Below the pieces are notes generated by a model. It had not been told where the DNA came from and did not search any database. It saw only the letters and a program-made list of their open reading frames with translations. This document shows, in pieces, positions 1 through 64,000 of a stretch of DNA of 64,000 nucleotides. Numbering within the stretch: position 1 is the stretch's first letter; each line of letters begins with the position of its first letter. The stretch covers positions 682,001 to 746,000 of the forward strand of contig MKTY01000020.1 in assembly GCA_001898485.1 (NCBI GenBank), in the 5' to 3' direction. The DNA is from Sphingobacteriales bacterium 46-32. GTDB taxonomy: Bacteria > Bacteroidota > Bacteroidia > Chitinophagales > Chitinophagaceae. Made by a program: the position numbers and the translations under genes.

Positions 1-1239
1 CTGCGAAGGCTGCTGTACAGATGCTGCGAGATCTGCAGGCTGAGCCGGCGCCGGTGACTGATTCATTTCCCAGGGCAGAGAACTGGCCTTGATCTTTTCG
101 CCGGCAGGCGTAAGCAATACAGCACGGCGAACAACATTCCGGAATTCGCGGAGATTGCCCGGCCAGCTATAGTGATGGAAAGTATGCAGCACGTCGTCGT
201 CGAAACCAATTACATTCTTTCCCAGCTCTTTATTTGTTTTATCGAGAAAAAACTCCGCAAAGGGGCGGATATCATCTTTTCTTTGCCGTAATGGCGGGAG
301 ATTGACAGAAAATTCATTGAAGCGGTGATACAGATCTTCGCGGAAACGACCCTTGCGATAAGCATCCTGCAGGTTTTCATTAGAGGCTACAATGATGCGC
401 ACGTCCACATTCATTTCTTTATTTCCGCCCACCCGTTTGAACCTGCGCTCCTGGATGACGCGCAGTAAGGTAGCCTGCACATCAAGCGACAGGTTTGCCA
501 CTTCGTCGAGAAACAACGTACCGCCATCTGCCAGTTCAAAATGACCTTCCTTATCCTGCAGTGCCCCTGTAAACGCACCTTTTACATGACCAAACAATTC
601 GCTTCCGGCCAGTTCTTTCGAAAGCGTGCCACAATCCATCGCCACAAAGGGTTTATCCTTGCGCATACTCATATTGTGAATCGTACGGGCTATCACTTCC
701 TTACCGGTGCCACTTTCTCCATACAGGATGATGCTGTAATTGGTAGCCGCCACCACGTCAATCTGGTCGTACAATGCCCTGGTGGAACTGGATTTGCCAA
801 CCATATATTCGTTGCTCACCGTAGAAGCGACCGTACTGCGGCTGGAGGCTTCGGCAGGCCGTGGACCGGCAGCAGGCGGCTCCATAAGGGCTTTATTCAA
901 CACACTCAATACCTCATCGGGAATCAGGGGCTTAACGATATAATCGAAAGCTCCCATTTTAATCACTTCAACTGCCGTTTTAATATCCGAATATCCGGTA
1001 ATCATCAGCACGCGTACCAGAGGGTCCTGCTTGCGCAGGGCTGTCAGTACATCCATGCCCTCCATATCTCCCAAACGGTAATCGCAGATCACAAGATCAT
1101 ACCTGCCTTCATTGAATCTGGCAATACCTTTATTACCCGTGTAGGCTGCATCCACTTCATAATCGTTACGCGACAAAAACCTACTGAGTAGTGCACATAA
1201 ATCCATGTCATCGTCAATAATGAGGATTTTTTTACTCAT
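1..1239 (-). CDS. Sigma-54-dependent response regulator, NtrC family (partial, C-terminus off window)
   Basis: Translating leftward from ATG at 1237-1239 gives 413 residues open to the window edge. Residues 1-115 are a receiver domain: acidic pair D10/D11, phosphoacceptor D53 in VICDYRLG, and lysine in DYIVKPL. After a linker comes an AAA+ domain with Walker A GESGTGKE near residue 172 and the sigma-54 contact loop GAFTGA near residue 222, both intact, followed by the LFLDE Walker B and arginine-rich ERRFKRVGG segments. The Fis-type DNA-binding domain must lie beyond base 1. The protein should activate sigma-54 promoters on phosphorylation. It is divergent from the single-domain regulator at 1427, and the CHASE3 kinase at 1825-3246 is the obvious candidate partner (inference). 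Confidence 0.95.
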   Translation of the reverse strand, partial: MSKKILIIDDDMDLCALLSRFLSRNDYEVDAAYTGNKGIARFNEGRYDLVICDYRLGDMEGMDVLTALRKQDPLVRVLMITGYSDIKTAVEVIKMGAFDYIVKPLIPDEVLSVLNKALMEPPAAGPRPAEASSRSTVASTVSNEYMVGKSSSTRALYDQIDVVAATNYSIILYGESGTGKEVIARTIHNMSMRKDKPFVAMDCGTLSKELAGSELFGHVKGAFTGALQDKEGHFELADGGTLFLDEVANLSLDVQATLLRVIQERRFKRVGGNKEMNVDVRIIVASNENLQDAYRKGRFREDLYHRFNEFSVNLPPLRQRKDDIRPFAEFFLDKTNKELGKNVIGFDDDVLHTFHHYSWPGNLREFRNVVRRAVLLTPAGEKIKASSLPWEMNQSPAPAQPADLAASVQQPSQ

Positions 1240-1357
1240 AAAGCCGCTTTGAAATCTTGATTAAAATTAAATCTTTTGTCAGGAACATTTCTCTATACGC
1301 TCAAATCATGCCGAAATCATCAAATTCCAGCAGTAAATAAGGGAAAACATTAGTTTT

Positions 1358-1373
1358 TGGCAATAAAATTGTT
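1358..1373 (+). promoter_or_regulatory. Possible sigma-54-like promoter of the single-domain response regulator
   Basis: TGGCAATAAAATTGTT has the -24 TGGCA element and, at correct spacing, TTGT in place of TTGC at -12. It would start transcription near 1384. That would make the GTG at 1385 leaderless and favour the ATG at 1427. The non-consensus -12 makes this tentative. Confidence 0.35.
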
Positions 1374-1426
1374 TTCAACGGAGTGTGAACAGTTACCGTG
1401 AGACATACAATTACCCTTCTCTGGAA

Positions 1427-1804
1427 ATGGCGAAAGACACCGATCTTGGCCCACAAGCGCTCATCATTGATGATGAAGTAGATATTTGTTATCTGCTAAA
1501 GGGGATTCTTCGTCAACGTAACATCCAGGCAGATCATGTCACCAGTTTGGCAGCAGCAGATACTTTTTTAAAGGAAACAAACCCTCCTGTTATCTTTCTC
1601 GACAATCACCTTTCAGATGGCCTTGGTATCGATTATGTACGCCGCCTGAAAGAAAATCACCCGCTTACCAAAGTTATCATGATCACCGCACATGATACTG
1701 CGCATGACCGAGAAAGAGCCTTTAATGAAGGAGTTGATTTCTTTATCAGCAAGCCATTCAGTCGTGAAATGATACTTCGCACGATTGAGAAGATCTCTAT
1801 GTAG
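1427..1804 (+). CDS. Single-domain response regulator (receiver only)
   Basis: A 125-residue CheY-like receiver from ATG 1427. A GTG at 1385 would add 14 residues of no family character. Acidic pair D15/D16 (LIIDDEVD), phosphoacceptor D59 (VIFLDNHLSDG), threonine in MITAH and lysine in FFISKPFS are all present, so it should be phosphorylatable. It has no output domain and so probably acts by protein contact or as a phosphate shuttle. It lies between the divergent sigma-54 regulator and the convergent CHASE3 kinase, whose stop is only 20 bp away, suggesting one signalling module (inference). Confidence 0.85.
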   Translation: MAKDTDLGPQALIIDDEVDICYLLKGILRQRNIQADHVTSLAAADTFLKETNPPVIFLDNHLSDGLGIDYVRRLKENHPLTKVIMITAHDTAHDRERAFNEGVDFFISKPFSREMILRTIEKISM

Positions 1805-1824
1805 AAACTTGTGTGGAAAAAAGT

Positions 1825-3246
1825 CTACAATTCCCGGCGGGAAGGTGTTTCATCATTAAGGGCCAGTGTAACTATAAATACTGAGCCCTGCCCTACCTTG
1901 CTTTTTACCTGAATATTGCCTTTGTGATTGAGGATAATGTTTTGTGTATTGGTGAGTCCCAGCCCGTTGCCACTAAGTTTACCGGTAAAATAAGGTTCGA
2001 AAAGGCGTTGAATGGTTTCTTCATCCATACCTATCCCATTGTCATGAATCTCCACCTGGCACTTGGGCCCCACTTTACGCGTTCGTATTTCCAGCTGTCC
2101 GGAAGTACGCTCCATGGCCTCAATGGCGTTTACAATAATATTAAGAAAGGCCAGTTTGATCTTTTCTTTGTCGACATATACCGTACAAAGATCGCGGGCA
2201 TAAGATTTAGACACCTGGATGTGATTAAGGTCTATCCGGTCTTTGGCCAGCTCAAGCGTTTCGTCTATCAGATTATTGATATTTTCATGGGTATACTCCA
2301 GTTGGGCAAAGCGCGTGGAATTGAGCAGGTCAGAGACCAGCTGATTAATCCGGTTTACGTTTCTTCCTATCATATCCAGCAGCATATCTGCTTCTTCCTG
2401 TTGTCCGGTAATTTCCTTAAGCTGCTCAGAGGCCAGTGAAATATTGGTAAGCGGATTACGCACCTCATGTGCCATGGTACGCGCAATACGACCGGTAGCG
2501 GCGAACTTTTCAATACTTTTCAGCTCCTGCAACTCATTATTGACCCTGTCGAGCTCTACTACCCGCTCTTCGAGTTGTAAACTGTAATTGCGTGCATTTG
2601 AAATGGCTTTTTCTTTGGCTTTATTTTCCCGGTTATAGATAATTACAGAATAGGAAATGGTGATGAGTGCAATCACCAGCGATACAACGGTACTGTTTGC
2701 TGTATTCCTGAAAATGCCGGAAAGATTCTTGTCACGATGCGTCACCAGGGTGTTTTCCTCATCCTGCAGCTGAGTGATTAGCAGCCGCACACTATCCATT
2801 ATCAACCTGTTCTCGTCTCTATTGGCCAGTAGCTTTTCATTTAACTTAAATCCCTGCTGCTGGTATTGCCGTACCGTAGATGAAAGCGAAGCAAGCCTTC
2901 GCCTGATCAATACCCCCAACGTATCGAGCCTGCTTTTGTACCGGGGATTATCTTTTGAAAGTGATAATAGCTGCTCATACAAGGGTAGTGTATTACGGAT
3001 GCCGCTATTGTATGGCTTCAGAAAAACATAATCGTTGGTAATTAAATACCCTCTTACACCCGTCTCGGCATCGGTTATTTCAGACTTAAGCGATTCCAGT
3101 TTATTAATGATCATATAAGAATGCGTGACCCACCCGGTTTCGCGTACGAGCCGGCGAATGATCATAAAGATCATGGTATAGGATACCAGCATCAGTATTA
3201 AAGCAATAAGATAACCCCAGCGAATTTTGACTCTTGATAAAGGCAT
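1825..3246 (-). CDS. CHASE3-domain sensor histidine kinase
   Basis: 473 residues. A first membrane segment (about residues 10-30) and a second (about 185-205) bracket a periplasmic CHASE3 sensor, recognisable by ETGVRGYLIT. A short coiled coil leads to the HisKA dimerisation domain with the phospho-accepting histidine near residue 260 in MAHEVRNPLTN. The ATPase domain carries the N box (NIIVNAIEAM), G1 (DNGIGMDEE), F box and G2 (GNGLGLTNT). It is an orthodox kinase with no attached receiver. The neighbouring receiver protein and NtrC-type regulator are likely phospho-targets (inference from position). CHASE3 ligands are generally unknown. Confidence 0.93.
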   Translation of the reverse strand: MPLSRVKIRWGYLIALILMLVSYTMIFMIIRRLVRETGWVTHSYMIINKLESLKSEITDAETGVRGYLITNDYVFLKPYNSGIRNTLPLYEQLLSLSKDNPRYKSRLDTLGVLIRRRLASLSSTVRQYQQQGFKLNEKLLANRDENRLIMDSVRLLITQLQDEENTLVTHRDKNLSGIFRNTANSTVVSLVIALITISYSVIIYNRENKAKEKAISNARNYSLQLEERVVELDRVNNELQELKSIEKFAATGRIARTMAHEVRNPLTNISLASEQLKEITGQQEEADMLLDMIGRNVNRINQLVSDLLNSTRFAQLEYTHENINNLIDETLELAKDRIDLNHIQVSKSYARDLCTVYVDKEKIKLAFLNIIVNAIEAMERTSGQLEIRTRKVGPKCQVEIHDNGIGMDEETIQRLFEPYFTGKLSGNGLGLTNTQNIILNHKGNIQVKSKVGQGSVFIVTLALNDETPSRREL

Positions 3247-3356
3247 CAGGAAGTAGTTGATAGAAAATTACAAAATGATTGTCTATCCTGCAGCACAAGC
3301 CTATTTAATCTGCAACGGCGACGGCAACAGCGCAGCTCCAGTTGAAAAAAGCTGAA

Positions 3357-3536
3357 TCAGGAACCTGTCTGCCGCCCGGCAATAGCAGACCTGGGACAAA
3401 TCATAAGCCCCTGCATACCGGCTACAGCAGCCAGCATCAGCAACAAATGCCTGAGCGCTCCCCAGGAATAATAAAAAGTACCGAATGCCCATGTTATTAA
3501 CAGTAGTATTGCCAGTATAAACAGAAAGAGCCTCAT
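3357..3536 (-). CDS. Lmo0937-like (DUF5670-type) small membrane protein
   Basis: 59 residues from the internal ATG at 3536. The longer frame to 3605 adds 23 residues without membrane character. It starts MRLFLFILAILLLITWAFG and has a second hydrophobic stretch around RHLLLMLAAVAG, so it forms a two-helix hairpin, the layout and word pattern (LLxITWAxG, hLLLxLA) of the Lmo0937 family. Such proteins are common in Bacteroidota near stress genes; the molecular function is unknown. The C-terminal tail is polar and longer than usual. The family call is from memory of the pattern, not a search. Confidence 0.6.
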   Translation of the reverse strand: MRLFLFILAILLLITWAFGTFYYSWGALRHLLLMLAAVAGMQGLMICPRSAIAGRQTGS

Positions 3537-4040
3537 GCAGTAATTTTTCGGATATGATGAAAAAATAATGCCAGCCCTTGAGTTTATTTCCTGATCCGGC
3601 TTCAATTGTCATTAAATGAGCAACAAATTCCCCAATTTGATTAAAACAAAGTTTTTTTACCGATACCCTTCAAAAAAAACGGACAGACCGCATACCTTCC
3701 TCATCCGGCATCTGAAAAATCTTCCGTAAACACTTATTCTTTTATAAATAAGTCCATTTCAGATTCATGCTTTCTGAAGAACCTGCAAATCAGACGTTAT
3801 TGCTTATTTATTTCCTGTAATAAAATATCATCACTGCAAGTGTCAGTCATGGCCCGTTTAACACCTCACCTTATATTCCTGTTTTTTATTAAACAAAATG
3901 AAAAATAACTATTTGCAGTCCAATGCCACTGCTATTTAAGTAACCCGCTAAAACCCTGCGAGTGCCAATTGATATTTATTATTCTGAACGATTAATTCTG
4001 GCAAGCGCTTTGCCCAAAAGAATAAGGAAAAGTGAAGATT
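3537..4040. other. 504-bp intergenic region, divergent promoters
   Basis: AT-rich gap between the leftward Lmo0937-like gene and the rightward gene at 4041. No reading frame has coding character. It holds the strong sigma-54 promoter match at 3999-4014 and, on the other strand at 3559-3572, a -24-like TGGCAT with a poor -12 (TTTC). Nothing else is recognisable. Confidence 0.6.
3999..4014 (+). promoter_or_regulatory. Sigma-54 (RpoN) promoter, -24/-12 type
   Basis: TGGCAAGCGCTTTGCC carries GG at 4000-4001 and GC at 4012-4013 with exactly 10 bp between them. It matches the TGGCAC-N5-TTGCA consensus at all positions but one. Predicted start near 4025. A purine run AAGGAAAAG at 4024-4032 then sits at a good distance from ATG 4041 and supports that start over GTG 4032. 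The NtrC-type regulator at the left edge is the nearest candidate activator. Confidence 0.75.
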
Positions 4041-4394
4041 ATGATAAAGAATTCAACTACAGAAGATATGCGAACGCTGGCTTCCTGTTTAAATAAACTC
4101 GTCAGTGATGGATATACAGAAGATTTCAAAGTATCTGAAATGGGTCTGCTATCGCAACAGCAGGAAAAGATTTACCAGCCTTCAGAAGTAACCATTGTAA
4201 ATTTTTATCGTTTTGAAGGTGCCAGTGACCCGGCAGACAATTCCATTATATATGTTATTGAAACTGCCGATAACATAAAAGGCACATTGATTGACGCCTA
4301 TGGCCCTTATGCCGATCCAGTTGTAAACCGGTTTGTTGAAGAAGTAGCATCTATTAACAAAAAAGCCGTACACAGTGATTCAACAAAGAACTGA
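4041..4394 (+). CDS. Conserved small Bacteroidota protein (often mislabelled 'phosphoribosylpyrophosphate synthetase')
   Basis: 117 residues from ATG 4041, or 120 from GTG 4032. The core GYTEDFKV ... VNFYRFEGASDPADNSIIYVI ... KGTLIDAYGPYADP is the signature of a small family frequent in Bacteroidota that databases often mislabel as PRPP synthetase. It lacks the PRPP-synthetase fold and motifs, so no enzymatic role should be inferred. It is soluble, with no signal or membrane segment. It overlaps the next gene and follows a strong sigma-54 promoter, so the pair is probably one stress-type transcription unit. Confidence 0.7.
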   Translation: MIKNSTTEDMRTLASCLNKLVSDGYTEDFKVSEMGLLSQQQEKIYQPSEVTIVNFYRFEGASDPADNSIIYVIETADNIKGTLIDAYGPYADPVVNRFVEEVASINKKAVHSDSTKN

Positions 4395-4722
4395 ACCATA
4401 CATCCGCGTATGTATGAAGACCTGGCTTCTTTGCGAGTCAGCTATTCACAATGAAATGAAGCGCAGACGTCCCCGCCAGGGTCTTGTAGAAGCCTGTACC
4501 GAATGTGCCCGTATATGTTTTTCGCTGGTATCGCAACTGGTGAGCGAGCAGGCAGCCGATTACAATACCGGCCCCATGGCATTCGATTGCTGGCTAAGCT
4601 GCCGCCAGTGTGCAGAAGCCTGTTTCCCCTATTTAAGAGAAGAAGATTTTCAACTTTGTGCAGAGGCCTGTGTTGATTGCAGCGAAGAGCTGAAAGATAT
4701 TTTCCGTTTCCATCTCAATTGA
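4375..4722 (+). CDS. 12-cysteine helical protein, probable four-helix-bundle copper-binding (Csp/DUF326-like)
   Basis: 115 residues from GTG 4375, overlapping the previous stop by 20 bp. A start at ATG 4414 would lose Cys13. The twelve cysteines at 13, 20, 41, 44, 48, 72, 76, 79, 83, 95, 99 and 102 occur in CxxC and CxxxC steps within predicted helices (for example CTECARIC and CRQCAEAC). This is the pattern of copper-storage proteins whose helical-bundle core is lined with thiols binding Cu(I). There is no signal peptide, so a cytosolic store (Csp3-like) is more likely. Metal identity is inference. It is probably co-transcribed with the gene at 4041. Confidence 0.65.
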   Translation: MIQQRTEPYIRVCMKTWLLCESAIHNEMKRRRPRQGLVEACTECARICFSLVSQLVSEQAADYNTGPMAFDCWLSCRQCAEACFPYLREEDFQLCAEACVDCSEELKDIFRFHLN

Positions 4723-4725
4723 GAG

Positions 4726-4795
4726 GGTAAAAGGTAAAGGGTAGAAGGCGGAGGGTATTGTACCTTTCTCCTTCTACCCTTTACCTTTCTCCTTT
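4726..4795. repeat. Heptad-word inverted array (AAGG family)
   Basis: A purine arm built from words such as GGTAAAA, GGTAAAG and GGTAGAA (4726-4757) is followed by its pyrimidine counterpart (4761-4795). It starts directly after the stop of the 12-Cys gene and could fold as an imperfect hairpin. The same word family recurs at seven or more other gaps in the window. Confidence 0.7.
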
Positions 4796-4800
4796 TATCA

Positions 4801-5144
4801 GGTTCTGGCTGAGCGCCCAAATATCATAGACAGAATAAACAGCACGGGAACCGGTATTATACCTTTCACCTTCCACCCTTTACCCTTCTCCTTTTTATCA
4901 GGTTCTGGTAAAGCGCCCACATATCATAGACAGAATAAACAGCACAGGGAACCCTGTATTATACCTTTCACCTTCCACCCTTTACCTTTCTCCTTTTTAT
5001 CAGGTTCTGGCTGAGCGCCCACATATCATAGACAGAATAAACAGCACGGGAACCTGTATTATACCTTTCACCTTCCACCCTTTACCCTTCTCCTTTTTAT
5101 CAGGTTCTGGCTGAGCGCCCAAATATCATAGACAGAATAAACAG
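4801..5144 (-). repeat. ~100-bp tandem repeat containing copies of the DUF1328 gene 3' end
   Basis: A 42-bp segment beginning GGTTCTGG occurs at 4801, 4901, 5003 and 5103, giving periods of 100, 102 and 100 bp. The copy at 5103-5144 is the last 14 sense codons of the DUF1328 gene. The three others sit downstream of its stop, separated by pyrimidine-rich word-array DNA. Copies differ at only a few positions, so the amplification is recent. Confidence 0.85.
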
Positions 5145-5264
5145 TACCAGGAAGATGAAGAATAATATTTTAGCTATAGAGGCAGCACCTGCCGCAATGC
5201 CGGTAAATCCAAGAATGCCGGCCACAATCGCAATCAGCAGAAAGGCAATAGTCCAACGTAACAT
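5100..5264 (-). CDS. DUF1328 family small membrane protein
   Basis: 54 residues from ATG at 5262-5264 to TGA at 5100-5102. It begins [20 protein letters not shown], continues [20 protein letters not shown] and ends GRSART. Two membrane helices separated by a GIAAGAA turn and the [11 protein letters not shown] segment are diagnostic of DUF1328 (YtjA/UPF0391-like) proteins, usually 50-60 residues. The function is unknown; members often accompany stress genes. Its 3' end has been copied three times downstream. A -24-like GGCAT with poor -12 lies upstream at 5331-5344. Confidence 0.85.
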
Positions 5265-5460
5265 AATAAGACAATTTTGAAGTTAATAAATTACAACTCC
5301 TCTTTCTTCTCAGTCCGCTGCTTTATAATTGAAAATTTCATGCCGGGCGGTTATGCTGCCCTGAAAATGTCTAAACCCTGTTTTTAGGACAGAATCGGGC
5401 AAATAGTTCCCCATTTTCCGATAACCTCCCAGCTTTCCCGGTTATTACTCCGCGCTATGG

Positions 5461-5468
5461 TATATTTG
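5461..5468 (+). promoter_or_regulatory. Bacteroidota -7 box (TAnnTTTG) of obg
   Basis: TATATTTG matches TAnnTTTG exactly and lies 24 bp before the obg TTG start. A clear -33 TTTG partner was not seen at the expected distance. Confidence 0.5.
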
Positions 5469-5492
5469 CCGGGCAGTTAAAGCATTGTCAAG

Positions 5493-6521
5493 TTGGAAAA
5501 AAGCAATTTTGTAGATCAGATACGCATTTTTTGCCGCAGTGGCCATGGAGGCCCGGGCAGCAAGCATTTCATGCGCAACAAATTCACTGCCATGGGAGGT
5601 CCGGATGGTGGTGATGGCGGCCGGGGTGGCCATATTATCCTCAAAGGAAATCGTAATCTGTGGACCCTGCTTCACCTGCGTTATTTCAAAAATGTACTGG
5701 CCGAGAATGGAGAAGGTGGAAGCGGAAATAACAGGACCGGCCGTTTTGGTAAGGATATCATCCTCGAAGTACCCCTGGGTACCATCGCCCGCGATGAAGA
5801 AACGGGTCAACAGGAAGCGGAGATACTCGAAGACGGACAGGAAATCGTGTGGATACCGGGTGGGCGTGGCGGACTGGGCAACAGTCATTTCGCCACACCA
5901 ACCAACCAGGCACCCGAACATGCGCAGCCCGGCCTGCCGGGCCTGGAAGGCTGGAAAGTCCTGGAATTAAAAGTGCTGGCCGATGTTGGACTGGTGGGTT
6001 TTCCCAATGCTGGCAAATCGACCCTGCTGTCTGTAATCACTGCCGCCAAACCCAAAATTGCCGACTATGCTTTTACTACCATCACACCCAACCTGGGCAT
6101 GGTGGAGTACCGCGATGGGCGCAGCTTCTGTATAGCCGACCTGCCAGGCATTATTGAAGGCGCTGCCGAAGGCAAAGGGCTGGGACATCGTTTTCTCCGT
6201 CATATTGAACGCAACTCTATTTTATTGTTCCTTATACCGGCCGATAGCGAAAATCATTTACGCGAATTTGAAGTGCTGGTAAACGAACTGGAGCAGTACA
6301 ACCCCGAACTGCTGCATAAACAGTTTGTGATCGCCATCAGTAAAAGCGATATGCTCGATGCCGAACTGACCAGGGCGATAGAAGCGGAACTACCCGCTGA
6401 TATACCGCATCTTTTTATTTCATCGGTCACCCAAAAAGGACTCACCGAGTTGAAAGACCTGCTCTGGAAGGTACTGAATACACCACCTCCTGCACTGGAG
6501 TCGGTTAATCTGCCGGCTTAG
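5493..6521 (+). CDS. obg: GTPase Obg (CgtA), ribosome-associated
   Basis: 342 residues. The glycine-rich Obg fold (residues 1-160; [22 protein letters not shown]) precedes the G domain: G1 GFPNAGKST near residue 170, switch I TTITPN, G3 [10 protein letters not shown]4 SKSD. There is no long C-terminal OCT extension, as in many Bacteroidota. The start is TTG at 5493: an in-frame stop lies at 5478-5480 and homologues begin close to this SNFVD segment. The protein acts in 50S maturation and stringent-response coupling. It stands alone, convergent with nothing, after its own TAnnTTTG box. Confidence 0.96.
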
Positions 6522-6550
6522 GAGTCAATATCCATATCAGTTGCTTTTTG

Positions 6551-6558
6551 TAGGTTTG
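6551..6558 (+). promoter_or_regulatory. -7 box (TAnnTTTG) of the S46 peptidase gene
   Basis: TAGGTTTG fits TAnnTTTG and lies 20 bp before the ATG at 6578. No convincing -33 element was found. Confidence 0.45.
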
Positions 6559-6577
6559 TTTATCTAAAAACAAATGC

Positions 6578-8743
6578 ATGAAAAAGCTTCTGGTCGCAAC
6601 TTTTTTTTCGCTGATCCTTGTTATACGTGCCGCCGCCGATGAAGGCATGTGGCTTCCGCTGCTCCTGGGCAAACAGGTATATGGCGATATGGTTAAAAAA
6701 GGGCTTAAGCTTACCAATGAACAATTATATTCCATCAATAAAGCCTCGCTTAAAGATGCCATCGTAATTTTTGGTGGCGGCTGCACGGGTGAGATTGTAA
6801 GTGCACAGGGTCTTTTATTCACTAATCACCATTGCGGTTATGATGTTATTGCCGGCGCCAGCAGTATAGAACACAATTACCTGCGCGATGGCTTTTATGC
6901 CGCCAATCGCGCCGAAGAGATTCCCACTACTCTTTCTGTTCAGTTTTTGCTCCGGATCGACGATGTAACCAGCCTGGTACTCGACTCGCTAAAAGGACTG
7001 AGTGGTGCTGACCGGCTGACACGGCAAAATGCCGTAATAGCTGCGATCAATGCACGAATGAGCGACCCGGCCCGGTCAGTTGAAGTACGCGTAAGTCCTC
7101 TTTTCAAAGGCAACCAGTTTCTGGCATTTGTATATCAGCGTTATTCTGATGTTCGTCTCGTAGGTGCACCGCCCGAAAGTGTGGGTAAGTTTGGAGGTGA
7201 TACAGACAACTGGGAGTGGCCCCGCCATACAGGCGACTTTTCAATATTTCGGGTATATGCCGATGCCAATGGACAACCAGCCAAATATGCAGCGGACAAT
7301 GCGCCCATTAAACCCAAATGGTATCTGCCTGTATCACTGAAACCCCTCCGCGAAGGCGAATTCTCGATGATCTGGGGCTATCCCGGAAGTACAAACCGCT
7401 ACGAAAGTTCCTTCGGCATCTCCCTTGCCACCGACATCAATAACCCCACACTGGTGAAGCTGCGCGATGTCAGACTGCGGTATATGTTTGAAGAAATGAA
7501 AAAAGATCCGGCTGTTAAACTGCAGCTGGCTGCTTCCTACGCAGGTATTGCCAATTACTGGAAGTTTTATGATGGCGAAACCAAACAGCTGCTTAAATAT
7601 GATATACCCGGCCAAAAGAAAAAAGCAGAAACAGCTTTTCAGGCATGGGCCAAAGGCCGGCAGGAATATGAAAATCTGCTGACCGACTGGTCAAAGACGT
7701 ATGAAGCCTGGCGGCCTTATGCAAAACACCGCCAGTATATTAATGAAGGTATACTGGGCTCTCCCCTCATCGCTTATGCCGCTTCACTGCTGCAACTGGA
7801 GAAAACACTACTGAAGACAAATGCCAAAGCAACGGAAATAAAAAATGCGCTGGATGCAGCTGATCAGCAACGGAAACGTTTTCTGGAAGGCGAGAACAAA
7901 GTTTCCGATCAGCAGATACTGGCAGCCATCACCCGGTTGTTTTACGAAGATGTGCCGAAAGATCAGCATCCTGTTGGTTACTACGGCGCACTCAAAAACA
8001 ACTACGGGCCCTTAAACGATGATGCAACCTACAAAAAACTGGCTGCCGATATTTTTTCAAAAACGATGATTTTTGATGACGCCAGGTGGAGCAGGTTTAT
8101 TGCCAATCCCGATCTGAACGTGTTACAAAACGATCCGGCATTTTCTTATGCCAGCACTTTTATTGTTAATTACAACAGCAAATACCTGCCCTTATTCCAG
8201 TTGTTTACTTCACGCAATGCCGATTATGGACGCATTTATCTGAAAGGCATTATGGAGATGGATCCCAAACGCGCCGCTATGATGTATCCCGATGCCACAT
8301 TTACTATGCGGGTAAGTTATGGCAATGTAAAACCCTATCGTCCGCGTGATGGTGTTTTTTATGACTATGTGACAACCAGTAAAGGCCTGCTCGAAAAATA
8401 TGTACCGGGCGACTATGAGTTTGATCTGCCTGCCCGGCAGATAGAATTGCTGAAGAAAAAAGATTTTGGACAATACGCCGATCCCATCCGGAAAGATCTC
8501 GTTATTGGTTTTATTACTACCAACGATATCACTGGCGGCAATTCCGGCTCACCGGTGATTAATGCGCAGGGTGAGCTTATCGGGCTTTGCTTTGACGGCA
8601 ACTACGAAGCCCTTAGCCATAAGCTGGCATTCGACAAAGACCTGAACCGTACAATTTGCGTCGACATCCGTTATGTACTATGGTGTATAGATAAACTGGG
8701 CGGAGCAAAGCATATTGTAGACGAGCTGAAACTCGTAAAATAA
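6578..8743 (+). CDS. S46 family dipeptidyl-peptidase (DPP7/DPP11 type)
   Basis: 721 residues, the usual S46 length, with a signal peptide ending near the conserved mature start DEGMWLP. The chymotrypsin-like triad is visible: His in FTNHHCGYD (84/85), Asp in GGDTDNWEWPRHTGDF, and Ser656 in TGGNSGSP. The enzyme removes dipeptides from the N-terminus of peptides in the periplasm. By offset from the serine, the residue that is Arg in glutamate/aspartate-specific DPP11 is Gly674 here (FDGN), which suggests a DPP7-like preference for hydrophobic P1 residues. That specificity is inference without an alignment. Confidence 0.93.
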   Translation: MKKLLVATFFSLILVIRAAADEGMWLPLLLGKQVYGDMVKKGLKLTNEQLYSINKASLKDAIVIFGGGCTGEIVSAQGLLFTNHHCGYDVIAGASSIEHNYLRDGFYAANRAEEIPTTLSVQFLLRIDDVTSLVLDSLKGLSGADRLTRQNAVIAAINARMSDPARSVEVRVSPLFKGNQFLAFVYQRYSDVRLVGAPPESVGKFGGDTDNWEWPRHTGDFSIFRVYADANGQPAKYAADNAPIKPKWYLPVSLKPLREGEFSMIWGYPGSTNRYESSFGISLATDINNPTLVKLRDVRLRYMFEEMKKDPAVKLQLAASYAGIANYWKFYDGETKQLLKYDIPGQKKKAETAFQAWAKGRQEYENLLTDWSKTYEAWRPYAKHRQYINEGILGSPLIAYAASLLQLEKTLLKTNAKATEIKNALDAADQQRKRFLEGENKVSDQQILAAITRLFYEDVPKDQHPVGYYGALKNNYGPLNDDATYKKLAADIFSKTMIFDDARWSRFIANPDLNVLQNDPAFSYASTFIVNYNSKYLPLFQLFTSRNADYGRIYLKGIMEMDPKRAAMMYPDATFTMRVSYGNVKPYRPRDGVFYDYVTTSKGLLEKYVPGDYEFDLPARQIELLKKKDFGQYADPIRKDLVIGFITTNDITGGNSGSPVINAQGELIGLCFDGNYEALSHKLAFDKDLNRTICVDIRYVLWCIDKLGGAKHIVDELKLVK

Positions 8744-8749
8744 AAGTTT

Positions 8750-8818
8750 TAACGTATAAAGGTTTAAAAGTATAAAGAGGTGAGACACATTCATTATACT
8801 TTTAAACTTTTATACTAT
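8750..8818. repeat. Octad-word inverted array (GTATAAAG family), possible bidirectional terminator
   Basis: The left arm (8754-8777) is three 8-nt words: GTATAAAG, GTTTAAAA, GTATAAAG. The right arm (8794-8816) is the same words reversed and complemented. It lies just after the S46 stop and can form an AT-rich hairpin. Confidence 0.7.
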
Positions 8819-8832
8819 TTAATGCATTAAAC

Positions 8833-9528
8833 TTGTGCTCAAATAATCTAAACATTAATTTGAACCGTCCCGGACCATTATTTCTACTGTTATTTGTACT
8901 GGCAACTACTAATGCCAGGACCCAGTTTGTGTCAAGTATGGCCACCGATTTTAGTGTGCAACGGAATTTTGCCAATCAGCAACGCTACTGGAGTATCGGA
9001 CAAACCATCAGGGGCGAGTGGCATATGGATGCATTGAATACCGCATATGCCTGGTTTTGCTATTACAACCGGGGAAAGTTTACCAACAATCTGACAGCCG
9101 CAGCGAAAGATCCTGCTACTACTCCTTCTGCTATTGAGTACCGCAACCGGGGCGCTATCAGTTTTTCGCAGCTTTCTTTTGGCTGGAAGCGCTATATAGC
9201 AGGAAATGCATTTGCCGAAGAGGGCGTCAACGTATATGGGCTTGCAGGATTTGGATTGCTTTTCGGAAAAGTGCTGAATAACCACAACACGGGGATAGAT
9301 ACCGCTCTCTACGAAGTACCTGTTTTGTCGGGACGAAGTAAGTTTAACAGGTTAACGCTCGACCTTGGTCTGGGAGTAGAAGCACCGGTAGGTGGTGATT
9401 TGTTTATATACGGTGAATGCAAAAGCTACGTACCGGTTTCCACCTTCCCCAATCGTTATCTGCTCAACGACAAATACACACCCTTTCCGGCACTGCTCAC
9501 AATCGGTGTGCGGGTTCTTTTTCAATGA
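8833..9528 (+). CDS. Outer-membrane beta-barrel-like exported protein of unknown function
   Basis: 231 residues from TTG 8833. A second TTG at 8860 would place the hydrophobic signal segment (FLLLFVLATTNA) closer to the start. The mature part alternates aromatic and glycine-rich strands (YGLAGFGLLFGKVL, LTLDLGLGVEAPVGG) and ends in TIGVRVLFQ, a typical C-terminal barrel strand, suggesting a small outer-membrane barrel. No named family was recognised. It ends 18 bp before the dipeptide epimerase gene, so the two are probably co-transcribed. Confidence 0.6.
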   Translation: MCSNNLNINLNRPGPLFLLLFVLATTNARTQFVSSMATDFSVQRNFANQQRYWSIGQTIRGEWHMDALNTAYAWFCYYNRGKFTNNLTAAAKDPATTPSAIEYRNRGAISFSQLSFGWKRYIAGNAFAEEGVNVYGLAGFGLLFGKVLNNHNTGIDTALYEVPVLSGRSKFNRLTLDLGLGVEAPVGGDLFIYGECKSYVPVSTFPNRYLLNDKYTPFPALLTIGVRVLFQ

Positions 9529-9546
9529 TCTACTATAAATAACGAT

Positions 9547-10668
9547 ATGTCTACTCCGTCGTCTCTTGTAATTACCCAGATAGAACTCTATAAGCTCTTC
9601 ATACCACTTAAAGAACCCTTTGTTATTTCCCTTGGTCCCATTTACAATGCCGAGAATGTGCTCGTAGTTATAAGGACCAACCAGGGTATTACCGGTTATG
9701 GAGAGTGCAGCCCTTTTATGAGCATTAATGGAGAAAGTGCAGATACCGGTCTGGTAGTAGCACAGTATTTTGCCAAAGTGCTTAAGGGTACTGACCCGCT
9801 GGCTATCGAAGAGCAGATAGCCCGCATGGACAAAATCATTTATGGCAATCACAGTATAAAAAGTGCCTTCGATATGGCACTTTATGATATTGCTGCACAG
9901 CACGCCGGTATGCCGCTGTATCAATACCTGGGTGGCATCAACAAAAAAGATATCATCACTGACTATACAGTAAGTATTGGCGAACCGGCTCAGATGGCAA
10001 AAGATGCCTTACGCATCCAGGCAGAGGGTTATCCGGCCATCAAGATAAAACTGGGCAGTCATGGTCCAACAGATGTAGAGCGTATCCGCGCCATTCGTCA
10101 GGCTGTTGGACCCGACATTCCACTGCGTATTGATGCCAATCAGGGGTGGACGGTATCCGAAGCCATTGCCACCTTGCAGGCTCTTGCGCCATTTGATATC
10201 CAGCATTGTGAAGAACCTATAGCCCGGTGGGCCTTCATGGAGCTACCACAAGTGCGTGCAGCAAGTCCCATCCCCATCATGAGTGATGAAAGCTGTGGCG
10301 ACGACCACGATGCGGAGCGTCTGATACGCCTGAAAGCCTGCGATTATATGAATATCAAACTGGGTAAATCTGGTGGCATATTCAAAGCGCTGAAAATGGT
10401 AAAACTCGTCGAAGCGGCCGGCATGCATCTGCAGGTAGGAGCCTTTATGGAATCAAGGCTGGCTATGACAGCCTTTGCCCATTTTGCCTGCTGCTCGCCC
10501 ATCATTGAGCATTATGACTTCGATACAGCCCTTATGTTTCAGGAAGATCCTGTAAGCGGAGGTATTATTTACCGGCCCAATGGCCTGATCGAACTTCCCA
10601 CACAACCCGGCCTCGGCGCCGGCATTAAGCCCGAATGGGAAAAAAAGATGGAGAAGATAATATGCTAA
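9547..10668 (+). CDS. Dipeptide epimerase (L-Ala-D/L-Glu epimerase type), enolase superfamily
   Basis: 373 residues with the muconate-lactonizing subgroup layout. An N-terminal capping domain is followed by a barrel with the catalytic KxK (AIKIKLG), metal ligands in RIDANQGW, CEEP and MSDES, and the second catalytic lysine in MNIKLGKSGG. These positions are typical of dipeptide epimerases that recycle muropeptide-derived dipeptides; substrate is not proven by motif alone. The upstream S46 peptidase releases dipeptides, so a shared peptide-scavenging role is plausible. Confidence 0.88.
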   Translation: MSTPSSLVITQIELYKLFIPLKEPFVISLGPIYNAENVLVVIRTNQGITGYGECSPFMSINGESADTGLVVAQYFAKVLKGTDPLAIEEQIARMDKIIYGNHSIKSAFDMALYDIAAQHAGMPLYQYLGGINKKDIITDYTVSIGEPAQMAKDALRIQAEGYPAIKIKLGSHGPTDVERIRAIRQAVGPDIPLRIDANQGWTVSEAIATLQALAPFDIQHCEEPIARWAFMELPQVRAASPIPIMSDESCGDDHDAERLIRLKACDYMNIKLGKSGGIFKALKMVKLVEAAGMHLQVGAFMESRLAMTAFAHFACCSPIIEHYDFDTALMFQEDPVSGGIIYRPNGLIELPTQPGLGAGIKPEWEKKMEKIIC

Positions 10669-10833
10669 TGTGATAAATGTGCTGATGTGCTAATGAATTT
10701 GAGAATCGCTGAATCAGCTGCTTACGGGTTATTTTGAACGATTTTAAAAGTAAAGATCCCGTAAAATTGGCAGCTATGTAGTGGTATGCCTGAGACTTTT
10801 TACATTAGCACATCTATCACATCAGCATATTTA
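10669..10833. repeat. Octad-word element with conserved hairpin interior, copy 1
   Basis: The outer arms are 8-nt words of the TGTGCTGA/TGTGCTAA type on the left and their reverse complements (TTAGCACA, TCAGCACA) on the right. The interior carries a two-part stem: AGCTGC 10716-10721 with GCAGCT 10770-10775, and TTACGGG 10722-10728 with CCCGTAA 10758-10764, with a 5-nt bulge. The interior is about 90% identical to the second copy at 11488-11660. It sits between the epimerase gene and alkA. Confidence 0.85.
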
Positions 10834-10838
10834 GAACA

Positions 10839-10870
10839 TTGTTTTCGTCTTCAAATCGTTTTTACATTTG
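10839..10870 (+). promoter_or_regulatory. Candidate alkA promoter (TTG / TAnnTTTG)
   Basis: TTG at 10839-10841, then 21 bp, then TACATTTG at 10863-10870, matching the Bacteroidota -33/-7 arrangement. The box overlaps the TTG codon at 10868, which argues that translation starts further on, for example at GTG 10886. Confidence 0.45.
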
Positions 10871-10885
10871 TACAAACATTTCCCG

Positions 10886-11485
10886 GTGCAGTACATTCTT
10901 CATTTATCAAAAGATGCTAAGCTACGGCGGCTGCTTGCAGGTGCAGAAGGATTTAAACTGAAAAAGAGGCGTAATATCTGCAACTATCTCTGTGCATCTA
11001 TTATGAGCCAGCAGTTATCAACCAAAGTGGCCGCTGTAATTCATCAGCGCTTTCTCGGTTTATTTGACGGAAAAGAGCCTTCTCCGCAGGACATCCTCGA
11101 TATGCCCTCGGAGCAGTTGCGGGCAATTGGTCTGAGCAATGCCAAAGTAAGTTATGTAAAAAATGTGGCCGCTTTTGAAATAGAACATGGCATGGACCCT
11201 CGCCGCCTGGCAAAAATGGATAATGAAGAAGTAATTGTATATCTGACGCAGATAAAAGGAGTGGGGCGGTGGACGGTCGAGATGCTGCTGATGTTTGCCC
11301 TTGGCCGTGAAGACGTATTTGCCGTTGATGATCTGGGCATTCAGCAGGCAATGACACATCTGTATAAGCTGGATGCATCGGATAAAAAGAAGCTACGCCA
11401 GGATATGCTGCGTATTTCGCAAAAATGGTCGCCCTACCGCACCTATGCATGCAAGCATTTGTGGACCTGGAAAGACAGCAAATAA
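10886..11485 (+). CDS. alkA: DNA-3-methyladenine glycosylase II (AlkA-like, HhH-GPD)
   Basis: 199 residues from GTG 10886. A TTG at 10868 gives 205 residues but lies inside the probable -7 promoter box. The helix-hairpin-helix IKGVGRWTVEM and the following catalytic aspartate in VFAVDDLGI identify the HhH-GPD superfamily. It has no C-terminal Fe-S cysteine cluster, which separates it from MutY/Nth. It removes alkylated bases from DNA. The length fits the short AlkA branch lacking the N-terminal Ada-like domain. It is flanked on both sides by near-identical repeat elements. Confidence 0.85.
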   Translation: MQYILHLSKDAKLRRLLAGAEGFKLKKRRNICNYLCASIMSQQLSTKVAAVIHQRFLGLFDGKEPSPQDILDMPSEQLRAIGLSNAKVSYVKNVAAFEIEHGMDPRRLAKMDNEEVIVYLTQIKGVGRWTVEMLLMFALGREDVFAVDDLGIQQAMTHLYKLDASDKKKLRQDMLRISQKWSPYRTYACKHLWTWKDSK

Positions 11486-11487
11486 GA

Positions 11488-11660
11488 AATGTGCTGATGT
11501 GATAGTTGTGCTAATGAATTTGAGGATCGCTGAATCAGCTGCTTACAGGTGATTTGAATGATTTTACAAGTAAAGACCCTGTAAAATTGGCAGCTGTGTA
11601 GTGGTATGCCTGAGACTCTTTACATTAGCACATCAGCACATCTATCACATCAGCACATTA
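11488..11660. repeat. Octad-word element with conserved hairpin interior, copy 2
   Basis: Same architecture as the element at 10669. The stem is AGCTGC 11537-11542 with GCAGCT 11590-11595, and TTACAGG 11543-11549 with CCTGTAA 11578-11584. Compared with copy 1, the G-C pair 10726/10760 is replaced by A-T (11547/11580), a compensatory change. Its right arm runs into the 5' region of mnmD. Confidence 0.85.
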
Positions 11661-11677
11661 TCCTCAAATCACTACTT

Positions 11678-12367
11678 TTGGTTGTGGATCGCAAAATCAT
11701 TGTTACAGCCGATGGCTCACACAGCGTACAGATAGAAGGCACTGCACTTACGTATCATTCCCTGCATGGCGCCATCCAGGAATCGCAGCATGTTTTTATC
11801 GAAGCAGGTCTGATGCCCTGGTTGCAAAAGGAGCAGAAACAACTGCGAATTTTTGAGATGGGCTTTGGCACCGGACTGAATGCCCTGCTCACCTGGCTAC
11901 AGGCAAAACAGGCACAACAATCTGTGCACTATATCAGCATTGAGCAGTTCCCTTTAAATGTACAGCAGGCCACCTCATTAAACTATTGTACACAACTCAA
12001 CCTGCCAGACTGGGAGCCGGCTTTTTTGTCTATGCATCATTCCGCCTGGAATCAGGCAAATCAGCTGGACCCTTATTTTACCTTACATAAAATTCAATCC
12101 AGCATTAGCGACCTGGTTCTGCAGGCCGCGCCTTTCCATCTTTTTTACTTCGATGCATTTGCGCCTACAGCGCAGCCGGAATTGTGGACAGAAGATATTT
12201 TTAAAAAATTATTTACACTGGCAGCTCCCGGGGCCACCTTACTTACGTATTGCAGCAAAGGCATCGTACGCCGTGCCATGCAGGCTGCGGGCTGGCAGGT
12301 CACCAAGATTCCCGGTCCGCCCCGTAAGCGGGAAATGGTACGCGCATCGAAAAACACAGCGCACTAG
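11678..12367 (+). CDS. mnmD: tRNA 5-methylaminomethyl-2-thiouridine methyltransferase, MnmD type (MnmC N-domain alone)
   Basis: 229 residues from TTG 11678, with GTG 11684 as an alternative. The open frame continues upstream to 11606, but those 24 residues are encoded by the repeat element and are not credible protein. Motifs: ADGSHSVQ, LTYHSLHGAIQESQHVFI, SAM-binding IFEMGFGTGLNALL, and FYFDAFAPTAQPELW of the DUF752/MnmD family. It methylates nm5s2U34 of tRNA. The FAD-dependent oxidase half of the E. coli fusion is absent, as in many bacteria. The 3' end overlaps the convergent LytTR regulator by 4 bp. Confidence 0.88.
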   Translation: MVVDRKIIVTADGSHSVQIEGTALTYHSLHGAIQESQHVFIEAGLMPWLQKEQKQLRIFEMGFGTGLNALLTWLQAKQAQQSVHYISIEQFPLNVQQATSLNYCTQLNLPDWEPAFLSMHHSAWNQANQLDPYFTLHKIQSSISDLVLQAAPFHLFYFDAFAPTAQPELWTEDIFKKLFTLAAPGATLLTYCSKGIVRRAMQAAGWQVTKIPGPPRKREMVRASKNTAH

Positions 12368-13125
12368 CTTTCAGCCCAGGTCCTGAATTCTGCAACTCTG
12401 TCGCGGCTTATTACCATACCGGACTCTTCAATACTCATGCCTTTTAAAGAGACTTTTAACCTGTTGTTGTAGTAAGGCTTTACCTGGCTTATCATGCTCA
12501 TTCTTACAATAAACCTGCGGTTGAGACGGAAAAACTCAGCCGGATCAAGCAATTGCTCAAGCCGCTCGAGTGTGTAATCGACTATAAACTGATTGCCATC
12601 CTTATCTACCAGGTATACAATTTTGTTATCTGCCTGAAAGTAGGCTATATCTGTACTCTCTATAAAAAAGAGCCGTTGACCTACTTTTCCCAAAAACCTC
12701 TTTTTACAGGTGCTTTGTGTAAAGGGGCGTTGCAGTAAAGTACCGGTATCTGTCCCCGTATTCATACCCCACCTTATGTTGCGGTATTTATTCAATGCAG
12801 TGGCGAGCGCCTGCTGTGTTACCGGCTTAAGGATGTAATCAATGCTGAAATGGCGAAATGCTTCGAGCGCATAATTATCATAAGCGGTAGTAAAAATCAC
12901 AGGACCCCGGTAATGAACCTGTCTGAAAATCTGGAAACTGTGGCCGTCTGACAAATGGATGTCGAGGAGCATGATATCTGGCTGTACATGTGCTGATAAA
13001 TAAGAAACCGTATCCTCTATACTTTCCAGAACGGCTACCACCTCTATGCCCGGATCATACTCCGCGAGGAGTGTTTGGATACGTTCGGCGGCCAGTTTCT
13101 CATCTTCTACAATGAGTACTTTCAT
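12364..13125 (-). CDS. LytTR-family response regulator
   Basis: 253 residues. The receiver spans 1-120, with D8/E9, phosphoacceptor D55 (IMLLDIHLSDG) and lysine in DYILKPVT. The LytTR DNA-binding domain covers about 140-250, with the usual core FFIESTDIAYFQADNKIVYLV and ALDPAEFFRLNRRFIV-like segment. It is transcribed with the LytS-type kinase whose stop lies 7 bp upstream, an orthodox pair. LytTR proteins bind two short direct repeats one face apart; such a site lies upstream of the nearby fasciclin gene. Confidence 0.93.
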   Translation of the reverse strand: MKVLIVEDEKLAAERIQTLLAEYDPGIEVVAVLESIEDTVSYLSAHVQPDIMLLDIHLSDGHSFQIFRQVHYRGPVIFTTAYDNYALEAFRHFSIDYILKPVTQQALATALNKYRNIRWGMNTGTDTGTLLQRPFTQSTCKKRFLGKVGQRLFFIESTDIAYFQADNKIVYLVDKDGNQFIVDYTLERLEQLLDPAEFFRLNRRFIVRMSMISQVKPYYNNRLKVSLKGMSIEESGMVISRDRVAEFRTWAES

Positions 13126-13131
13126 ACAGAT

Positions 13132-14166
13132 TCAGTTTAGGTTTAGCAACGGCAACAGTACCTCAAACTCCTCGCTGCCCTTACGGACTATAACGTCGCG
13201 ATCTGTAATCAGTTCGTATCGTTGAAAAATATTTTTTAAACCCAGCTGACTGGAATGCTCCACCTCCTGCCTTGGCTGAATATTGTTGCGCACTACAAGC
13301 ACCTGACCATCACTTACATGAATATCGATACGCAGCGGTTTGCTTCGGGAAACAATATTATGTTTAATCGCATTTTCGATGAGCATCTGCAATGCCACAG
13401 GAATGATGTACATACTTCTTGCCGCCTGTGGTATATCAATATGTACATGCAGCCCTTCGTTAAATCTTTTATGCAAAAGAAAGAGATAAGGTTCAACAAA
13501 ACCCAGTTCGGCTTCGAGCTCTACCAGTTCTTTATCCTGGCAGGCCAGTACGTACCTGTATACTTTTGCAAACTCTTCAATAAACTGATTGGCGGCTGGA
13601 TTTTCCTTAATCACCATTCCCGACAGCACATTCAGGTTGTTGAACAGGAAGTGGGGATTGATCTGGCTTCGGATAAGCAGGAGTTGCGCCTGGATACTGC
13701 TCCGCCGAAGCGATTCAGCCTCTGTCCACTGCTTCTGATAAGCGGAAAAAAAGAAAAAAATCGCATGTAGCAGGTGAAAGAAAAGATTTATCAGAATAGC
13801 ATAGATAATATTCAGCTTTAGCGGATTAATGTTCTCCGCCCAGGTATTATCATGGATAACAGACCCCACCAGCAATACGGATACCAGTGCAGCCAGGCAG
13901 GCAATAAATCCGCCAGTAAGGAAAAAAACGATCAGGAATTTTATTTTTTGCTTCGCAGGAGATATCATCCGCTCTGCCAGCGGTTGCACCAGCCGGCTTC
14001 CCTCCCAGGTCAGAAATGTTACGAAACAAATAGTTGCCAGCGCATAATACCATTCTACATCTATTCCGAAATAAAAATACACTTCACACAACAGTGTGTT
14101 CAAAAATGTATAGGCGGAAAGAATGAGTATAAAGATATACCGGTATTTATGAGAAAACATACACAA
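13132..14166 (-). CDS. LytS/YpdA-type sensor histidine kinase (His_kinase family)
   Basis: 344 residues. Four hydrophobic segments in the first 150 residues (YIFILILSAYTFLN, YALATICFVTFL, FLIVFFLTGGFIACLAA, IIYAILINLFFHLL) form the membrane sensor. The catalytic part has the family motif SQINPHFLFNNLNVL, with the phospho-accepting histidine, and an ATPase N box MLIENAIKHN. There is no periplasmic loop of size, so sensing probably occurs in the membrane. It forms an operon with the LytTR regulator that follows. Confidence 0.92.
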   Translation of the reverse strand: MCMFSHKYRYIFILILSAYTFLNTLLCEVYFYFGIDVEWYYALATICFVTFLTWEGSRLVQPLAERMISPAKQKIKFLIVFFLTGGFIACLAALVSVLLVGSVIHDNTWAENINPLKLNIIYAILINLFFHLLHAIFFFFSAYQKQWTEAESLRRSSIQAQLLLIRSQINPHFLFNNLNVLSGMVIKENPAANQFIEEFAKVYRYVLACQDKELVELEAELGFVEPYLFLLHKRFNEGLHVHIDIPQAARSMYIIPVALQMLIENAIKHNIVSRSKPLRIDIHVSDGQVLVVRNNIQPRQEVEHSSQLGLKNIFQRYELITDRDVIVRKGSEEFEVLLPLLNLN

Positions 14167-14183
14167 CTAACTTAAATGAAAGT

Positions 14184-14212
14184 AAGCCAGCTCCTGCTAG
14201 AGGAACTGGCTT
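14184..14212 (-). terminator. Hairpin between the fasciclin and LytS-type genes
   Basis: AAGCCAG 14184-14190 pairs with CTGGCTT 14206-14212, with further inner pairs (TCC/GGA). It lies downstream of the fasciclin stop on the minus strand. The T-tract is weak on that strand, so termination is probable rather than certain. Confidence 0.5.
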
Positions 14213-14296
14213 TTGTTATTCACATCACCACTCAAACAACCTGATGTATTGCTGTTTAACAATATCATCCGATATGATCATTTTTCTTATACATTT

Positions 14297-15262
14297 TTAA
14301 GGCAGCAATACACGGTCAATGAGGTGTACAACACCATTACGCGCCATAATGTTCGTAGCAGTGATATTAGATGCAGTGCCGCCATTTCCGTTGCCACGAA
14401 TAGTAGGTCCGCCACCAGTTCCATTGGTCAGATTAACCGTAGTGGTGCCATTGGCCAGCATTGTTACATTGCCGTTTGCCAGGTCGGATGAAAAAGCACG
14501 ACCAGCCACTACGTGGTACTGCAGTACGGCTACAAGTGTAGCAATTGGAATTTGATTGATGTCTGTGAGGTTAAGCGCCTGCAGCAAATTGGTAAAGGCC
14601 TGATTGGTAGGTGCAAACACGGTGAGTGTGGCAGTGCCAAGTGTATTGGCCAGTCCGGGTGCACCATTGGGGTCGCTGTTGGCGCGCAGGACTGCTTTTA
14701 CCAGTGAGTCAAGGCCGCCGGCTACAGCAACATCCACAATGGTATTATTGCCCGGAGGCAACAGTACTCTTGAAATTTTATGTATGACGCCATTATCTGC
14801 ATCAATATCGGCTTGTGACACTTTAATACCATTGACAAAAACGCCATTGGCATTGCGGGTTACATACACGGAGTCGCCGCTGGCTGTGGTCACTTTTGCA
14901 TTTGGTCCCTGGGGTACGCTGGCTGCTTTTATTTCACCAGACAGCGCATGATACAGGATGATGGATTTGGCCTGGTCAGACGTAAGTGCACTCAGGGAGC
15001 TGGCAGTAAGACCGGAAGCAGCAAAGGCCGCATCATCCGGAGCAAATACTGTGAAAGGACCGGTGCCTTTGAGTGTAGCGGCCAGGTTGGCTTTTACAAC
15101 GGCCGCTTCGAGCAGACTGAAGTTAGCATCGGCCACAACCAGATCGGTGATGGTATTGGATGCAGGTGGCGGATCATCGTCTTTATCGCAGCTGCTGAGC
15201 AGTATAGTCAGGCTGGCAGTAACCGCCAGCATTCGGGGGGCAAAGAAGTCCTTGAATTTCAT
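14297..15262 (-). CDS. Fasciclin (FAS1) lipoprotein with two FAS1 domains
   Basis: 321 residues from ATG 15262. The frame continues to 15358 but this start places the lipoprotein signal correctly: hydrophobic LAVTASLTILLSSC with the lipobox cysteine, then acidic DKDDD. Two FAS1 repeats follow, each with the TVFAPxxxAF motif and a closing VIHxISRVLLP / VVHLIDRVLLP. FAS1 domains mediate cell-surface adhesion. It should be an outer-membrane-anchored surface protein. Upstream lies the presumed LytTR operator (15322-15351), and the LytS/LytTR genes are directly downstream on the same strand. Confidence 0.92.
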   Translation of the reverse strand: MKFKDFFAPRMLAVTASLTILLSSCDKDDDPPPASNTITDLVVADANFSLLEAAVVKANLAATLKGTGPFTVFAPDDAAFAASGLTASSLSALTSDQAKSIILYHALSGEIKAASVPQGPNAKVTTASGDSVYVTRNANGVFVNGIKVSQADIDADNGVIHKISRVLLPPGNNTIVDVAVAGGLDSLVKAVLRANSDPNGAPGLANTLGTATLTVFAPTNQAFTNLLQALNLTDINQIPIATLVAVLQYHVVAGRAFSSDLANGNVTMLANGTTTVNLTNGTGGGPTIRGNGNGGTASNITATNIMARNGVVHLIDRVLLP

Positions 15263-15309
15263 AAATAGATTGTTTTGTTTAATCATTACAACAGGATAAA
15301 AGCAAAAGG

Positions 15310-15331
15310 GATTCACTGAAGGGAGTGAATC
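15310..15331. promoter_or_regulatory. Perfect 8-bp inverted repeat upstream of the fasciclin gene
   Basis: GATTCACT (15310-15317) and AGTGAATC (15324-15331) with a 6-bp spacer. It shares its right half with the direct repeat at 15322-15351, so it may be part of the same regulator site. Confidence 0.5.
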
Positions 15332-15351
15332 GTATATAAGACGGAGTGAAT
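15322..15351 (-). promoter_or_regulatory. Predicted LytTR operator: 9-bp direct repeat at 21-bp spacing
   Basis: GGAGTGAAT occurs at 15322-15330 and 15343-15351, exactly 21 bp apart (12-bp spacer); on the transcribed strand this reads ATTCACTCC twice. Two direct repeats separated by two helical turns is the known architecture of LytTR sites. It lies 60-89 bp upstream of the fasciclin ATG, a suitable activator position. The cognate regulator is inferred to be the adjacent LytTR protein. Confidence 0.6.
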
Positions 15352-15450
15352 GGCGCAAATAATGGAGCGGGTTTGTTTAAGGTAATTTCTGCTTATCGCT
15401 CTTAGTCCTCATTTTTTATTAAATTCATCCGTACAAAAAACCGATTGCAT

Positions 15451-16770
15451 ATGTCATCCCGCAGAAAATTTATCCGGCAATCTGCCGCATTGCTTGCCGG
15501 CAGCACCGTATTACAAAACTGGAGTCAACCTCTTTTTGCGCGTAACCCGCCTGCCAGTCAGCTCAATATCGCTGTTATCGGAGCCAAAGGCATGGGCTGG
15601 TCCAATACGAGGGCTGCGATGAAAATACCGGGCGTAAATCTCGTGGCTATCTGCGATGTTGACCAATCGGTAATCAACGATAAAATGGCTGAGCTGCAAA
15701 AGCAGGGCATCAATACCGGTAATATCAGCACAGGTGGCGACTACCGGCGCCTGCTCGATAATAAGGATATCGATATTATTATAGTCGGCACCCCCGATCA
15801 CTGGCATGCGCTGCAGACTATTCACGCGCTGGAAGCGGGCAAACATGTATATGTAGAAAAGCCTGTAGGCAATTCTATTGGCGAATGTGCGGCCATGGTA
15901 AAGGCGCAGCAGCGTTATGGCAAACTGGTGCAGGCTGGTCAGTGGCAGCGCAGTCAGCAGCATTTCAAAGATGCCGTTGAGTTTGTACACAGCGGACAGT
16001 TGGGAATGATACGCACGGTAAAAGTCTGGTGCTACCAGGGCTGGATGCGTCCGCAGCCAGTAGTGCCGGACAGCGCACCTCCTGCCGGAGTTGATTACAA
16101 AACCTGGTTAGGCCCGGCGCCATTACGACCATTCAATACAAGTCGTTTCCATTTTCATTTCCGCTGGTTCTGGGATTATGCAGGCGGCCTCATGACCGAC
16201 TGGGGTGTACACCTGCTTGATTATGCACTGCTGGGCATGAAAGCAGAAGTACCCAAAACCATTGCAGCCCTGGGTGGCCGTTTTGCCTATCCCGAGTTGT
16301 ATGAAGAAACACCTGATACGCTCACAACGCTCTACGAATTTGATGGCTTCAATATGGTATGGGATTCTGCAATGGGTATCGACAACGGCTCATACGGCCG
16401 CAATCATGGCATTGCATTCATTGGCAATAATGGAACCCTTGTACTGGACCGCGGCGGCTGGGAAGTACTGGAAGAAAAACAAAGTAAGAATAAAGTACTG
16501 AAACCGCTGGTCAAAAGCAGTGACAACGGCCTGGAGAAACACTGGGTCAACTTTACTGATGCTATCCGCAACAACCAGCCCAACAGCCTGCATTGCCCGC
16601 TTGCGGCAGCTGCTCATGTGGCCAACGTAGCACAGATGGGCAATATCGCCTATCGCAGCGGACAAAAGCTGAGCTGGAACAAAGAAAAAAGCCGGTTCAC
16701 TCAAAAAGAGATCAACCGGCAATATCTGGTAAAGGAATATCACAATGGTTATAAACTACCCGTTGTCTGA
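15451..16770 (+). CDS. Gfo/Idh/MocA family oxidoreductase, Tat-exported
   Basis: 439 residues from ATG 15451, two codons after the first possible start. The N-terminus SSRRKFIRQSAALLAGS is a Tat signal. The Rossmann fold follows (LNIAVIGAKGMGWSN), with the DVDQ acidic end, then GTPDHWHALQ and the EKPVGNS motif whose lysine is catalytic. The C-terminal alpha/beta domain includes DWGVHLLDYAL. Such periplasmic NAD(P)-dependent enzymes in Bacteroidota act on sugars or inositols; the substrate cannot be read from sequence. It is monocistronic and convergent with cysS. Confidence 0.9.
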   Translation: MSSRRKFIRQSAALLAGSTVLQNWSQPLFARNPPASQLNIAVIGAKGMGWSNTRAAMKIPGVNLVAICDVDQSVINDKMAELQKQGINTGNISTGGDYRRLLDNKDIDIIIVGTPDHWHALQTIHALEAGKHVYVEKPVGNSIGECAAMVKAQQRYGKLVQAGQWQRSQQHFKDAVEFVHSGQLGMIRTVKVWCYQGWMRPQPVVPDSAPPAGVDYKTWLGPAPLRPFNTSRFHFHFRWFWDYAGGLMTDWGVHLLDYALLGMKAEVPKTIAALGGRFAYPELYEETPDTLTTLYEFDGFNMVWDSAMGIDNGSYGRNHGIAFIGNNGTLVLDRGGWEVLEEKQSKNKVLKPLVKSSDNGLEKHWVNFTDAIRNNQPNSLHCPLAAAAHVANVAQMGNIAYRSGQKLSWNKEKSRFTQKEINRQYLVKEYHNGYKLPVV

Positions 16771-16779
16771 TACACTCTT

Positions 16780-18279
16780 TTAATCAAACGTATAACTGGT
16801 GTTGCCATCCTTTTCGTCTTTGAGAAGGATACCCAGCGCAGTGAGTTGATTGCGGATCTTATCGGATGTTGCAAAATCCTTGCGGCTTTTGGCTTCCTTA
16901 CGGATATCGATCAGCAATTGCATAACCCCCTGCAAGCGGTCATTATCTGCCTCGGTCACCGACTTCAATCCGAGAATATCATTGATATATAAACGGAACC
17001 GGGTAAGCAACCTTTCAAAAGTAGCTGCGCTCAATGCCGTAACGGGTATTGTTTTATCCTTCATGGAGTTAATTACCGGTACCAGTTCAAACATATTGGC
17101 CAGTACTTTGGCAGTGCTGAAGTCGTCATTCATGAATTCATCGAATTCATTTACGAGGCGCAACACTTTCTCATCCATTGCTGCATCTCCTGCCTGTGCC
17201 CCTCCTGTTGATTGCTGACCCATTTTCTCCAGTGCCTCATAAGCATCCCACAGGCGACGCAATCCTTTTTCAGAAGCCTGTAAGGCATCGTTACTGAAAT
17301 CGAGTGTACTGCGGTAATGCGTTTGCAGCACAAAGAAACGGATCACCATGGGGTGATAGGCCTTGGTGAGTACAGGATTGCTGCCATCAAACATCTGGGT
17401 AAGGGTTATATAGTTGTTATAACTCTTACCCATTTTTTTACCGTCGATGGTGATCATATTATTGTGCATCCAGTAGCGCACAGGGGCCACATGATTGCAG
17501 ATGGTGCTTTGTGCAATTTCACTTTCATGGTGCGGAAACATAAGGTCCATACCGCCGCCGTGGATATCAAACTGGCTGCCGAGGTATTTGGTAGCCATGG
17601 CCGAGCATTCAATATGCCATCCCGGAAAGCCAACACCCCATGGGCTCTGCCAGCGCATGATATGCTCGGGAGCAGCGTTTTTCCACAAGGCAAAATCGGC
17701 ACGGTCCCGTTTTTCTTCCTGCCCTTCGAGATCACGCGTGGTCTCGAGCAGGTCTTCGATTACGCGGCCACTCAGCTTACCGTAGTCATGTGAGGCAGCA
17801 TATTTTTTTACGTCAAAATAAACCGATCCGTTCACCTCATAGGCATATCCTGCCCGGATAATCTCCTGTATCATGCCTATCTGCTCCACAATATGACCGG
17901 TAGCAGTTGGTTCAATAGAAGGCGGCAGTGTATTGAATTGCTGCATTGCCCAATGAAACAGATTGGTATATTTCTGTACCAGTTCCATTGGCTCCAGTTT
18001 TTCCAGTATCGCTTTTTTAGAAACCTTATCTTCTGCTTCACGCCCCTCTTCCTCGAAATGGCCGGCATCGGTAATATTCCGCACATACCGTACTTTATAA
18101 CCCAGATAGGTTAAATACCGGTATACTACATCAAATGTGATATAAGGGCGCGCATGACCAAGGTGGCTTTCGCCGCTTACGGTGGGTCCGCACACATACA
18201 TGCCTACATGGCCCGGCGTGATGGGCGTGAATACTTGCTTTTCCCTGGCATACGAGTTATAAACCTTTAATTCGCTCAT
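16780..18279 (-). CDS. cysS: Cysteinyl-tRNA synthetase
   Basis: 499 residues. Class I signatures: zinc ligand and first motif in [19 protein letters not shown] (HIGH variant HLGH), zinc-site residues in WHIECSAM and [13 protein letters not shown], and KMGKS in place of KMSKS. The C-terminal DALR domain ends with the usual helical region. It charges tRNA-Cys. The gene is complete, with start ATG 18279 and no neighbour closer than 10 bp except the convergent oxidoreductase. Confidence 0.97.
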
Positions 18280-18389
18280 TGCTTAGATCCTTTTTGGCAC
18301 CCTTTGGGGCTGGCGCAAAAATAACGCTTCCCTCATTGCCCGGCCAATAATTGGGGGCAGTGATTTCGTTAAAGCGGGTCAAAATAAGG

Positions 18390-19517
18390 TCAGGGTTTGG
18401 TTTTCCGGAGCTCTACATCCGCTACCAGCATATAATGATCCGAGTAATGCTTATTGATTCGCTTAAACTGATCGATCCGGAACTCTTCGCCTGTAAAAAT
18501 ATAATCGATACGCAGTGTGGGCGAAAGTGAAGTGAAAGTACGCCCTATTCCAAACCCTTTTTTCAGAAATGCGTCCTGCATATCACCTCTCACCTGGCGG
18601 TAAGTATAGCTATTGGGCACATCATTAAGATCACCGCAAAAAAGAACCGGGAAGGGCGAGTCGCCCAGTACCTGGCCAATAATATCAGCCTGAATCTTAC
18701 GGTTGGTAATACCGGTGCGCAATTTCGAAAAAATAGTTTTCGAATTGCTGACAAGGCCATCATCGCCATCTTTAATATGCTGAATGGTCTGATAATCGCT
18801 CTGCTTAAACTGTACCGACTGCAGGTGCGTGGTGTATACCCTCATGGTATCATCACCTACTTTTATATCAGCATGCATGAGCGCTTCGGGCAGTGTGGGG
18901 CGGGGAAAGCGTATTAGTCCACTGTCAATAATCGGATAGCGCGAAAAAATAACGCTGCCGGTAAAATGTTTGTCGCCATCCACATCATGCGAAAAATAAT
19001 AGTACGGATAATTGAAATTCTTGCTGATATAGGTAAGGTTGGGATACCAGTCGGAGGCCAGTGAATGAAAAAACTCCTGCATGCAGATCACATCGGCATT
19101 CTGCGCCTGTATCTGCTCCATCATACGCAGGCGGGTACGGCTACCCTGGTTGAAATTGCGCCGCATTTCAATAAATCGGGCAACATTCCAGGTGGCAATG
19201 CGTACCGTACCCGGCTTTTTCTGCTGATTAAAATCCTGTGAGGTATGAAAAGCAAAAAATACAGTGATGCTCCTGAAGCCGAGCAGCAATGCACCTGCCG
19301 ATATCAATGCATACCTGGGCTTTACCATTAACCATCCCAGCATGATAAGAACTACCAGCAACAGTAAAAAAGGGAATCCAAGTGTCAGTACGTACAATAC
19401 CCACCAGCGTTCGGGATCAAGATAAGGCGCCAGGCAGGCCAGGAGAAAAAAGAATACTACCAGCAGGTGCAGGATGAGAAGAAATCTTCTGGTAAATATG
19501 CGGAATTTGCTGGCCAT
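18390..19517 (-). CDS. Membrane-anchored endonuclease/exonuclease/phosphatase (EEP) family protein
   Basis: 375 residues from ATG 19517; an earlier start at 19547 adds 10 residues. Three N-terminal membrane helices (about residues 10-95) are followed by a periplasmic or cytosolic EEP catalytic domain with RIATWNVARF, CMQEFF, YTTHLQS, FCGDLNDVP, RIDYIF and SDHYMLV, which supply the metal-binding and His/Asp catalytic residues. The family includes DNases and phosphodiesterases; substrate is unknown. It lies upstream of nothing in operon distance, 80 bp after the first rhomboid. Confidence 0.85.
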   Translation of the reverse strand: MASKFRIFTRRFLLILHLLVVFFFLLACLAPYLDPERWWVLYVLTLGFPFLLLLVVLIMLGWLMVKPRYALISAGALLLGFRSITVFFAFHTSQDFNQQKKPGTVRIATWNVARFIEMRRNFNQGSRTRLRMMEQIQAQNADVICMQEFFHSLASDWYPNLTYISKNFNYPYYYFSHDVDGDKHFTGSVIFSRYPIIDSGLIRFPRPTLPEALMHADIKVGDDTMRVYTTHLQSVQFKQSDYQTIQHIKDGDDGLVSNSKTIFSKLRTGITNRKIQADIIGQVLGDSPFPVLFCGDLNDVPNSYTYRQVRGDMQDAFLKKGFGIGRTFTSLSPTLRIDYIFTGEEFRIDQFKRINKHYSDHYMLVADVELRKTKP

Positions 19518-19597
19518 AACATCACGAATTTCCTGAATTCCGGGCAAATGGCTCGCAGCAATGGGATGAATTATGAAAATCTGTGGCAGACGGCCGA

Positions 19598-20524
19598 TTA
19601 TTCCTTACTGGCACGTTTCAGCAGCTCTTTTTCTTCATCGGTGAGGGCCTCAATTCCCTTCTGGCTGATTTTGTCCAGTATCTCATCAATACGCTGCTCG
19701 GTAATGTTGGGGGTGCGCTTATAAGGTTTGGTGGTGGCTTTATAAAAAAGCTCCTGTTTGATATCCGCTTTTCTGGATGGTTTTTCGGGATTAAACAGGT
19801 TATGACACCAGTCAAAAAACCGGTTAATCCATGCACCTCCGTCATAACCCCGCTGATAAAAGAATACAAAAAGAAATCCTGCCAGGGCGCCTGCCAGATG
19901 GGCAACATGCCCGCCTGAATTATATCCGCCAACGCTGGCCAGATCTATCAGCAAGTAAATTACCGTAAGTATCCAGATAGGAAACCCGCCATTGAGCATG
20001 GTGAAGATGCGATAACCCGGGGAAATAGTAGTAACGGCAACCGCTACAGCCATCACACCAGCCGAAGCTCCCAGTGCCACATTTCCCGACAGGAAATCGT
20101 GCATGCCCGGAGCCAGGTTATAAAATAAGAGGTAGGCCAGTGCGCCCGCCAGACCGCCATATAAATAAATTGGAATGATTTTCTTGTTGCCCGTAAGATC
20201 GTGAAGAATAAAACCGAATACCCAAAGCCAGATCATATTGCCCACAATATGCCACACATCGATATGGGTAAACATATGCGTCAAAACCGTCCAGGGGCGG
20301 GTAGCGAGTTTGCTGAGGTCGGCCGGCAGACTAAACCAGGGCACTACACTGCCCTGAAATTTTGCAGTACCCACCTCCAGGCTACCATACTGAACACTGA
20401 GGATAGCACGAATAAAAATGAGGATCACAAAGACCACCAGATTGATCGCAATAAGAGTGATCAATGAGTTTCGCTCCTGTGCCAGCGAGAGACGTCTTTC
20501 ATAATCTCTGTCATGAATTCCCAT
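19598..20524 (-). CDS. Rhomboid family intramembrane serine protease (with C-terminal tail)
   Basis: 308 residues. Six helices are predicted. Conserved elements are HIDVWHIVGNMIWLW (oxyanion His/Asn), the catalytic serine in LGASAGVMA and histidine in GGHVAHLAGALAG. A hydrophilic C-terminal tail of about 70 residues (KADIKQEL ... LTDEEKELLKRASKE) carries the SHOCT-like ending often found on Bacteroidota rhomboids. The active site is complete. It is the second of two tandem rhomboid genes, 90 bp after the first, and probably co-transcribed with it. Confidence 0.92.
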   Translation of the reverse strand: MGIHDRDYERRLSLAQERNSLITLIAINLVVFVILIFIRAILSVQYGSLEVGTAKFQGSVVPWFSLPADLSKLATRPWTVLTHMFTHIDVWHIVGNMIWLWVFGFILHDLTGNKKIIPIYLYGGLAGALAYLLFYNLAPGMHDFLSGNVALGASAGVMAVAVAVTTISPGYRIFTMLNGGFPIWILTVIYLLIDLASVGGYNSGGHVAHLAGALAGFLFVFFYQRGYDGGAWINRFFDWCHNLFNPEKPSRKADIKQELFYKATTKPYKRTPNITEQRIDEILDKISQKGIEALTDEEKELLKRASKE

Positions 20525-20614
20525 GGCTCACTTTTTCTACTAATAAATTTAAGCTAATACGCAAAAGGGATCATACCTGCTACCGATCAGCAGATAATTG
20601 CCCCATCCTTATTG

Positions 20615-21313
20615 TTAAAACGATTTTCGCTTTGATTTGTTCCAAATCAGCAATATTATCAGGCCTGTTATAGCTCCACCCAGGTGAGCAAAGTGGGCTA
20701 CCGTATCACCGGCGGAGTTGCGGATACCCAGGAAAAACTCTATAGCGCCCAGTATCAGCACATACCATTTGGCCTTGATAGGTACAAAAAACCAGAGATT
20801 AATAATCGCATCGGGAAACAAAAAGCCAAAGGCCAGCAGGCATCCGTAAATAGCACCGGAAGCCCCTACAGTAATTGAATTAAACACTGTTCCGCTGCTA
20901 TTCAGCAGATTCTGCTGCTCTTCGGGCGAAAACTGGCGAAGCATATCATAGTAGGGCATCATTTCAAAATGCAATACCACCATGTGTAAAAGGGCAGCGC
21001 CAACGCCGCAGGCGAAATAATAAAAAAGAAACTTGCGTGAGCCGATATAATTCTCTACCGAAGAGCCAAACATAAACAGGATGAGCATATTAAAAAACAA
21101 ATGCTCAAAACTGCCATGCATGAACATGTAGGTGACCAGCTGGTAGAACTTAAAAAATACGGACTGAACGGAATGGAGGGCAAATAAGTCATTGATGGCA
21201 AGAGACTGCTCACTAAACGTTTTTTGCGCAAAAAAGACCAGCGCATTTACAATGATAAGATTCAGTACCACCGGCGGGAACATACGTTGCCCGGAAAACT
21301 GGAATTGGCTCAT
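20615..21313 (-). CDS. Rhomboid family intramembrane serine protease
   Basis: 232 residues from ATG 21313. The longer open frame to 21379 is word-array DNA and is excluded. Features are HGSFEHLFFNMLILFMFGS (His/Asn), VGASGAIYGCLLAFG with the catalytic serine, and AHFAHLGGAITGL with the histidine. Six membrane helices; compact, without the C-terminal tail seen in its neighbour. It probably cleaves single-pass membrane substrates, whose identity is unknown. It is first in the tandem pair and lies between rlmD and the second rhomboid, all leftward. Confidence 0.92.
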   Translation of the reverse strand: MSQFQFSGQRMFPPVVLNLIIVNALVFFAQKTFSEQSLAINDLFALHSVQSVFFKFYQLVTYMFMHGSFEHLFFNMLILFMFGSSVENYIGSRKFLFYYFACGVGAALLHMVVLHFEMMPYYDMLRQFSPEEQQNLLNSSGTVFNSITVGASGAIYGCLLAFGFLFPDAIINLWFFVPIKAKWYVLILGAIEFFLGIRNSAGDTVAHFAHLGGAITGLIILLIWNKSKRKSF

Positions 21314-21336
21314 TGTGCAAAAATAAGGCAAATAGA

Positions 21337-21503
21337 GAAGGTAGAAGGTGAAAGGCAGAAGGTAAAAGGTAATGTACAATAGTCAGGGTTTGCTCTTACA
21401 GGCAGTATCTGATAAGCTTAAACTAATCGTACAGTTTTGAACCCTTAATACTGAGTTTCACAGGTAATACGCCCTCAACCCTTCACCTTTCCCCTTTTAC
21501 CTC
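21337..21503. repeat. Heptad-word inverted array between rlmD and rhomboid
   Basis: The left arm (21337-21370) is 7-nt words GAAGGTA, GAAGGTG, AAAGGCA, GAAGGTA. The right arm (21473-21503) is the pyrimidine complement and overlaps the rlmD stop. About 100 bp of ordinary sequence separates the arms. The left arm ends only ~24 bp before the rhomboid start. Confidence 0.65.
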
Positions 21504-22903
21504 TTCTTCAGCTGCACCACATTTTCAATATGCAATGTATGCGGAAACATATCAACGGGTTGAATACGTGTCACTGCATAACTGGCATCGAGCAGCTGCA
21601 GATCGCGTGCCTGGGTAGCCGGATTGCAACTCACATATACTACCGTGGGCGCCTGCATTTCCAGAATTTTCTGTACCAGTTTTTCGTGCATCCCTGCACG
21701 CGGCGGATCGGTAATGATTACATCCGGACGCCCGTGCAGCGCAAAAAAATCATCATTGCAGATATCGATCACATCGCCCGCAAAAAATGCTGTTTTTTCC
21801 AGGCCATTGAGCGCCGCATTTTCCTTTGCATCATCAATGGCTGCAGCCACCAGCTCCACGCCAATAATACGGCCTGCCTGACGGCTGCAAAAGATGCCGA
21901 TACTACCCGTGCCACAGTACAGATCGTAAAGCGTTTCATTGCCCGTGAGCTCAGCAAAGTCGCGGGTCACCTGGTACAGTCTTTCTGCCTGGCGGGTATT
22001 GGTCTGAAAAAAAGATTTGGGGCCCACTTTGAATGAAAAATCCTCCAGCTTTTCAATTACATACCCTTTGCCATGATAAGTTACCGGCTCCAGGTCATAG
22101 AGGCTGTCATTGTGCTTGGTATTGATGGTATACAGGAGAGTGGTAATTTCCGGAAACTGCTGCAGCAGGTGATCGAGTAAGGCCTTCCGCTCAGCTGGCC
22201 TGTCTTCGCCAAAAACCATATTTACCATCAGCTCGCCTGTAGTACAGAGCCGTATCTGCATGGTACGCATAAAGCCCTGGTGAGCACGGATGTCGTAAAA
22301 ACTATACGAGTGGCTGCGGGCAAAATCACGGGCGGCGAGCCTGATAGCATTACCTGGCTCTGCCTGCAGATAACAGGTATCGATATTCACTACTTTATCA
22401 AATAATCCGCGGGCATGAAAGCCTGCCACATCCTGCTGTCCGGTAATAGTGAGATCACTCAGCTCTTCGCGGCGCAGATAACGTTTGTTGCCAAACGTGT
22501 ATTCGATTTTATTGCGATAATACTCGGTTTCGGGTGCTCCCATAATGGGAAGCATTTCGGGCAATTGCATCTTACCGATACGCTGCAGGTTGTCGCGCAC
22601 CTGCCGTTGCTTATACCCCAGCTGTTTTTCGTACGGCAGCATCTGCCACTGGCATCCGCCGCATACACCAAAATGCGAGCAAAAAGGCTCCACCCTGTCG
22701 GGAGAATAACTGTGAAAACGAATGGCCCGGCCTTCGGCCCAGTCTTTTTTGCTGCGTCCCAGCTGTATATCCACCACATCGCCCGGTACGGCACCTTCTA
22801 TAAATATCACTTTACCATCTACGCGTGCCAGCGATTTGCCTTCGGCCGCATAATCGGCCACCAGCACCTGGGGCAATACTATGTTTTTCTTTTTTCTGCT
22901 CAC
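21497..22903 (-). CDS. rlmD: 23S rRNA (uracil-1939-C5)-methyltransferase RlmD/RumA family
   Basis: 468 residues. The N-terminal TRAM domain is followed by a Fe-S cluster motif CSHFGVCGGCQWQ (residues ~75-90) with a fourth cysteine (DTCYL) further on. The SAM domain has YDLYCGTGSIG, ITDPPRAGMH, and the catalytic cysteine in VVYVSCNPATQARDL. This set is typical of RlmD and its RlmCD-like paralogues; the exact uridine is inferred. The start MSRKKKN at 22903 lies 4 bp from the beginning of a 190-bp tandem array. Confidence 0.9.
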   Translation of the reverse strand: MSRKKKNIVLPQVLVADYAAEGKSLARVDGKVIFIEGAVPGDVVDIQLGRSKKDWAEGRAIRFHSYSPDRVEPFCSHFGVCGGCQWQMLPYEKQLGYKQRQVRDNLQRIGKMQLPEMLPIMGAPETEYYRNKIEYTFGNKRYLRREELSDLTITGQQDVAGFHARGLFDKVVNIDTCYLQAEPGNAIRLAARDFARSHSYSFYDIRAHQGFMRTMQIRLCTTGELMVNMVFGEDRPAERKALLDHLLQQFPEITTLLYTINTKHNDSLYDLEPVTYHGKGYVIEKLEDFSFKVGPKSFFQTNTRQAERLYQVTRDFAELTGNETLYDLYCGTGSIGIFCSRQAGRIIGVELVAAAIDDAKENAALNGLEKTAFFAGDVIDICNDDFFALHGRPDVIITDPPRAGMHEKLVQKILEMQAPTVVYVSCNPATQARDLQLLDASYAVTRIQPVDMFPHTLHIENVVQLKKR

Positions 22904-23529
22904 GGGCGCAAAGCTAGCGTAATAAAGGTTAAAGGGGGAAGGCGGAAGGTAAAAGGTCTATTTTACCTTTCACCGATGCAAAGCCGTAATAGAGGTCAAA
23001 GGGCGAAGGCGGAAGGTAAAAGGTAGGAAGGCCGAACCCTTTTGCCTTCATCCTCATCTACCTTCTGCCCTCTACCTTATACCCTTTACCTTTCACCAAT
23101 GCAAAGCCGTAATAGAGGTTAAAGGGGGAAGGCGGAAGGTAAAAGGGCTATTTTACCTTTCACCAATGCAAAGCCGTAATAGAGGTCAAAGGGCGAAGGC
23201 GGAAGGTAAAAGGGAGGAAGGCCGAACCCTTTTGCCTTCATCCTCATCTACCTTCTGCCCTCTACCTTATACCCTTTACCTTTCACCAATGCAAAGCCGT
23301 AATAGAGGTTAAAGGGGGAAGGCGGAAGGTAAAAGGGCTATTTTACCTTTCACCAATGCAAAGCCGTAATAGAGGTCAAAGAGGGAAGGCGGAAGGTAAA
23401 AGGGAGGAAGGCCGAACCCTTTTGTCTTCACTCTCATCTATCTTCTGCATGTTACGTATACTCTATCCTATAAAACCCTCTACCTTATACCTTTAACCTT
23501 TTACCTTAACTTTACAGACCATTCGAACT
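22904..23529. other. 626-bp divergent intergenic region, repeat-filled
   Basis: No coding frame. It is almost entirely the tandem array described at 22907-23440, followed by ~90 bp of pyrimidine-rich word array before the thioredoxin-fold gene. Promoters of both rlmD (left) and the 23530 gene (right) must lie in or at the edges of this repeat. Confidence 0.7.
22907..23440. repeat. Higher-order 190-bp tandem repeat built from heptad words
   Basis: The marker GCAAAGCCGTAATAGAGG occurs at 22978, 23101, 23168, 23291 and 23358, spaced 123, 67, 123 and 67 bp, so a 190-bp unit of two sub-blocks is present almost three times. A diverged form of the marker (from 22908) adjoins the rlmD start. Between markers are runs such as AAAGGGGGAAGGCGGAAGG and their pyrimidine counterparts. 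Unit copies differ by only a few bases. The final copy decays after 23440. Confidence 0.9.
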
Positions 23530-24966
23530 ATGAAGAAACTTCTCCTTATACCTGTCCTGCTCATCAGTGCATGGGCCTGTGCACAAGCCGGCTACGAAAT
23601 CAAAGTCACCTTTAAGCCCTTCCGCAACCAGTATGTCTACCTGGGGCACTACTCCGGTAAGCAGTTTCCTATCATCGATTCTGTAAAGCTCAACGATAAA
23701 AGCGAAGGTGTTTTCCGCGGACCCAAACCCCTCGGAGGCGGTATCTATGTAATTGCCTATCCTACGCGCGACCGCTTTTTTGAACTGCTGATTGATAAAA
23801 AGCAACATTTTGCAGTGAGTGTGGATACCGCTCATCTTAATAAACCTGTTTTTACCAATTCTCCCGATAACCTGGTTTTTCTTTCCTACCAGGCCGAAAT
23901 GGCCAAAAAAGGAATGGCTGCCGACATGGCCAACCGCCAGCTTAAATCTGCTGTCAACCCGGCCGATTCTGCCCATTGGGATGCCGAACTCAAGAAGACC
24001 AAAAAAGAAATTTCCGGTTACCGCAAAGACCTGATTAAACAACATCCCAATACACTGATCGCTGCCCTCATGCGGCTGATGGAAGAACCCGAAATACCCC
24101 CTGCAACCCAACACCCCGGCGGGCATTACGATTCCTCCTTTGCCTATCGCTACTTCAAGGATCACTACTGGGATGGTATCAACTTCTGGGACGACCGCAT
24201 TACCCGCACGCCGGCCTCCCTGTTCGAAGACCGCCTCGACAAATATTACAATACACTCGTGGTACCACACCCCGACTCCACCATCAGGGAACTGAACTGG
24301 ATGCTGGGCTATGCCAGTGCCAGCAAGGAAATGACACGCTACCTGCTGGTAAAATTCATTACCCGTTATCTCAATCAGAAATACATGTGGGAAGATGCCG
24401 TGTATGTGCATCTCTTTGAAAAATATTTTGCCAATAAAGATTACGACTGGCTCACCCCTCAGGGCAAAAAGATGATCACAGAAAGGGCCTATAACCTCAT
24501 GGCAAATATTATGGGTAATAAGGCGGAAGATATTGCCCTGCCTGACTCAGCCGGCACCATCCGGATGTTATATGCCGATACGGCTACCTATACCCTCGTG
24601 TGCATCTGGGATCCCACGTGTGGACATTGTAAGGAAACGCTGCCAAAACTGGATTCGATGTACCGCAGCAAATGGAAAGCTGCCGGTTTGCATATTTACG
24701 CCATGGCCCGCGAAACGGAGGGCAAAAAGAAAGACTGGACTGCTTTTATCAGCGATCATCAGCTGCAGGACTGGACACACGTATACTACTCGAAAGAAGA
24801 TGAAAAGATGCGGGTCGATGCCGGCATCCCCAGTTATATCCAGCTTTATGATGCCCAGACGGTACCCACGTTGTACCTGCTCGACAGAGATAAGCGGATT
24901 ATGGCCAAAAAACTCAGCTGGGACCAGATAGACGAGATACTGCAGCTGAAGCTCAAAAATCAATAA
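23530..24966 (+). CDS. Exported thioredoxin-fold protein (TlpA-like) with N-terminal DUF4369/DUF5106-type region
   Basis: 478 residues with a signal peptide (LLLIPVLLISAWACAQA). Residues 20-130 form a beta-rich DUF4369-like domain and 130-330 a helical DUF5106-like region. The C-terminal thioredoxin domain has CGHC in WDPTCGHCKETLPKLDS and the cis-proline in AQTVPTLYLLD. This three-part architecture is common in Bacteroidota and acts as a periplasmic or outer-membrane thiol-disulfide protein. It is followed at 57 bp by a periplasmic foldase gene, so the pair may serve envelope protein folding. Confidence 0.83.
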   Translation: MKKLLLIPVLLISAWACAQAGYEIKVTFKPFRNQYVYLGHYSGKQFPIIDSVKLNDKSEGVFRGPKPLGGGIYVIAYPTRDRFFELLIDKKQHFAVSVDTAHLNKPVFTNSPDNLVFLSYQAEMAKKGMAADMANRQLKSAVNPADSAHWDAELKKTKKEISGYRKDLIKQHPNTLIAALMRLMEEPEIPPATQHPGGHYDSSFAYRYFKDHYWDGINFWDDRITRTPASLFEDRLDKYYNTLVVPHPDSTIRELNWMLGYASASKEMTRYLLVKFITRYLNQKYMWEDAVYVHLFEKYFANKDYDWLTPQGKKMITERAYNLMANIMGNKAEDIALPDSAGTIRMLYADTATYTLVCIWDPTCGHCKETLPKLDSMYRSKWKAAGLHIYAMARETEGKKKDWTAFISDHQLQDWTHVYYSKEDEKMRVDAGIPSYIQLYDAQTVPTLYLLDRDKRIMAKKLSWDQIDEILQLKLKNQ

Positions 24967-25022
24967 GGGCCAATAAATAAGCTCGTTCAGCGTTATCAAA
25001 AACCACCTAAAATCCAGGGAAT

Positions 25023-26957
25023 ATGAAAATGAGATGGCTGACTGCAATGGCATTGGGCTTTAGCCTCACCGCCCAGTCACAAACCCTATTTACCTATGGA
25101 ACCCATAAGGCCGATGCCAAAGACTTTCTCCGGGCCTTTTCCAAAAACAATCAGGCTGGTCCGGCCGATAAGGCCAATGCCATGCGGCAGTACCTTGACC
25201 TGTATGTCAACTCGCGCCTCAAAATACAGGAAGCCTATGACCGCAGATACGATACACTTCCTGAAATAAAGGCAGAGATCAGCAACCTGCGCGATCAGAT
25301 TATCGACAACTACCTGAGCGATCCCAAAGCACTTGACCGCCTCAGCCGTGAAGCTTTTGCCCGCAGTCAGAAGGATATTCATGTAGCCCATATTTTTATC
25401 AGCCTTACCAATAGCAGCGGCCAGACAGACACAACTGCCGCCCGTAAAAAACTGGAGGAAGTAGAAAAACGCCTTGCCCGTGGCGAAGATTTTGGCACTG
25501 TCGCAGCCAAATACTCCGATGACCCATCTGCGGCCGAAAATCGCGGAGATCTCAATTATATCACCGCATTTACCCTGCCCTATGCCCTGGAAAATGTGAT
25601 TTATTCAACACCGGCAGGTAAAACATCAAAGCCCTTCACCTCGCGCGCCGGGTATCATATTTTCAAGAATCTGGGTGAACGTAAGGCGCTGGGGCGTATC
25701 AAAATTCAGCAGATACTGCTGGCGGTTCCTCCCGGAGCAGATGCAGCTGCCGTTCAGGCCTCTTCGCGCCTGGCCGATTCCCTGTATAAGCAACTGGCAA
25801 CAGGAGCCGATTTTGCCAAACTGGCCACCACCTACAGTAATGACCTCGTGAGCTCCATTGCCAATGGTAATGTGCCTGAAATCGCCGTTGGCCAGTATGA
25901 CCCTGCTTTCGAACAGTACATAGCCGGTCTTACTCCGGGCATCCTTAATAAGCCTTTTCAGAGTAAACATGGATTTCATATTGTAAAACTGCTGGAGATA
26001 AAGCCCGTGAGCACGACCGCCGACGAGGCCACGCTCGAAGCCCTGCAGCAAAAAGTGATGACAGATGACCGGTGGAAAACAGCCCGCGACTTCATTTATG
26101 CCCGTGTGGGACAGAAACCGGGCCTGCGCAAGGCAACTATCTCCGAAACAGCCCTGTGGGCCATCAGCGACAGCCTGCTGGATTATAAGCCGGCCGGGCT
26201 CGGCCGCAGCCTCACTCCCGCTACGGTAGTTTTCACGATCGGCAAACAATCCTGGCGTATTGCCGACTGGATACAGTATGCACAAATGAACCGGTACCGT
26301 ACTGATCGTGGCGGCATTAAACCCTACTCCGAACTGATGGATGAATTCCGTCAGCAGGCCATGTACCAGTACTATCGTGACCATCTCGAAGAATACAATG
26401 AAGACTTCCGCCTGCAAATGAGCGAATTCACAGACGGCAACCTCTTCTTCGAAATAATGCAGCAGGAAGTATGGAATAAGGCACAGGCAGACAGCATGGC
26501 ATTGTTGTCGCTTTATCAAAAGAATAAGGAGAATTACTACTGGAAGGAAAGTGCCGATGCCATTCTTTTCTTTTGTCCGGATGAAACAACAGCCGGCAAT
26601 CTCATGAAGGAGCTGGAAAAAGATCCTGCGGGGTGGCGCCGTATCATGGAGCCATTGCGTGATCGTGTGGTGGCCGACAGCAGCCGTTTTGAATGGAGCC
26701 AGCTGCCCGGCCTCAACGGCAATGCGCCCAAAGCAGGCACACATACTGCTACCGTTATCAATCCTACAGACAACACGGCTTCATTTGCCTATATTTTTAA
26801 AGTGTATACCACCGCCTCGCCCCGCAGCTTTGAAGAGGCAAAGGGCCTGGTGATGAACGATTATCAGAATATTCTGGAGGCCGAATGGATAAAACGCCTG
26901 CGCGCCAAATATCCGGTGAAGGTCAATCAGCAAACACTAAACAGCCTGACCAAATAG
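25023..26957 (+). CDS. Periplasmic peptidyl-prolyl isomerase with two rotamase (parvulin) domains
   Basis: 644 residues with a signal peptide (WLTAMALGFSLTAQSQ). An N-terminal helical chaperone region (about 25-110) precedes parvulin 1 (DIHVAHIFISL ... GRGEDFG, DLNYITAFTLPYALE) and parvulin 2 (IKIQQILLAVPPG ... GADFAKLATTYSND ... SKHGFHIVKLLE). A further ~300-residue C-terminal part without a recognised fold follows. It resembles a SurA/PpiD-type foldase. AGGGAAT before the ATG is one of the few SD-like sites here. The stop codon lies inside a terminator hairpin. Confidence 0.88.
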   Translation: MKMRWLTAMALGFSLTAQSQTLFTYGTHKADAKDFLRAFSKNNQAGPADKANAMRQYLDLYVNSRLKIQEAYDRRYDTLPEIKAEISNLRDQIIDNYLSDPKALDRLSREAFARSQKDIHVAHIFISLTNSSGQTDTTAARKKLEEVEKRLARGEDFGTVAAKYSDDPSAAENRGDLNYITAFTLPYALENVIYSTPAGKTSKPFTSRAGYHIFKNLGERKALGRIKIQQILLAVPPGADAAAVQASSRLADSLYKQLATGADFAKLATTYSNDLVSSIANGNVPEIAVGQYDPAFEQYIAGLTPGILNKPFQSKHGFHIVKLLEIKPVSTTADEATLEALQQKVMTDDRWKTARDFIYARVGQKPGLRKATISETALWAISDSLLDYKPAGLGRSLTPATVVFTIGKQSWRIADWIQYAQMNRYRTDRGGIKPYSELMDEFRQQAMYQYYRDHLEEYNEDFRLQMSEFTDGNLFFEIMQQEVWNKAQADSMALLSLYQKNKENYYWKESADAILFFCPDETTAGNLMKELEKDPAGWRRIMEPLRDRVVADSSRFEWSQLPGLNGNAPKAGTHTATVINPTDNTASFAYIFKVYTTASPRSFEEAKGLVMNDYQNILEAEWIKRLRAKYPVKVNQQTLNSLTK

Positions 26958-26967
26958 GGTCAGGCTG
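26942..26967. terminator. Hairpin terminator overlapping the foldase stop codon
   Basis: CAGCCTGACC (26942-26951) and GGTCAGGCTG (26958-26967) form a perfect 10-bp stem. The 6-nt loop contains the TAG stop at 26955-26957. It separates convergent foldase and metF genes and may work in both directions. The T-tract is poor. Confidence 0.65.
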
Positions 26968-26992
26968 CATCTCTATGCGGTAATTGTTTCTA

Positions 26993-27943
26993 TTAAAGAT
27001 TTTTAACTACTTCGGCTACCATCATAGGGCGGCCCAGGGTGTAATAGTGAAGTACCGGCACTCCATTTTTCTTAAGATCACGGCTCTGTGCCAATAACCA
27101 CTCGGTACCAACTTTTTCTACTTCCTCGTCATTTTTGCACTTGAGTATGGCATTGGAGAGATCGGTTGGCAGGTCGATATGAAATGTCTTTGGAATGACC
27201 GTGAGCTGCTTGCGGGTATAGATCGGTTTTAATCCCGGAATGATGGGCACTGTGATGCCTGCTTCGCGGCAGGCTTTTACAAAAGCATAATACCTGGCAT
27301 TGTCGAAAAACATCTGGGTTACGATATAATCGGCGCCGGCATCGACTTTGGCTTTCAGGTACCGCAGATCGGTCTCCATATTGGGCGCTTCAAAATGTTT
27401 TTCCGGATAGCCGGCCACACCTATACAGAAAGTGGTTTTGCTGGTACTTTTCAGGTCTTCCTCGAGATAAACACCGGCATTGAGATTAACTACCTGCCTG
27501 ATGAGGTCACTGGCATATTTATGACCGTCAGCCTCGGGCTCAAACGCTGTTTCATTTTTGGCGGCATCACCCCGCAGTACCAGTACATTGTCGATGCCCA
27601 GGTATTGCAGATTGAGCAGCGCGTCTTCTGTATCGTTGACACTGAAGCCGCCGCAGATCAGGTGCGGCACCGTGTCTACGTCGTACTTATTCATAATAGC
27701 CGCACAGATACTTTCCGTACCCGGCCGCTTGCGCACAACTACTTTATCAAAACCACCATCGGCCCGTTTTTTAAATACGTGTTCACTCCGATGATAAGTT
27801 ACATTGATATAGGCAGGCCTGAACTCCATAAGGGGATCCATATGGTTGTACAGTGCTTCAATGCCCTTGCCTTTGAGCGGGGGCAGCACTTCAAAAGAAA
27901 TCAGCGTTTCTTTGGCCTGGCGGATATGGTCTATTACTTTCAT
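26993..27943 (-). CDS. metF: Methylenetetrahydrofolate reductase
   Basis: 316 residues, the usual length. FAD-linked TIM barrel with SFEVLPPLKGKG near the start, YINVTYHRSEH, VDTVPHLICGG, IDNVLVLRGD, CIGVAGYPEKH and GADYIVTQMFFDN. It reduces 5,10-methylene-THF to 5-methyl-THF for methionine synthesis. Methionine-pathway partners are not in the window. Its upstream region shares a word-array repeat with divergent lptB. Confidence 0.96.
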   Translation of the reverse strand: MKVIDHIRQAKETLISFEVLPPLKGKGIEALYNHMDPLMEFRPAYINVTYHRSEHVFKKRADGGFDKVVVRKRPGTESICAAIMNKYDVDTVPHLICGGFSVNDTEDALLNLQYLGIDNVLVLRGDAAKNETAFEPEADGHKYASDLIRQVVNLNAGVYLEEDLKSTSKTTFCIGVAGYPEKHFEAPNMETDLRYLKAKVDAGADYIVTQMFFDNARYYAFVKACREAGITVPIIPGLKPIYTRKQLTVIPKTFHIDLPTDLSNAILKCKNDEEVEKVGTEWLLAQSRDLKKNGVPVLHYYTLGRPMMVAEVVKNL

Positions 27944-27986
27944 TGGGCAGCAAAGCTAGTATAAAGTGATAAGTTTTCAGTTATTA

Positions 27987-28080
27987 AGGAAGGAAAGGCA
28001 GAAGGCTAAAGGCGGAAGGTGTGATATAACGCCGGAGAGTTTCAACCTTTACCTTCTACCTTTAACCTTACACCTTTCTT
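27987..28080. repeat. Heptad-word inverted array between metF and lptB
   Basis: The left arm (27987-28022) is words like GAAAGGC, AGAAGGC, TAAAGGC, GGAAGGT. The right arm (28044-28080) is the pyrimidine counterpart. The two genes are divergent, so here the array lies upstream of both, not in a terminator position. Confidence 0.7.
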
Positions 28081-28115
28081 AACCTGGCCCTTATTACTCA
28101 GAGCATCGAATCCCT

Positions 28116-28123
28116 TAATTTTG
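28116..28123 (+). promoter_or_regulatory. -7 box (TAnnTTTG) immediately before lptB
   Basis: TAATTTTG fits TAnnTTTG; only 6 bp separate it from ATG 28130. If used, the transcript would start at or next to the start codon. Confidence 0.4.
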
Positions 28124-28129
28124 CCTCCC

Positions 28130-28903
28130 ATGCCTATTACCATTTATGCAAAAGACCTGGTGAAGCGATACGGCAGCCGAACAGTCGTTAACCACGTATC
28201 GTTTGAAGTAAACCAGGGAGAAATCGTAGGATTGCTGGGGCCTAATGGTGCCGGTAAAACCACCTCCTTCTACCAGGTGGTGGGTCTTGTGCGGCCTGAT
28301 GAAGGAAGTGTCTTCCTGAATGAGCAGGATATCACCAAACAGCCTATGTACAAGCGGGCTAAAATGGGCATTGGCTACCTGCCACAAGAGGCGTCTGTAT
28401 TCCGTAAGCTAAGTGTTGAAGATAATATCAGTGCCGTGCTGGAAATGACGGGCCTCTCAAAAAGCGAGCAAAGAGAAAAGCTGGAGTCGCTGCTCGATGA
28501 GTTTCGCCTGCACCATGTACGCAAAAGCAATGGAGACGTGCTAAGCGGCGGAGAAAGACGCCGAACCGAAATTGCCCGTGCACTGGCCGTAGACCCCAAA
28601 TTTATCCTGCTCGATGAGCCTTTTGCGGGCATTGACCCTATTGCCGTAGAAGACATTCAGGCCATCGTAGCACGGCTCAAATATAAAAATATCGGTATCC
28701 TCATTACCGACCACAACGTAACAGAAACACTTTCTATCTGCGACCGCGCCTACCTGCTTATTGAAGGCAAAATTTTCAAACACGGTACCGCCGAAGAACT
28801 CGCCGGCGATGAGCAGGTAAAAAAACTCTACCTCGGCCGTGATTTTGTGCTGCGCCGCAAAGACTGGCTGCATGAAGAAGCACGCGGAGAAAATCAGCAG
28901 TAA
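28130..28903 (+). CDS. lptB: LPS export ABC transporter ATP-binding protein LptB
   Basis: 257 residues from ATG 28130; a TTG at 28121 is in frame but unlikely. Walker [15 protein letters not shown]-loop YLPQEASVF, signature [15 protein letters not shown], Walker [14 protein letters not shown] and H-loop ITDHNV follow in order. [20 protein letters not shown] is characteristic of LptB. It powers LptFG-driven extraction of LPS from the inner membrane; lptFG are elsewhere. The C-terminus is about 15 residues longer than E. coli LptB. Confidence 0.93.
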
Positions 28904-29150
28904 GTATAAAATGTACTGCAATTTACCGGCAAACACCGCGCTTAAAAGCATGCGGGTTGCGATACAACTCAGATTTCTGCATGATTGAGCTCCATATTAA
29001 ATTCTTTTATCTGCGGCAGTCAGCGTTTTCTGCGGGCAATATTTCCTGCAGATGGCATAGGTTTAAGCAGATTAATCCCTGCCGGCCTTTCCAGCGGAGT
29101 CATTACCGCATGCCGCATAGTCTGCTAAATTCCTTATTTTGCCGGCAGCT

Positions 29151-30659
29151 ATGAGCTTGCTAAGCCCCGCCATATCATCACTGGCACGTATGCGTGCCTG
29201 GCGCATTGAAGGATGGAAAAACCACCCCGGCGACACCCAGCGTGAGGTATTGCAGGACCTGGTCACCTCTGCCCAATACACCGAATTTGGCCGGCAATAC
29301 CGTTTTAGCGAACTGTTTAACATCAAATCGTTTAAAGATGCGGTGCCGGTGCACGAGTACGACGACCTCAAACCCTACATCGAACGAATGATGCAGGGCG
29401 AGCAGAACATACTCTGGAATACGCCCGTTTACTGGTTTGCCAAAAGCAGCGGCACTACCAGCGACAAGAGCAAGTTTATACCTGTGAGCGAAGAAAGCCT
29501 CGAAGATTGCCATTTTAAGGCAGCCAAAGATGTGCTCACTATGTATTACCAGTACAACCCCGAGTCGGCCCTGCTCACGGGTAAGGGCCTGGTAATTGGA
29601 GGCAGCCACAATATCAATCCCATGAACAATGAAGCCCAGTATGGCGACCTGAGTGCTGTATTGCTTCAAAACACTCCTTTCTGGGGACACTGGCTGCGTA
29701 CACCCGACCTTAGCATTGCACTCATGGATGAATGGGAAAGCAAGATCGAAAAACTGGCTGCCAGCACGATTCATGAAAATGTGACCTCCATATCTGGCGT
29801 ACCCACCTGGACCCTCGTACTGTTTAAACGTATACTGGAGATAACCGGCAAAAAAACAATGGCGGAAGTATGGCCATCTTTGGAGCTGTATATGCATGGC
29901 GGCGTATCCTTCACTCCTTACCGGCAGCAGTTTGAAAAATTGATCGGTAAGCCTATTCATTACCTCGAGATGTACAATGCATCGGAAGGTTTTTTTGCTG
30001 CCCAGGAGCGGCCAGAAGATGATGGTATGCTACTCTTTACCGATCATGGCATCTTTATGGAATTTATGCCGGTAGGAGAATATGGCAAAAAGCATCCCCG
30101 CACTATCGGTCTGGCCGATGTGGAAACCGGCCGCAACTATGCCCTTATTATCAGTACCAATGGTGGCCTGTGGCGATATCTGCTGGGCGATACCATCCAG
30201 TTTACCTCACTGGCTCCTTACCGGGTAAAGGTATCTGGCCGGCTCAAACATTATATCAATGCATTTGGCGAGGAGGTCATAGTAGATAATACAGATAAAG
30301 CCATAGCCGAAGCCTGCCACATCACCGGCGCTGTGGTAAATGATTATACAGCTGCACCCGTGTATTTTTCAGCCGAAGCCAACGGTGCCCATGAGTGGCT
30401 GATTGAATTCGAAACCCCGCCTGCCTCGCTCAACCAGTTTCGTGATGCACTCGATGCAGCACTAAAACGTATCAATAGCGACTACGAAGCCAAACGCTAC
30501 CGCGATATCGCCCTTGGCCCTCCCGTGCTGCATGCATTGAAGCCCGGCAGTTTTACTAGCTGGCTCCGCCAAAAAGGCAAACTGGGCGGCCAGCATAAAG
30601 TACCGCGACTTTGCAATGACCGGAAATATATTGAAGACATCCTGGAGCTATTGAAATAG
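29151..30659 (+). CDS. GH3 family acyl-adenylating protein (GH3 auxin-responsive promoter family)
   Basis: 502 residues from ATG 29151. It is an ANL-type adenylate-forming enzyme of the GH3 group: phosphate-binding FAKSSGTTSDKSKFIPVS (about residue 100), MYNASEGFFAAQ, YALIISTNGGLWRYLLGDTIQF and the KVSGRLKHYINAFGEEV hinge. Plant GH3 proteins conjugate amino acids to acyl hormones; the bacterial members, common in Bacteroidota, have no settled substrate. It is followed by fabG at 81 bp on the same strand. Confidence 0.9.
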   Translation: MSLLSPAISSLARMRAWRIEGWKNHPGDTQREVLQDLVTSAQYTEFGRQYRFSELFNIKSFKDAVPVHEYDDLKPYIERMMQGEQNILWNTPVYWFAKSSGTTSDKSKFIPVSEESLEDCHFKAAKDVLTMYYQYNPESALLTGKGLVIGGSHNINPMNNEAQYGDLSAVLLQNTPFWGHWLRTPDLSIALMDEWESKIEKLAASTIHENVTSISGVPTWTLVLFKRILEITGKKTMAEVWPSLELYMHGGVSFTPYRQQFEKLIGKPIHYLEMYNASEGFFAAQERPEDDGMLLFTDHGIFMEFMPVGEYGKKHPRTIGLADVETGRNYALIISTNGGLWRYLLGDTIQFTSLAPYRVKVSGRLKHYINAFGEEVIVDNTDKAIAEACHITGAVVNDYTAAPVYFSAEANGAHEWLIEFETPPASLNQFRDALDAALKRINSDYEAKRYRDIALGPPVLHALKPGSFTSWLRQKGKLGGQHKVPRLCNDRKYIEDILELLK

Positions 30660-30740
30660 CTTTCATACAGAAGCCTCCATTCAACCAGAAATTCGCTTTA
30701 TTTGCGCTTTATTGAAGACATTTTTACTAAAAATAACAGC

Positions 30741-31496
30741 ATGAAACTTCTCGACAACAAAGTAGCTATCATAACAGGTGCCGCACGCGGTATTGGCGAA
30801 GCCATTGCCCTCAAATTTGCTGAGCATGGTGCTCACGTGGCTTTTACCTATGTGAGTGAAAGCAGCGCGCCCAAAGCCGCCGCCCTCGAAGAAAAATTGA
30901 AAGCACTGGGTGTAAAAGCCAAAGCGTGGCAGAGCAATGCCGGTGAAGCAGCTCAGTGCGAAGCCTTTGTTGCCGATGTGATCAAAGAATTTGGTACCGT
31001 CGACATCTGTGTAAACAATGCCGGTATTTCAAAAGACAACCTGCTGCTGCGCCTTACACCCGATCAGTGGGACGAAGTGATCCGTGTAAATCTCAACAGC
31101 GTCTTCTACATGACCAAGCAGGTAATCAAACCCATGATGAAAGCCCGGTCAGGCGCTATTATCAATATGAGCAGTGTGATTGGCGAAATGGGTAATGCCG
31201 GCCAAAGCAGCTATGCTGCCTCCAAAGCCGGTATCATCGGTTTTACCAAAAGTGTAGCCAAAGAACTGGGAAGCCGCAACATCCGTTGCAATGCTATTGC
31301 CCCCGGTTTTGTAGAAACCGATATGACTGCTTATCTGAAAGAAGGAGAAGCCAGCGATAAATACAAAGCCGGTATTCCTCTCGGACGTTTTGCCAGTGCA
31401 GAAGATATCGCCAACACTACCCTGTTCCTGGTCTCTGATATGGGCTCCTATATCACCGGGCAGACGATCAGCGTGTGCGGAGGACTGAATATATGA
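30741..31496 (+). CDS. fabG: 3-oxoacyl-[acyl-carrier-protein] reductase
   Basis: 251 residues from ATG 30741; the open frame begins at 30702 but these 13 residues are upstream leader. SDR features: TGAARGIGEAI NADPH-binding turn, NNAGISKDN, catalytic serine in NMSSVIGEMG, YAASK, and FVETDMTAYL with the C-terminal VCGGLNI. It reduces beta-ketoacyl-ACP in fatty-acid elongation. The match to FabG rather than a generic SDR rests on the ISKDNLLLRL and VCGGLNI segments. Confidence 0.93.
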   Translation: MKLLDNKVAIITGAARGIGEAIALKFAEHGAHVAFTYVSESSAPKAAALEEKLKALGVKAKAWQSNAGEAAQCEAFVADVIKEFGTVDICVNNAGISKDNLLLRLTPDQWDEVIRVNLNSVFYMTKQVIKPMMKARSGAIINMSSVIGEMGNAGQSSYAASKAGIIGFTKSVAKELGSRNIRCNAIAPGFVETDMTAYLKEGEASDKYKAGIPLGRFASAEDIANTTLFLVSDMGSYITGQTISVCGGLNI

Positions 31497-31530
31497 TTTG
31501 AAAATGTGCCGATTTGAACATTTGAAGATG
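31496..31530 (+). repeat. Octad-word array (ATTTGAAA family), single arm
   Basis: 8-nt words ATTTGAAA, ATGTGCCG, ATTTGAAC, ATTTGAAG follow in frame with each other, beginning in the fabG stop codon. No reverse-complement arm was found before the next gene. Confidence 0.6.
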
Positions 31531-31575
31531 GCGAGGAAATCTGCTGATAAATAGAACAATGTACTTTATAAATAT

Positions 31576-31598
31576 AAATGCGGGCTATGCCCGCATTT
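31576..31598. terminator. Bidirectional rho-independent terminator
   Basis: AAATGCGGGC (31576-31585), loop TAT, GCCCGCATTT (31589-31598), followed by TTC. It lies between convergent fabG and the GT2 gene. Confidence 0.85.
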
Positions 31599-31607
31599 TC
31601 CATATAA

Positions 31608-32429
31608 TTAACTGCTGATATGGCTTACCGGTTTCTTTTCCGCGGGCTGGTTGGTTTTTATAAACGTAAAGTCGGGTTTCTTCTGCAGGCGGTATAACTT
31701 CAGGTATTTCAAGAAATGATATCGCGCCTGGTTGACAGCAATCTGCCAGCCCCGATAGCCATTGAGAATACCTCTGCGAATAAACAGGTCATTGATAAAG
31801 AACCAGGCTGGACTTGCCAGTATTTTGAGCCAGTTTGTACGGCGTCCGGCGCGATACAATGAACGCGCCGCGATGGTACTGAAATTGTCATTGCGCCGCT
31901 TCAATTCTCCCACCGTACTACAGATATAATGCAGCAGATCGCCTTTCAGCGGACATACGGCTGTAGTAGCTGGTACAATGACACGGTCGTGCGGGTCAAG
32001 GCCACCCCAGTTTAGCACGCGGCGATCAAATAATCTTACTTTGGGTTCGGGGTACCACGCCCCATGGCGTATAAATTTGCCACAGAAATTGGCACAGCGG
32101 TTCATCTTATATGCCTTAAAAGCATACCCCCCCTTTTTGACTTTCAGGATGGATTGCTGCAATGTTTTGCTGAGCTCTTCATCCGCATCCAGCGATAATA
32201 CATAATTATTTGTTGCCAGCGATAAGGCCTTATTCTTTTGTGCTATGTAGCCTAAAAATTTCTGCTGGTACACAAGGGCTCCATACGATTCTGCTATTTC
32301 TACGGTATGATCAGTAGAAAAAGAATCCAATACCACAATCTCGTCTGCTACGGGCAGCACCGATTCAAGACATCGGGCCAGATTGCGTTCTTCATTGTAC
32401 GTAATGATAACAACTGATAAACGTTCCAT
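31608..32429 (-). CDS. Glycosyltransferase family 2 (WaaE/KdtX-like)
   Basis: 273 residues. GT-A fold: LSVVIITYNEERNLARCLES at the N-terminus, DEIVVLDSFSTDHT, and the DxD-like LSLDADEEL. The layout LGYIAQKNKALSLA ... GAWYPEPKVRLFDRR is that of the WaaE-like LPS-core glucosyltransferases. A short amphipathic C-terminal region suggests membrane association. It is divergent from the O-antigen-ligase gene with a 102-bp gap, so both may be expressed with envelope glycan genes. Confidence 0.9.
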   Translation of the reverse strand: MERLSVVIITYNEERNLARCLESVLPVADEIVVLDSFSTDHTVEIAESYGALVYQQKFLGYIAQKNKALSLATNNYVLSLDADEELSKTLQQSILKVKKGGYAFKAYKMNRCANFCGKFIRHGAWYPEPKVRLFDRRVLNWGGLDPHDRVIVPATTAVCPLKGDLLHYICSTVGELKRRNDNFSTIAARSLYRAGRRTNWLKILASPAWFFINDLFIRRGILNGYRGWQIAVNQARYHFLKYLKLYRLQKKPDFTFIKTNQPAEKKPVSHISS

Positions 32430-32531
32430 GGCTTACTGATTAGGATACAGGTGTTTATTGTTAATCTTTTCTTTTTTCATGGCCAGTTGATTTACGCAAT
32501 TATTTTTGCAGGTAAATCATTACCGGTTCTT

Positions 32532-33794
32532 ATGAATATTCGGTCCATCATATTTCCCGCACTGCTCTTACTCTTCTTTGCCTCACTGTTTTTGAGTGTG
32601 CTGGTATCACTCAAGGTTATATTACTGGGCCTTCTGTTGCTCTATGCGCTCCTGGCCGGTAAGTGGACCCAAAAACTGACACTTTTCCGCGGTCGCCCGC
32701 ATATCTGGTGGATGCTCGGTTTTGCGGCATGGCTGCTGATCAGTGCCTTTATCTTTTCTGACAACCCAAAGGATACATTTCGTTTCCTCCAGCTCAGAAT
32801 TCCTTTGTTAATTTTTCCACTGGCCTTTGGCATTCTTTATATAGATCGCCAGCAGCGTAATCGCTTATTGCTCTTCATGGCCTGGCTTACAACGCTGATG
32901 GCATTTGCCTGTCTTGTTGCCGCCGCCATCACTTATAGCCGTACAGGCGATTCGGCATTTCTTTACAACGATTCACTCTCCCTGCTCGTTGGCCAGCAAT
33001 CTATTTACACATCGCTTTTCGTCAATATATCTATCTACATATTTGTATTTACGCTATTATATGAAAAGCAATCTTCAGGCCGCAAGGCTTTACAGACCAT
33101 AGCACTCATCTTTTTGTTTGCCTTCAGTTACCTGCTGGCCAGCCGCAATATGATGCTCATATTGTATATCAGCACATTGGCCTTCCTTTTTTACTATCTA
33201 TTTGCAAGAAAAAAGTACCTCGAAGGCGCTACGCTGCTGATGGGGCTATTTATTGCAGGTTTTCTCGTGTACAAATTTTTTCCCAAAACATTGAACCGAT
33301 TCAAAGAGCTGACTGTCACCAGCTACGACTATAAAAGCCTCGCTGCCGAAAGTCATTATGCCGGCACTTTCAGTGCCGATCAGTGGAATGGTGCCAATTT
33401 CAGGCTTGCGGCCTGGCCCTGTGGCTGGCAGCTGTTCAAAGAGCACCCGGTAACCGGTGTTGGCCTTGGCGACAAACGCGATGAACTAAACCGTGTGTAT
33501 GCCCAGCGCGACTTTCAATTTGCGATCAAAACCAAAAAGAACGTTCACAACAACTATCTCGATATTCTCTTTTCTACGGGCCTTATTGGTTTTATTCTGT
33601 TTTTTACCGGCTGGCTATTGCTACCGGTTATCCGTCTTATTCGGGCGCGTGATATGTTGGCCCTTTTTATCGTTGCCACACTCGCACTGGCCATGATCAC
33701 AGAGGTTTACTTTGACCGTAGTCTGGGTGCCATGGCATTTGGCTTCCTGATCTGCTTTTTGCTTATGCCTTACAGCAGGCAAAAGGATCACTGA
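32532..33794 (+). CDS. O-antigen ligase / Wzy_C family membrane protein
   Basis: 420 residues from ATG 32532. The frame opens at GTG 32451 but MNIRSIIFPALLLLF begins the first helix cleanly. About 11 membrane helices and one large periplasmic loop (about residues 245-340: FPKTLNRFKELTV ... LFKEHPVTGVGLGD) with the conserved HNNYLDILFSTG segment of the Wzy_C domain. It probably ligates or polymerises the glycan made by the convergent locus. Ligase versus polymerase cannot be told from sequence. It overlaps the Wzt gene end by 7 bp. Confidence 0.85.
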   Translation: MNIRSIIFPALLLLFFASLFLSVLVSLKVILLGLLLLYALLAGKWTQKLTLFRGRPHIWWMLGFAAWLLISAFIFSDNPKDTFRFLQLRIPLLIFPLAFGILYIDRQQRNRLLLFMAWLTTLMAFACLVAAAITYSRTGDSAFLYNDSLSLLVGQQSIYTSLFVNISIYIFVFTLLYEKQSSGRKALQTIALIFLFAFSYLLASRNMMLILYISTLAFLFYYLFARKKYLEGATLLMGLFIAGFLVYKFFPKTLNRFKELTVTSYDYKSLAAESHYAGTFSADQWNGANFRLAAWPCGWQLFKEHPVTGVGLGDKRDELNRVYAQRDFQFAIKTKKNVHNNYLDILFSTGLIGFILFFTGWLLLPVIRLIRARDMLALFIVATLALAMITEVYFDRSLGAMAFGFLICFLLMPYSRQKDH

Positions 33795-34522
33795 TTGTCG
33801 GCGAGGTACATTTCAATGGCTTTATCGGGATCTCCGAAATAAACCAGTTCTCCGTTTTTCATGAAGCCGACACGTTTGCAGTATTTCTGGATTACTTCCA
33901 TACTGTGGCTAATCAGCACCACTGTTTTACCCTCTATCCAGGATCCCTCAAACACCTTCACTGCTTTTTCCTGGAATTTCATATCACCTACAGCAAATAT
34001 TTCGTCCAGGAACATGATGTCGGCTCCGGCATTCACTGCTATGGAGAAGCTTAGCCTTGCCATCATTCCCGAAGAAAAGAACTTGATCTTAGTATCTACA
34101 AAATTTTCTATCTCTGCGAAAGCAATAATTTTCTCAAAAATCCTGTCGATCTCTTTAATCTTCAGGCCCAAAATAGATCCGGAAACATAGATATTCTCTC
34201 TTGCGGTCAGTTCATAATTCATTCCCACACCAAGATTCATGAGCATTGTTGAGCCATCTATCTTAAGATATCCCGAATCAGACGGATAAACACCTGCCAA
34301 TACCTTTACCAGGGTAGATTTACCGCAACCATTCCTACCTATAAAACCTACACACTCGCCCTTTTCAATGTCAAGGGACAGCATCTTAAGCGCTTCTACT
34401 CTTTTTTTTCTCAATGGATTGAAAAGACTAAATAACCTGTGTTTTACTGTATTATGACTATCCTCAGACACAGTAAACGTTTTACTTATATTTTTTGCTT
34501 TTAGCACTATATTACTTTCCAT
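33788..34522 (-). CDS. wzt: Polysaccharide ABC exporter ATP-binding protein (Wzt/TagH type, short)
   Basis: 244 residues. Walker A GFIGRNGCGKSTLVKVLAG, Q-loop region MLMNLGVGMNYELTARENI, signature KFFSSGMMARLSFSIA, Walker B DIMFLDEIFAVGD, H-loop LISHSMEV: the set of the capsule/O-antigen (ABCA/TagH) subfamily. It stops shortly after the H-loop, so the C-terminal carbohydrate-binding domain of the longer Wzt proteins (~400+ residues) is missing. It is the last gene of the leftward locus and pairs with the permease 8 bp upstream. Confidence 0.93.
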   Translation of the reverse strand: MESNIVLKAKNISKTFTVSEDSHNTVKHRLFSLFNPLRKKRVEALKMLSLDIEKGECVGFIGRNGCGKSTLVKVLAGVYPSDSGYLKIDGSTMLMNLGVGMNYELTARENIYVSGSILGLKIKEIDRIFEKIIAFAEIENFVDTKIKFFSSGMMARLSFSIAVNAGADIMFLDEIFAVGDMKFQEKAVKVFEGSWIEGKTVVLISHSMEVIQKYCKRVGFMKNGELVYFGDPDKAIEMYLADNQ

Positions 34523-34530
34523 AATTACTT

Positions 34531-35328
34531 TTAAAGTTTTTCAGCAGCCTTTCTACCTAACCTGTTTAACAAAATAATTGCCGTTAACAACACAAATGCG
34601 GCATATATCCAGTCGAACAGAAACAGATCCCATTCGGGAAGTTTTTGATATAGCAATACATTACGCGCATTGATGATTATTCCTGAAATAGGATTTATAT
34701 AATCGACTCCAGGCAGGGTTTCTCTGAATGTTTCGAGTTTGAACAAAATTGGGGATATCCAGAAACCCACTCCAATTACAACTGTCCATATTTGGGCAAT
34801 ATCTTTTGCAACAATATAAACCGATGACAGAATAATTGAAAACCCCAACGCAAATACAAGAAGATTGAGAAATATTGGGATAAATAAAAGAGCATTCCAG
34901 GTAAGGCCGGGAGTATCTTTATCAATAAACTGATAAAAAATTAAGAAAAAGAGGAGATTAAAAAAGAACCCTATACAGTTAGCGAGTATGGTTGAAAGAT
35001 ATATTTCAATCTTATTCATATTTGTATATTCATACAAATACTTCTTTGATTGTAAAATCTGAACAGTTCCTGCGGTTGATTCAACAAAAAAATTCCACTG
35101 TATGAGTGCAATAAACAAAAAAGAGACAAAATTGGGAATTCCCTGTTTAAGAATCAGTTCAAACGCAATATAGAAAATAAACATATCGGAAATCGGCTTT
35201 ATCAAAGCCCATAAGAGTCCCAGTTTATTCTCATAGTATCTGAGTTTAAACTCAATTTTTGCCAACAACCATATGCGCTCCAGCTTATTGCTCTGTCTTA
35301 TCCAATCCTTTACAACTCGTAAGGTCAT
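34531..35328 (-). CDS. wzm: Polysaccharide ABC exporter permease (Wzm/TagG type)
   Basis: 265 residues with six hydrophobic segments and the ABC-2 type layout: cytosolic KIEFKLRYYENKLGLLWALIKP leader, LSSVYIVAKDIAQIWTVVIGVGFWISPILF in the re-entrant C-terminal part, and YINPISGIIINARNVLLY. It forms the export channel for undecaprenyl-linked glycan with the short Wzt. The codon third positions are A/T rich, like the neighbours to 43.7 kb. Confidence 0.93.
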   Translation of the reverse strand: MTLRVVKDWIRQSNKLERIWLLAKIEFKLRYYENKLGLLWALIKPISDMFIFYIAFELILKQGIPNFVSFLFIALIQWNFFVESTAGTVQILQSKKYLYEYTNMNKIEIYLSTILANCIGFFFNLLFFLIFYQFIDKDTPGLTWNALLFIPIFLNLLVFALGFSIILSSVYIVAKDIAQIWTVVIGVGFWISPILFKLETFRETLPGVDYINPISGIIINARNVLLYQKLPEWDLFLFDWIYAAFVLLTAIILLNRLGRKAAEKL

Positions 35329-35335
35329 AATCTTA

Positions 35336-37495
35336 TCAATTAAAAAGTCTGTATATTTTATATGCGATGGGTCTTAAAAACTTATTTCTTTTTACAAACG
35401 ATGCTGCTCTTATTGCCAGTTTTCCGCCAAAAGGAATTTTATCCGCAAAATCATAGTCGAGGCTTGGGTTGTCAATCTTGAATGATTGTCCATTCTGGGA
35501 AATAAGGTTTAAGAGTTCTACTCCATATTTCGAATATATTATTTGGTGTTTCGATCTTATATATTCAGTAAGGAGTTGTTTTTGATAATCGGTAATTCCC
35601 CGTACCATTGAGTTGTATCTGACCCGGTATTCAAAAAGTGCCTCTGGCAACACTACACCATACATGTTATTGCTGATCATAGAGATAATCATATCGTAAT
35701 CTTCAAGTCCTTTAACCGGCATCTGCTCATCATTTCCATTCGAAAGCAAATAGGCAGACCGTCTGAAAACTATACCTGCCGAGTTAATAGTGTTATGATA
35801 AAGTATGATCGGAGGCTCCGGATTAAATGTAGGCCATATGCCGTTGGACTTTCCAAAATAACGAGTCCATGCACCGACAAACTGAATATTCCTGAACTTT
35901 TTCAAAACGCTGATAGCCTTTGAATAATAATCTGGTTTTACCAAGTCATCAGCATCCAGAAAAGCTATAAACTCGCCCTTAGCAATTCTTGCCCCTTCAT
36001 TCCGGCTGGCGGCTAACCCCCGGTTTGAATGCCTGATAATTTTAAGAGTATCCCCAGGTATCAACGCCGCCAATCTCCTCAGGCTATCGCTGTCGGTGCT
36101 TCCATCATCGACGATAATTATTTCTACCTCCTTATAATCTACCTGAGACAGATTCTTTAATACGCCATCTAAATATTCCCCCGAATTGTAGAATGTGATA
36201 ATTATTGATAACAATCCCTTCTTTTCTTCATCTCCGGAATAGTTGACTACTTCTCCTTTTGATCTTATTAACGGAAAAACAGTTGATAAATGCTGTCGTT
36301 CTTTAACCTGAGACAATAGTCTTATTTTTTTCCGGTAAATTTCTGTTGGAGAATACCTGGAATGAATCAATTGTTGTGCATTTTCGATTATTTGTCTTTT
36401 TTGATCATCAGCAAGTGTCATTATATATAGCACTTGTTTAATAAAATCTCCTTCTACTTCATGATCAAACAGAAAACCGTTCATTCCATGTGTAATAATT
36501 TCGGATTGTCCGCCCTGCTTTGATGCCAACACTATTTTCCCCATAGCCATCATTTCAAGCACAACGTATGGCAGATTGTCAATAGTGCTTGGCACAATAA
36601 CCATCGCTGCTTTTCCAATCTTCCGGATAAACTGGGTAGGAGGGATTTTTGCATCCAGCACTAATTGACCTGTGCTGATCTGTTGGGCGTAACGGCTTTT
36701 AACTATATCTGCCATTGTTTTCCCCAAAGGATGGTATACAATTTTCTGATCGCCGATCAATCGAAGTGTAATGTTTGGCCTGGTCTTCCAGGCCTCTTCC
36801 ATATTCTTCAGGGTGATAAAAGTTCCCTTCTGAGCCGATAGTTTGCCTAATAAGACAATCTCTTCCGAAAATCCCATTTCAGGAACAATTTCTTTACTTA
36901 TCGCAGGTTTGAAGGGATTTGCTAATACTGAAGCAGGCGCATTTATTGAGATATCCTTATTAATCTGGTCTAATAAAAACTGGGTAGGAGATATAACAAA
37001 ATCGGCAGCCTGAAGACAAAACCTTTCCATTTCTCCTATCCAGAAAAGAGGGTATTTGTATGTGGAAATATGATTATGCGGTAAGTATAAAAAAGCGGGA
37101 CTATGTGCAGTAATAACCACTGGCACATTTTTAATCCACTCATATCCCAGCCATTTAAACTGTAGCAGATAATAGGCAATTCCTAAGTATTCCTGCGATT
37201 CAATAATATCCGGCGCTCCTTCTTTTTCGATGTACCGCTTAATAACTGTTGCATACTCGTAGCTGATCTGGGTTGAGTATCCGAGATACCCTTTTGTAAA
37301 TGTCTGGTTCGGGCTGAATCTTACAATTCTGTACGAATCAGACTTTATAACAGTATCCTTGCTTGCTTTATCATATACAAAGACGGTCACCTCATGCCCA
37401 TTATTTGCCAGCATTTCTGCTGTTTGCTGGCAATATGTGCTGATTCCTCCACCGTAAAACGGTGGAAACTCCGATGTTAATAACCAGTACTTCAA
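35336..37495 (-). CDS. Two-domain glycosyltransferase: GT4 fused to GT2
   Basis: 719 residues. The N-terminal half (about 1-400) is a GT-B GT4 enzyme: SEFPPFYGGGISTYCQQ, VLLGKLSAQKGTFI, and VIVPSTIDNLPYVVLEMMAMG with EMMA-glutamate. The C-terminal half (about 425-700) is a GT-A GT2 enzyme: LLSIIITFYNSGEYLDG, IIIVDDGSTDSDS, ASRNEGARIAKGEFIAFLDADDLV. Both halves look complete, so it could add two successive sugars. It sits between the 302-residue protein and the permease with 2-bp and 8-bp gaps, inside the export operon. Confidence 0.9.
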   Translation of the reverse strand: MKYWLLTSEFPPFYGGGISTYCQQTAEMLANNGHEVTVFVYDKASKDTVIKSDSYRIVRFSPNQTFTKGYLGYSTQISYEYATVIKRYIEKEGAPDIIESQEYLGIAYYLLQFKWLGYEWIKNVPVVITAHSPAFLYLPHNHISTYKYPLFWIGEMERFCLQAADFVISPTQFLLDQINKDISINAPASVLANPFKPAISKEIVPEMGFSEEIVLLGKLSAQKGTFITLKNMEEAWKTRPNITLRLIGDQKIVYHPLGKTMADIVKSRYAQQISTGQLVLDAKIPPTQFIRKIGKAAMVIVPSTIDNLPYVVLEMMAMGKIVLASKQGGQSEIITHGMNGFLFDHEVEGDFIKQVLYIMTLADDQKRQIIENAQQLIHSRYSPTEIYRKKIRLLSQVKERQHLSTVFPLIRSKGEVVNYSGDEEKKGLLSIIITFYNSGEYLDGVLKNLSQVDYKEVEIIIVDDGSTDSDSLRRLAALIPGDTLKIIRHSNRGLAASRNEGARIAKGEFIAFLDADDLVKPDYYSKAISVLKKFRNIQFVGAWTRYFGKSNGIWPTFNPEPPIILYHNTINSAGIVFRRSAYLLSNGNDEQMPVKGLEDYDMIISMISNNMYGVVLPEALFEYRVRYNSMVRGITDYQKQLLTEYIRSKHQIIYSKYGVELLNLISQNGQSFKIDNPSLDYDFADKIPFGGKLAIRAASFVKRNKFLRPIAYKIYRLFN

Positions 37496-37496
37496 A

Positions 37497-38405
37497 TTAG
37501 TTTCCCTTTTTGCGAAATAATGATCTGAATGTTCTTTTTCCAGTAATTACTTTAATCACATGCCCCAATCGCTTATACCAAAGAGGCAGAACCTCATACT
37601 CCTCCCAGTAGAATCGCTTAATCCTGTTTACCTGATGTATCACGCCGCCTGTTCCAATAGTTTCCTGCTGAGGAGTTTCCTGGAGCCAAAGTGCCTGATA
37701 TTGCTGAGAAGCATGGAGTGCTGTAGTATACTCCCTTAACTTTTGTTGCAGTGAATGTTTTTCTTTCGCATCGGTTGTCAGTTGCAACAACAGTTGATAT
37801 TGTACAGGGTTGCAGGACTTAAAATAGTTGACAAGCTGATCCAGTTCTGTGTACAGATTTTCAAGAACAATGCCATCTGTTTGTATGTAAATTGTTACAG
37901 GAGCTACAGCTGTTGTGAGCATTCTTTCCATTTCATTACGATTAGTATAGCGCCAGACAAGACCAGGAAAATTTGTCCCGGATACCTCGTTACCAGATAC
38001 CGGATTTTTATCTAACCATATAGGCGTGAACGAAAATCCATTTACACTACATATAGATTGCAGCTGCGAAACCCATTCTGTGCTATTTCCCGAAACCTGA
38101 GTTCCATTGCCTATAAAAACAATTCTCTGACTGTCTTCCCGCAAATACCGGCAGTGAGCCAGAAGAAACATGAAGTCTTCAAACCATCCTGTGCTATACT
38201 TAATTTCCTTCTCAGGAGAGAAAAGTGTAAGTGCAAAATGAGATGGCTCGACAGCTGAGTATATAAAAGAAAAAGCCGCTTGCATATCCTGAATGCTGCC
38301 TGCTACTACTTCAATAGCAGGTAGCATCCTTTTTATATCTATCCGTTCCTTTAAGCAAACAGACGGACACCCATATATTATGTTATTGAAAACTCTATAA
38401 TCCAT
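37497..38405 (-). CDS. Unknown protein of glycan locus with C-terminal WYKR tail motif
   Basis: 302 residues. ATG 38405 overlaps the preceding stop by 11 bp; a frame to 38459 would overlap 65 bp. No family recognised for residues 1-220. Residues ~225-260 look coiled-coil-like. The end (about 263-302) reads WEEYEVLPLWYKRLGHVIK and then basic GKRTFRSLFRKKG, the same tail as on the RgpF-like protein at 41807. It may be a glycosyltransferase-associated or chain-length protein; that is speculation from position. It contains no visible DxD or GT-B motif. Confidence 0.7.
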   Translation of the reverse strand: MDYRVFNNIIYGCPSVCLKERIDIKRMLPAIEVVAGSIQDMQAAFSFIYSAVEPSHFALTLFSPEKEIKYSTGWFEDFMFLLAHCRYLREDSQRIVFIGNGTQVSGNSTEWVSQLQSICSVNGFSFTPIWLDKNPVSGNEVSGTNFPGLVWRYTNRNEMERMLTTAVAPVTIYIQTDGIVLENLYTELDQLVNYFKSCNPVQYQLLLQLTTDAKEKHSLQQKLREYTTALHASQQYQALWLQETPQQETIGTGGVIHQVNRIKRFYWEEYEVLPLWYKRLGHVIKVITGKRTFRSLFRKKGN

Positions 38406-39120
38406 AAACCTTATATCCCTGACTCGTAGCAATCCAGCTAAATATTCTTTCCCATGCATGTAATCTGGTTCCTTTGCTAAAATCCAGTGTATTGCCAGAT
38501 TCTAGCCTGGAATGGATGTTCCAGATGTTTCTATTACCGAAAAAGCGGCTTAGTAATTCAGAACGTATCCAAAAAATATTACCTGCTATAAAATCGTAGT
38601 CATCAGTTGCGATAGCGTATTCGTTTCGTAATTCTTTTAAAAGAGGAGAAGACGTACACATAAATTCGTCGCTTGAAGCAACATATTCATTTGTAACAAA
38701 CCGAGATGCCCCTATCACTCCAATTCTGTCATCATCCTCAAAAACATTAAAAACCTGTCTTACCTTTCCGGTCTCAAAAACAGAATATAGCTCCTCTCTC
38801 CATTTGTTGCCATCGACCAAATGCGGACTCTTTTTATCATGTACTATAAGCGTATAGTCAGATTGTATTCCTAACCGAAGCATTAAAGACAGCAGCAGCA
38901 GTTTGCCTCCTATATCTCTGCCCACTGCCGGACTCCTAAGAATAAAGCTTTGAGGAAACCGCTGCCTAACCTGCTGCACTATCTCAGTTGCCATTAAGGC
39001 ATTTTCCGGAACATTAAAAAAGTGGAAGGTTTGCTCATCTGTTATTGCTGATAATCTGGCGAGTAAATCCTCAACCAGATCGTAATAAAACAGATGACAT
39101 ATAATTGCTTTACGGATCAT
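38395..39120 (-). CDS. Rhamnan-synthesis F (RgpF)-like protein, short
   Basis: 241 residues. It starts MIRKAIICHLFYYDLVEDLL and continues SPAVGRDIGGKLLLL, YTLIVHDKKSPHLVDGNKWREEL, IGVIGASRF and YDFIAGNIFWIRSELL. These segments match the RgpF domain (PF05045), found in rhamnose-glucose polysaccharide assembly. Full-length RgpF is near 580 residues; this has one domain only. It probably transfers a deoxyhexose. Neighbours are a methyltransferase (35-bp gap) and the 302-residue protein (overlap). Confidence 0.78.
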   Translation of the reverse strand: MIRKAIICHLFYYDLVEDLLARLSAITDEQTFHFFNVPENALMATEIVQQVRQRFPQSFILRSPAVGRDIGGKLLLLSLMLRLGIQSDYTLIVHDKKSPHLVDGNKWREELYSVFETGKVRQVFNVFEDDDRIGVIGASRFVTNEYVASSDEFMCTSSPLLKELRNEYAIATDDYDFIAGNIFWIRSELLSRFFGNRNIWNIHSRLESGNTLDFSKGTRLHAWERIFSWIATSQGYKVYGL

Positions 39121-39154
39121 TTTTTTTGATTGACAACATTTCTCAATTTCATCC

Positions 39155-40471
39155 TCAGCATGTTTCTAGCAGTTTCTTTGCCAGCTTTAGCACCTGGGTG
39201 TCCGGAAAAGGCAGATAAGAGTTTGATTCTTTCTTTTCAAAATGGATAATTTCATCCAAAATAGCTTTTCCATATTGCCGGTTCTGATCATAAATCACAG
39301 CAAGCGCCTGATGATACTTTGCCAGCCACAGCATACTGTACTCAATCACACTTGATTCGGGTTTAAATAACAATTTCTTTTTTATCATCTCATAAGAATT
39401 TTCAAAGCAATCAGCCGCCTCAGAAAAATTATGTTGCAGATTTAACTCATAAATGCCTTTATAATAATAGAGAAGTGTCGCACAGGCAATCTCCACACGA
39501 TCAAAGTCTGCAAGTGAGTGTATATCAGAAATTTCTTTAAGTGAGGGCAGCTCGGGTAAAGGATAATTTGAAATTAATTGCTGCGCCCCTTTATAATATC
39601 CTCTGTCTATATACCATCGAAACAACCGATACTGCACTCCCGTATATGCCAGACTTTCTTTGGGTAATTGATTAATTAACAATTCATAATAGTGTTGTAA
39701 TGCAGCTTCTATATCAACATGGCCGGACCAGTCTTTTTCTGTTACCGAACAGGCAACCACAAGACTGTTACCCGAATTACGGACATGTATATAGGAGAAT
39801 CCTGCTTTTTGCAGGAGTTTTCTGAGAGATGCTTCGCTAAATAAAACAACATGTGCCCCGGGCGACAGAAGTGCCAACTCAGAAGGATTATTCATATCGC
39901 GCTGAAGCAACTTATAGTCCGGGGTCGTCAGAATCAACACTCCTTCTTCATTGAGACCAGATTTCAGCAAATTTATAAAAGATGCCGGATCGGTTACATG
40001 CTCCAATACTTCTGAAGCGAAAATGATATCGGCTTTAGTATACCTGGATATTTCTTCGGAAAAATAACCCCTGTTAATTTTTACGCCCAGCTCTCGGGCT
40101 CCATACTCGCCATACAACGATGGCTCAAAGCCGATTGCATTCATTTTCAATGCCCGTCTGCAATAATCTAGTGTAAATCCAAAACCACAGCCAATTTCAA
40201 TTATACTCTCAAATTTACCCTTTGGTACAGATTGAACAATATTATAGATAAGCCCCTCAATGTTGGAATTTAGATGCACATAATCCCTGATGGAAGCAAT
40301 CGAGTCGGTATGACTGGAATAGTCTATTTCCGGGAAGGGGTTATAAAAGACAAGATCGCAAGTAGTACATTTGGTCAAATTCCAGGTTTCGCCTGCAAAG
40401 ACAAACGACCAAAAATCCTCACACCCCACCTCCGTTAAATGCAACGGACAGATTCTTGATTTAATACTCAT
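39155..40471 (-). CDS. SAM-dependent methyltransferase with N-terminal zinc ribbon (paralogue B)
   Basis: 438 residues. Zinc-ribbon ligands are C8, H11, C35 and C38 (CPLH ... CTTC). Methyltransferase motif I is IEIGCGFGFTLDYC, followed by NAIGFEPSLYGE, ASEVLEHVTDP and GVLILTTPDYKLL. Residues ~260-438 are helical, with TPR-like ARWYIDRGYYKGAQQLI-type and KYHQALAVIYDQNRQYGKA segments. It is homologous along its length to the next upstream gene, so a tandem duplication. A role in glycan or chain-end methylation is inference from context. Confidence 0.85.
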   Translation of the reverse strand: MSIKSRICPLHLTEVGCEDFWSFVFAGETWNLTKCTTCDLVFYNPFPEIDYSSHTDSIASIRDYVHLNSNIEGLIYNIVQSVPKGKFESIIEIGCGFGFTLDYCRRALKMNAIGFEPSLYGEYGARELGVKINRGYFSEEISRYTKADIIFASEVLEHVTDPASFINLLKSGLNEEGVLILTTPDYKLLQRDMNNPSELALLSPGAHVVLFSEASLRKLLQKAGFSYIHVRNSGNSLVVACSVTEKDWSGHVDIEAALQHYYELLINQLPKESLAYTGVQYRLFRWYIDRGYYKGAQQLISNYPLPELPSLKEISDIHSLADFDRVEIACATLLYYYKGIYELNLQHNFSEAADCFENSYEMIKKKLLFKPESSVIEYSMLWLAKYHQALAVIYDQNRQYGKAILDEIIHFEKKESNSYLPFPDTQVLKLAKKLLETC

Positions 40472-40489
40472 TTTTAAAACATTTTAAAC

Positions 40490-41803
40490 CTATCTATACT
40501 TTTCCTGTAGGTTAACAACTTTTTCGATCAAATCGTGTGGTGGGTGGTCAATGTGATTGTAAAATTCTTTTTGGTGATACCGCAGTTGGTATGCTTCCAG
40601 GTTTGCCTGCTGCGTTTTTCCCTGGTAATAAAGTGCTAGTATTTGATGATATTTTGCAAGCCAGACAATATCTTTTTCAATCGTTGATACTTCGGGGTGG
40701 AGCTGAATTATTTTAGAGCACAGATAAAAAGATAATTCAAAAAATTTTTCTGCGTATTCCACCCTGTGCAGATGATTCAAAAACAAAATAGCTGTATAAT
40801 AATAGATTATGCCATCGGCCGCAGTATTTAGCTCAAATAATTTTTCCGGCTTGCTGATGGCATTGATTTCTTCTGCAGACCACACATCAAACCAATCAAC
40901 AGAAGTAAGCATTTCAAAAGCATCCTGGTAATCACCTTTATCTATCTTCGTTCGATACAGCCTGTACCAAAATCCATTAAAGTATGAGGAGCCGGGTTGT
41001 AATAGCCGCAGTTTCTTTATATAATAGTCTGTTAATACCTCCGGATTGAGTCTGAAAAGATCAATATCAGAAAGATCTTTTGATCCTGCGAGTGCAAATA
41101 AATGGCCATTATACCTGAATATAGCAGTTTCTGTAAATCCAGCGGAAGTCAATGCGGCCTGTAATGATTCTTTGCTAAACAGCTGTCTGTGCACTCCGGG
41201 AGAGAATGCTGAAAAATAATGACTTACCGCATTATCGTCTTTCAGTTTTTCATTATCCGGAGTTGATAATATCAAAACTCCGTCCTCCTTTAACCCTCTT
41301 TTAATTTCCTGCAAAAACGTCAATGGATCGGACACAAGCTGTAAAACCTGGAAACAGGTAGCAAAGTCCATGTACTGCCCCTGAAGATACTTCAGGTCGA
41401 AATAGTCGGGTACAACATGCAGTTTTAGTACATTGCTCCCTTCTTCAGAATAATCCGGGGAAGGTTCAAATCCAATCATCCGGCATTGTCTCATCGTAAA
41501 AGCAAAATCCATAACAATGCCAACTCCACAGCCTATATCGGTTCCAAGTTTCCAACTCGGGTTTTCATGCAGAACATTGTAAACTACTGACAATGTCTGT
41601 TCCATATCAGCAATCTTTTCAATATATCCCCTGATGCTCCTTTTATGGACAAAATCCTCTCGGAAGTTGAACTCAACAGTGTTTACATAAAACAGATGCG
41701 CGCACGACAAGCATTGATTGAGTTCAAAGAGAAGCCCTCCGTGGTCAAAGCGAATGGCGCCATCTATGACCTGGTTTCCTGTACAAATCGGACAAATCCT
41801 CAT
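40490..41803 (-). CDS. SAM-dependent methyltransferase with N-terminal zinc ribbon (paralogue A)
   Basis: 437 residues. The N-terminal zinc ribbon is C4, C7, C31 and C34 (CPIC ... CLSC). The SAM domain has TDIGCGVGIVMDF, RMIGFEPSPDYSE, FQVLQLVSDPLTF and GVLILSTPDNEKL. The helical C-terminal part has KYHQILALYYQGKTQQANL. Sequence is clearly diverged from paralogue B, so the duplication is old and both are presumably used. Its stop is 19 bp from paralogue B's start. The gene upstream (RgpF-like) ends 3 bp before its ATG. Confidence 0.85.
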   Translation of the reverse strand: MRICPICTGNQVIDGAIRFDHGGLLFELNQCLSCAHLFYVNTVEFNFREDFVHKRSIRGYIEKIADMEQTLSVVYNVLHENPSWKLGTDIGCGVGIVMDFAFTMRQCRMIGFEPSPDYSEEGSNVLKLHVVPDYFDLKYLQGQYMDFATCFQVLQLVSDPLTFLQEIKRGLKEDGVLILSTPDNEKLKDDNAVSHYFSAFSPGVHRQLFSKESLQAALTSAGFTETAIFRYNGHLFALAGSKDLSDIDLFRLNPEVLTDYYIKKLRLLQPGSSYFNGFWYRLYRTKIDKGDYQDAFEMLTSVDWFDVWSAEEINAISKPEKLFELNTAADGIIYYYTAILFLNHLHRVEYAEKFFELSFYLCSKIIQLHPEVSTIEKDIVWLAKYHQILALYYQGKTQQANLEAYQLRYHQKEFYNHIDHPPHDLIEKVVNLQEKYR

Positions 41804-41806
41804 TTT

Positions 41807-43657
41807 TTATTTTTTAATGAGTTTCTCACCAAATCGTTTATACCATTTCGGTAAAACTTCGTATTGTATATGATACCACTGGCTAATATCTTCGGGAGTC
41901 TCTTTATAATTCTCCTTCCCTCCTTTTTCTACGAGCTTAATTTTTATGCGCTTATTACCCTGCATCAATTTAATCAGATGCCCCAGCTTTTTATACCAAC
42001 CAGGTGTTTTTTCATATACCTCAAAATACATTTGCTTAATCTGAAGGTATTTATCCCTGTTCTCCAGCAATGGAATCTGGCCGGCAAACAATGGTATTGC
42101 CTGATCAGACACCACTCCATTCGTATTCAAAAAATTTGTATGGCGATTGTTACCAAGAGCATCATTCACTACGGCCGCCAGGCTTGGTCTGCTAAAAGAA
42201 GCTACACTTCCATGTCCATGCATAGAAAAAATATAGTAGAAAATTTCTTTGACGCGATGTCTGTTAATGGGGTATAGAAATTCCTTCTCGGTCATTATCC
42301 CTCCTTCCCTCAATTGGAGAAGATGTGACACCAGAACCACCATTCCTTCGCTGGGCACAATTACCAATGGATTGGGAAGTTTCTTAAGCATAACCCTTAC
42401 GCGGTTAAGGTCAGACATTTGCCCTCTTGCTACTCTCTCATCGATATAGATAAATGAGACAGGAAATCTTCCTTTCTGCTCAGTTATAATTTCAACAGGC
42501 AGAATCCTGATGCCAAACTCCTGCAATATTTCATTATCTGCCTCAAATGCAGGCAAAGATCTTCTTTCAGACGCTAAAGATTCTATATAATCAAATAGTG
42601 TAGGATCTTCCCGGTTATAAATTCTTTTTACCAGCTTTTCCCGGGTTTCTTCCCCGGCAGCAGATGCATAGGAGACCTTACCCAGGTCCGTAAACAAGGC
42701 GGGTAGTGCCCGATGTAAAAAATAGTCAACCAGAAAAAAACGGATCAGGTTAATTGGATATGTCAATTTTTTTTCGGTGAAAACCGGCATCCACATCTCA
42801 TCAAGCTCAAACTCTTCAAACAGATGTTCATAAATCAGCAATTCTCTTTTTAAAAATGGAAACCGGTGATGCACCATAAGTTCTTTCCACAATAAGGCGC
42901 ATGGATTAATAAACCGGATAATCCGCTCATTATTATATAGCACCTTTTCTAACCACCTGGACCGAAGAGACTTACTTTCGGCTACTTTTCGTACAATCGA
43001 TTCAAAACTCGTCGTTTTTGTCCAATCTGACCAAATGTAGAATTCAAATCCTGCCGTACGCAGCATAGTCGAAAACCCAATTTCATAATGCTCAATAATC
43101 TTACTCCGTTCCGTAAAAAGTTTTAATTCTGTCCAGAAAGAAATCCATGCATTACTTTGACTTACCAACGGTTTAATACCTACAAAGTAGCTTTGAATAT
43201 GGTATGCGACACCCTGATGTGAATCAGTTATTCCCATTACCGGCTGGCCCACTTTTTTAAACTGATCATGCAACGAAGCAAACGGAATAAAAGGACCGAA
43301 AACACTGTCATTACACAAATAAAGGAAGTTTATGTACCGTGTACAGCCCAAATAACGCAATACCGTACACCAGCTCCCAAAGTCAGTACCGATGTTTTCC
43401 CTTTCAATTATGCAGACAGAAAAAGTAGAAAGGCGGGGCAGGTCCACGATTGAAACAGACGCAGTACTTATAAAAACAATATCAATACCCGCTGCCTTTA
43501 TGCTATCCAGATATTCATAAACATATTCTGGTAAAGCCGGCGAATAAGTATGACTGGCAAATATGCATATATCTGCTGCCGTTTTAAACGCCTTTGATTC
43601 ATAAAGCACACTGCAGTGGCCAAAATCTTTGTCTATAAATTTTTTTACTGCCTGCAT
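41807..43657 (-). CDS. Rhamnan-synthesis F (RgpF)-like protein with two WYKR tail motifs
   Basis: 616 residues, the length of RgpF proteins. The RgpF domain is visible in ADICIFASHTYSPALPEYVY, GTDFGSWCTVLRYLG, INFLYLCNDSVFGPF and HIQSYFVGIKPL. The middle part (350-540) is less conserved. The C-terminus carries two copies of a tail: YEKTPGWYKKLGHLIK (about 547-565) and YEVLPKWYKRFGEKLIKK (about 598-616). A role in rhamnose polymer assembly follows from the family and from rfbC/rfbD next to it. No signal peptide. Confidence 0.82.
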   Translation of the reverse strand: MQAVKKFIDKDFGHCSVLYESKAFKTAADICIFASHTYSPALPEYVYEYLDSIKAAGIDIVFISTASVSIVDLPRLSTFSVCIIERENIGTDFGSWCTVLRYLGCTRYINFLYLCNDSVFGPFIPFASLHDQFKKVGQPVMGITDSHQGVAYHIQSYFVGIKPLVSQSNAWISFWTELKLFTERSKIIEHYEIGFSTMLRTAGFEFYIWSDWTKTTSFESIVRKVAESKSLRSRWLEKVLYNNERIIRFINPCALLWKELMVHHRFPFLKRELLIYEHLFEEFELDEMWMPVFTEKKLTYPINLIRFFLVDYFLHRALPALFTDLGKVSYASAAGEETREKLVKRIYNREDPTLFDYIESLASERRSLPAFEADNEILQEFGIRILPVEIITEQKGRFPVSFIYIDERVARGQMSDLNRVRVMLKKLPNPLVIVPSEGMVVLVSHLLQLREGGIMTEKEFLYPINRHRVKEIFYYIFSMHGHGSVASFSRPSLAAVVNDALGNNRHTNFLNTNGVVSDQAIPLFAGQIPLLENRDKYLQIKQMYFEVYEKTPGWYKKLGHLIKLMQGNKRIKIKLVEKGGKENYKETPEDISQWYHIQYEVLPKWYKRFGEKLIKK

Positions 43658-43667
43658 TATGCAACGA

Positions 43668-44525
43668 TTATCTTACCTGATTTTTTAAAAAATTTATCAG
43701 TCCCGATTTCCAATCATTCATTTCACTAATTCCCAGTTTCTTAAGTGCTTTATTCTCCATGACCGAGTAAAACGGCCTTTTTACCGTAACAGGAAAATCC
43801 TTTACACTCGCAGGGTATAATGGAGTCGTAAGCCCCATAGTATCCCAGATAGCACGGGCAAACTCATACCATGATACCTGCCCTTCACTACTCATGTGAT
43901 ACAAACCATAGGCATCGGTTTGTATCAATGCCGCCGTAGCTTTGGCAATATCGGCTGTAGGAGTCGGCGTCAATACTTCATCATTCACTACTCTTACTTC
44001 CGGTTTCTCCTTAGCCAGTTTCAGCATGGTTGTGACAAAATTTCCTCCTTTCGCCCTGCAGGGAACCTTGCCATAAATACCTGATACACGTACCACCCAT
44101 GAGCGGTCTGAATAATTAAGTGCAAATTGTTCGCCGGACAATTTGGTGGCGGCGTATACATTTAACGGGTTGGGGCTGTCTTCCTCCACATAAGGAGCCT
44201 GTTTTTGACCATCAAACACATAATCAGTGCTGTAATGCAGCAACCGGATACTTAGATCCTGACTTACACGGGCAAGATTCAATGTACCGGTACCATTTAC
44301 CGCAAAAGCAGCATTGGGATCCTTTTCCGCCTGTGGCACTACATGATAAGCCGCTGTATTAATGATAAGATCAGGAGATACTGCTTTAACCGCTGAATTT
44401 ACACTGTCAATATCCGTTATCTCAATATCAGCATGGTTCCATTCTACAATCTGATGCACAGCTGATAGTTCTTTTACGAGATCGGAACCCAACTGGCCAT
44501 TAGCACCTATAATCGCTATTTTCAT
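43668..44525 (-). CDS. rfbD: dTDP-4-dehydrorhamnose reductase
   Basis: 285 residues. SDR fold with GANGQLGSDLVKEL, INTAAYHVVPQAEKD (RmlD N-A-A-Y-T-x-VDxAE equivalent), STDYVFDG, and YAATKLSGE with the catalytic Tyr/Lys. It reduces dTDP-4-dehydro-6-deoxy-L-mannose to dTDP-L-rhamnose, last step of the RmlABCD pathway. Its ATG shares one base with the upstream epimerase stop (TAATG), indicating translational coupling. Confidence 0.93.
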   Translation of the reverse strand: MKIAIIGANGQLGSDLVKELSAVHQIVEWNHADIEITDIDSVNSAVKAVSPDLIINTAAYHVVPQAEKDPNAAFAVNGTGTLNLARVSQDLSIRLLHYSTDYVFDGQKQAPYVEEDSPNPLNVYAATKLSGEQFALNYSDRSWVVRVSGIYGKVPCRAKGGNFVTTMLKLAKEKPEVRVVNDEVLTPTPTADIAKATAALIQTDAYGLYHMSSEGQVSWYEFARAIWDTMGLTTPLYPASVKDFPVTVKRPFYSVMENKALKKLGISEMNDWKSGLINFLKNQVR

Positions 44526-45478
44526 TATTTAATGCCTTTAAAGACGTGAATGTTGTAATAATTAGGGTTGTCAAAATCACTGAACCTGTCGATGTTTACG
44601 ATCAGATTATCAAGAATGGCCGATACATCGTGTTTGGGTTTAAAACTCAACGTTGTGATGGCTTTTTCATTGGTTACTTTATAGTTCCTGAAATCCTTAA
44701 TATTCTTGATATTCAAACGGACCGATTTGCCCAGCTTCGCTTCCACAGATTCCTTTACAAGGTCTGCAACTTCTCCTACTGTATAGTTACCGCTCGAAAG
44801 ATTGAATACACCTGTAATCCCATCTGAACTTTCAATTGCCCTGATATAACCACTCACAGCATCTTCGATACTGAGAATAGGGCGCCAGATGCTGGGGTTA
44901 TTTACAGTAATTACTCCAGCCTGCACAGCTGTTTTAAACATCGTGTTTACAATGAGATCGAGTCGCATACGAGGACTATAACCGCTAACCGTTCCTTTCC
45001 GGAAACAGATGACAGAAAAGTCTTTATCTGCCATACCAAGCACGCCCTCTTCTCCCTGCAATTTGGAAATGCCATAGGGATAGCTGGATACTGCTGGCGC
45101 TGTTTCATCATAAAGCTCATTTACTGTGTATCCATATACAGAACATGAACTGGCATAGATAAACTTTTTTACACCGGCTCTTTTGGCCATATACGCCAGG
45201 TAGGTAGGAGATGATGCGTTGTAAATAAAGTTCTTGGCAGGAGAAAACTCCGCCATCGGGTCGTTTGACAGGCCGGCCAGAAACATTACCTGATCGTAGC
45301 CTTTCAGTTCTTCTTCGTTAAGATCAAAAATATCCTTGTTCAAAAGCTTTACATCAGATGGAAGGTGGTTGCCAAACCACAAAAGATCAATTACATCAAT
45401 AGAGTATCCTCTTTCCTGTAATTTAGGAATAAGTGCAGAGCCGATATAACCAGCTCCGCCAGCAATCAAAATTCGCAT
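44525..45478 (-). CDS. NAD(P)-dependent nucleotide-sugar epimerase/dehydratase (extended SDR)
   Basis: 317 residues. The cofactor turn GGAGYIGSALIPKL, FLAGLSNDPMAEF, YASSCSVYGYT and catalytic YPYGISKLQGE are present. It is not a typical RmlB: the dehydratase Asp-Glu pair of the STDEVYG motif reads SSCSVYG here, so 4,6-dehydration is unlikely. It may be a C2/C4 epimerase or reductase that makes a second sugar. Placed between rfbC (16-bp gap) and rfbD (1-bp overlap) on the same strand. Confidence 0.85.
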   Translation of the reverse strand: MRILIAGGAGYIGSALIPKLQERGYSIDVIDLLWFGNHLPSDVKLLNKDIFDLNEEELKGYDQVMFLAGLSNDPMAEFSPAKNFIYNASSPTYLAYMAKRAGVKKFIYASSCSVYGYTVNELYDETAPAVSSYPYGISKLQGEEGVLGMADKDFSVICFRKGTVSGYSPRMRLDLIVNTMFKTAVQAGVITVNNPSIWRPILSIEDAVSGYIRAIESSDGITGVFNLSSGNYTVGEVADLVKESVEAKLGKSVRLNIKNIKDFRNYKVTNEKAITTLSFKPKHDVSAILDNLIVNIDRFSDFDNPNYYNIHVFKGIK

Positions 45479-45494
45479 TATTTAAAGATTGATA

Positions 45495-46061
45495 TTAATA
45501 AACAAAATTCCTTGAGTCCGGATTTTGAGCCCATTGCTCAAGTGTTTGAGCAACTTCATCTTTTTTGGAAAGAATCGGATCCTTTACAGGCCAATCAATG
45601 CCGATAGCAGGGTCATTCCACAGTATTCCCGATTCAGCCTTGTTACTGTATATACCTGTACATTTATACTGAATTTCTGCAAACTCGCTTAATACACAAA
45701 AACCTCTGGCACAACCAGCAGGCGCGTATACTTGTTTTCTGTTTTCGACAGAAGCTTCCACACCTACCCATTTACCAAAAGTCGGCGAGCCTATACGAAT
45801 ATCTACCGCCACTAAAAAAGCAGCGCCCTGAGTAACACGCATCAATTTTCCCATTGGCGGCTCCCATTGAAAATGAAGCCCCCTAACTACATTTTTTGCA
45901 GAACGGGAATGATTGTCCTGGACAAACTCCATGTCAATTCCCATAGCCGCAAATTTGTCTTTCCGATAAGTTTCAGTAAAAAAACCCCGCTCGTCTTTAA
46001 AAATTTCCGGAGTAATAATGTAAACGTCTCTTAATTCTGTTTTCTCAATCTGAAATTCCAT
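45495..46061 (-). CDS. rfbC: dTDP-4-dehydrorhamnose 3,5-epimerase
   Basis: 188 residues, the usual length. Cupin motifs of RmlC: VYIITPEIFKDERGFFTETYRKD, FVQDNHSRSAKNVVRGLHFQ with the catalytic histidine, VAVDIRIGSPTFGKW, YAPAGCARGFCVLSE. The enzyme inverts C3 and C5 of dTDP-4-dehydro-6-deoxyglucose. rfbA and rfbB, needed for the first two steps, are not in the window. Confidence 0.95.
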   Translation of the reverse strand: MEFQIEKTELRDVYIITPEIFKDERGFFTETYRKDKFAAMGIDMEFVQDNHSRSAKNVVRGLHFQWEPPMGKLMRVTQGAAFLVAVDIRIGSPTFGKWVGVEASVENRKQVYAPAGCARGFCVLSEFAEIQYKCTGIYSNKAESGILWNDPAIGIDWPVKDPILSKKDEVAQTLEQWAQNPDSRNFVY

Positions 46062-46160
46062 TTTTGGTTTTTGGTTTGGTGTATAAATAGCAATTGTAAC
46101 CGATGGTTATTTTAAAATGGGGGTAGGATAAAGCAGCTTAATAAAAAATGAATTGAACTT

Positions 46161-46547
46161 TTACTTTCGGCGAAAAAGTTTTTGCCAGATTGTACCAATC
46201 AAACTTCTCTTTTCATACGTCCTCCGGTACCACTCCACATCCTGATTGAGCCGGTCAATATCACCCAGCAGCTTATTGATCAGTTGCCGGTTGCCTTCAC
46301 TCTTACGCATGCTTTCCAGCAGCTTTTCTTCCACATCAGCAATTACCCGGGTCTTTTCTTCCAGCAATGCCTGCAGCCGGCGCAGCTCTTCCTCCTGCCG
46401 GTCTATTGTGCGTTGCTTGGCGCTGATCTCCGCTTCCATCTTTTCTTCTATCCCTTCCAGCACCTGGCGAATCTCATGCATCTCCAGCACGCCGCTGGCA
46501 GGGGGTATTACAGGTATTGCATGTTTCATGGCTATAGTTTTTCTCAT
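46161..46547 (-). CDS. Small coiled-coil protein with WYRR tail
   Basis: 128 residues from the internal Met at 46547. The first Met at 46565 would overlap the glycosyltransferase stop by 13 bp. Residues ~30-105 are a continuous coiled coil of Glu/Lys/Leu heptads (EEKMEAEISAKQRTIDRQEE). The C-terminus VEWYRRTYEKRSLIGTIWQK is basic and aromatic, related in style to the WYKR tails downstream. It may be a scaffold or chain-length regulator for the glycosyltransferases (inference from position). No catalytic motif. Confidence 0.7.
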   Translation of the reverse strand: MRKTIAMKHAIPVIPPASGVLEMHEIRQVLEGIEEKMEAEISAKQRTIDRQEEELRRLQALLEEKTRVIADVEEKLLESMRKSEGNRQLINKLLGDIDRLNQDVEWYRRTYEKRSLIGTIWQKLFRRK

Positions 46548-46552
46548 GTATG

Positions 46553-47674
46553 TCAGAAGCTCCATTTGGGACGCACCAGGCCCTTGCCTGAAAGTATTCC
46601 CTTATACAGCTCTCTGTACGATTTGAAATTCTTTTTAACATCAAACTCAGTCGCACATATCTCACTGGAATATTGTCCCATCACATCCAGCATCTCCCTG
46701 TTATTGTAATACTGCAGCAGTTTCACAATAGCCTCGTACGAAGAATTGAACAGATCTCCGTTTACACCCTGCTTCACCAGATCCATATTGCCGGTACAGT
46801 TACTGAGTAACACAGGTTTTTTTAATGACAAGGCTTCCAGTACGGCAAATGACAGCCCCTCATATACAGATGTGGAGATATACACATCCGAGCGGGCTAC
46901 AATACGATGCACCTCTGTACTGCTTAGCCAGCCGGTTACAGTAATATTATCCGCTACCAGATGCTTTTTGTCTTTACCCTCGCCAATCCAAATAAACTGC
47001 ACATCTGCAAACTCGCGGAAGTAACCGGCAATCTCATTAAACAGCAAGGGATTTTTCTGCTTGTCGATACGCCCACTGGTCACTACAGTAAAACGCCGGT
47101 TAGCAGCTGATGAAAATATGTGCTGGGGCTTTTGCGACTCAATACCATTGCTGATATACTGGGCATCAATCCCCAACTCGTGGTAAGCATGAAGTTCTGA
47201 GGGTGAACAGCAAACAATACGGCCTCCCAGGCGACTGCCCAGGCGCTCAAGCTGACGGTAAAAAAAACGGGCCAGACCATTACGCGCAGAAAGAAAAGAA
47301 GCTCCATTAGGTGTGTATATCACATTGCTGATACCTGCCATACGAGCCGCCGCACGTCCAAGCAACCCGCTTTTGGAGGAATGAAGATGCACCGCATCTA
47401 CCAACCCTTTTCTTTTCAAACGACGTAAAATGGTATATAATTCCGAAAGAGCTAAAATATCTTTGAGAGGGTCGATCGAACGCTTGGCAGAACGCCAGCG
47501 GATAAACCGTACATTTTCGCGGGGAAAGTTCTTCTTTACTTCATCGGCTCGCATCACCTCCTTCCGCTCCCCATGTACAATAATGTGCATATCATTCGGC
47601 ATTGCCTCCGTCAGCAACCTGACAAAGACAGCAACACCAGTGGCAAAGGGCTCAACTATATGAATGATAATCAT
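46553..47674 (-). CDS. Glycosyltransferase family 4
   Basis: 373 residues, GT-B. HIVEPFATGVAVFVRLL opens the acceptor domain, with HLHSSKSGLLGRAAARMAG and IYTPNGASF. The donor domain has VTSGRIDKQKNPLLFNEIA, WIGEGKDKK, and YISTSVYEGLSFAVLEALSLKKPVL with the EX7E glutamates. It probably adds the first or second sugar of the repeat unit. Gene order: GT2 upstream with a 182-bp gap, the coiled-coil gene directly downstream. Confidence 0.9.
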   Translation of the reverse strand: MIIIHIVEPFATGVAVFVRLLTEAMPNDMHIIVHGERKEVMRADEVKKNFPRENVRFIRWRSAKRSIDPLKDILALSELYTILRRLKRKGLVDAVHLHSSKSGLLGRAAARMAGISNVIYTPNGASFLSARNGLARFFYRQLERLGSRLGGRIVCCSPSELHAYHELGIDAQYISNGIESQKPQHIFSSAANRRFTVVTSGRIDKQKNPLLFNEIAGYFREFADVQFIWIGEGKDKKHLVADNITVTGWLSSTEVHRIVARSDVYISTSVYEGLSFAVLEALSLKKPVLLSNCTGNMDLVKQGVNGDLFNSSYEAIVKLLQYYNNREMLDVMGQYSSEICATEFDVKKNFKSYRELYKGILSGKGLVRPKWSF

Positions 47675-47856
47675 AGGACGTTGCTATAAATTCATGAACA
47701 TACCTGCATTAGATGCAATAAAATGCCGATTACATTATCAAATGCAAATAATATTATTGGAATAAGTTCTACAGATCAGCTGAGCACCTTAACGGAGAAA
47801 CGGCTGTCATCGACAACCTTGTCTGACAAACGGAATCGTTGAAACGTTGCACTATT
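47675..47856. other. 182-bp gap within the glycan locus
   Basis: No coding frame and no word array. AT-rich with no clear promoter or hairpin; nothing identified. Confidence 0.4.
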
Positions 47857-48669
47857 CTACTTCTTCAACAATTTGAGCCACAAAATTAAATTAGCAGGAA
47901 TTAAAAACAATGTTAATACCCGTGTAAACCCTAGTACTTTTCTTATTGTATGAGAAGCGAATTTTTTTATTACTTTCCAACGGGCCTTTAATTGTTTTCT
48001 CTTATTCTTCCATGAAATACCCGTATGTGAAATCTCGCAGCACACAAGTACTTCTTCCATAATATGGCCCTCACCTTCATTCAGTAAACCCCAGCAAAAA
48101 GCATAGTCTTCAGCATATTCGAAATCTTCAGGATAATAACCAATTGCCTTTGCTGTTGTTAACCGAAAAATAATAGTAGGATGGATAAACAGATTTCTGT
48201 AATGCATGCCTCTTACTATCGCCTCATGCTCAGTTGGTGTGCGGTACGTATACGCTTTACCGGTAACGGGATCACGAAAAACACACCATGTTCCCGACAA
48301 CACTATCTGCTTATTGATATTCAGCAGATTAACCTGTTTATAAAACCGGTCTTCCATACAGGTATCCCCACAATCGAGCCTGGCCACATACTGCACATCA
48401 TTACGTGTTTCAATCCATTTCAATCCATCATTCAATGCCTTTGTAATACCTTCATTGACAGTCTTTCGCAAAACATATAAAGACATTTCCCTATCAATCT
48501 CCGTTTTCAAAGAAACTACCTCGAGCGCCTCTTCACTCCCGTCATCTACTATCAGTACATAATATCGTGCCGTATCATAGTGTACCGACTGTAAAGACCG
48601 CAACAAACCCTGCCTGTTGTTGTAACAGGGAATCAACAGACAAAAGTCAAACTCTTTCTGAGGTCCCAT
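47857..48669 (-). CDS. Glycosyltransferase family 2
   Basis: 270 residues, GT-A. Motifs are FCLLIPCYNNRQGLLRSLQS, YYVLIVDDGSEEALEVV, LNDGLKWIE and YVARLDCGDTCMEDRF (DxD-equivalent LDCGD). A hydrophobic C-terminal segment (TRVLTLFLIPANLILWLKLL) suggests membrane anchoring. It is the first gene of the leftward glycan locus unless the tiny frame at 48682 is real. Confidence 0.88.
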   Translation of the reverse strand: MGPQKEFDFCLLIPCYNNRQGLLRSLQSVHYDTARYYVLIVDDGSEEALEVVSLKTEIDREMSLYVLRKTVNEGITKALNDGLKWIETRNDVQYVARLDCGDTCMEDRFYKQVNLLNINKQIVLSGTWCVFRDPVTGKAYTYRTPTEHEAIVRGMHYRNLFIHPTIIFRLTTAKAIGYYPEDFEYAEDYAFCWGLLNEGEGHIMEEVLVCCEISHTGISWKNKRKQLKARWKVIKKFASHTIRKVLGFTRVLTLFLIPANLILWLKLLKK

Positions 48670-48681
48670 ATTAAAAATTGA

Positions 48682-48915
48682 TTAGAATGATATTAGAAAT
48701 AAACTAATGCCTGTTGTACTATAAACCAACATTTGATAGACAATGGTACGAAAGGAAAAGCATACCAACAGATAGCCGCCGCTATTTTCAACTATATCTC
48801 TCTGATTCTCTTTCATATTGCTCTTTGGTGTAAGATCAACACTTAAAAAATGTGCCCTGTTATCCACAACAGCATCCCGCCCTTTGTCATGAAAGACAAC
48901 ATACCTGAAACCCAT
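48682..48915 (-). CDS. Possible small protein, unrecognised
   Basis: 77 residues, 12 bp upstream of the GT2 gene on the same strand. The C-terminal half has hydrophobic stretches (YLLVCFSFRTIVYQMLVYS, TTGISLFLISF) but no family pattern. It may be real, or chance frame in the leader of the glycan locus. The 353-bp gap it fills (48670-49022) otherwise holds only the terminator at 48966-49005. Confidence 0.25.
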   Translation of the reverse strand: MGFRYVVFHDKGRDAVVDNRAHFLSVDLTPKSNMKENQRDIVENSGGYLLVCFSFRTIVYQMLVYSTTGISLFLISF

Positions 48916-48965
48916 CGTTGCAGCTGTGATGATTCTTTTTATCCTTACCGAAGTAATAAAATAAA

Positions 48966-49005
48966 AATGCCTGTCTGGAGATTATAGCTTCTGCAGACAG
49001 GCATT
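48966..49005 (-). terminator. Hairpin terminator after the crotonase gene
   Basis: AATGCCTGTCTG (48966-48977) and CAGACAGGCATT (48994-49005) form a perfect 12-bp stem with a 16-nt loop. On the minus strand the run TTTTTAT follows. It lies 17 bp past the crotonase stop. Confidence 0.85.
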
Positions 49006-49022
49006 GAATAGATTAACTGATC

Positions 49023-49781
49023 TTATTTTTTCCGGAACCCTTCGACCGCTTTTCGGGCAAAATCGGTCAGGACCAGTTTGCCGCTGATGGCAGCACGCTC
49101 CGGCAAGAGGGTGTCCCAGTGTGCAGTACCTTCCCAGAACACTTTTTTAAGTTCTGCCATGGCGGCGGGGTTGGAATGGCTTAACGTATGCAGGAGACGG
49201 CTGATCGATTCGTCCATGCCGGCCGCAGTAGGATGCACTTCTGCAAACAATCCTTTACGGCGGGCCCAATCTGCATTCCTCCACATACCTGCATCAATAG
49301 CCAGCTGTGAAAAAGCTGACTGTCCTATTTTACGCGCTACGGCCGGTCCTACTACAAACGGACCGATACCTACCGCCAGCTCACTCAATTTAATTTCGGC
49401 TTCTTCAGTTGCAATCGCATAATCAACGGCAGCAGCAATACCCACACCGCCACCTACACAACGCCCATGAATACGACCCACCACAAATTTGGGCACTACC
49501 CTGATTGCATTGATCACCTGGGCAAACCCGTTGAAAAACTGTGTGCCCCCATCTTCATTATCAATTGCAGCCAGCTCATCAAAAGAGGCACCTGCACAAA
49601 ATGCCCGCTCACCGCCGCTCTTCAGCAAGATCACTTTTGTTTCCGCATCATTACCTGCTCCATGAATTGCCTGCGCCAGCTGCTCGAGTATACGCCGCGG
49701 TAATGAATTGCTTTGAGGATGAAAAAATTCTATCGTTGTTATTCCATTGTGAAATTCACTTTTTACATAGCCATCTGCCAT
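49023..49781 (-). CDS. Enoyl-CoA hydratase/isomerase family protein (crotonase)
   Basis: 252 residues. Crotonase landmarks: ERAFCAGASFDELAA with the oxyanion-hole segment, GRIHGRCVGGGVGIAAAVDYAIA as the second oxyanion glycine, and KLSELAVGIGPFVV with a glutamate. The first catalytic glutamate of canonical hydratases is not obvious, so it may be an isomerase. It lies directly downstream of a PaaZ-type gene, and may act on the same acyl-CoA (phenylacetate or a similar aromatic) pathway. This link is by context. Confidence 0.83.
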   Translation of the reverse strand: MADGYVKSEFHNGITTIEFFHPQSNSLPRRILEQLAQAIHGAGNDAETKVILLKSGGERAFCAGASFDELAAIDNEDGGTQFFNGFAQVINAIRVVPKFVVGRIHGRCVGGGVGIAAAVDYAIATEEAEIKLSELAVGIGPFVVGPAVARKIGQSAFSQLAIDAGMWRNADWARRKGLFAEVHPTAAGMDESISRLLHTLSHSNPAAMAELKKVFWEGTAHWDTLLPERAAISGKLVLTDFARKAVEGFRKK

Positions 49782-49807
49782 AATCGAAAAAATTTAATTA
49801 ATCAAAA

Positions 49808-49893
49808 ATAAGGTAAAAGGAAAAAGGTATACGGTGAAGGGTAATCCGCCCTTCCACACATTTATCCTTTTACCCTACACCTTCTACCCTTTC
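49808..49893. repeat. Heptad-word inverted array between crotonase and PaaZ-type genes
   Basis: The left arm (49810-49845) is words such as AAGGTAA, AAGGAAA, AAGGTAT. The right arm (49864-49892) is the pyrimidine complement and runs into the PaaZ-type stop. Both genes are leftward, so the array sits mid-operon. Confidence 0.65.
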
Positions 49894-51932
49894 TTCGCTA
49901 CCATCGTCAGAATCGTACCCACTCCTACCAGCGGTTCATCGGTATCGTCCAGTATCTCTACCAGCCATTTTACAATGCCTTTGGGAATATCATTTTCATC
50001 CTTACTATCCTGTGGTAGTTTTTCTTTGCAGGTAAACCGTATATGAACTGCCGTACCTGGATAAACAGGTTTGGTAAACCGTAGTTCGTCAATACCATAA
50101 TTAAGCAGCACGGGATTTTTTTCATAGCTGTCTACAAAAAGACCGGCTGCGGCACTGATAATAAAATAACCGTGAGCCACCTGCCGCTCAAACATAGTAC
50201 CTGCAAAATCTGTGTCACGCAGATGCGCATAAAAATGATCGCCGCTGAGATCGGCAAAACGATCAATGTCATCGGCCGTGATGAGGCGCTTATCCGTAAT
50301 CAGCTGATCACCGATGACCAGCTCTTCAAAATATTTTTTGAATGGATGAATGCCCGGATCTTTTCCATGTGCATGTGGCTGATAGGTATTGGTAATCGCC
50401 GTGATCATATCAGGCGAAGCCTGCAGGGCCACGCGTTGCATATAATGTTTTACACCTCGTATTCCGCCCATTTCTTCGCCGCCACCTGCCCGGCCGGGAC
50501 CTCCATGCACCAGCAGTGGCAAAGGCGAACCATGCCCGGTTGATTCTTTTGCGCAGGCTTCATTCAACACCAGGATGCGGCCATGATAACTCGCAGCGCC
50601 CAGCACATATTGCTTCGCTATTTTCTCATTTGCAGTTACAATAGAGGAACATAAGGAGCCCTTACCCATCTTGCTGAGTGCGATGGCTTCATCCATATTG
50701 GTATAAGGCATAAGTGTGCTTACCGGACCAAATGCTTCTACTTCGTGCGCTTCAATATTAACAAAGGGCTTTTCATTCAGCAACAGCAGGGGGGAAAGAA
50801 ATGCCCCTGCATGTGCATCGGCATCCACTACTTCCACACTTTCGAGACTTCCGTAGATCAATTGTGAGGAAGCCAGCAGTTTCTGGACCTGGCCTTTTAC
50901 TTCGCTTCGTTGGGTTTCGCCAGCCAGCGGCCCCATACGCACTTTATCGTGTTGCGGATTACCGATAGTAGTTTGTGCAAGAGCCACAGCAATGGCCTTC
51001 TTCATATCTTCCATTTTGCCGGCAGGTACAAAAATGCGGCGGATAGCCGTACATTTCTGACCGGCTTTGACCGTCATTTCCTTGCGTACTTCTTTTACAA
51101 AAATGTCCCACTCCGGCATACCCGGCACCACATCATCACCCAGCACAATGCAATTAAGCGAATCTGCTTCCATATTAAAAGGTACCGACTCGCTGATAAT
51201 ACGCGGATGAGCCCGCAACAGCTGCCCGGTTGTCGCACTGCCGGTAAAAGTCACCACATCCTGCGACTCTACATGATTGAGCAGATCACCGGCACTGCCG
51301 CAAATAAGCTGCAAAGCCCCCTCGGGCAGAATGCCTGAAGCAACGATGCGGCGCACCACTGCCTCTGTTAAGAAAGAGGTTACGGTTGCCGGTTTAACCA
51401 ACGCGGGCATACCCGCCAGAAGATTTACCGCAACCTTTTCGAGCATGCCCCACACTGGAAAATTAAAGGCGTTAATATGTACAGCCACACCTTCGCGTGG
51501 CACCAGTATATGTGTGCCCATAAACGTATTAGCCTTACCCAGCACATGACTTTCGCCATCCAGGCAAAAGGTTTCATCGGGAAATTTGCGACGCAGCGAT
51601 GCGTTAGCGAACAGGTTGCCGATACCACCTTCAATATCGATCCAGCTGTCTGCCTTTGTAGCTCCCGTCTGATAACTTACCTGGTAAAGCTCCGGCAAAT
51701 GCTCACGCAGATAAAGCGCCAGTGCCTTCAGCATATTACCTCGCTGGTGAAAGGTCATACTGCGTAATGCAGCTCCGCCCCTTTTACGGCCATAATCCAG
51801 TATGTCACCAAAATCAAGTCCGCGGGTACTGGCACTGGCTACGGGCTGCCCGGTGACGGCATTGTACAGCATCTGTCCTTCACCCTCACCTGCTACCCAG
51901 CTACCTGTCACATAATTCTGCAATTTATTCAT
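49884..51932 (-). CDS. paaZ: PaaZ-type bifunctional protein: aldehyde dehydrogenase plus MaoC-like hydratase
   Basis: 682 residues from ATG 51932 (a start at 51944 adds 4). The N-terminal aldehyde dehydrogenase (1-520) has [10 protein letters not shown], the Glu region NMEADSLN and the catalytic cysteine in [11 protein letters not shown]. The C-terminal MaoC hot-dog domain (about 540-682) has [18 protein letters not shown] and [16 protein letters not shown]. In phenylacetate catabolism PaaZ opens the oxepin-CoA ring and oxidises the aldehyde. paaABCDE are not in the window, so the pathway is inferred from this fusion alone. Confidence 0.9.
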
Positions 51933-52034
51933 AGTGCAAAGCATAGTTTAATGCCCACGAAAATAGCTTAAAACCAACATTCGTTATTATTAGCGCATGG
52001 GTTGTTTTACAAACTTTTAGTAATCCAATACCAG

Positions 52035-52042
52035 TACCTTTG
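52035..52042 (+). promoter_or_regulatory. -7 box (TAnnTTTG) of the 52071 lipoprotein gene
   Basis: TACCTTTG lies 28 bp before the ATG. The nearest upstream TTG is 30 bp away, too far for a -33 element. Confidence 0.4.
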
Positions 52043-52070
52043 TACAGCATTTTATTTTTAAATACAATTT

Positions 52071-52544
52071 ATGAAATACCTGTTTTTTTTTCTGGCCGCC
52101 AGTCTCCTGGTACTCACGGCCTGCAATAATAATGATAGCAAAAAAGACACAGCTTCTGCCGAAACGGTTCTGGCAGACAGCCTCAATAAACAGGTAGATG
52201 ATGTACACATTAAAGGGATGGCCAAAATGGCCCGCCTCTCCAAAATGCAGCAACGCACGCAACAGTTGCTCGACTCATTGGGAAAACTGCCGGCCAAAGC
52301 CCGGCAGGCAGCCACACCTGTAAAGGAAGAACTGGAAGGACTGCTCAAAGAACTCAACTATGCAGATTTTGCCATGGATAAATGGATGACTGAGTTCTAT
52401 GTTGATCATAAAGACACGCTGAAAGATAATTTATCTGCCCGTATCGAATACCTACGCAGCCAGCAAACGGTAGCAGGCAAGGTGACCGATGCCATTCTTG
52501 GCAGCCTGCAAAAAGGAGATTCCCTGTTGCAGCGAATCCGCTAA
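52071..52544 (+). CDS. Small lipoprotein, unknown function
   Basis: 157 residues. A signal with lipobox SLLVLTAC, then NNNDSKKD. The rest is helical and charged (residues 60-157: RLSKMQQRTQQLLDS, KEELEGLLKELNY, WMTEFYVDHKDTLKDN), a layout seen in uncharacterised Bacteroidota lipoproteins. It ends convergent with the 52541 gene, with a 4-bp overlap. Confidence 0.75.
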   Translation: MKYLFFFLAASLLVLTACNNNDSKKDTASAETVLADSLNKQVDDVHIKGMAKMARLSKMQQRTQQLLDSLGKLPAKARQAATPVKEELEGLLKELNYADFAMDKWMTEFYVDHKDTLKDNLSARIEYLRSQQTVAGKVTDAILGSLQKGDSLLQRIR

Positions 52545-53020
52545 AGCGGCGGGGGTTCTATTCCAAACTGGCGCAGGTGGTGCAGGGCGTGTTTGTATAA
52601 TAACTGCACATTTTCTTCAAAATTAAGATCACCAAAAAATGGGTTACGGGTTGTGCGCAATGGCGCATCTTCAAATGCCCGGAAGAAATAAATCAGTTCT
52701 GCCTGCAATGCGCTGATGGCGGCCTGTGGGGTATTGTACCGGAGTGTTCGCGGGTCTTCGGGTAGTAATGGGTTGCGGAGATTTTCCTTAAATGGTTTAT
52801 CACTCATCAAAAATTGCCGCATCCGGGGCAGTTGCGCGGGCGTTGTAACCAATTGATCAATCTTCAGCCGTCCGCTGGCGACTGGTATTGCATCAAAAGC
52901 CAGGTGTTCGATCATCTGCTGCACAGACATCCTGCCCCAGCGTGGCGGGGTTTTCGGATCCAGCTGCTGCAAATAGCGAATCAGTTGCGCACGTAGGAAG
53001 TTTTCCCTGGCAAGGCTCAT
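52541..53020 (-). CDS. DUF1569/DinB-like small helical protein
   Basis: 159 residues, entirely helical. MSVQQMIEHLAFD near residue 31 and YKHALHHLRQFG at the end supply His residues placed as in the DinB-like four-helix family (DUF1569). Those proteins bind a metal through three histidines; only two are obvious here. It has no signal peptide. Function unknown. The next gene upstream is adk, 29 bp away. Confidence 0.6.
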   Translation of the reverse strand: MSLARENFLRAQLIRYLQQLDPKTPPRWGRMSVQQMIEHLAFDAIPVASGRLKIDQLVTTPAQLPRMRQFLMSDKPFKENLRNPLLPEDPRTLRYNTPQAAISALQAELIYFFRAFEDAPLRTTRNPFFGDLNFEENVQLLYKHALHHLRQFGIEPPPL

Positions 53021-53049
53021 GATGGCGAGCGATTAGAAAGCAAAGTTAA

Positions 53050-53628
53050 TTAGCGGATCTTCTTTTCGATCTGGCTGCTGAGACGGCCGAAGATTTCATC
53101 GATGGTACCCATACCATCAACATTCACCACTTTTTTCAGTTTTGAATAGTGTGCAGCCACCGGCAATGTCTCTTTTTTATATACGTCCTGGCGTTTGCGC
53201 TGGATGTTTTCATCTGCATCATCTGACCGGCCAGAAGTCTTGCCGCGGTTTATAAGACGGGAAATCAGTTCCTCTTCATTTACTTCGAGGAACAATACCA
53301 GGCTGATAGCCGATTTTTTCAGCTCAAGCAGCTTATCAAGCGCCTCTGCCTGGGCTTCGGTGCGGGGAAAGCCATCAAACAGAAAGCCGCGGGCTTCTGC
53401 ATTGGCATCCAGTGCCGAACTGATCATACCAATCACTACTTCGTCCGGAACCAGCTGGCCTTTGTCAATAAACTGTTGTGCTTCAATTCCCAGAGGTGTT
53501 TTCATTTGACGCTCTTTTCGCAGCAGATCACCGGTAGAAAGGTGGACAAGTCCATATTTTTCAACGATTTTCTCCGACTGAGTACCTTTTCCGCTACCGG
53601 GAGGGCCAAAAAGAATCAAATTAAACAT
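53050..53628 (-). CDS. adk: Adenylate kinase
   Basis: 192 residues from ATG 53628; the frame opens further upstream at 53769 but homology begins MFNLILFGPPGSGKGTQSEK. P-loop GPPGSGKGTQ, NMP-binding STGDLLRKE, FDGFPRTEAQAEALD, and a short LID (SRLINRGKTSGRSDDADENI) with no zinc cysteines. It interconverts 2 ADP and ATP + AMP. The short LID is the normal form in this phylum. Confidence 0.95.
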   Translation of the reverse strand: MFNLILFGPPGSGKGTQSEKIVEKYGLVHLSTGDLLRKERQMKTPLGIEAQQFIDKGQLVPDEVVIGMISSALDANAEARGFLFDGFPRTEAQAEALDKLLELKKSAISLVLFLEVNEEELISRLINRGKTSGRSDDADENIQRKRQDVYKKETLPVAAHYSKLKKVVNVDGMGTIDEIFGRLSSQIEKKIR

Positions 53629-53808
53629 AAGCCTTATGTATCCTTGGTGAGAAACAAATATACAGTACCGGGGGTTAAAAACCGGCGTTATTACAGGTTT
53701 TATGAAAACCACAGTTGTTGCCAATGTGTTAATCCTCCTGTGCAGGTTGATCACGTCCAAACCATGCAAACAAGCATCCCGTACATTTGTTAAACAGTAA
53801 GAGTGATT

Positions 53809-54381
53809 ATGCGCATTTTAAAAACGATACTGGTACTGGCCTGGATCACAGGCCTGCAGCAATGCAGTTATTCTCAGTCAACCAGTACACCTTCAAATCA
53901 GGCAACTATGGACAGCAGCAAAAAAGATAACCCCGTTTATTCCCGTACAGACACTTCCCAGGTCAATATGACGGAAGAGCAATGGCAAAAGGTTTTGCCA
54001 AAAGACGTATACTATATTGCCCGGCAAAAGGGAACAGAACGTCCCTGGAGCAGTAAGTATGAAAATTTTTCAGAAAAAGGCACCTATTACTGTGCGGCCT
54101 GTGGTAATGCACTTTTCAGAAGTGATACCAAGTTTGAAAGTGGTTGTGGCTGGCCGAGTTTCTATGAGCCTGTCAGTAAAGGCAGCATCATCTATACACC
54201 CGATCATACACATGGTATGGACCGCACCGAAGTACAGTGCGGCCGTTGCAAAGCTCATCTCGGTCACGTATTTGACGATGGCCCTCCCCCAACCGGTCTG
54301 CGCTATTGTATAAATGGAGTCGTTCTCGATTTTGCCAAAGCAAAAGAAGCGGAGAAAAAGTATGAGGAGAAGAAACCTTGA
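53809..54381 (+). CDS. msrB: Peptide-methionine (R)-S-oxide reductase, lipoprotein form
   Basis: 190 residues from ATG 53809; GTG 53803 is in frame. N-terminal signal with lipobox ITGLQQC. The MsrB domain starts at MTEEQWQKVLPKDVYYIARQ. The zinc site is CAACG and CGRCK, with GCGWPSF, and the catalytic cysteine in RYCINGVVLDF. It repairs methionine sulfoxide in exported proteins. Surface location is inferred from the lipobox. Confidence 0.93.
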   Translation: MRILKTILVLAWITGLQQCSYSQSTSTPSNQATMDSSKKDNPVYSRTDTSQVNMTEEQWQKVLPKDVYYIARQKGTERPWSSKYENFSEKGTYYCAACGNALFRSDTKFESGCGWPSFYEPVSKGSIIYTPDHTHGMDRTEVQCGRCKAHLGHVFDDGPPPTGLRYCINGVVLDFAKAKEAEKKYEEKKP

Positions 54382-54383
54382 TC

Positions 54384-54536
54384 TGATGTGCTGATTTGCT
54401 AATGTGCTAATGACGGTTAGATTGTTTATCAGGATATCAACTCATACAATTGAAATTCTTTAGTCAGTTTGTTCCAATATTGAATTTTCAAACAACCCAT
54501 TAGCACATTAGCAAATCAGCACATTAGCACATTCCT
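54384..54536. repeat. Octad-word inverted element with 26-nt perfect arms
   Basis: The left arm 54387-54412 is the words TGTGCTGA, TTTGCTAA, TGTGCTAA and a final TG. The right arm 54498-54523 is its perfect reverse complement, then further words to ~54533. The 85-nt interior differs from the copies flanking alkA. It lies between msrB and the aminotransferase, both rightward. Confidence 0.85.
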
Positions 54537-54548
54537 CATATTATTGGT

Positions 54549-54556
54549 TATTTTTG
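54549..54556 (+). promoter_or_regulatory. -7 box (TAnnTTTG) of the aminotransferase gene
   Basis: TATTTTTG fits TAnnTTTG and is 17 bp before the ATG. No partner at -33 was clear; the region is occupied by the repeat arm. Confidence 0.4.
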
Positions 54557-54572
54557 CGGCAAACTACGTGGT

Positions 54573-55829
54573 ATGAAACTGTCGCATTTATCTGAAACAC
54601 TGATTGGTTCTGAAATTGTAAAGCTGGGTGCCGATATCCGGGAGAAGATCCGTCAGGGTGATAAAATATACAATTTCACTGTTGGCGATTTTGACCCTTC
54701 CATTTTTCCTATTCCCAAAGAGCTGGAAGATGCGGTAGTAGAAGCCTACCGTCGTCACTTTACCAATTATCCTGCGGCAGAAGGCAATCTCGATCTCCGC
54801 GATGCCATCACTGCTTTCACACGCGATACCGAAGGGCTTTCTTATCAGAATAATGAAATACTGGTAGCATCAGGCGGACGCCCGCTGATCTATGCAGTAT
54901 TCCGGGCTATCTGCGATGCAGGCGACAAAATAATTTATGCAGTGCCCAGCTGGAACAATAATCACTACACGCATTTTGTAGGTGGAGAGCATGTGGTGGT
55001 AGAAGCTACCGAAGCCAATAAATTCATGCCCACAGCGGCCGACATTGCTCCACACATAAAAGGCGCTACATTGATTGCGCTTTGTTCTCCGCAAAACCCC
55101 ACCGGCACTACTTTCCGCAAAGAAGACCTCGAAGCTATCTGCGACCTGGTGCTGGCAGAAAATAAATCGAGAGGTGCCGGCGAAAAGAAACTTTACCTGA
55201 TGTATGACCAGATGTACTGGCATCTTACTTATGGCGATATCAAACATTATAATCCGGTATCGCTGCGCCCCGAAATGCGCGAATACACTATTTATATTGA
55301 TGCCATCAGCAAGGTATTTGCGGCTACAGGCGTACGGGTGGGCTGGAGTTTTGGACCTGCTGCAGTCATCAGTAAAATGAAAGCGATTCTTACGCATGTA
55401 GGTGCCTGGGCACCCATGGCCGAGCAAAAAGCGGTAGCTTATTATCTGGGCAACCGCGCCGCTATTGACCGTTTTCTGACTCATTTTAAAGGAGAAGTTT
55501 CAGAACGGCTGACCCGCATTTATACCGGACTGACCGGACTTAAAAATGAAGGCCTCCCTGTGGATGCTATTGCACCGGAAGCAGCCATTTATCTTACGAT
55601 AAAAATTGATGCGGTTGGCAAAACCACCGCAGATGGCAAAAAACTGGATACACAGGGCGATGTAACCGCCTATATCCTTAACGAAGCCAAACTGGCCGTT
55701 GTGCCTTTTTATGCATTCGGCGCCAGCCGCCAGTCGGCCTGGTACAGACTGAGCGTGGGTACCTGTAAAAAAGAAGAGATCGATGCCATGATCAGCCAGT
55801 TGCGCAAAGCCCTGCAGCAGCTGTCCTGA
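54573..55829 (+). CDS. Class I/II pyridoxal-phosphate aminotransferase
   Basis: 418 residues. YNFTVGDFDPSIFPIP opens the fold; the region around FTNYPAAEGNLDLRDAI, ASGGRPLIYAVFRA, CSPQNPTGTTF, YDQMYWHLTY, and the PLP lysine in IDAISKVFAATGVRVGW follow. This resembles aspartate-type aminotransferases of fold type I, but the amino donor cannot be assigned. It stands alone with a strong terminator just after the stop. Confidence 0.9.
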   Translation: MKLSHLSETLIGSEIVKLGADIREKIRQGDKIYNFTVGDFDPSIFPIPKELEDAVVEAYRRHFTNYPAAEGNLDLRDAITAFTRDTEGLSYQNNEILVASGGRPLIYAVFRAICDAGDKIIYAVPSWNNNHYTHFVGGEHVVVEATEANKFMPTAADIAPHIKGATLIALCSPQNPTGTTFRKEDLEAICDLVLAENKSRGAGEKKLYLMYDQMYWHLTYGDIKHYNPVSLRPEMREYTIYIDAISKVFAATGVRVGWSFGPAAVISKMKAILTHVGAWAPMAEQKAVAYYLGNRAAIDRFLTHFKGEVSERLTRIYTGLTGLKNEGLPVDAIAPEAAIYLTIKIDAVGKTTADGKKLDTQGDVTAYILNEAKLAVVPFYAFGASRQSAWYRLSVGTCKKEEIDAMISQLRKALQQLS

Positions 55830-55844
55830 GTCAGGCTGATAAAC

Positions 55845-55875
55845 AAAAAAGCCACTGTAAACAGTGGCTTTTTTT
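55845..55875. terminator. Strong bidirectional rho-independent terminator
   Basis: AAAAAAGCCACTG, loop TAAA, CAGTGGCTTTTTTT. It serves the aminotransferase gene on the plus strand and the 55874 gene on the minus strand; its last bases reach that gene's stop codon. Confidence 0.95.
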
Positions 55876-56116
55876 AATTCTTATTAATAAGAAATTGAAA
55901 CGGCCGCAACTCCGAAAACCGGATGGCCTTTAAGATCTTTTTAGGATTGGAGGTAATCCGCAACCGGTTAACCAGCTCATGTGCACGGCAAAAATGCTCA
56001 TCACTTTCTGCTTCGTGCAGAATGTGGTTGAGGCATTCCACTTCCTGATCAATGGCCTGTTGGCTCATGAACTCATTCTTCAACAATACAAGCAGGTCGC
56101 GATTGGGAATCTTCAT
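55874..56116 (-). CDS. Small conserved-looking protein, unknown
   Basis: 80 residues, charged and helical (LLKNEFMSQQAIDQEVECLN, ESDEHFCRAHELVNRLRI). It follows the 48-residue lipoprotein by 13 bp and ends in a strong terminator, so both are likely one small transcription unit. No family recognised. Confidence 0.55.
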   Translation of the reverse strand: MKIPNRDLLVLLKNEFMSQQAIDQEVECLNHILHEAESDEHFCRAHELVNRLRITSNPKKILKAIRFSELRPFQFLINKN

Positions 56117-56129
56117 CGCCGGTTATTTT

Positions 56130-56276
56130 TTAGTAGCCAGACATTCCTTTAGTGTTCGGACAACCGCAGCCACCTCCTCCTTTGCCTGTACCGGAATAAT
56201 AGTTTCTGTTGCATGCGCTGAACAGGACCATTCCTGCAAAGAGAAGCAGAAGTGTTATCGTTTGTGTTTTCTTCAT
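56130..56276 (-). CDS. 48-residue lipoprotein with GGGGCGCP motif
   Basis: ATG at 56274-56276 to TAA at 56130-56132. Sequence begins MKKTQTITLLLLFAGMVLF, lipobox FSAC, then NRNYYSGTGKGGGGCGCP and NTKGMSGY. Signal, lipobox and a compact Gly/Cys tail are well formed, and the stop is directly followed by the next gene. It is shorter than most annotation cut-offs. The GCGCP...KGMSGY tail recalls tiny Bacteroidota lipoproteins without known function. Confidence 0.75.
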   Translation of the reverse strand: MKKTQTITLLLLFAGMVLFSACNRNYYSGTGKGGGGCGCPNTKGMSGY

Positions 56277-56336
56277 AGACTGAATTTCTAAATTAAAACT
56301 ATTTTACAAACAAATTAGTATACCCGGAAATTAAAA

Positions 56337-57473
56337 ATGTCAAAAATTGCCCCGGATCAGGAATTTACGGCCACCCCGCTTCGGAAACCACGGGTGCTGG
56401 TTGCACCACTCGACTGGGGGCTGGGTCACGCTACACGCTGTATTCCCATTATTTACGAACTGCTTGAACAGGGTGCCTCGGTGTGGCTGGCTGCAGAAGG
56501 TGCTCAGGCTGATCTGTTAAAAACTGAATTTCCTGACCTCCCCATTCTCCCTTTGCGGGGATATGAGGTGCGCTACAGCCGCCAGGCACGTCATTTTACC
56601 CGTACCATGCTGGCACAATTGCCCCGCATCAGCCGGCGTATAAACCAGGAACATCACTGGCTGAAGGCCATGATGCAGCAATACCACTTTGATCTGGTGC
56701 TGTCAGACAACCGCTATGGGCTCTATCACCCGGATGCCTATTGCATTCTTATCACACATCAGCTGCAAATACAACATCATTGGGGCAATAAAGTTAAACA
56801 GCTGTTGCGCCGCTGGCATTACAGCCGCATCAGCCGTTTCCGGGAATGCTGGGTACCCGATCTCCCCAGACCCGATGACCTGGCTGGTGAACTGGCCCAT
56901 CCGGCAGCGATGCCCGATATACCCGTTTATTATATCGGTCACCTGTCGAGATTAAAACCAGTTACAACCAGTATACTACCCCGGCATTTGTTTATTTCTC
57001 TTTCCGGCCCTGAGCCGCAGCGAACGTTGCTGGAAGAAAAAATCATTGAGCAGATCAGCCATTATGCAGGCACAGCTGTCATCGTACGCGGTCTGCCCCA
57101 GGCGTCCCGTTATATTCCGTCTACCGGAGATATTCGTTTTTATAATCATCTCGACAGCCGCGACTATGCCGCAGAAATGCAAAAAGCTCAGTGGGTAATC
57201 AGTCGCAGCGGATACAGCACAATCATGGATATTGCCCGTATGGGCAAAGAGTCAATTCTCATACCCACACCCGGTCAAACGGAGCAGGAATATCTTAGCT
57301 GGTATCTGCAGCAAAAACATTGGGCGCTGGCCGGCAACCAGGATACATTTGACCTTAACGAATTGCTGGCGGAAGCAAAGCGGTTTCCGTATAATATGTC
57401 CGCAGGTAAAGAAAACAGGTTGAAAGAAGAAATAACACGACTGGTCGAAAGATATAAAGGTATAAAGGTATAA
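56337..57473 (+). CDS. MurG-like glycosyltransferase (GT28 C-domain type)
   Basis: 378 residues, GT-B. VLVAPLDWGLGHATRCIPII opens the N-domain in the manner of MurG and MGDG synthases; FDLVLSDNRYGLY; donor side with ISLSGPEPQRTLL and WVISRSGYSTIMDIARMG ... PTPGQTEQEYLSWYL. It probably uses a nucleotide sugar on a lipid or soluble acceptor. The last codons (RYKGIKV) are encoded by octad words, so the repeat has supplied the end of the gene. Divergent from the small lipoprotein. Confidence 0.85.
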   Translation: MSKIAPDQEFTATPLRKPRVLVAPLDWGLGHATRCIPIIYELLEQGASVWLAAEGAQADLLKTEFPDLPILPLRGYEVRYSRQARHFTRTMLAQLPRISRRINQEHHWLKAMMQQYHFDLVLSDNRYGLYHPDAYCILITHQLQIQHHWGNKVKQLLRRWHYSRISRFRECWVPDLPRPDDLAGELAHPAAMPDIPVYYIGHLSRLKPVTTSILPRHLFISLSGPEPQRTLLEEKIIEQISHYAGTAVIVRGLPQASRYIPSTGDIRFYNHLDSRDYAAEMQKAQWVISRSGYSTIMDIARMGKESILIPTPGQTEQEYLSWYLQQKHWALAGNQDTFDLNELLAEAKRFPYNMSAGKENRLKEEITRLVERYKGIKV

Positions 57474-57531
57474 AGGTTGTTCCTGCATACATACCCTTTG
57501 CCTTCAGCCCTTCACCTTCTACCTGTTCTTC
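57452..57531. repeat. Word array overlapping the glycosyltransferase stop
   Basis: 8-nt words GATATAAA and GTATAAAG repeated from 57452 run through the stop codon at 57471-57473. The pyrimidine counter-arm (57492-57530) reaches the SixA-type gene's stop. The genes are convergent. Confidence 0.65.
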
Positions 57532-58010
57532 GGGTAATCAAAAAACCAGAATTCTTTTTCAGCTTCAGGAAACTGGCTCCACCGTGTAATAGGGATTTTT
57601 ACAGCGAAAATGCCGCAGGTGGGAATATTGTCGATGCGTATATTAGTCAGTTGATTGGCAAAATCGGTAAGTCCGTTGTTGTGCGAGAAAACCGCAACGA
57701 AATCGTGTTCATCGTTTACCCGGCTTATGACCTGTGAAAATACAGATGGGGTTGCCAGGTATAACTCCTGTATCCAGTCAATTTTTGTACGGGGATAGTC
57801 GAGTTCTTCGGCAAAGATTTCAGCAGTTTTGCGGGCCCGTTTGGCAGGACTGGCCAGCAGGGCATCGGGTTTAAGCCCTTTCTCCCTGATCCGTTGCGCC
57901 ATCATGGGTGCATCACGTTTACCTCTGTCATTGAGAGGACGATCAAAGTCCTGGATGGAAAAATCGTTCCAACTGCTTTTGGCGTGCCGTATTAACATGA
58001 GTGTTTTCAT
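57519..58010 (-). CDS. SixA-type histidine phosphatase
   Basis: 163 residues. RHG motif LMLIRHAKSSWND with phospho-accepting histidine, LNDRGKRDAPMMAQR, LASPAKRARKTAE, and the second histidine in AVFSHNNGLTDF. It matches SixA-like phosphohistidine phosphatases, which dephosphorylate HPt domains or PTS proteins. Substrate here is unknown. It lies between two convergent or leftward neighbours with word arrays at both ends. Confidence 0.9.
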   Translation of the reverse strand: MKTLMLIRHAKSSWNDFSIQDFDRPLNDRGKRDAPMMAQRIREKGLKPDALLASPAKRARKTAEIFAEELDYPRTKIDWIQELYLATPSVFSQVISRVNDEHDFVAVFSHNNGLTDFANQLTNIRIDNIPTCGIFAVKIPITRWSQFPEAEKEFWFFDYPKNR

Positions 58011-58022
58011 CGCAAAAGCGAT

Positions 58023-58100
58023 TAAAGGTAAAAGGATGAAGGTATAAAGATAGAAGGATTGGGGCCTTATAGCTTTCTCCTTTTACCTTTCACCATTCTC
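58023..58100. repeat. Heptad-word inverted array between PurF-like and SixA-type genes
   Basis: The left arm (58024-58058) is words AAAGGTA, AAAGGAT, GAAGGTA, TAAAGAT in 7-nt phase. The right arm (58073-58100) is the pyrimidine complement, reaching the PurF-like stop. Confidence 0.65.
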
Positions 58101-59946
58101 AATAGCCCCGTACATTTTTCCCTTCCATATAATTCATAAACGCCCGGTTTACTACACGGTTACCGCCTGGGGTGGGGTAATTGCCGGTAAAGTACCAGTC
58201 GCCCGGATTATTGGGACAGGACTTGTGCAGGTTTTCGATTGTCTGGAAGATAACCTCTACAGGAATATCCAGCCCTTCGGGTGTAATGAGCTGCGCTACT
58301 TTGGCTGAGATCTCTTCGGCAGTAAATTGCTCGTACAGGCGACAGACAACATTCTCTGTATGCAGCTCATTGGTAGCCTGCAGTTGCTTGCAGCGATCCA
58401 GCATTTCCTGCAGTACATCGGCCTGACCGCGGTCTTTCAGTAATTCTACCGCAGCATTAAACGCCACAAAGTCGCCCATTTTGCTCATATCGATACCATA
58501 ACAATCGGGATAGCGTATTTGCGGAGAGGATGAGACAACAATGATTTTTTTGGGTTTGAGACGGGAAAGCATGCGAACAATACTTTCGCGCAGCGTTGTA
58601 CCGCGTACGATAGAATCATCGATTACCACCAGTGTGTCTTCATTTGGGCGCACCGTGCCGTAAGTGATATCATACACGTGCTGCACCATCTCATTGCGGC
58701 TGGCATCTTCGGTAATAAAGGTGCGCATTTTCACATCCTTGATGGCGATCTTTTCGAGACGAACCCGGCGGTTGATAAGCTCCTGCAGTTTTTCTGGATC
58801 TACATCACGCCCCCAGGAAACGATGCGTTCCAGCTTTATTTTATTCAGGTAGTCTTCCATGCCTTTTACAAGACCGTAAAAAGCAACTTCTGCCGTATTG
58901 GGGATAAATGAAACAATTGTATTCTTCAGGTCGTAATCAATTGCCTTCAGCACCTGCTCACTCAGGTTATGACCAAGAGCGGTACGCTCGCGATATATCT
59001 TTTCGTCGCTGCCGCGTGAGAAGTAAATGCGTTCAAAGCTGCACGCTTTACGCTCTTTGGGTTCCAGGACCTGGTCAAATTCGATCTTACCGTTCTCATC
59101 TACGATCAATGCCTGACCGGGCATCAGTTCTTTCACCTCATTTTCACCAACATTGAATGTGGTGCGGATGGCAGCGCGTTCAGAAGCTGCTACAACCACT
59201 TCATCGTCTATATAATAATAAGAAGGTCTGATGCCATGCGCATCGCGGAAAACAAAGCCCACGCCACTACCGGTAAAACCACCCACATGAAAACCTCCGT
59301 CAAAAATGGGCAATGTAGTGCGCAGCACTTTTTTGATATCCATTTTATCGGGCGATACCTCATCTTCTGCACAAAGGTGTTTGTGCATGAGCTCGATCAT
59401 CGCTGCCAGGTCGCTGAAACGCATGGTCTCACTCGGTTCTTTGCCTACAAGCGTAAACAGTTCATCTGTATTAACAATATTGAAATTGCCGGCAAGAGCC
59501 AGGTTGCGGGCAGGAATCGTATCACGATTGATAAAGGGATGGCAGTATTCCAGCTTATTTTTCCCCTGTGTGCCATAGCGCAGATGCCCCAGCAGCACTT
59601 CTCCCAAAAAATTCACGTGTCCTTTCATGAGCCCCGGATGATTGCGTATACCGGGATGATATTTTTCCAGTTCTTCTACCTCCTGGCCCACCTGCTGAAA
59701 AATATCGGCAATGGCCTGAGGTGCATTGCTGCGTTTACGCGACATAAACGGATAACCAGGCTCCACATTCAGTTTCAGTGTGGCTATGCCCGCACCGTCC
59801 TGTCCGCGGTTATGCTGCTTTTCCATTAGCAGGTAGAGCTTATTAAGGCCCCACATGACTGTTCCGTAGCGTTGCTGATAGTATGAAAACGGTTTCCTTA
59901 ACCTGATGAATGCCAGGCCGCATTCGTGCTTTATAGGATCGCTCAT
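58099..59946 (-). CDS. Amidophosphoribosyltransferase-like protein (PurF family, long Bacteroidota form)
   Basis: 615 residues from ATG 59946; the earlier Met at 59970 adds 8. The class II glutaminase nucleophile is Cys9 in IKHECGLAF, so removal of 8 residues is needed, as in PurF propeptides. QHNRGQDGAGIATL, GHLRYGTQGKN, then the PRTase domain with PRPP loop TLVVIDDSIVRGTTLRESI. It is ~120 residues longer than ordinary PurF (~500). It may duplicate, or differ in function from, the canonical PurF, which is not in this window. Confidence 0.88.
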   Translation of the reverse strand: MSDPIKHECGLAFIRLRKPFSYYQQRYGTVMWGLNKLYLLMEKQHNRGQDGAGIATLKLNVEPGYPFMSRKRSNAPQAIADIFQQVGQEVEELEKYHPGIRNHPGLMKGHVNFLGEVLLGHLRYGTQGKNKLEYCHPFINRDTIPARNLALAGNFNIVNTDELFTLVGKEPSETMRFSDLAAMIELMHKHLCAEDEVSPDKMDIKKVLRTTLPIFDGGFHVGGFTGSGVGFVFRDAHGIRPSYYYIDDEVVVAASERAAIRTTFNVGENEVKELMPGQALIVDENGKIEFDQVLEPKERKACSFERIYFSRGSDEKIYRERTALGHNLSEQVLKAIDYDLKNTIVSFIPNTAEVAFYGLVKGMEDYLNKIKLERIVSWGRDVDPEKLQELINRRVRLEKIAIKDVKMRTFITEDASRNEMVQHVYDITYGTVRPNEDTLVVIDDSIVRGTTLRESIVRMLSRLKPKKIIVVSSSPQIRYPDCYGIDMSKMGDFVAFNAAVELLKDRGQADVLQEMLDRCKQLQATNELHTENVVCRLYEQFTAEEISAKVAQLITPEGLDIPVEVIFQTIENLHKSCPNNPGDWYFTGNYPTPGGNRVVNRAFMNYMEGKNVRGY

Positions 59947-60065
59947 GAGATTTGTTGCGGAAAGGCGCAAAGGTAGTTTATTTCATGCAAGCAAAAGACA
60001 GGAAGAATGGTTAGGGTTTGTTAATGATATTAAATAACTGAAAATCAAAAATTTAAACTTCCTTA

Positions 60066-60245
60066 CATGTGCTGATGTGCTGATATGTCAATGTGCTGAT
60101 GCTGGGTACAGGATTATAATAAAACTGCCGGCTAAGCCGGCAGTTCAACTTTGACATTCTAATAATATTACGACTGAATACTCACAAAAGCCGGTTCTCT
60201 GAATACTACATTAGCACATCAGCACATTAACCCATTAGCACATTG
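60066..60245. repeat. Octad-word inverted element with hairpin interior
   Basis: The left arm from 60068 is TGTGCTGA, TGTGCTGA, TATGTCAA, TGTGCTGA. The right arm 60209-60245 is the reverse complement with an AACCC interruption, still in 8-nt phase. The interior holds the terminator at 60123-60145 and is otherwise unlike the alkA-flanking copies. It fills most of the 301-bp gap 59947-60247. Confidence 0.8.
60123..60145. terminator. Hairpin terminator of the SurA-type gene
   Basis: AACTGCCGGC (60123-60132), loop TAA, GCCGGCAGTT (60136-60145): a perfect 10-bp stem. On the minus strand TTATTAT follows. It lies inside an octad-word element. Confidence 0.8.
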
Positions 60246-60247
60246 TT

Positions 60248-61627
60248 TTACAGTCCTGCCGTCTCTTCACTTTTATATCTCTGCAGATTGGGGCATTCCT
60301 GCGCCGTTACTCTGTCTACATTAATGTAGTAGAGGTCCATTTTTGTCTCGATCCATTTGCTCAGCGCTTCTCTTTTCTTTTCCTCAAGGGCGGCTCCGGC
60401 AATCTTGCTGTAGTCATCACGGAGATTCATTCTATGGGGTTCTGAACGTGATTTGAGGTATACGATACGTACGCCTTTTTTACCCTGGTCGGCAGTATAA
60501 GGAGCCGGAGTCGAAATCTCGCCTACTTTCAGTGTGCGCAAAACGGCTACGGTCTCATTATCCAGCTGGTCAATGGTGATATAAGGAGAGCCATCGCGAT
60601 TGGTAAAAAATGGGCCGGCAAATTTGGCTGTAGGATCTTCCGAGTACTGTCTGGCCGCATCATTGAAAGCAATGGAGCCCGACAGGATGCGGGTGCGGAT
60701 AGAATCGAGTTTCGCTTTGCCCTGTACGATTTCGGCATCGGTTACAGGGGGTATACGCAGGATCATACGCACATCTGCATCATCGCCCCGGCGATCTACC
60801 ATCTGGATCAGGAAATAACCAAAGTTGTCTGATTTTACCGGTACGGATATTTCGCCGTTTTTAAGACGGAAAGCGGTAGACAGAAATATAGGGTCCCAGC
60901 TTTTTTCGTTTCGGTTGATCTGATAAAAACCGCCCCGGTCCTTACTACCCGGATCCTGTGATACCTGCTTGGCCAGCTGCTCGAAGGAAGTAGCCTTACT
61001 TTCTATCTGCTTCTTATAGTTCAGCATTTCCGTAAAGATGTACTGCTCCAGGTCACGCGAGGCTTTTGGCAGCAATACAATCTGCCCCACTTCCAGCTCC
61101 GATTCAAAGAAGGGAAGGCTGTCTTTGGGTATGCGGTCAAAAAAGGTTTTTACTTCTGTGGGTGTGATCTTGACACTGCCAACGATTTTTTGCTGCATGG
61201 CTTCTGCCAGTTTGCGTTCACGTACCGATTCGCGGGCATCGTCTTTGATCTGGTATACTGTTTTTCCGGCTACACGCTCCAGTTCTTCTTTCGAACCAAG
61301 CTCGCGGATGAAGTAGCGGATACGCTGGTCCAGTTCGGCTTCTACATCCTCATCGGTCACGGGAAGTGAATCTTTTTCTGCCTGCAGCATCAGCACTTTG
61401 GATACCAGGGCCTGATCCATGAGCATACAAAAGGCATTGGGAGGTAGTGTGGCTCCCTGACGCTCGGCATCCTGTAATGAAGTCCTGATATCAGACTGCA
61501 GAATCACACGGTCGCCAACAACGGCCACCACTTTATCAGCCACTACTTTTTTTGACTGGCCCTGCGCCATCAGCATCCCGGAAAGCATAAGACAGATGGC
61601 AGTCAGTATTTGTTTTGTGTACTTCAT
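60248..61627 (-). CDS. SurA-type periplasmic peptidyl-prolyl isomerase/chaperone
   Basis: 459 residues from ATG 61627. Signal peptide (ILTAICLMLSGMLMAQG), then the SurA N-domain opening VADKVVAVVGDRVILQSDI. Parvulin 1: ELEVGQIVLLPKA ... SQDPGSKDRGGFYQI. Parvulin 2: VRMILRIPPVTDAEI ... ARQYSEDPTAKFAGPFF. It escorts outer-membrane proteins. Spacing and order on the strand: infB lies upstream, separated by 91 bp and a hairpin. Confidence 0.9.
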   Translation of the reverse strand: MKYTKQILTAICLMLSGMLMAQGQSKKVVADKVVAVVGDRVILQSDIRTSLQDAERQGATLPPNAFCMLMDQALVSKVLMLQAEKDSLPVTDEDVEAELDQRIRYFIRELGSKEELERVAGKTVYQIKDDARESVRERKLAEAMQQKIVGSVKITPTEVKTFFDRIPKDSLPFFESELEVGQIVLLPKASRDLEQYIFTEMLNYKKQIESKATSFEQLAKQVSQDPGSKDRGGFYQINRNEKSWDPIFLSTAFRLKNGEISVPVKSDNFGYFLIQMVDRRGDDADVRMILRIPPVTDAEIVQGKAKLDSIRTRILSGSIAFNDAARQYSEDPTAKFAGPFFTNRDGSPYITIDQLDNETVAVLRTLKVGEISTPAPYTADQGKKGVRIVYLKSRSEPHRMNLRDDYSKIAGAALEEKKREALSKWIETKMDLYYINVDRVTAQECPNLQRYKSEETAGL

Positions 61628-61654
61628 GGTACTCAAAAATAGTTGACCCTTTAA

Positions 61655-61668
61655 GCCCCTACAGGGGC
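61655..61668. terminator. Hairpin after infB
   Basis: GCCCC (61655-61659), loop TACA, GGGGC (61664-61668), in a GC-rich stretch 50 bp beyond the infB stop. A short TTAAA follows on the minus strand; efficiency uncertain. Confidence 0.5.
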
Positions 61669-61718
61669 CCGGGGGTTATTTAACAAAAGTTTCAGGTGCA
61701 CCGCCGCAGGGGCGTTGC

Positions 61719-64000
61719 TTACAGTGTGCGTTTTACTTCTTCCACTTCATAGGCTTCCACTACATCGCCTGCGCGCAGGTCAGCGTAGTTTTTGATGGTA
61801 AGACCGCATTCCATACCGGCCTGTACGTCTTTTACATCGTCTTTGAAGCGTTTGAGAGAAGCCAGTTCGCCCACTACATTTTCACCGATCGGGAATACCA
61901 CGATACCATCGCGGATCAGGCGCACTTTAGAGTCGCGTTTGATCTTACCGTCACGCACGTAGCAACCGGCAACGGTGGCTTTGTCGAAGCGGTAAACCTC
62001 GCGTATTTCCACATTGGCCACGATTTTTTCCTGTACGGTTGGTTCAAGCATGCCTTCCATGGCGCTGCGAATCTCATCGATAGCCTGGTAGATGATCGAG
62101 TACATCTTGATCTCCACGCCTTCGGTTTCTGCCAGGCGGTTGGCCTGTGCAGAAGGACGCACGTTGAAGCCAATGATCACGGCATCTGAAGCAGCGGCCA
62201 GTACCACATCACCTTCAGAAATCTGACCCACACCTTTGAGCAGTACGCGTACAGCGATTTCTTCGGTCGACAGTTTCTGCAGTGAGTCGCTCAGGGCTTC
62301 TACCGAACCATCCACGTCACCTTTGATAATCACGTTCAGTTCCTTGAAGTTACCCAGGGCCAGGCGGCGGCCAATCTCATCGAGTGTGATATGTTTCTTG
62401 GCGCGCATGCCCTGCTCGCGCAGTATCTGTGCACGGCGGTTGGCTATATCTTTAGCTTCGGCCTCGTCTTCATACACTTTGAATTTCTCACCGGCCTGGG
62501 GGGCTCCGTTAAGACCCAGGATTACGGCAGGTGCAGAAGGACCGGCAGCATCTTCGCGTTTGTTACGCTCATTGAACATGGCTTTTACACGGCCATAGTA
62601 TTGTCCGCTCACCACCAGGTCACCGGCATTGAGGGTACCATTTTCTACCAGCAATGTCGCTACATAGCCACGGCCTTTATCGAGCGAAGCTTCGATGATA
62701 GTACCGGTAGCTTCGCGATTGGGATTGGCTTTGAGGTCCAGCAACTCGGCTTCCAGCAATATTTTCTCCAGGAGCTTGTCGATATTGAGGCCTTTTTTGG
62801 CCGCAATTTCCTGGCTTTGATATTTACCGCCCCACTCTTCTACCAGCAGGTTCATCTGAGCCAGCTGTTCGTAGATTTTTTGCGGGTTGGCACCGTCTTT
62901 ATCGATTTTGTTGATAGCAAAGATCATGGGTACACCTGCTGCCTGTGCGTGGCTGATGGCCTCACGGGTTTGGGGCATTACCGCATCGTCTGCGGCAATC
63001 ACGATCACAGCTATATCGGTTACTTTAGCACCGCGGGCACGCATGGCCGTAAAGGCTTCGTGACCGGGAGTATCCAGGAAGGTGATTTCTTTGCCGTTGG
63101 GCAGGCTTACCTGGTAGGCACCGATGTGCTGGGTGATGCCACCCGCCTCACCGGCTACTACGTTGGCATTGCGGATATAGTCGAGCAAAGATGTTTTACC
63201 ATGGTCAACGTGACCCATGATGGTCACAATGGGTGAGCGGGGTTCCAGTTCATCTTCGGTGTCGGTATCCTCCTCTTCCTCCATCTCCATTTGTTTTTCC
63301 ATGTCGATGAACTCTACATCGAAGCCAAACTCGCTTGCCACCAGTTCGATTACTTCAGCATCGAGACGCTGATTGATCGACACCATGATACCCAGGCTCA
63401 TACACTTACTGATTACTTCAGCAAAGTTTACGTCCATCAGGTTAGCCAGTTCGCTTACACTGATGAATTCTGTTACCTGCAGTTTGTTGTCCTGGCTATC
63501 ATCCCCCATGGCGTCTGCCATTTCCTGGCGTTTTTCGCGACGCAGGCGGGCTTTCATGCCCTTGCCTTTACCACCACCGCCAGACAGCTTGGCCTGAGTT
63601 TCCTGTATTTTCTTTTGAATTTCTTTTTCGTCGATGAGTTTGTCTTCGCGACGTCCGCCACCCGGGCCACGGTGCTGATTGCGACCGGGACCGCCGGAGC
63701 GCCCGCGCTGGTCATGACGACCTCCTCCCTGGTGCTGACCGCCCTGGCCACCCGGACGACGATCGCCGGGACCTGCGCCACGGTTTTGCATGTTGGGAGC
63801 TCCGCCATCATTGCGCACTTCTTTCTTCTCGATCGGTATACGCTTGCGTTTGCGTTTTTCGTCTTTTTTGGGACGTGTATCGCTGTCGACAGGCAGTTCG
63901 ATCTTACCAAGAATTTTGGGGCCTTCGATTTTTTCGGCCCTGATATTTTCGATTACGGGAGGAGCTTCTTCTTCTGTTTTGGGCTCTGCCACTTCAGATT
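61719..64000 (-). CDS. infB: Translation initiation factor IF-2 (partial, N-terminus off window)
   Basis: The frame is open at base 64000; the first visible codon in frame reads ...[11 protein letters not shown]. The GTG at 63992 is internal. A Gly/Arg/Gln-rich N-terminal linker ([15 protein letters not shown]; about residues 75-110 of the visible part) precedes the IF2_N segment. G domain: [39 protein letters not shown]. Then the C-terminal domains to EVKRTL. It positions initiator tRNA on the ribosome. At least 757 residues are encoded here. Confidence 0.97.

Follow-up and report, generated by a model that had tools for sequence, protein, structure and literature searches.

Repeats flanking a bacterial alkA gene: two elements of a foldback-type family at gene 3' ends, with loops that may be exchanged through octamer arms

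Results

Two array-bounded elements flank alkA

The window (the whole stretch of DNA that was analysed, 64,000 nucleotides) contains a locus encoding an enolase-superfamily protein (PF02746/PF13378), an alkA-like DNA glycosylase and a Methyltransf_30 protein. Two repeat elements lie beside alkA (Table 1). They are direct copies linked by repeat blocks of 82 nt (93%) and 49 nt (94%), and the neighbouring genes are co-directional. An earlier note on this DNA had described the elements as about 90% identical with shared interiors. Such elements are indeed present; their interiors (loops) are 91% identical and occur in these two copies only in their own genome.

Table 1. Positions of the repeat elements, their parts and the alkA gene in the window.
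Feature	Position	Strand	Remarks
Element 1, left arm	10660-10695	+	array ATATGCTA ATGTGATAA ATGTGCTG ATGTGCTA ATG; overlaps the stop codon of the upstream gene
Element 1, interior (loop)	10696-10802	.	107 bp; 91% identical to element 2
Hairpin, 5' half (AGCTGC TTACGGG)	10716-10728	+	inside element 1 interior
Hairpin, 3' half (CCCGTAA ... GCAGCT)	10758-10775 (10758-10764 + 10770-10775)	+	not kept in the G001 homologue
Element 1, right arm	10803-10832	-	inverted octamer array
alkA-like DNA glycosylase gene	10868-11485	+	HhH-GPD, PF00730; between both elements
Element 2, left arm	11488-11516	+	starts about 3 bp past the alkA stop codon
Element 2, interior (loop)	11517-11622	.	second copy of the element 1 interior
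Element 2, right arm	11623-11659	-	inverted octamer array
Further element	54386-54532	.	rare word ATTTGCTA in both arms; 83-bp interior; 4 bp past a stop codon
Further element	60067-60243	.	GC hairpin AACTGCCGGC..GCCGGCAGTT in interior; stop codon of a minus-strand gene 4 bp from right arm

The longest inverted pair at the locus (10653-10695 with 11623-11665, 43 nt, 91%) exceeds the pairs within either element. It is formed by the left arm of element 1 and the right arm of element 2, and recombination there would invert alkA. The arms seem to be swapped between the copies, given the resemblance of element 1's left arm to element 2's right arm. In this one case the swap may be the trace expected of an inversion by recombination between arms.

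The arms are inverted octamer arrays

The arms are tandem arrays of an 8-bp word, ATGTGCTR, in agreement with the outer arms of TGTGCTRA words reported earlier. Genome-wide, a pattern of two units with up to 2 mismatches gave 394 forward and 443 reverse matches, against 1 and 0 for a control with the pattern written backwards. A sample of 1.64 Mb including the window (30% of the genome) was surveyed for elements. It yielded 32 elements of usable size, each made of a forward array, an interior of 59-214 bp and a reverse array. Neighbouring arrays on opposite strands within 400 bp were in +/- order in 33 cases and in -/+ order in one. With 33 of 34 pairs pointing inward, the arrays are arranged like the terminal inverted repeats of a MITE. 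The elements also display inverted arms of short tandem repeats around heterologous middles, as foldback elements do.

The arms of an element match each other specifically. The length-normalised match within elements is 0.686, compared with 0.598 for permuted arms (sd 0.015), and none of 20,000 permutations reached the observed value; the raw score gave likewise none of 20,000. Rare words are common to both arms of individual elements: GGTG (C27:343979), ATCTG (C27:33904) and TAGTG (position 68077 in the numbering of the window extended by its downstream stretch).

The eighth base of the unit is nearly always A or G, and TR is kept in 117 of 121 unconstrained middle units. This conservation preserves a stop codon. 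The unit plus one base reads ATG TGC TRA, with TRATG overlaps, and an array could act as a translational device, a chain of two-codon open reading frames catching ribosomes that leave the gene. We find this scarcely credible: the start codon is not conserved, with A, T or C at position 3 in 37 of the 121 units of this genome while position 5 is invariant, and the inverse arms carry no such frames on the sense strand.

A second tandem 8-bp word, ATTTGAAR, is often found just inside the ATGTGCTR arms (G000 C14:326410-326450; L203:2645-2665; L220:936-955). At L220 it is inverted again at the opposite end, as though shells of octamer arrays were nested.

The elements abut stop codons

Gene calls were made with a simple, heuristic codon-usage model. 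According to these calls, a facing stop codon is no more than 10 bp away for 25 of the 32 elements, and only one element is near a 5' end. Random intergenic placement (500 trials) put on average 0.67 elements within this distance, with a maximum of 4; when the eligible intergenic regions were weighted equally, the corresponding values were 4.6 and 12. Distances from stop codon to array cluster between -1 and 7, under one unit, and are most often -1, the TRA of a unit then being the stop codon itself. At several convergent gene pairs the element occupies the entire gap between both stop codons. This position suggests a role at transcript ends.

Enrichment of the interiors in terminator hairpins was also considered, and was rejected: their hairpin content is no higher than that of ordinary DNA adjacent to gene 3' ends or of random intergenic DNA. 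Therefore, nothing marks the loop itself as functional.

Sites and arms are conserved in a related genome but loops are replaced

The sole close relative with arrays that was compared, G001, belongs to the same genus; it is in 440 contigs, with the alkA locus within one of them. The genes flanking the elements are mostly 90-92% identical to their counterparts at the DNA level (~92%). At both alkA sites the elements are present in G001 and their interiors are altogether different: the blocks of 90-92% identity end at the junction of arm and interior and resume at the other arm, on both sides. The earlier note had pointed out that the direct copies could recombine and delete alkA. No such deletion was seen, and G001 retains alkA between two elements.

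Eight orthologous collinear sites were compared, five of which (both alkA sites, C27:24752, C27:31525 and C14:315068) had been picked from this genome with G001 unseen. All eight carry elements in both genomes, which leaves no empty site among them at which a target duplication could be read. The interiors, cut by eye at the junctions, had no detectable similarity at six sites (p 0.135-0.95); one was marginal and one had a GC hairpin in common. Loop length jumped from 93 to ~460 bp between species. The arm effect was weaker across species, where arms of the same species outmatched mixed arms at only 5 loci out of 8. The median intergenic identity to G001 was 0.91 for 17 array-free regions and 0.59 for 11 array-bearing regions, conserved edges included. 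Therefore, the replacement is tied to the arrays.

Loops recur at other array-bounded sites

Of the 32 loops, about 14 are related to other sampled sequence, and about 18 had no relative there. Besides the alkA pair (91%), loops recur between the left alkA site of G001 and G000 C27:222782-223217 (84%), between C27:292304 and 311013 (84% over 122 bp), and between C27:223008 and 223480 (97%). In the fullest matches, the related loop sits at another site bounded by arrays, and the similarity stops no more than a few bases from the arms. At L231:2290-3190 (G001 contig 187) the arm-plus-loop unit is tandemly duplicated, carries a AACTGCCGG..GCAGTT hairpin and adjoins a MITE-like loop.

A MITE-like family with inverted ends AATCACTGTTGTCCGGGG(A)AAATA is nested between octamer arrays at L220:939-1400, L231:2290-3190 and G000 C27:35740-36020. 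Its transposase was not found in the sampled sequence.

Two alternatives must be weighed here, both of which we regard as unlikely but worth serious attention. The first is a MITE-like, non-autonomous transposon, the arrays being long terminal inverted repeats used by an unseen transposase, with independent insertions beside stop codons in each species. The inverted arms, small size, many copies and different loops at one site fit this possibility, as do the loops with MITE-like inverted ends resembling AATCACTGTTGTCCGGGGAAAATA. Independent insertion, however, does not predict the same site in both species at 8 of 8 collinear loci. Moreover, an empty site with a target duplication was not found, the eight sites all being occupied in both genomes, and the 1.64 Mb scanned held neither a substantial open reading frame between inverted arrays, such as a transposase, nor an autonomous transposon with the same ends. 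A transposon with these arrays as its ends is a minor possibility.

The second alternative involves no exchange: slippage would grow the arrays up to the stop codon, the arms would correct each other via hairpins, and the loop would change fast because the foldback stalls replication. Stop-to-array distances of under one unit and rare variants common to both arms agree with this process, which is about as improbable in our eyes as the transposon. It is opposed by the recurrence of loops at unrelated sites, with similarity stopping at the arms, and by the jump in loop length between species, which point mutation does not give.

The hairpin inside the alkA loop

The earlier note had drawn attention to a hairpin in the alkA loop, AGCTGC/GCAGCT plus TTACGGG/CCCGTAA. 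These stems are exact in element 1, and the double change from G10726-C10760 to A11547-T11580 between the copies is real. From this change it had been suggested that the structure is kept as RNA or cruciform DNA, and a search for homologues followed by a test of the stem had been recommended. In 100 relatives, one homologue of the interior was found (G001:C26, 73%, E 1e-7); two other matches were at chance level. It has no octamer arms, and 5 of its 13 stem pairs are broken. RNA folding compared with shuffled sequences gave z-scores of -1.9 and -3.0 for copies 1 and 2, and +1.3 for this homologue.

The two copies differ by a compensating change at one of 13 stem pairs. This is weak evidence, because random placement of 8 substitutions produced a two-sided hit on some pair in 7.7% of trials, and because the stem carries 2 of the 8 substitutions where 2.1 are expected, so that it is not spared. 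Since the stem is broken in the homologue and substitutions fall at expectation, the claim of a maintained structure fails, as far as three sequences allow. Selection on a structured RNA or cruciform, for which the compensating pair and the two negative z-scores speak, is also opposed by the presence in G001 of both alkA sites without this interior, and by a search of the locus against Rfam, in which no family fitted and the top scores were far under the gathering cut-offs. We judge it very unlikely. Of the two natures proposed earlier, the small non-autonomous element inside TGTGCTRA arms stands in spirit, the arms being conserved and complementary, and the structured RNA is not supported. 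The small hairpin is incidental; the true oddity is the changing loop between the arms.

A search for the interior in plasmids and phages gave no match. The homologue in G001:C26 contains an open frame of 90 aa. An origin of the interior as a coding relic was examined and rejected, as a protein search of 199 relatives returned only the frame itself and one chance-level match. Repeated tRNA-like fragments ('cttacaagcag...gatcccgtcaactcccac') with a copied terminator-like hairpin adjoin this armless homologue (L022:800-1250, G001 contig 26).

Distribution of the arrays

In the relatives set, 15 of 199 genomes contain two-unit arrays, very unevenly: this genome has 312, G001 has 96 and the others have at most 24. 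Among 117 genomes sampled from the phylum, no other one has an exact three-unit array. A scan of 84,980 species returned at least 105 stretches with arrays. All but 2 of the 80 matches listed are titled Bacteroidota, from many families, and the array design thus appears to recur patchily across the phylum. At the other-genome loci among the matches listed, 40 of 130 arrays of at least three units follow a stop codon by 15 bp or less; an inward partner accompanies 24 of these 130 arrays and an outward partner none. Judged from these matches, the complete architecture is not present everywhere.

Very long single-strand octamer arrays of 30-44 units are present in Flavobacterium and Bacteroidales MAGs (L299:12-767, L301:5-349, L264:5670-5910), with no inverted partner nearby.

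The distribution bears on RAYT, the Y1 transposase that spreads REP/BIME repeats. The repeats are likewise dispersed, intergenic and palindromic, and the genome has a Y1_Tnp open reading frame. However, this gene is partial (positions 6-90 of 121) and its contig is devoid of octamer arrays; G001 has arrays and no Y1_Tnp match; and Y1_Tnp occurs in 146 of 199 relatives, whereas arrays occur in only 15. With no Y1 transposase flanked by arrays and a mismatched distribution, RAYT was rejected as the mover, and spread by it has hardly any likelihood left. A small contig, L090 (G000 C13), carries two RHS-like repeat proteins and a truncated Y1 transposase, without octamer arrays.

Discussion

On balance, we lean towards the view that the alkA repeats are two members of a genome-wide, foldback-type family at gene 3' ends, in which recombination at the arms exchanges the loops. 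Each element would consist of an ATGTGCTR array directly past the stop codon, then a variable loop, then the same array inverted. The arms, near-identical over ~25-60 bp at many sites, may serve as points of recombination or template switching through which a loop from one site is copied to another; this is how the two alkA elements would have come to share one loop. The left and right arms might be kept alike by hairpin-templated correction, by selection for the stem, or by both.

Replacement of loops as a whole is observed directly, as is the presence of some loops at other array-bounded sites with similarity stopping at the arm junctions. Exchange through the arms is the process we favour, and we infer it from this recurrence and replacement rather than from a direct sighting of recombination. 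For the cell, the likeliest use of an element would be a long mRNA stem directly after the stop codon, marking the transcript end or insulating convergent genes from each other. Such a stem is a candidate function, proposed from sequence. Elements that simply persisted selfishly where they do no harm would leave a very similar picture.

DNA just past stop codons is usually taken as passive or as fixed terminators. Here, array-bounded 3' DNA was replaced wholesale while the genes stayed ~92% identical and other intergenic DNA 91% identical. Should loops pass from site to site via the arms, many genes would have their 3' ends reshuffled collectively, and the family would be a natural system for foldback-driven recombination in bacteria. 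In a bolder version, which we consider rather improbable, the arrays would serve a recombination or replication process dedicated to swapping loops, and thereby transcript ends, between dozens of genes; this would be a bacterial cassette-exchange system at gene 3' ends. In elements of this type, moreover, a compensating change between two repeat copies should not be taken as RNA structure.

Comparison with known systems

In eukaryotic foldback elements, short tandem repeats make up the arms, and the middle varies from one copy to the next. The arms of Drosophila FB/Galileo and of Tetris are long, inverted and internally repetitive (PMC3573991, PMC4079207), as in the present family. Eukaryotic foldback elements are the closest in anatomy. 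In contrast, the present family is bacterial, measures ~0.1-0.6 kb and is tied to stop codons, and no transposase or target duplication was found for it.

The closest short-word arrays are the TAACTGA heptamer direct repeats (MacGregor 2015, PMC4679880), a 7-bp word located mostly just before start codons, with one inverted set among 170. Both families form short-word intergenic tandem arrays with a patchy spread that includes Bacteroidetes, and neither has a known mover. The present word differs in its length of 8 bp, its inverted pairs, its position after stop codons and the replacement of its loops.

The BrickBuilt MITE of Porphyromonas gingivalis has a 23-bp unit in a central array, with small inverted ends outside, and lies 49-591 nt from genes (PMC4596501). 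It combines, like our elements, tandem short repeats with inverted ends in intergenic DNA of a Bacteroidota host; in our elements, however, the arrays themselves are the inverted arms and touch stop codons. REP, BIME and REPIN sequences, for which roles in termination and mRNA stabilisation have been proposed, are also dispersed intergenic palindromic repeats (PMC3116915, PMC3733652). Unlike them, the present family has no linked RAYT, has multi-unit octamer arms, and has interiors largely unrelated among copies.

A literature search of open-access papers by the octamer strings found none. Altogether, inverted octamer arms, position at stop codons and loop replacement are combined in none of the systems compared here, and we provisionally regard this combination as new within the dispersed intergenic inverted repeats.
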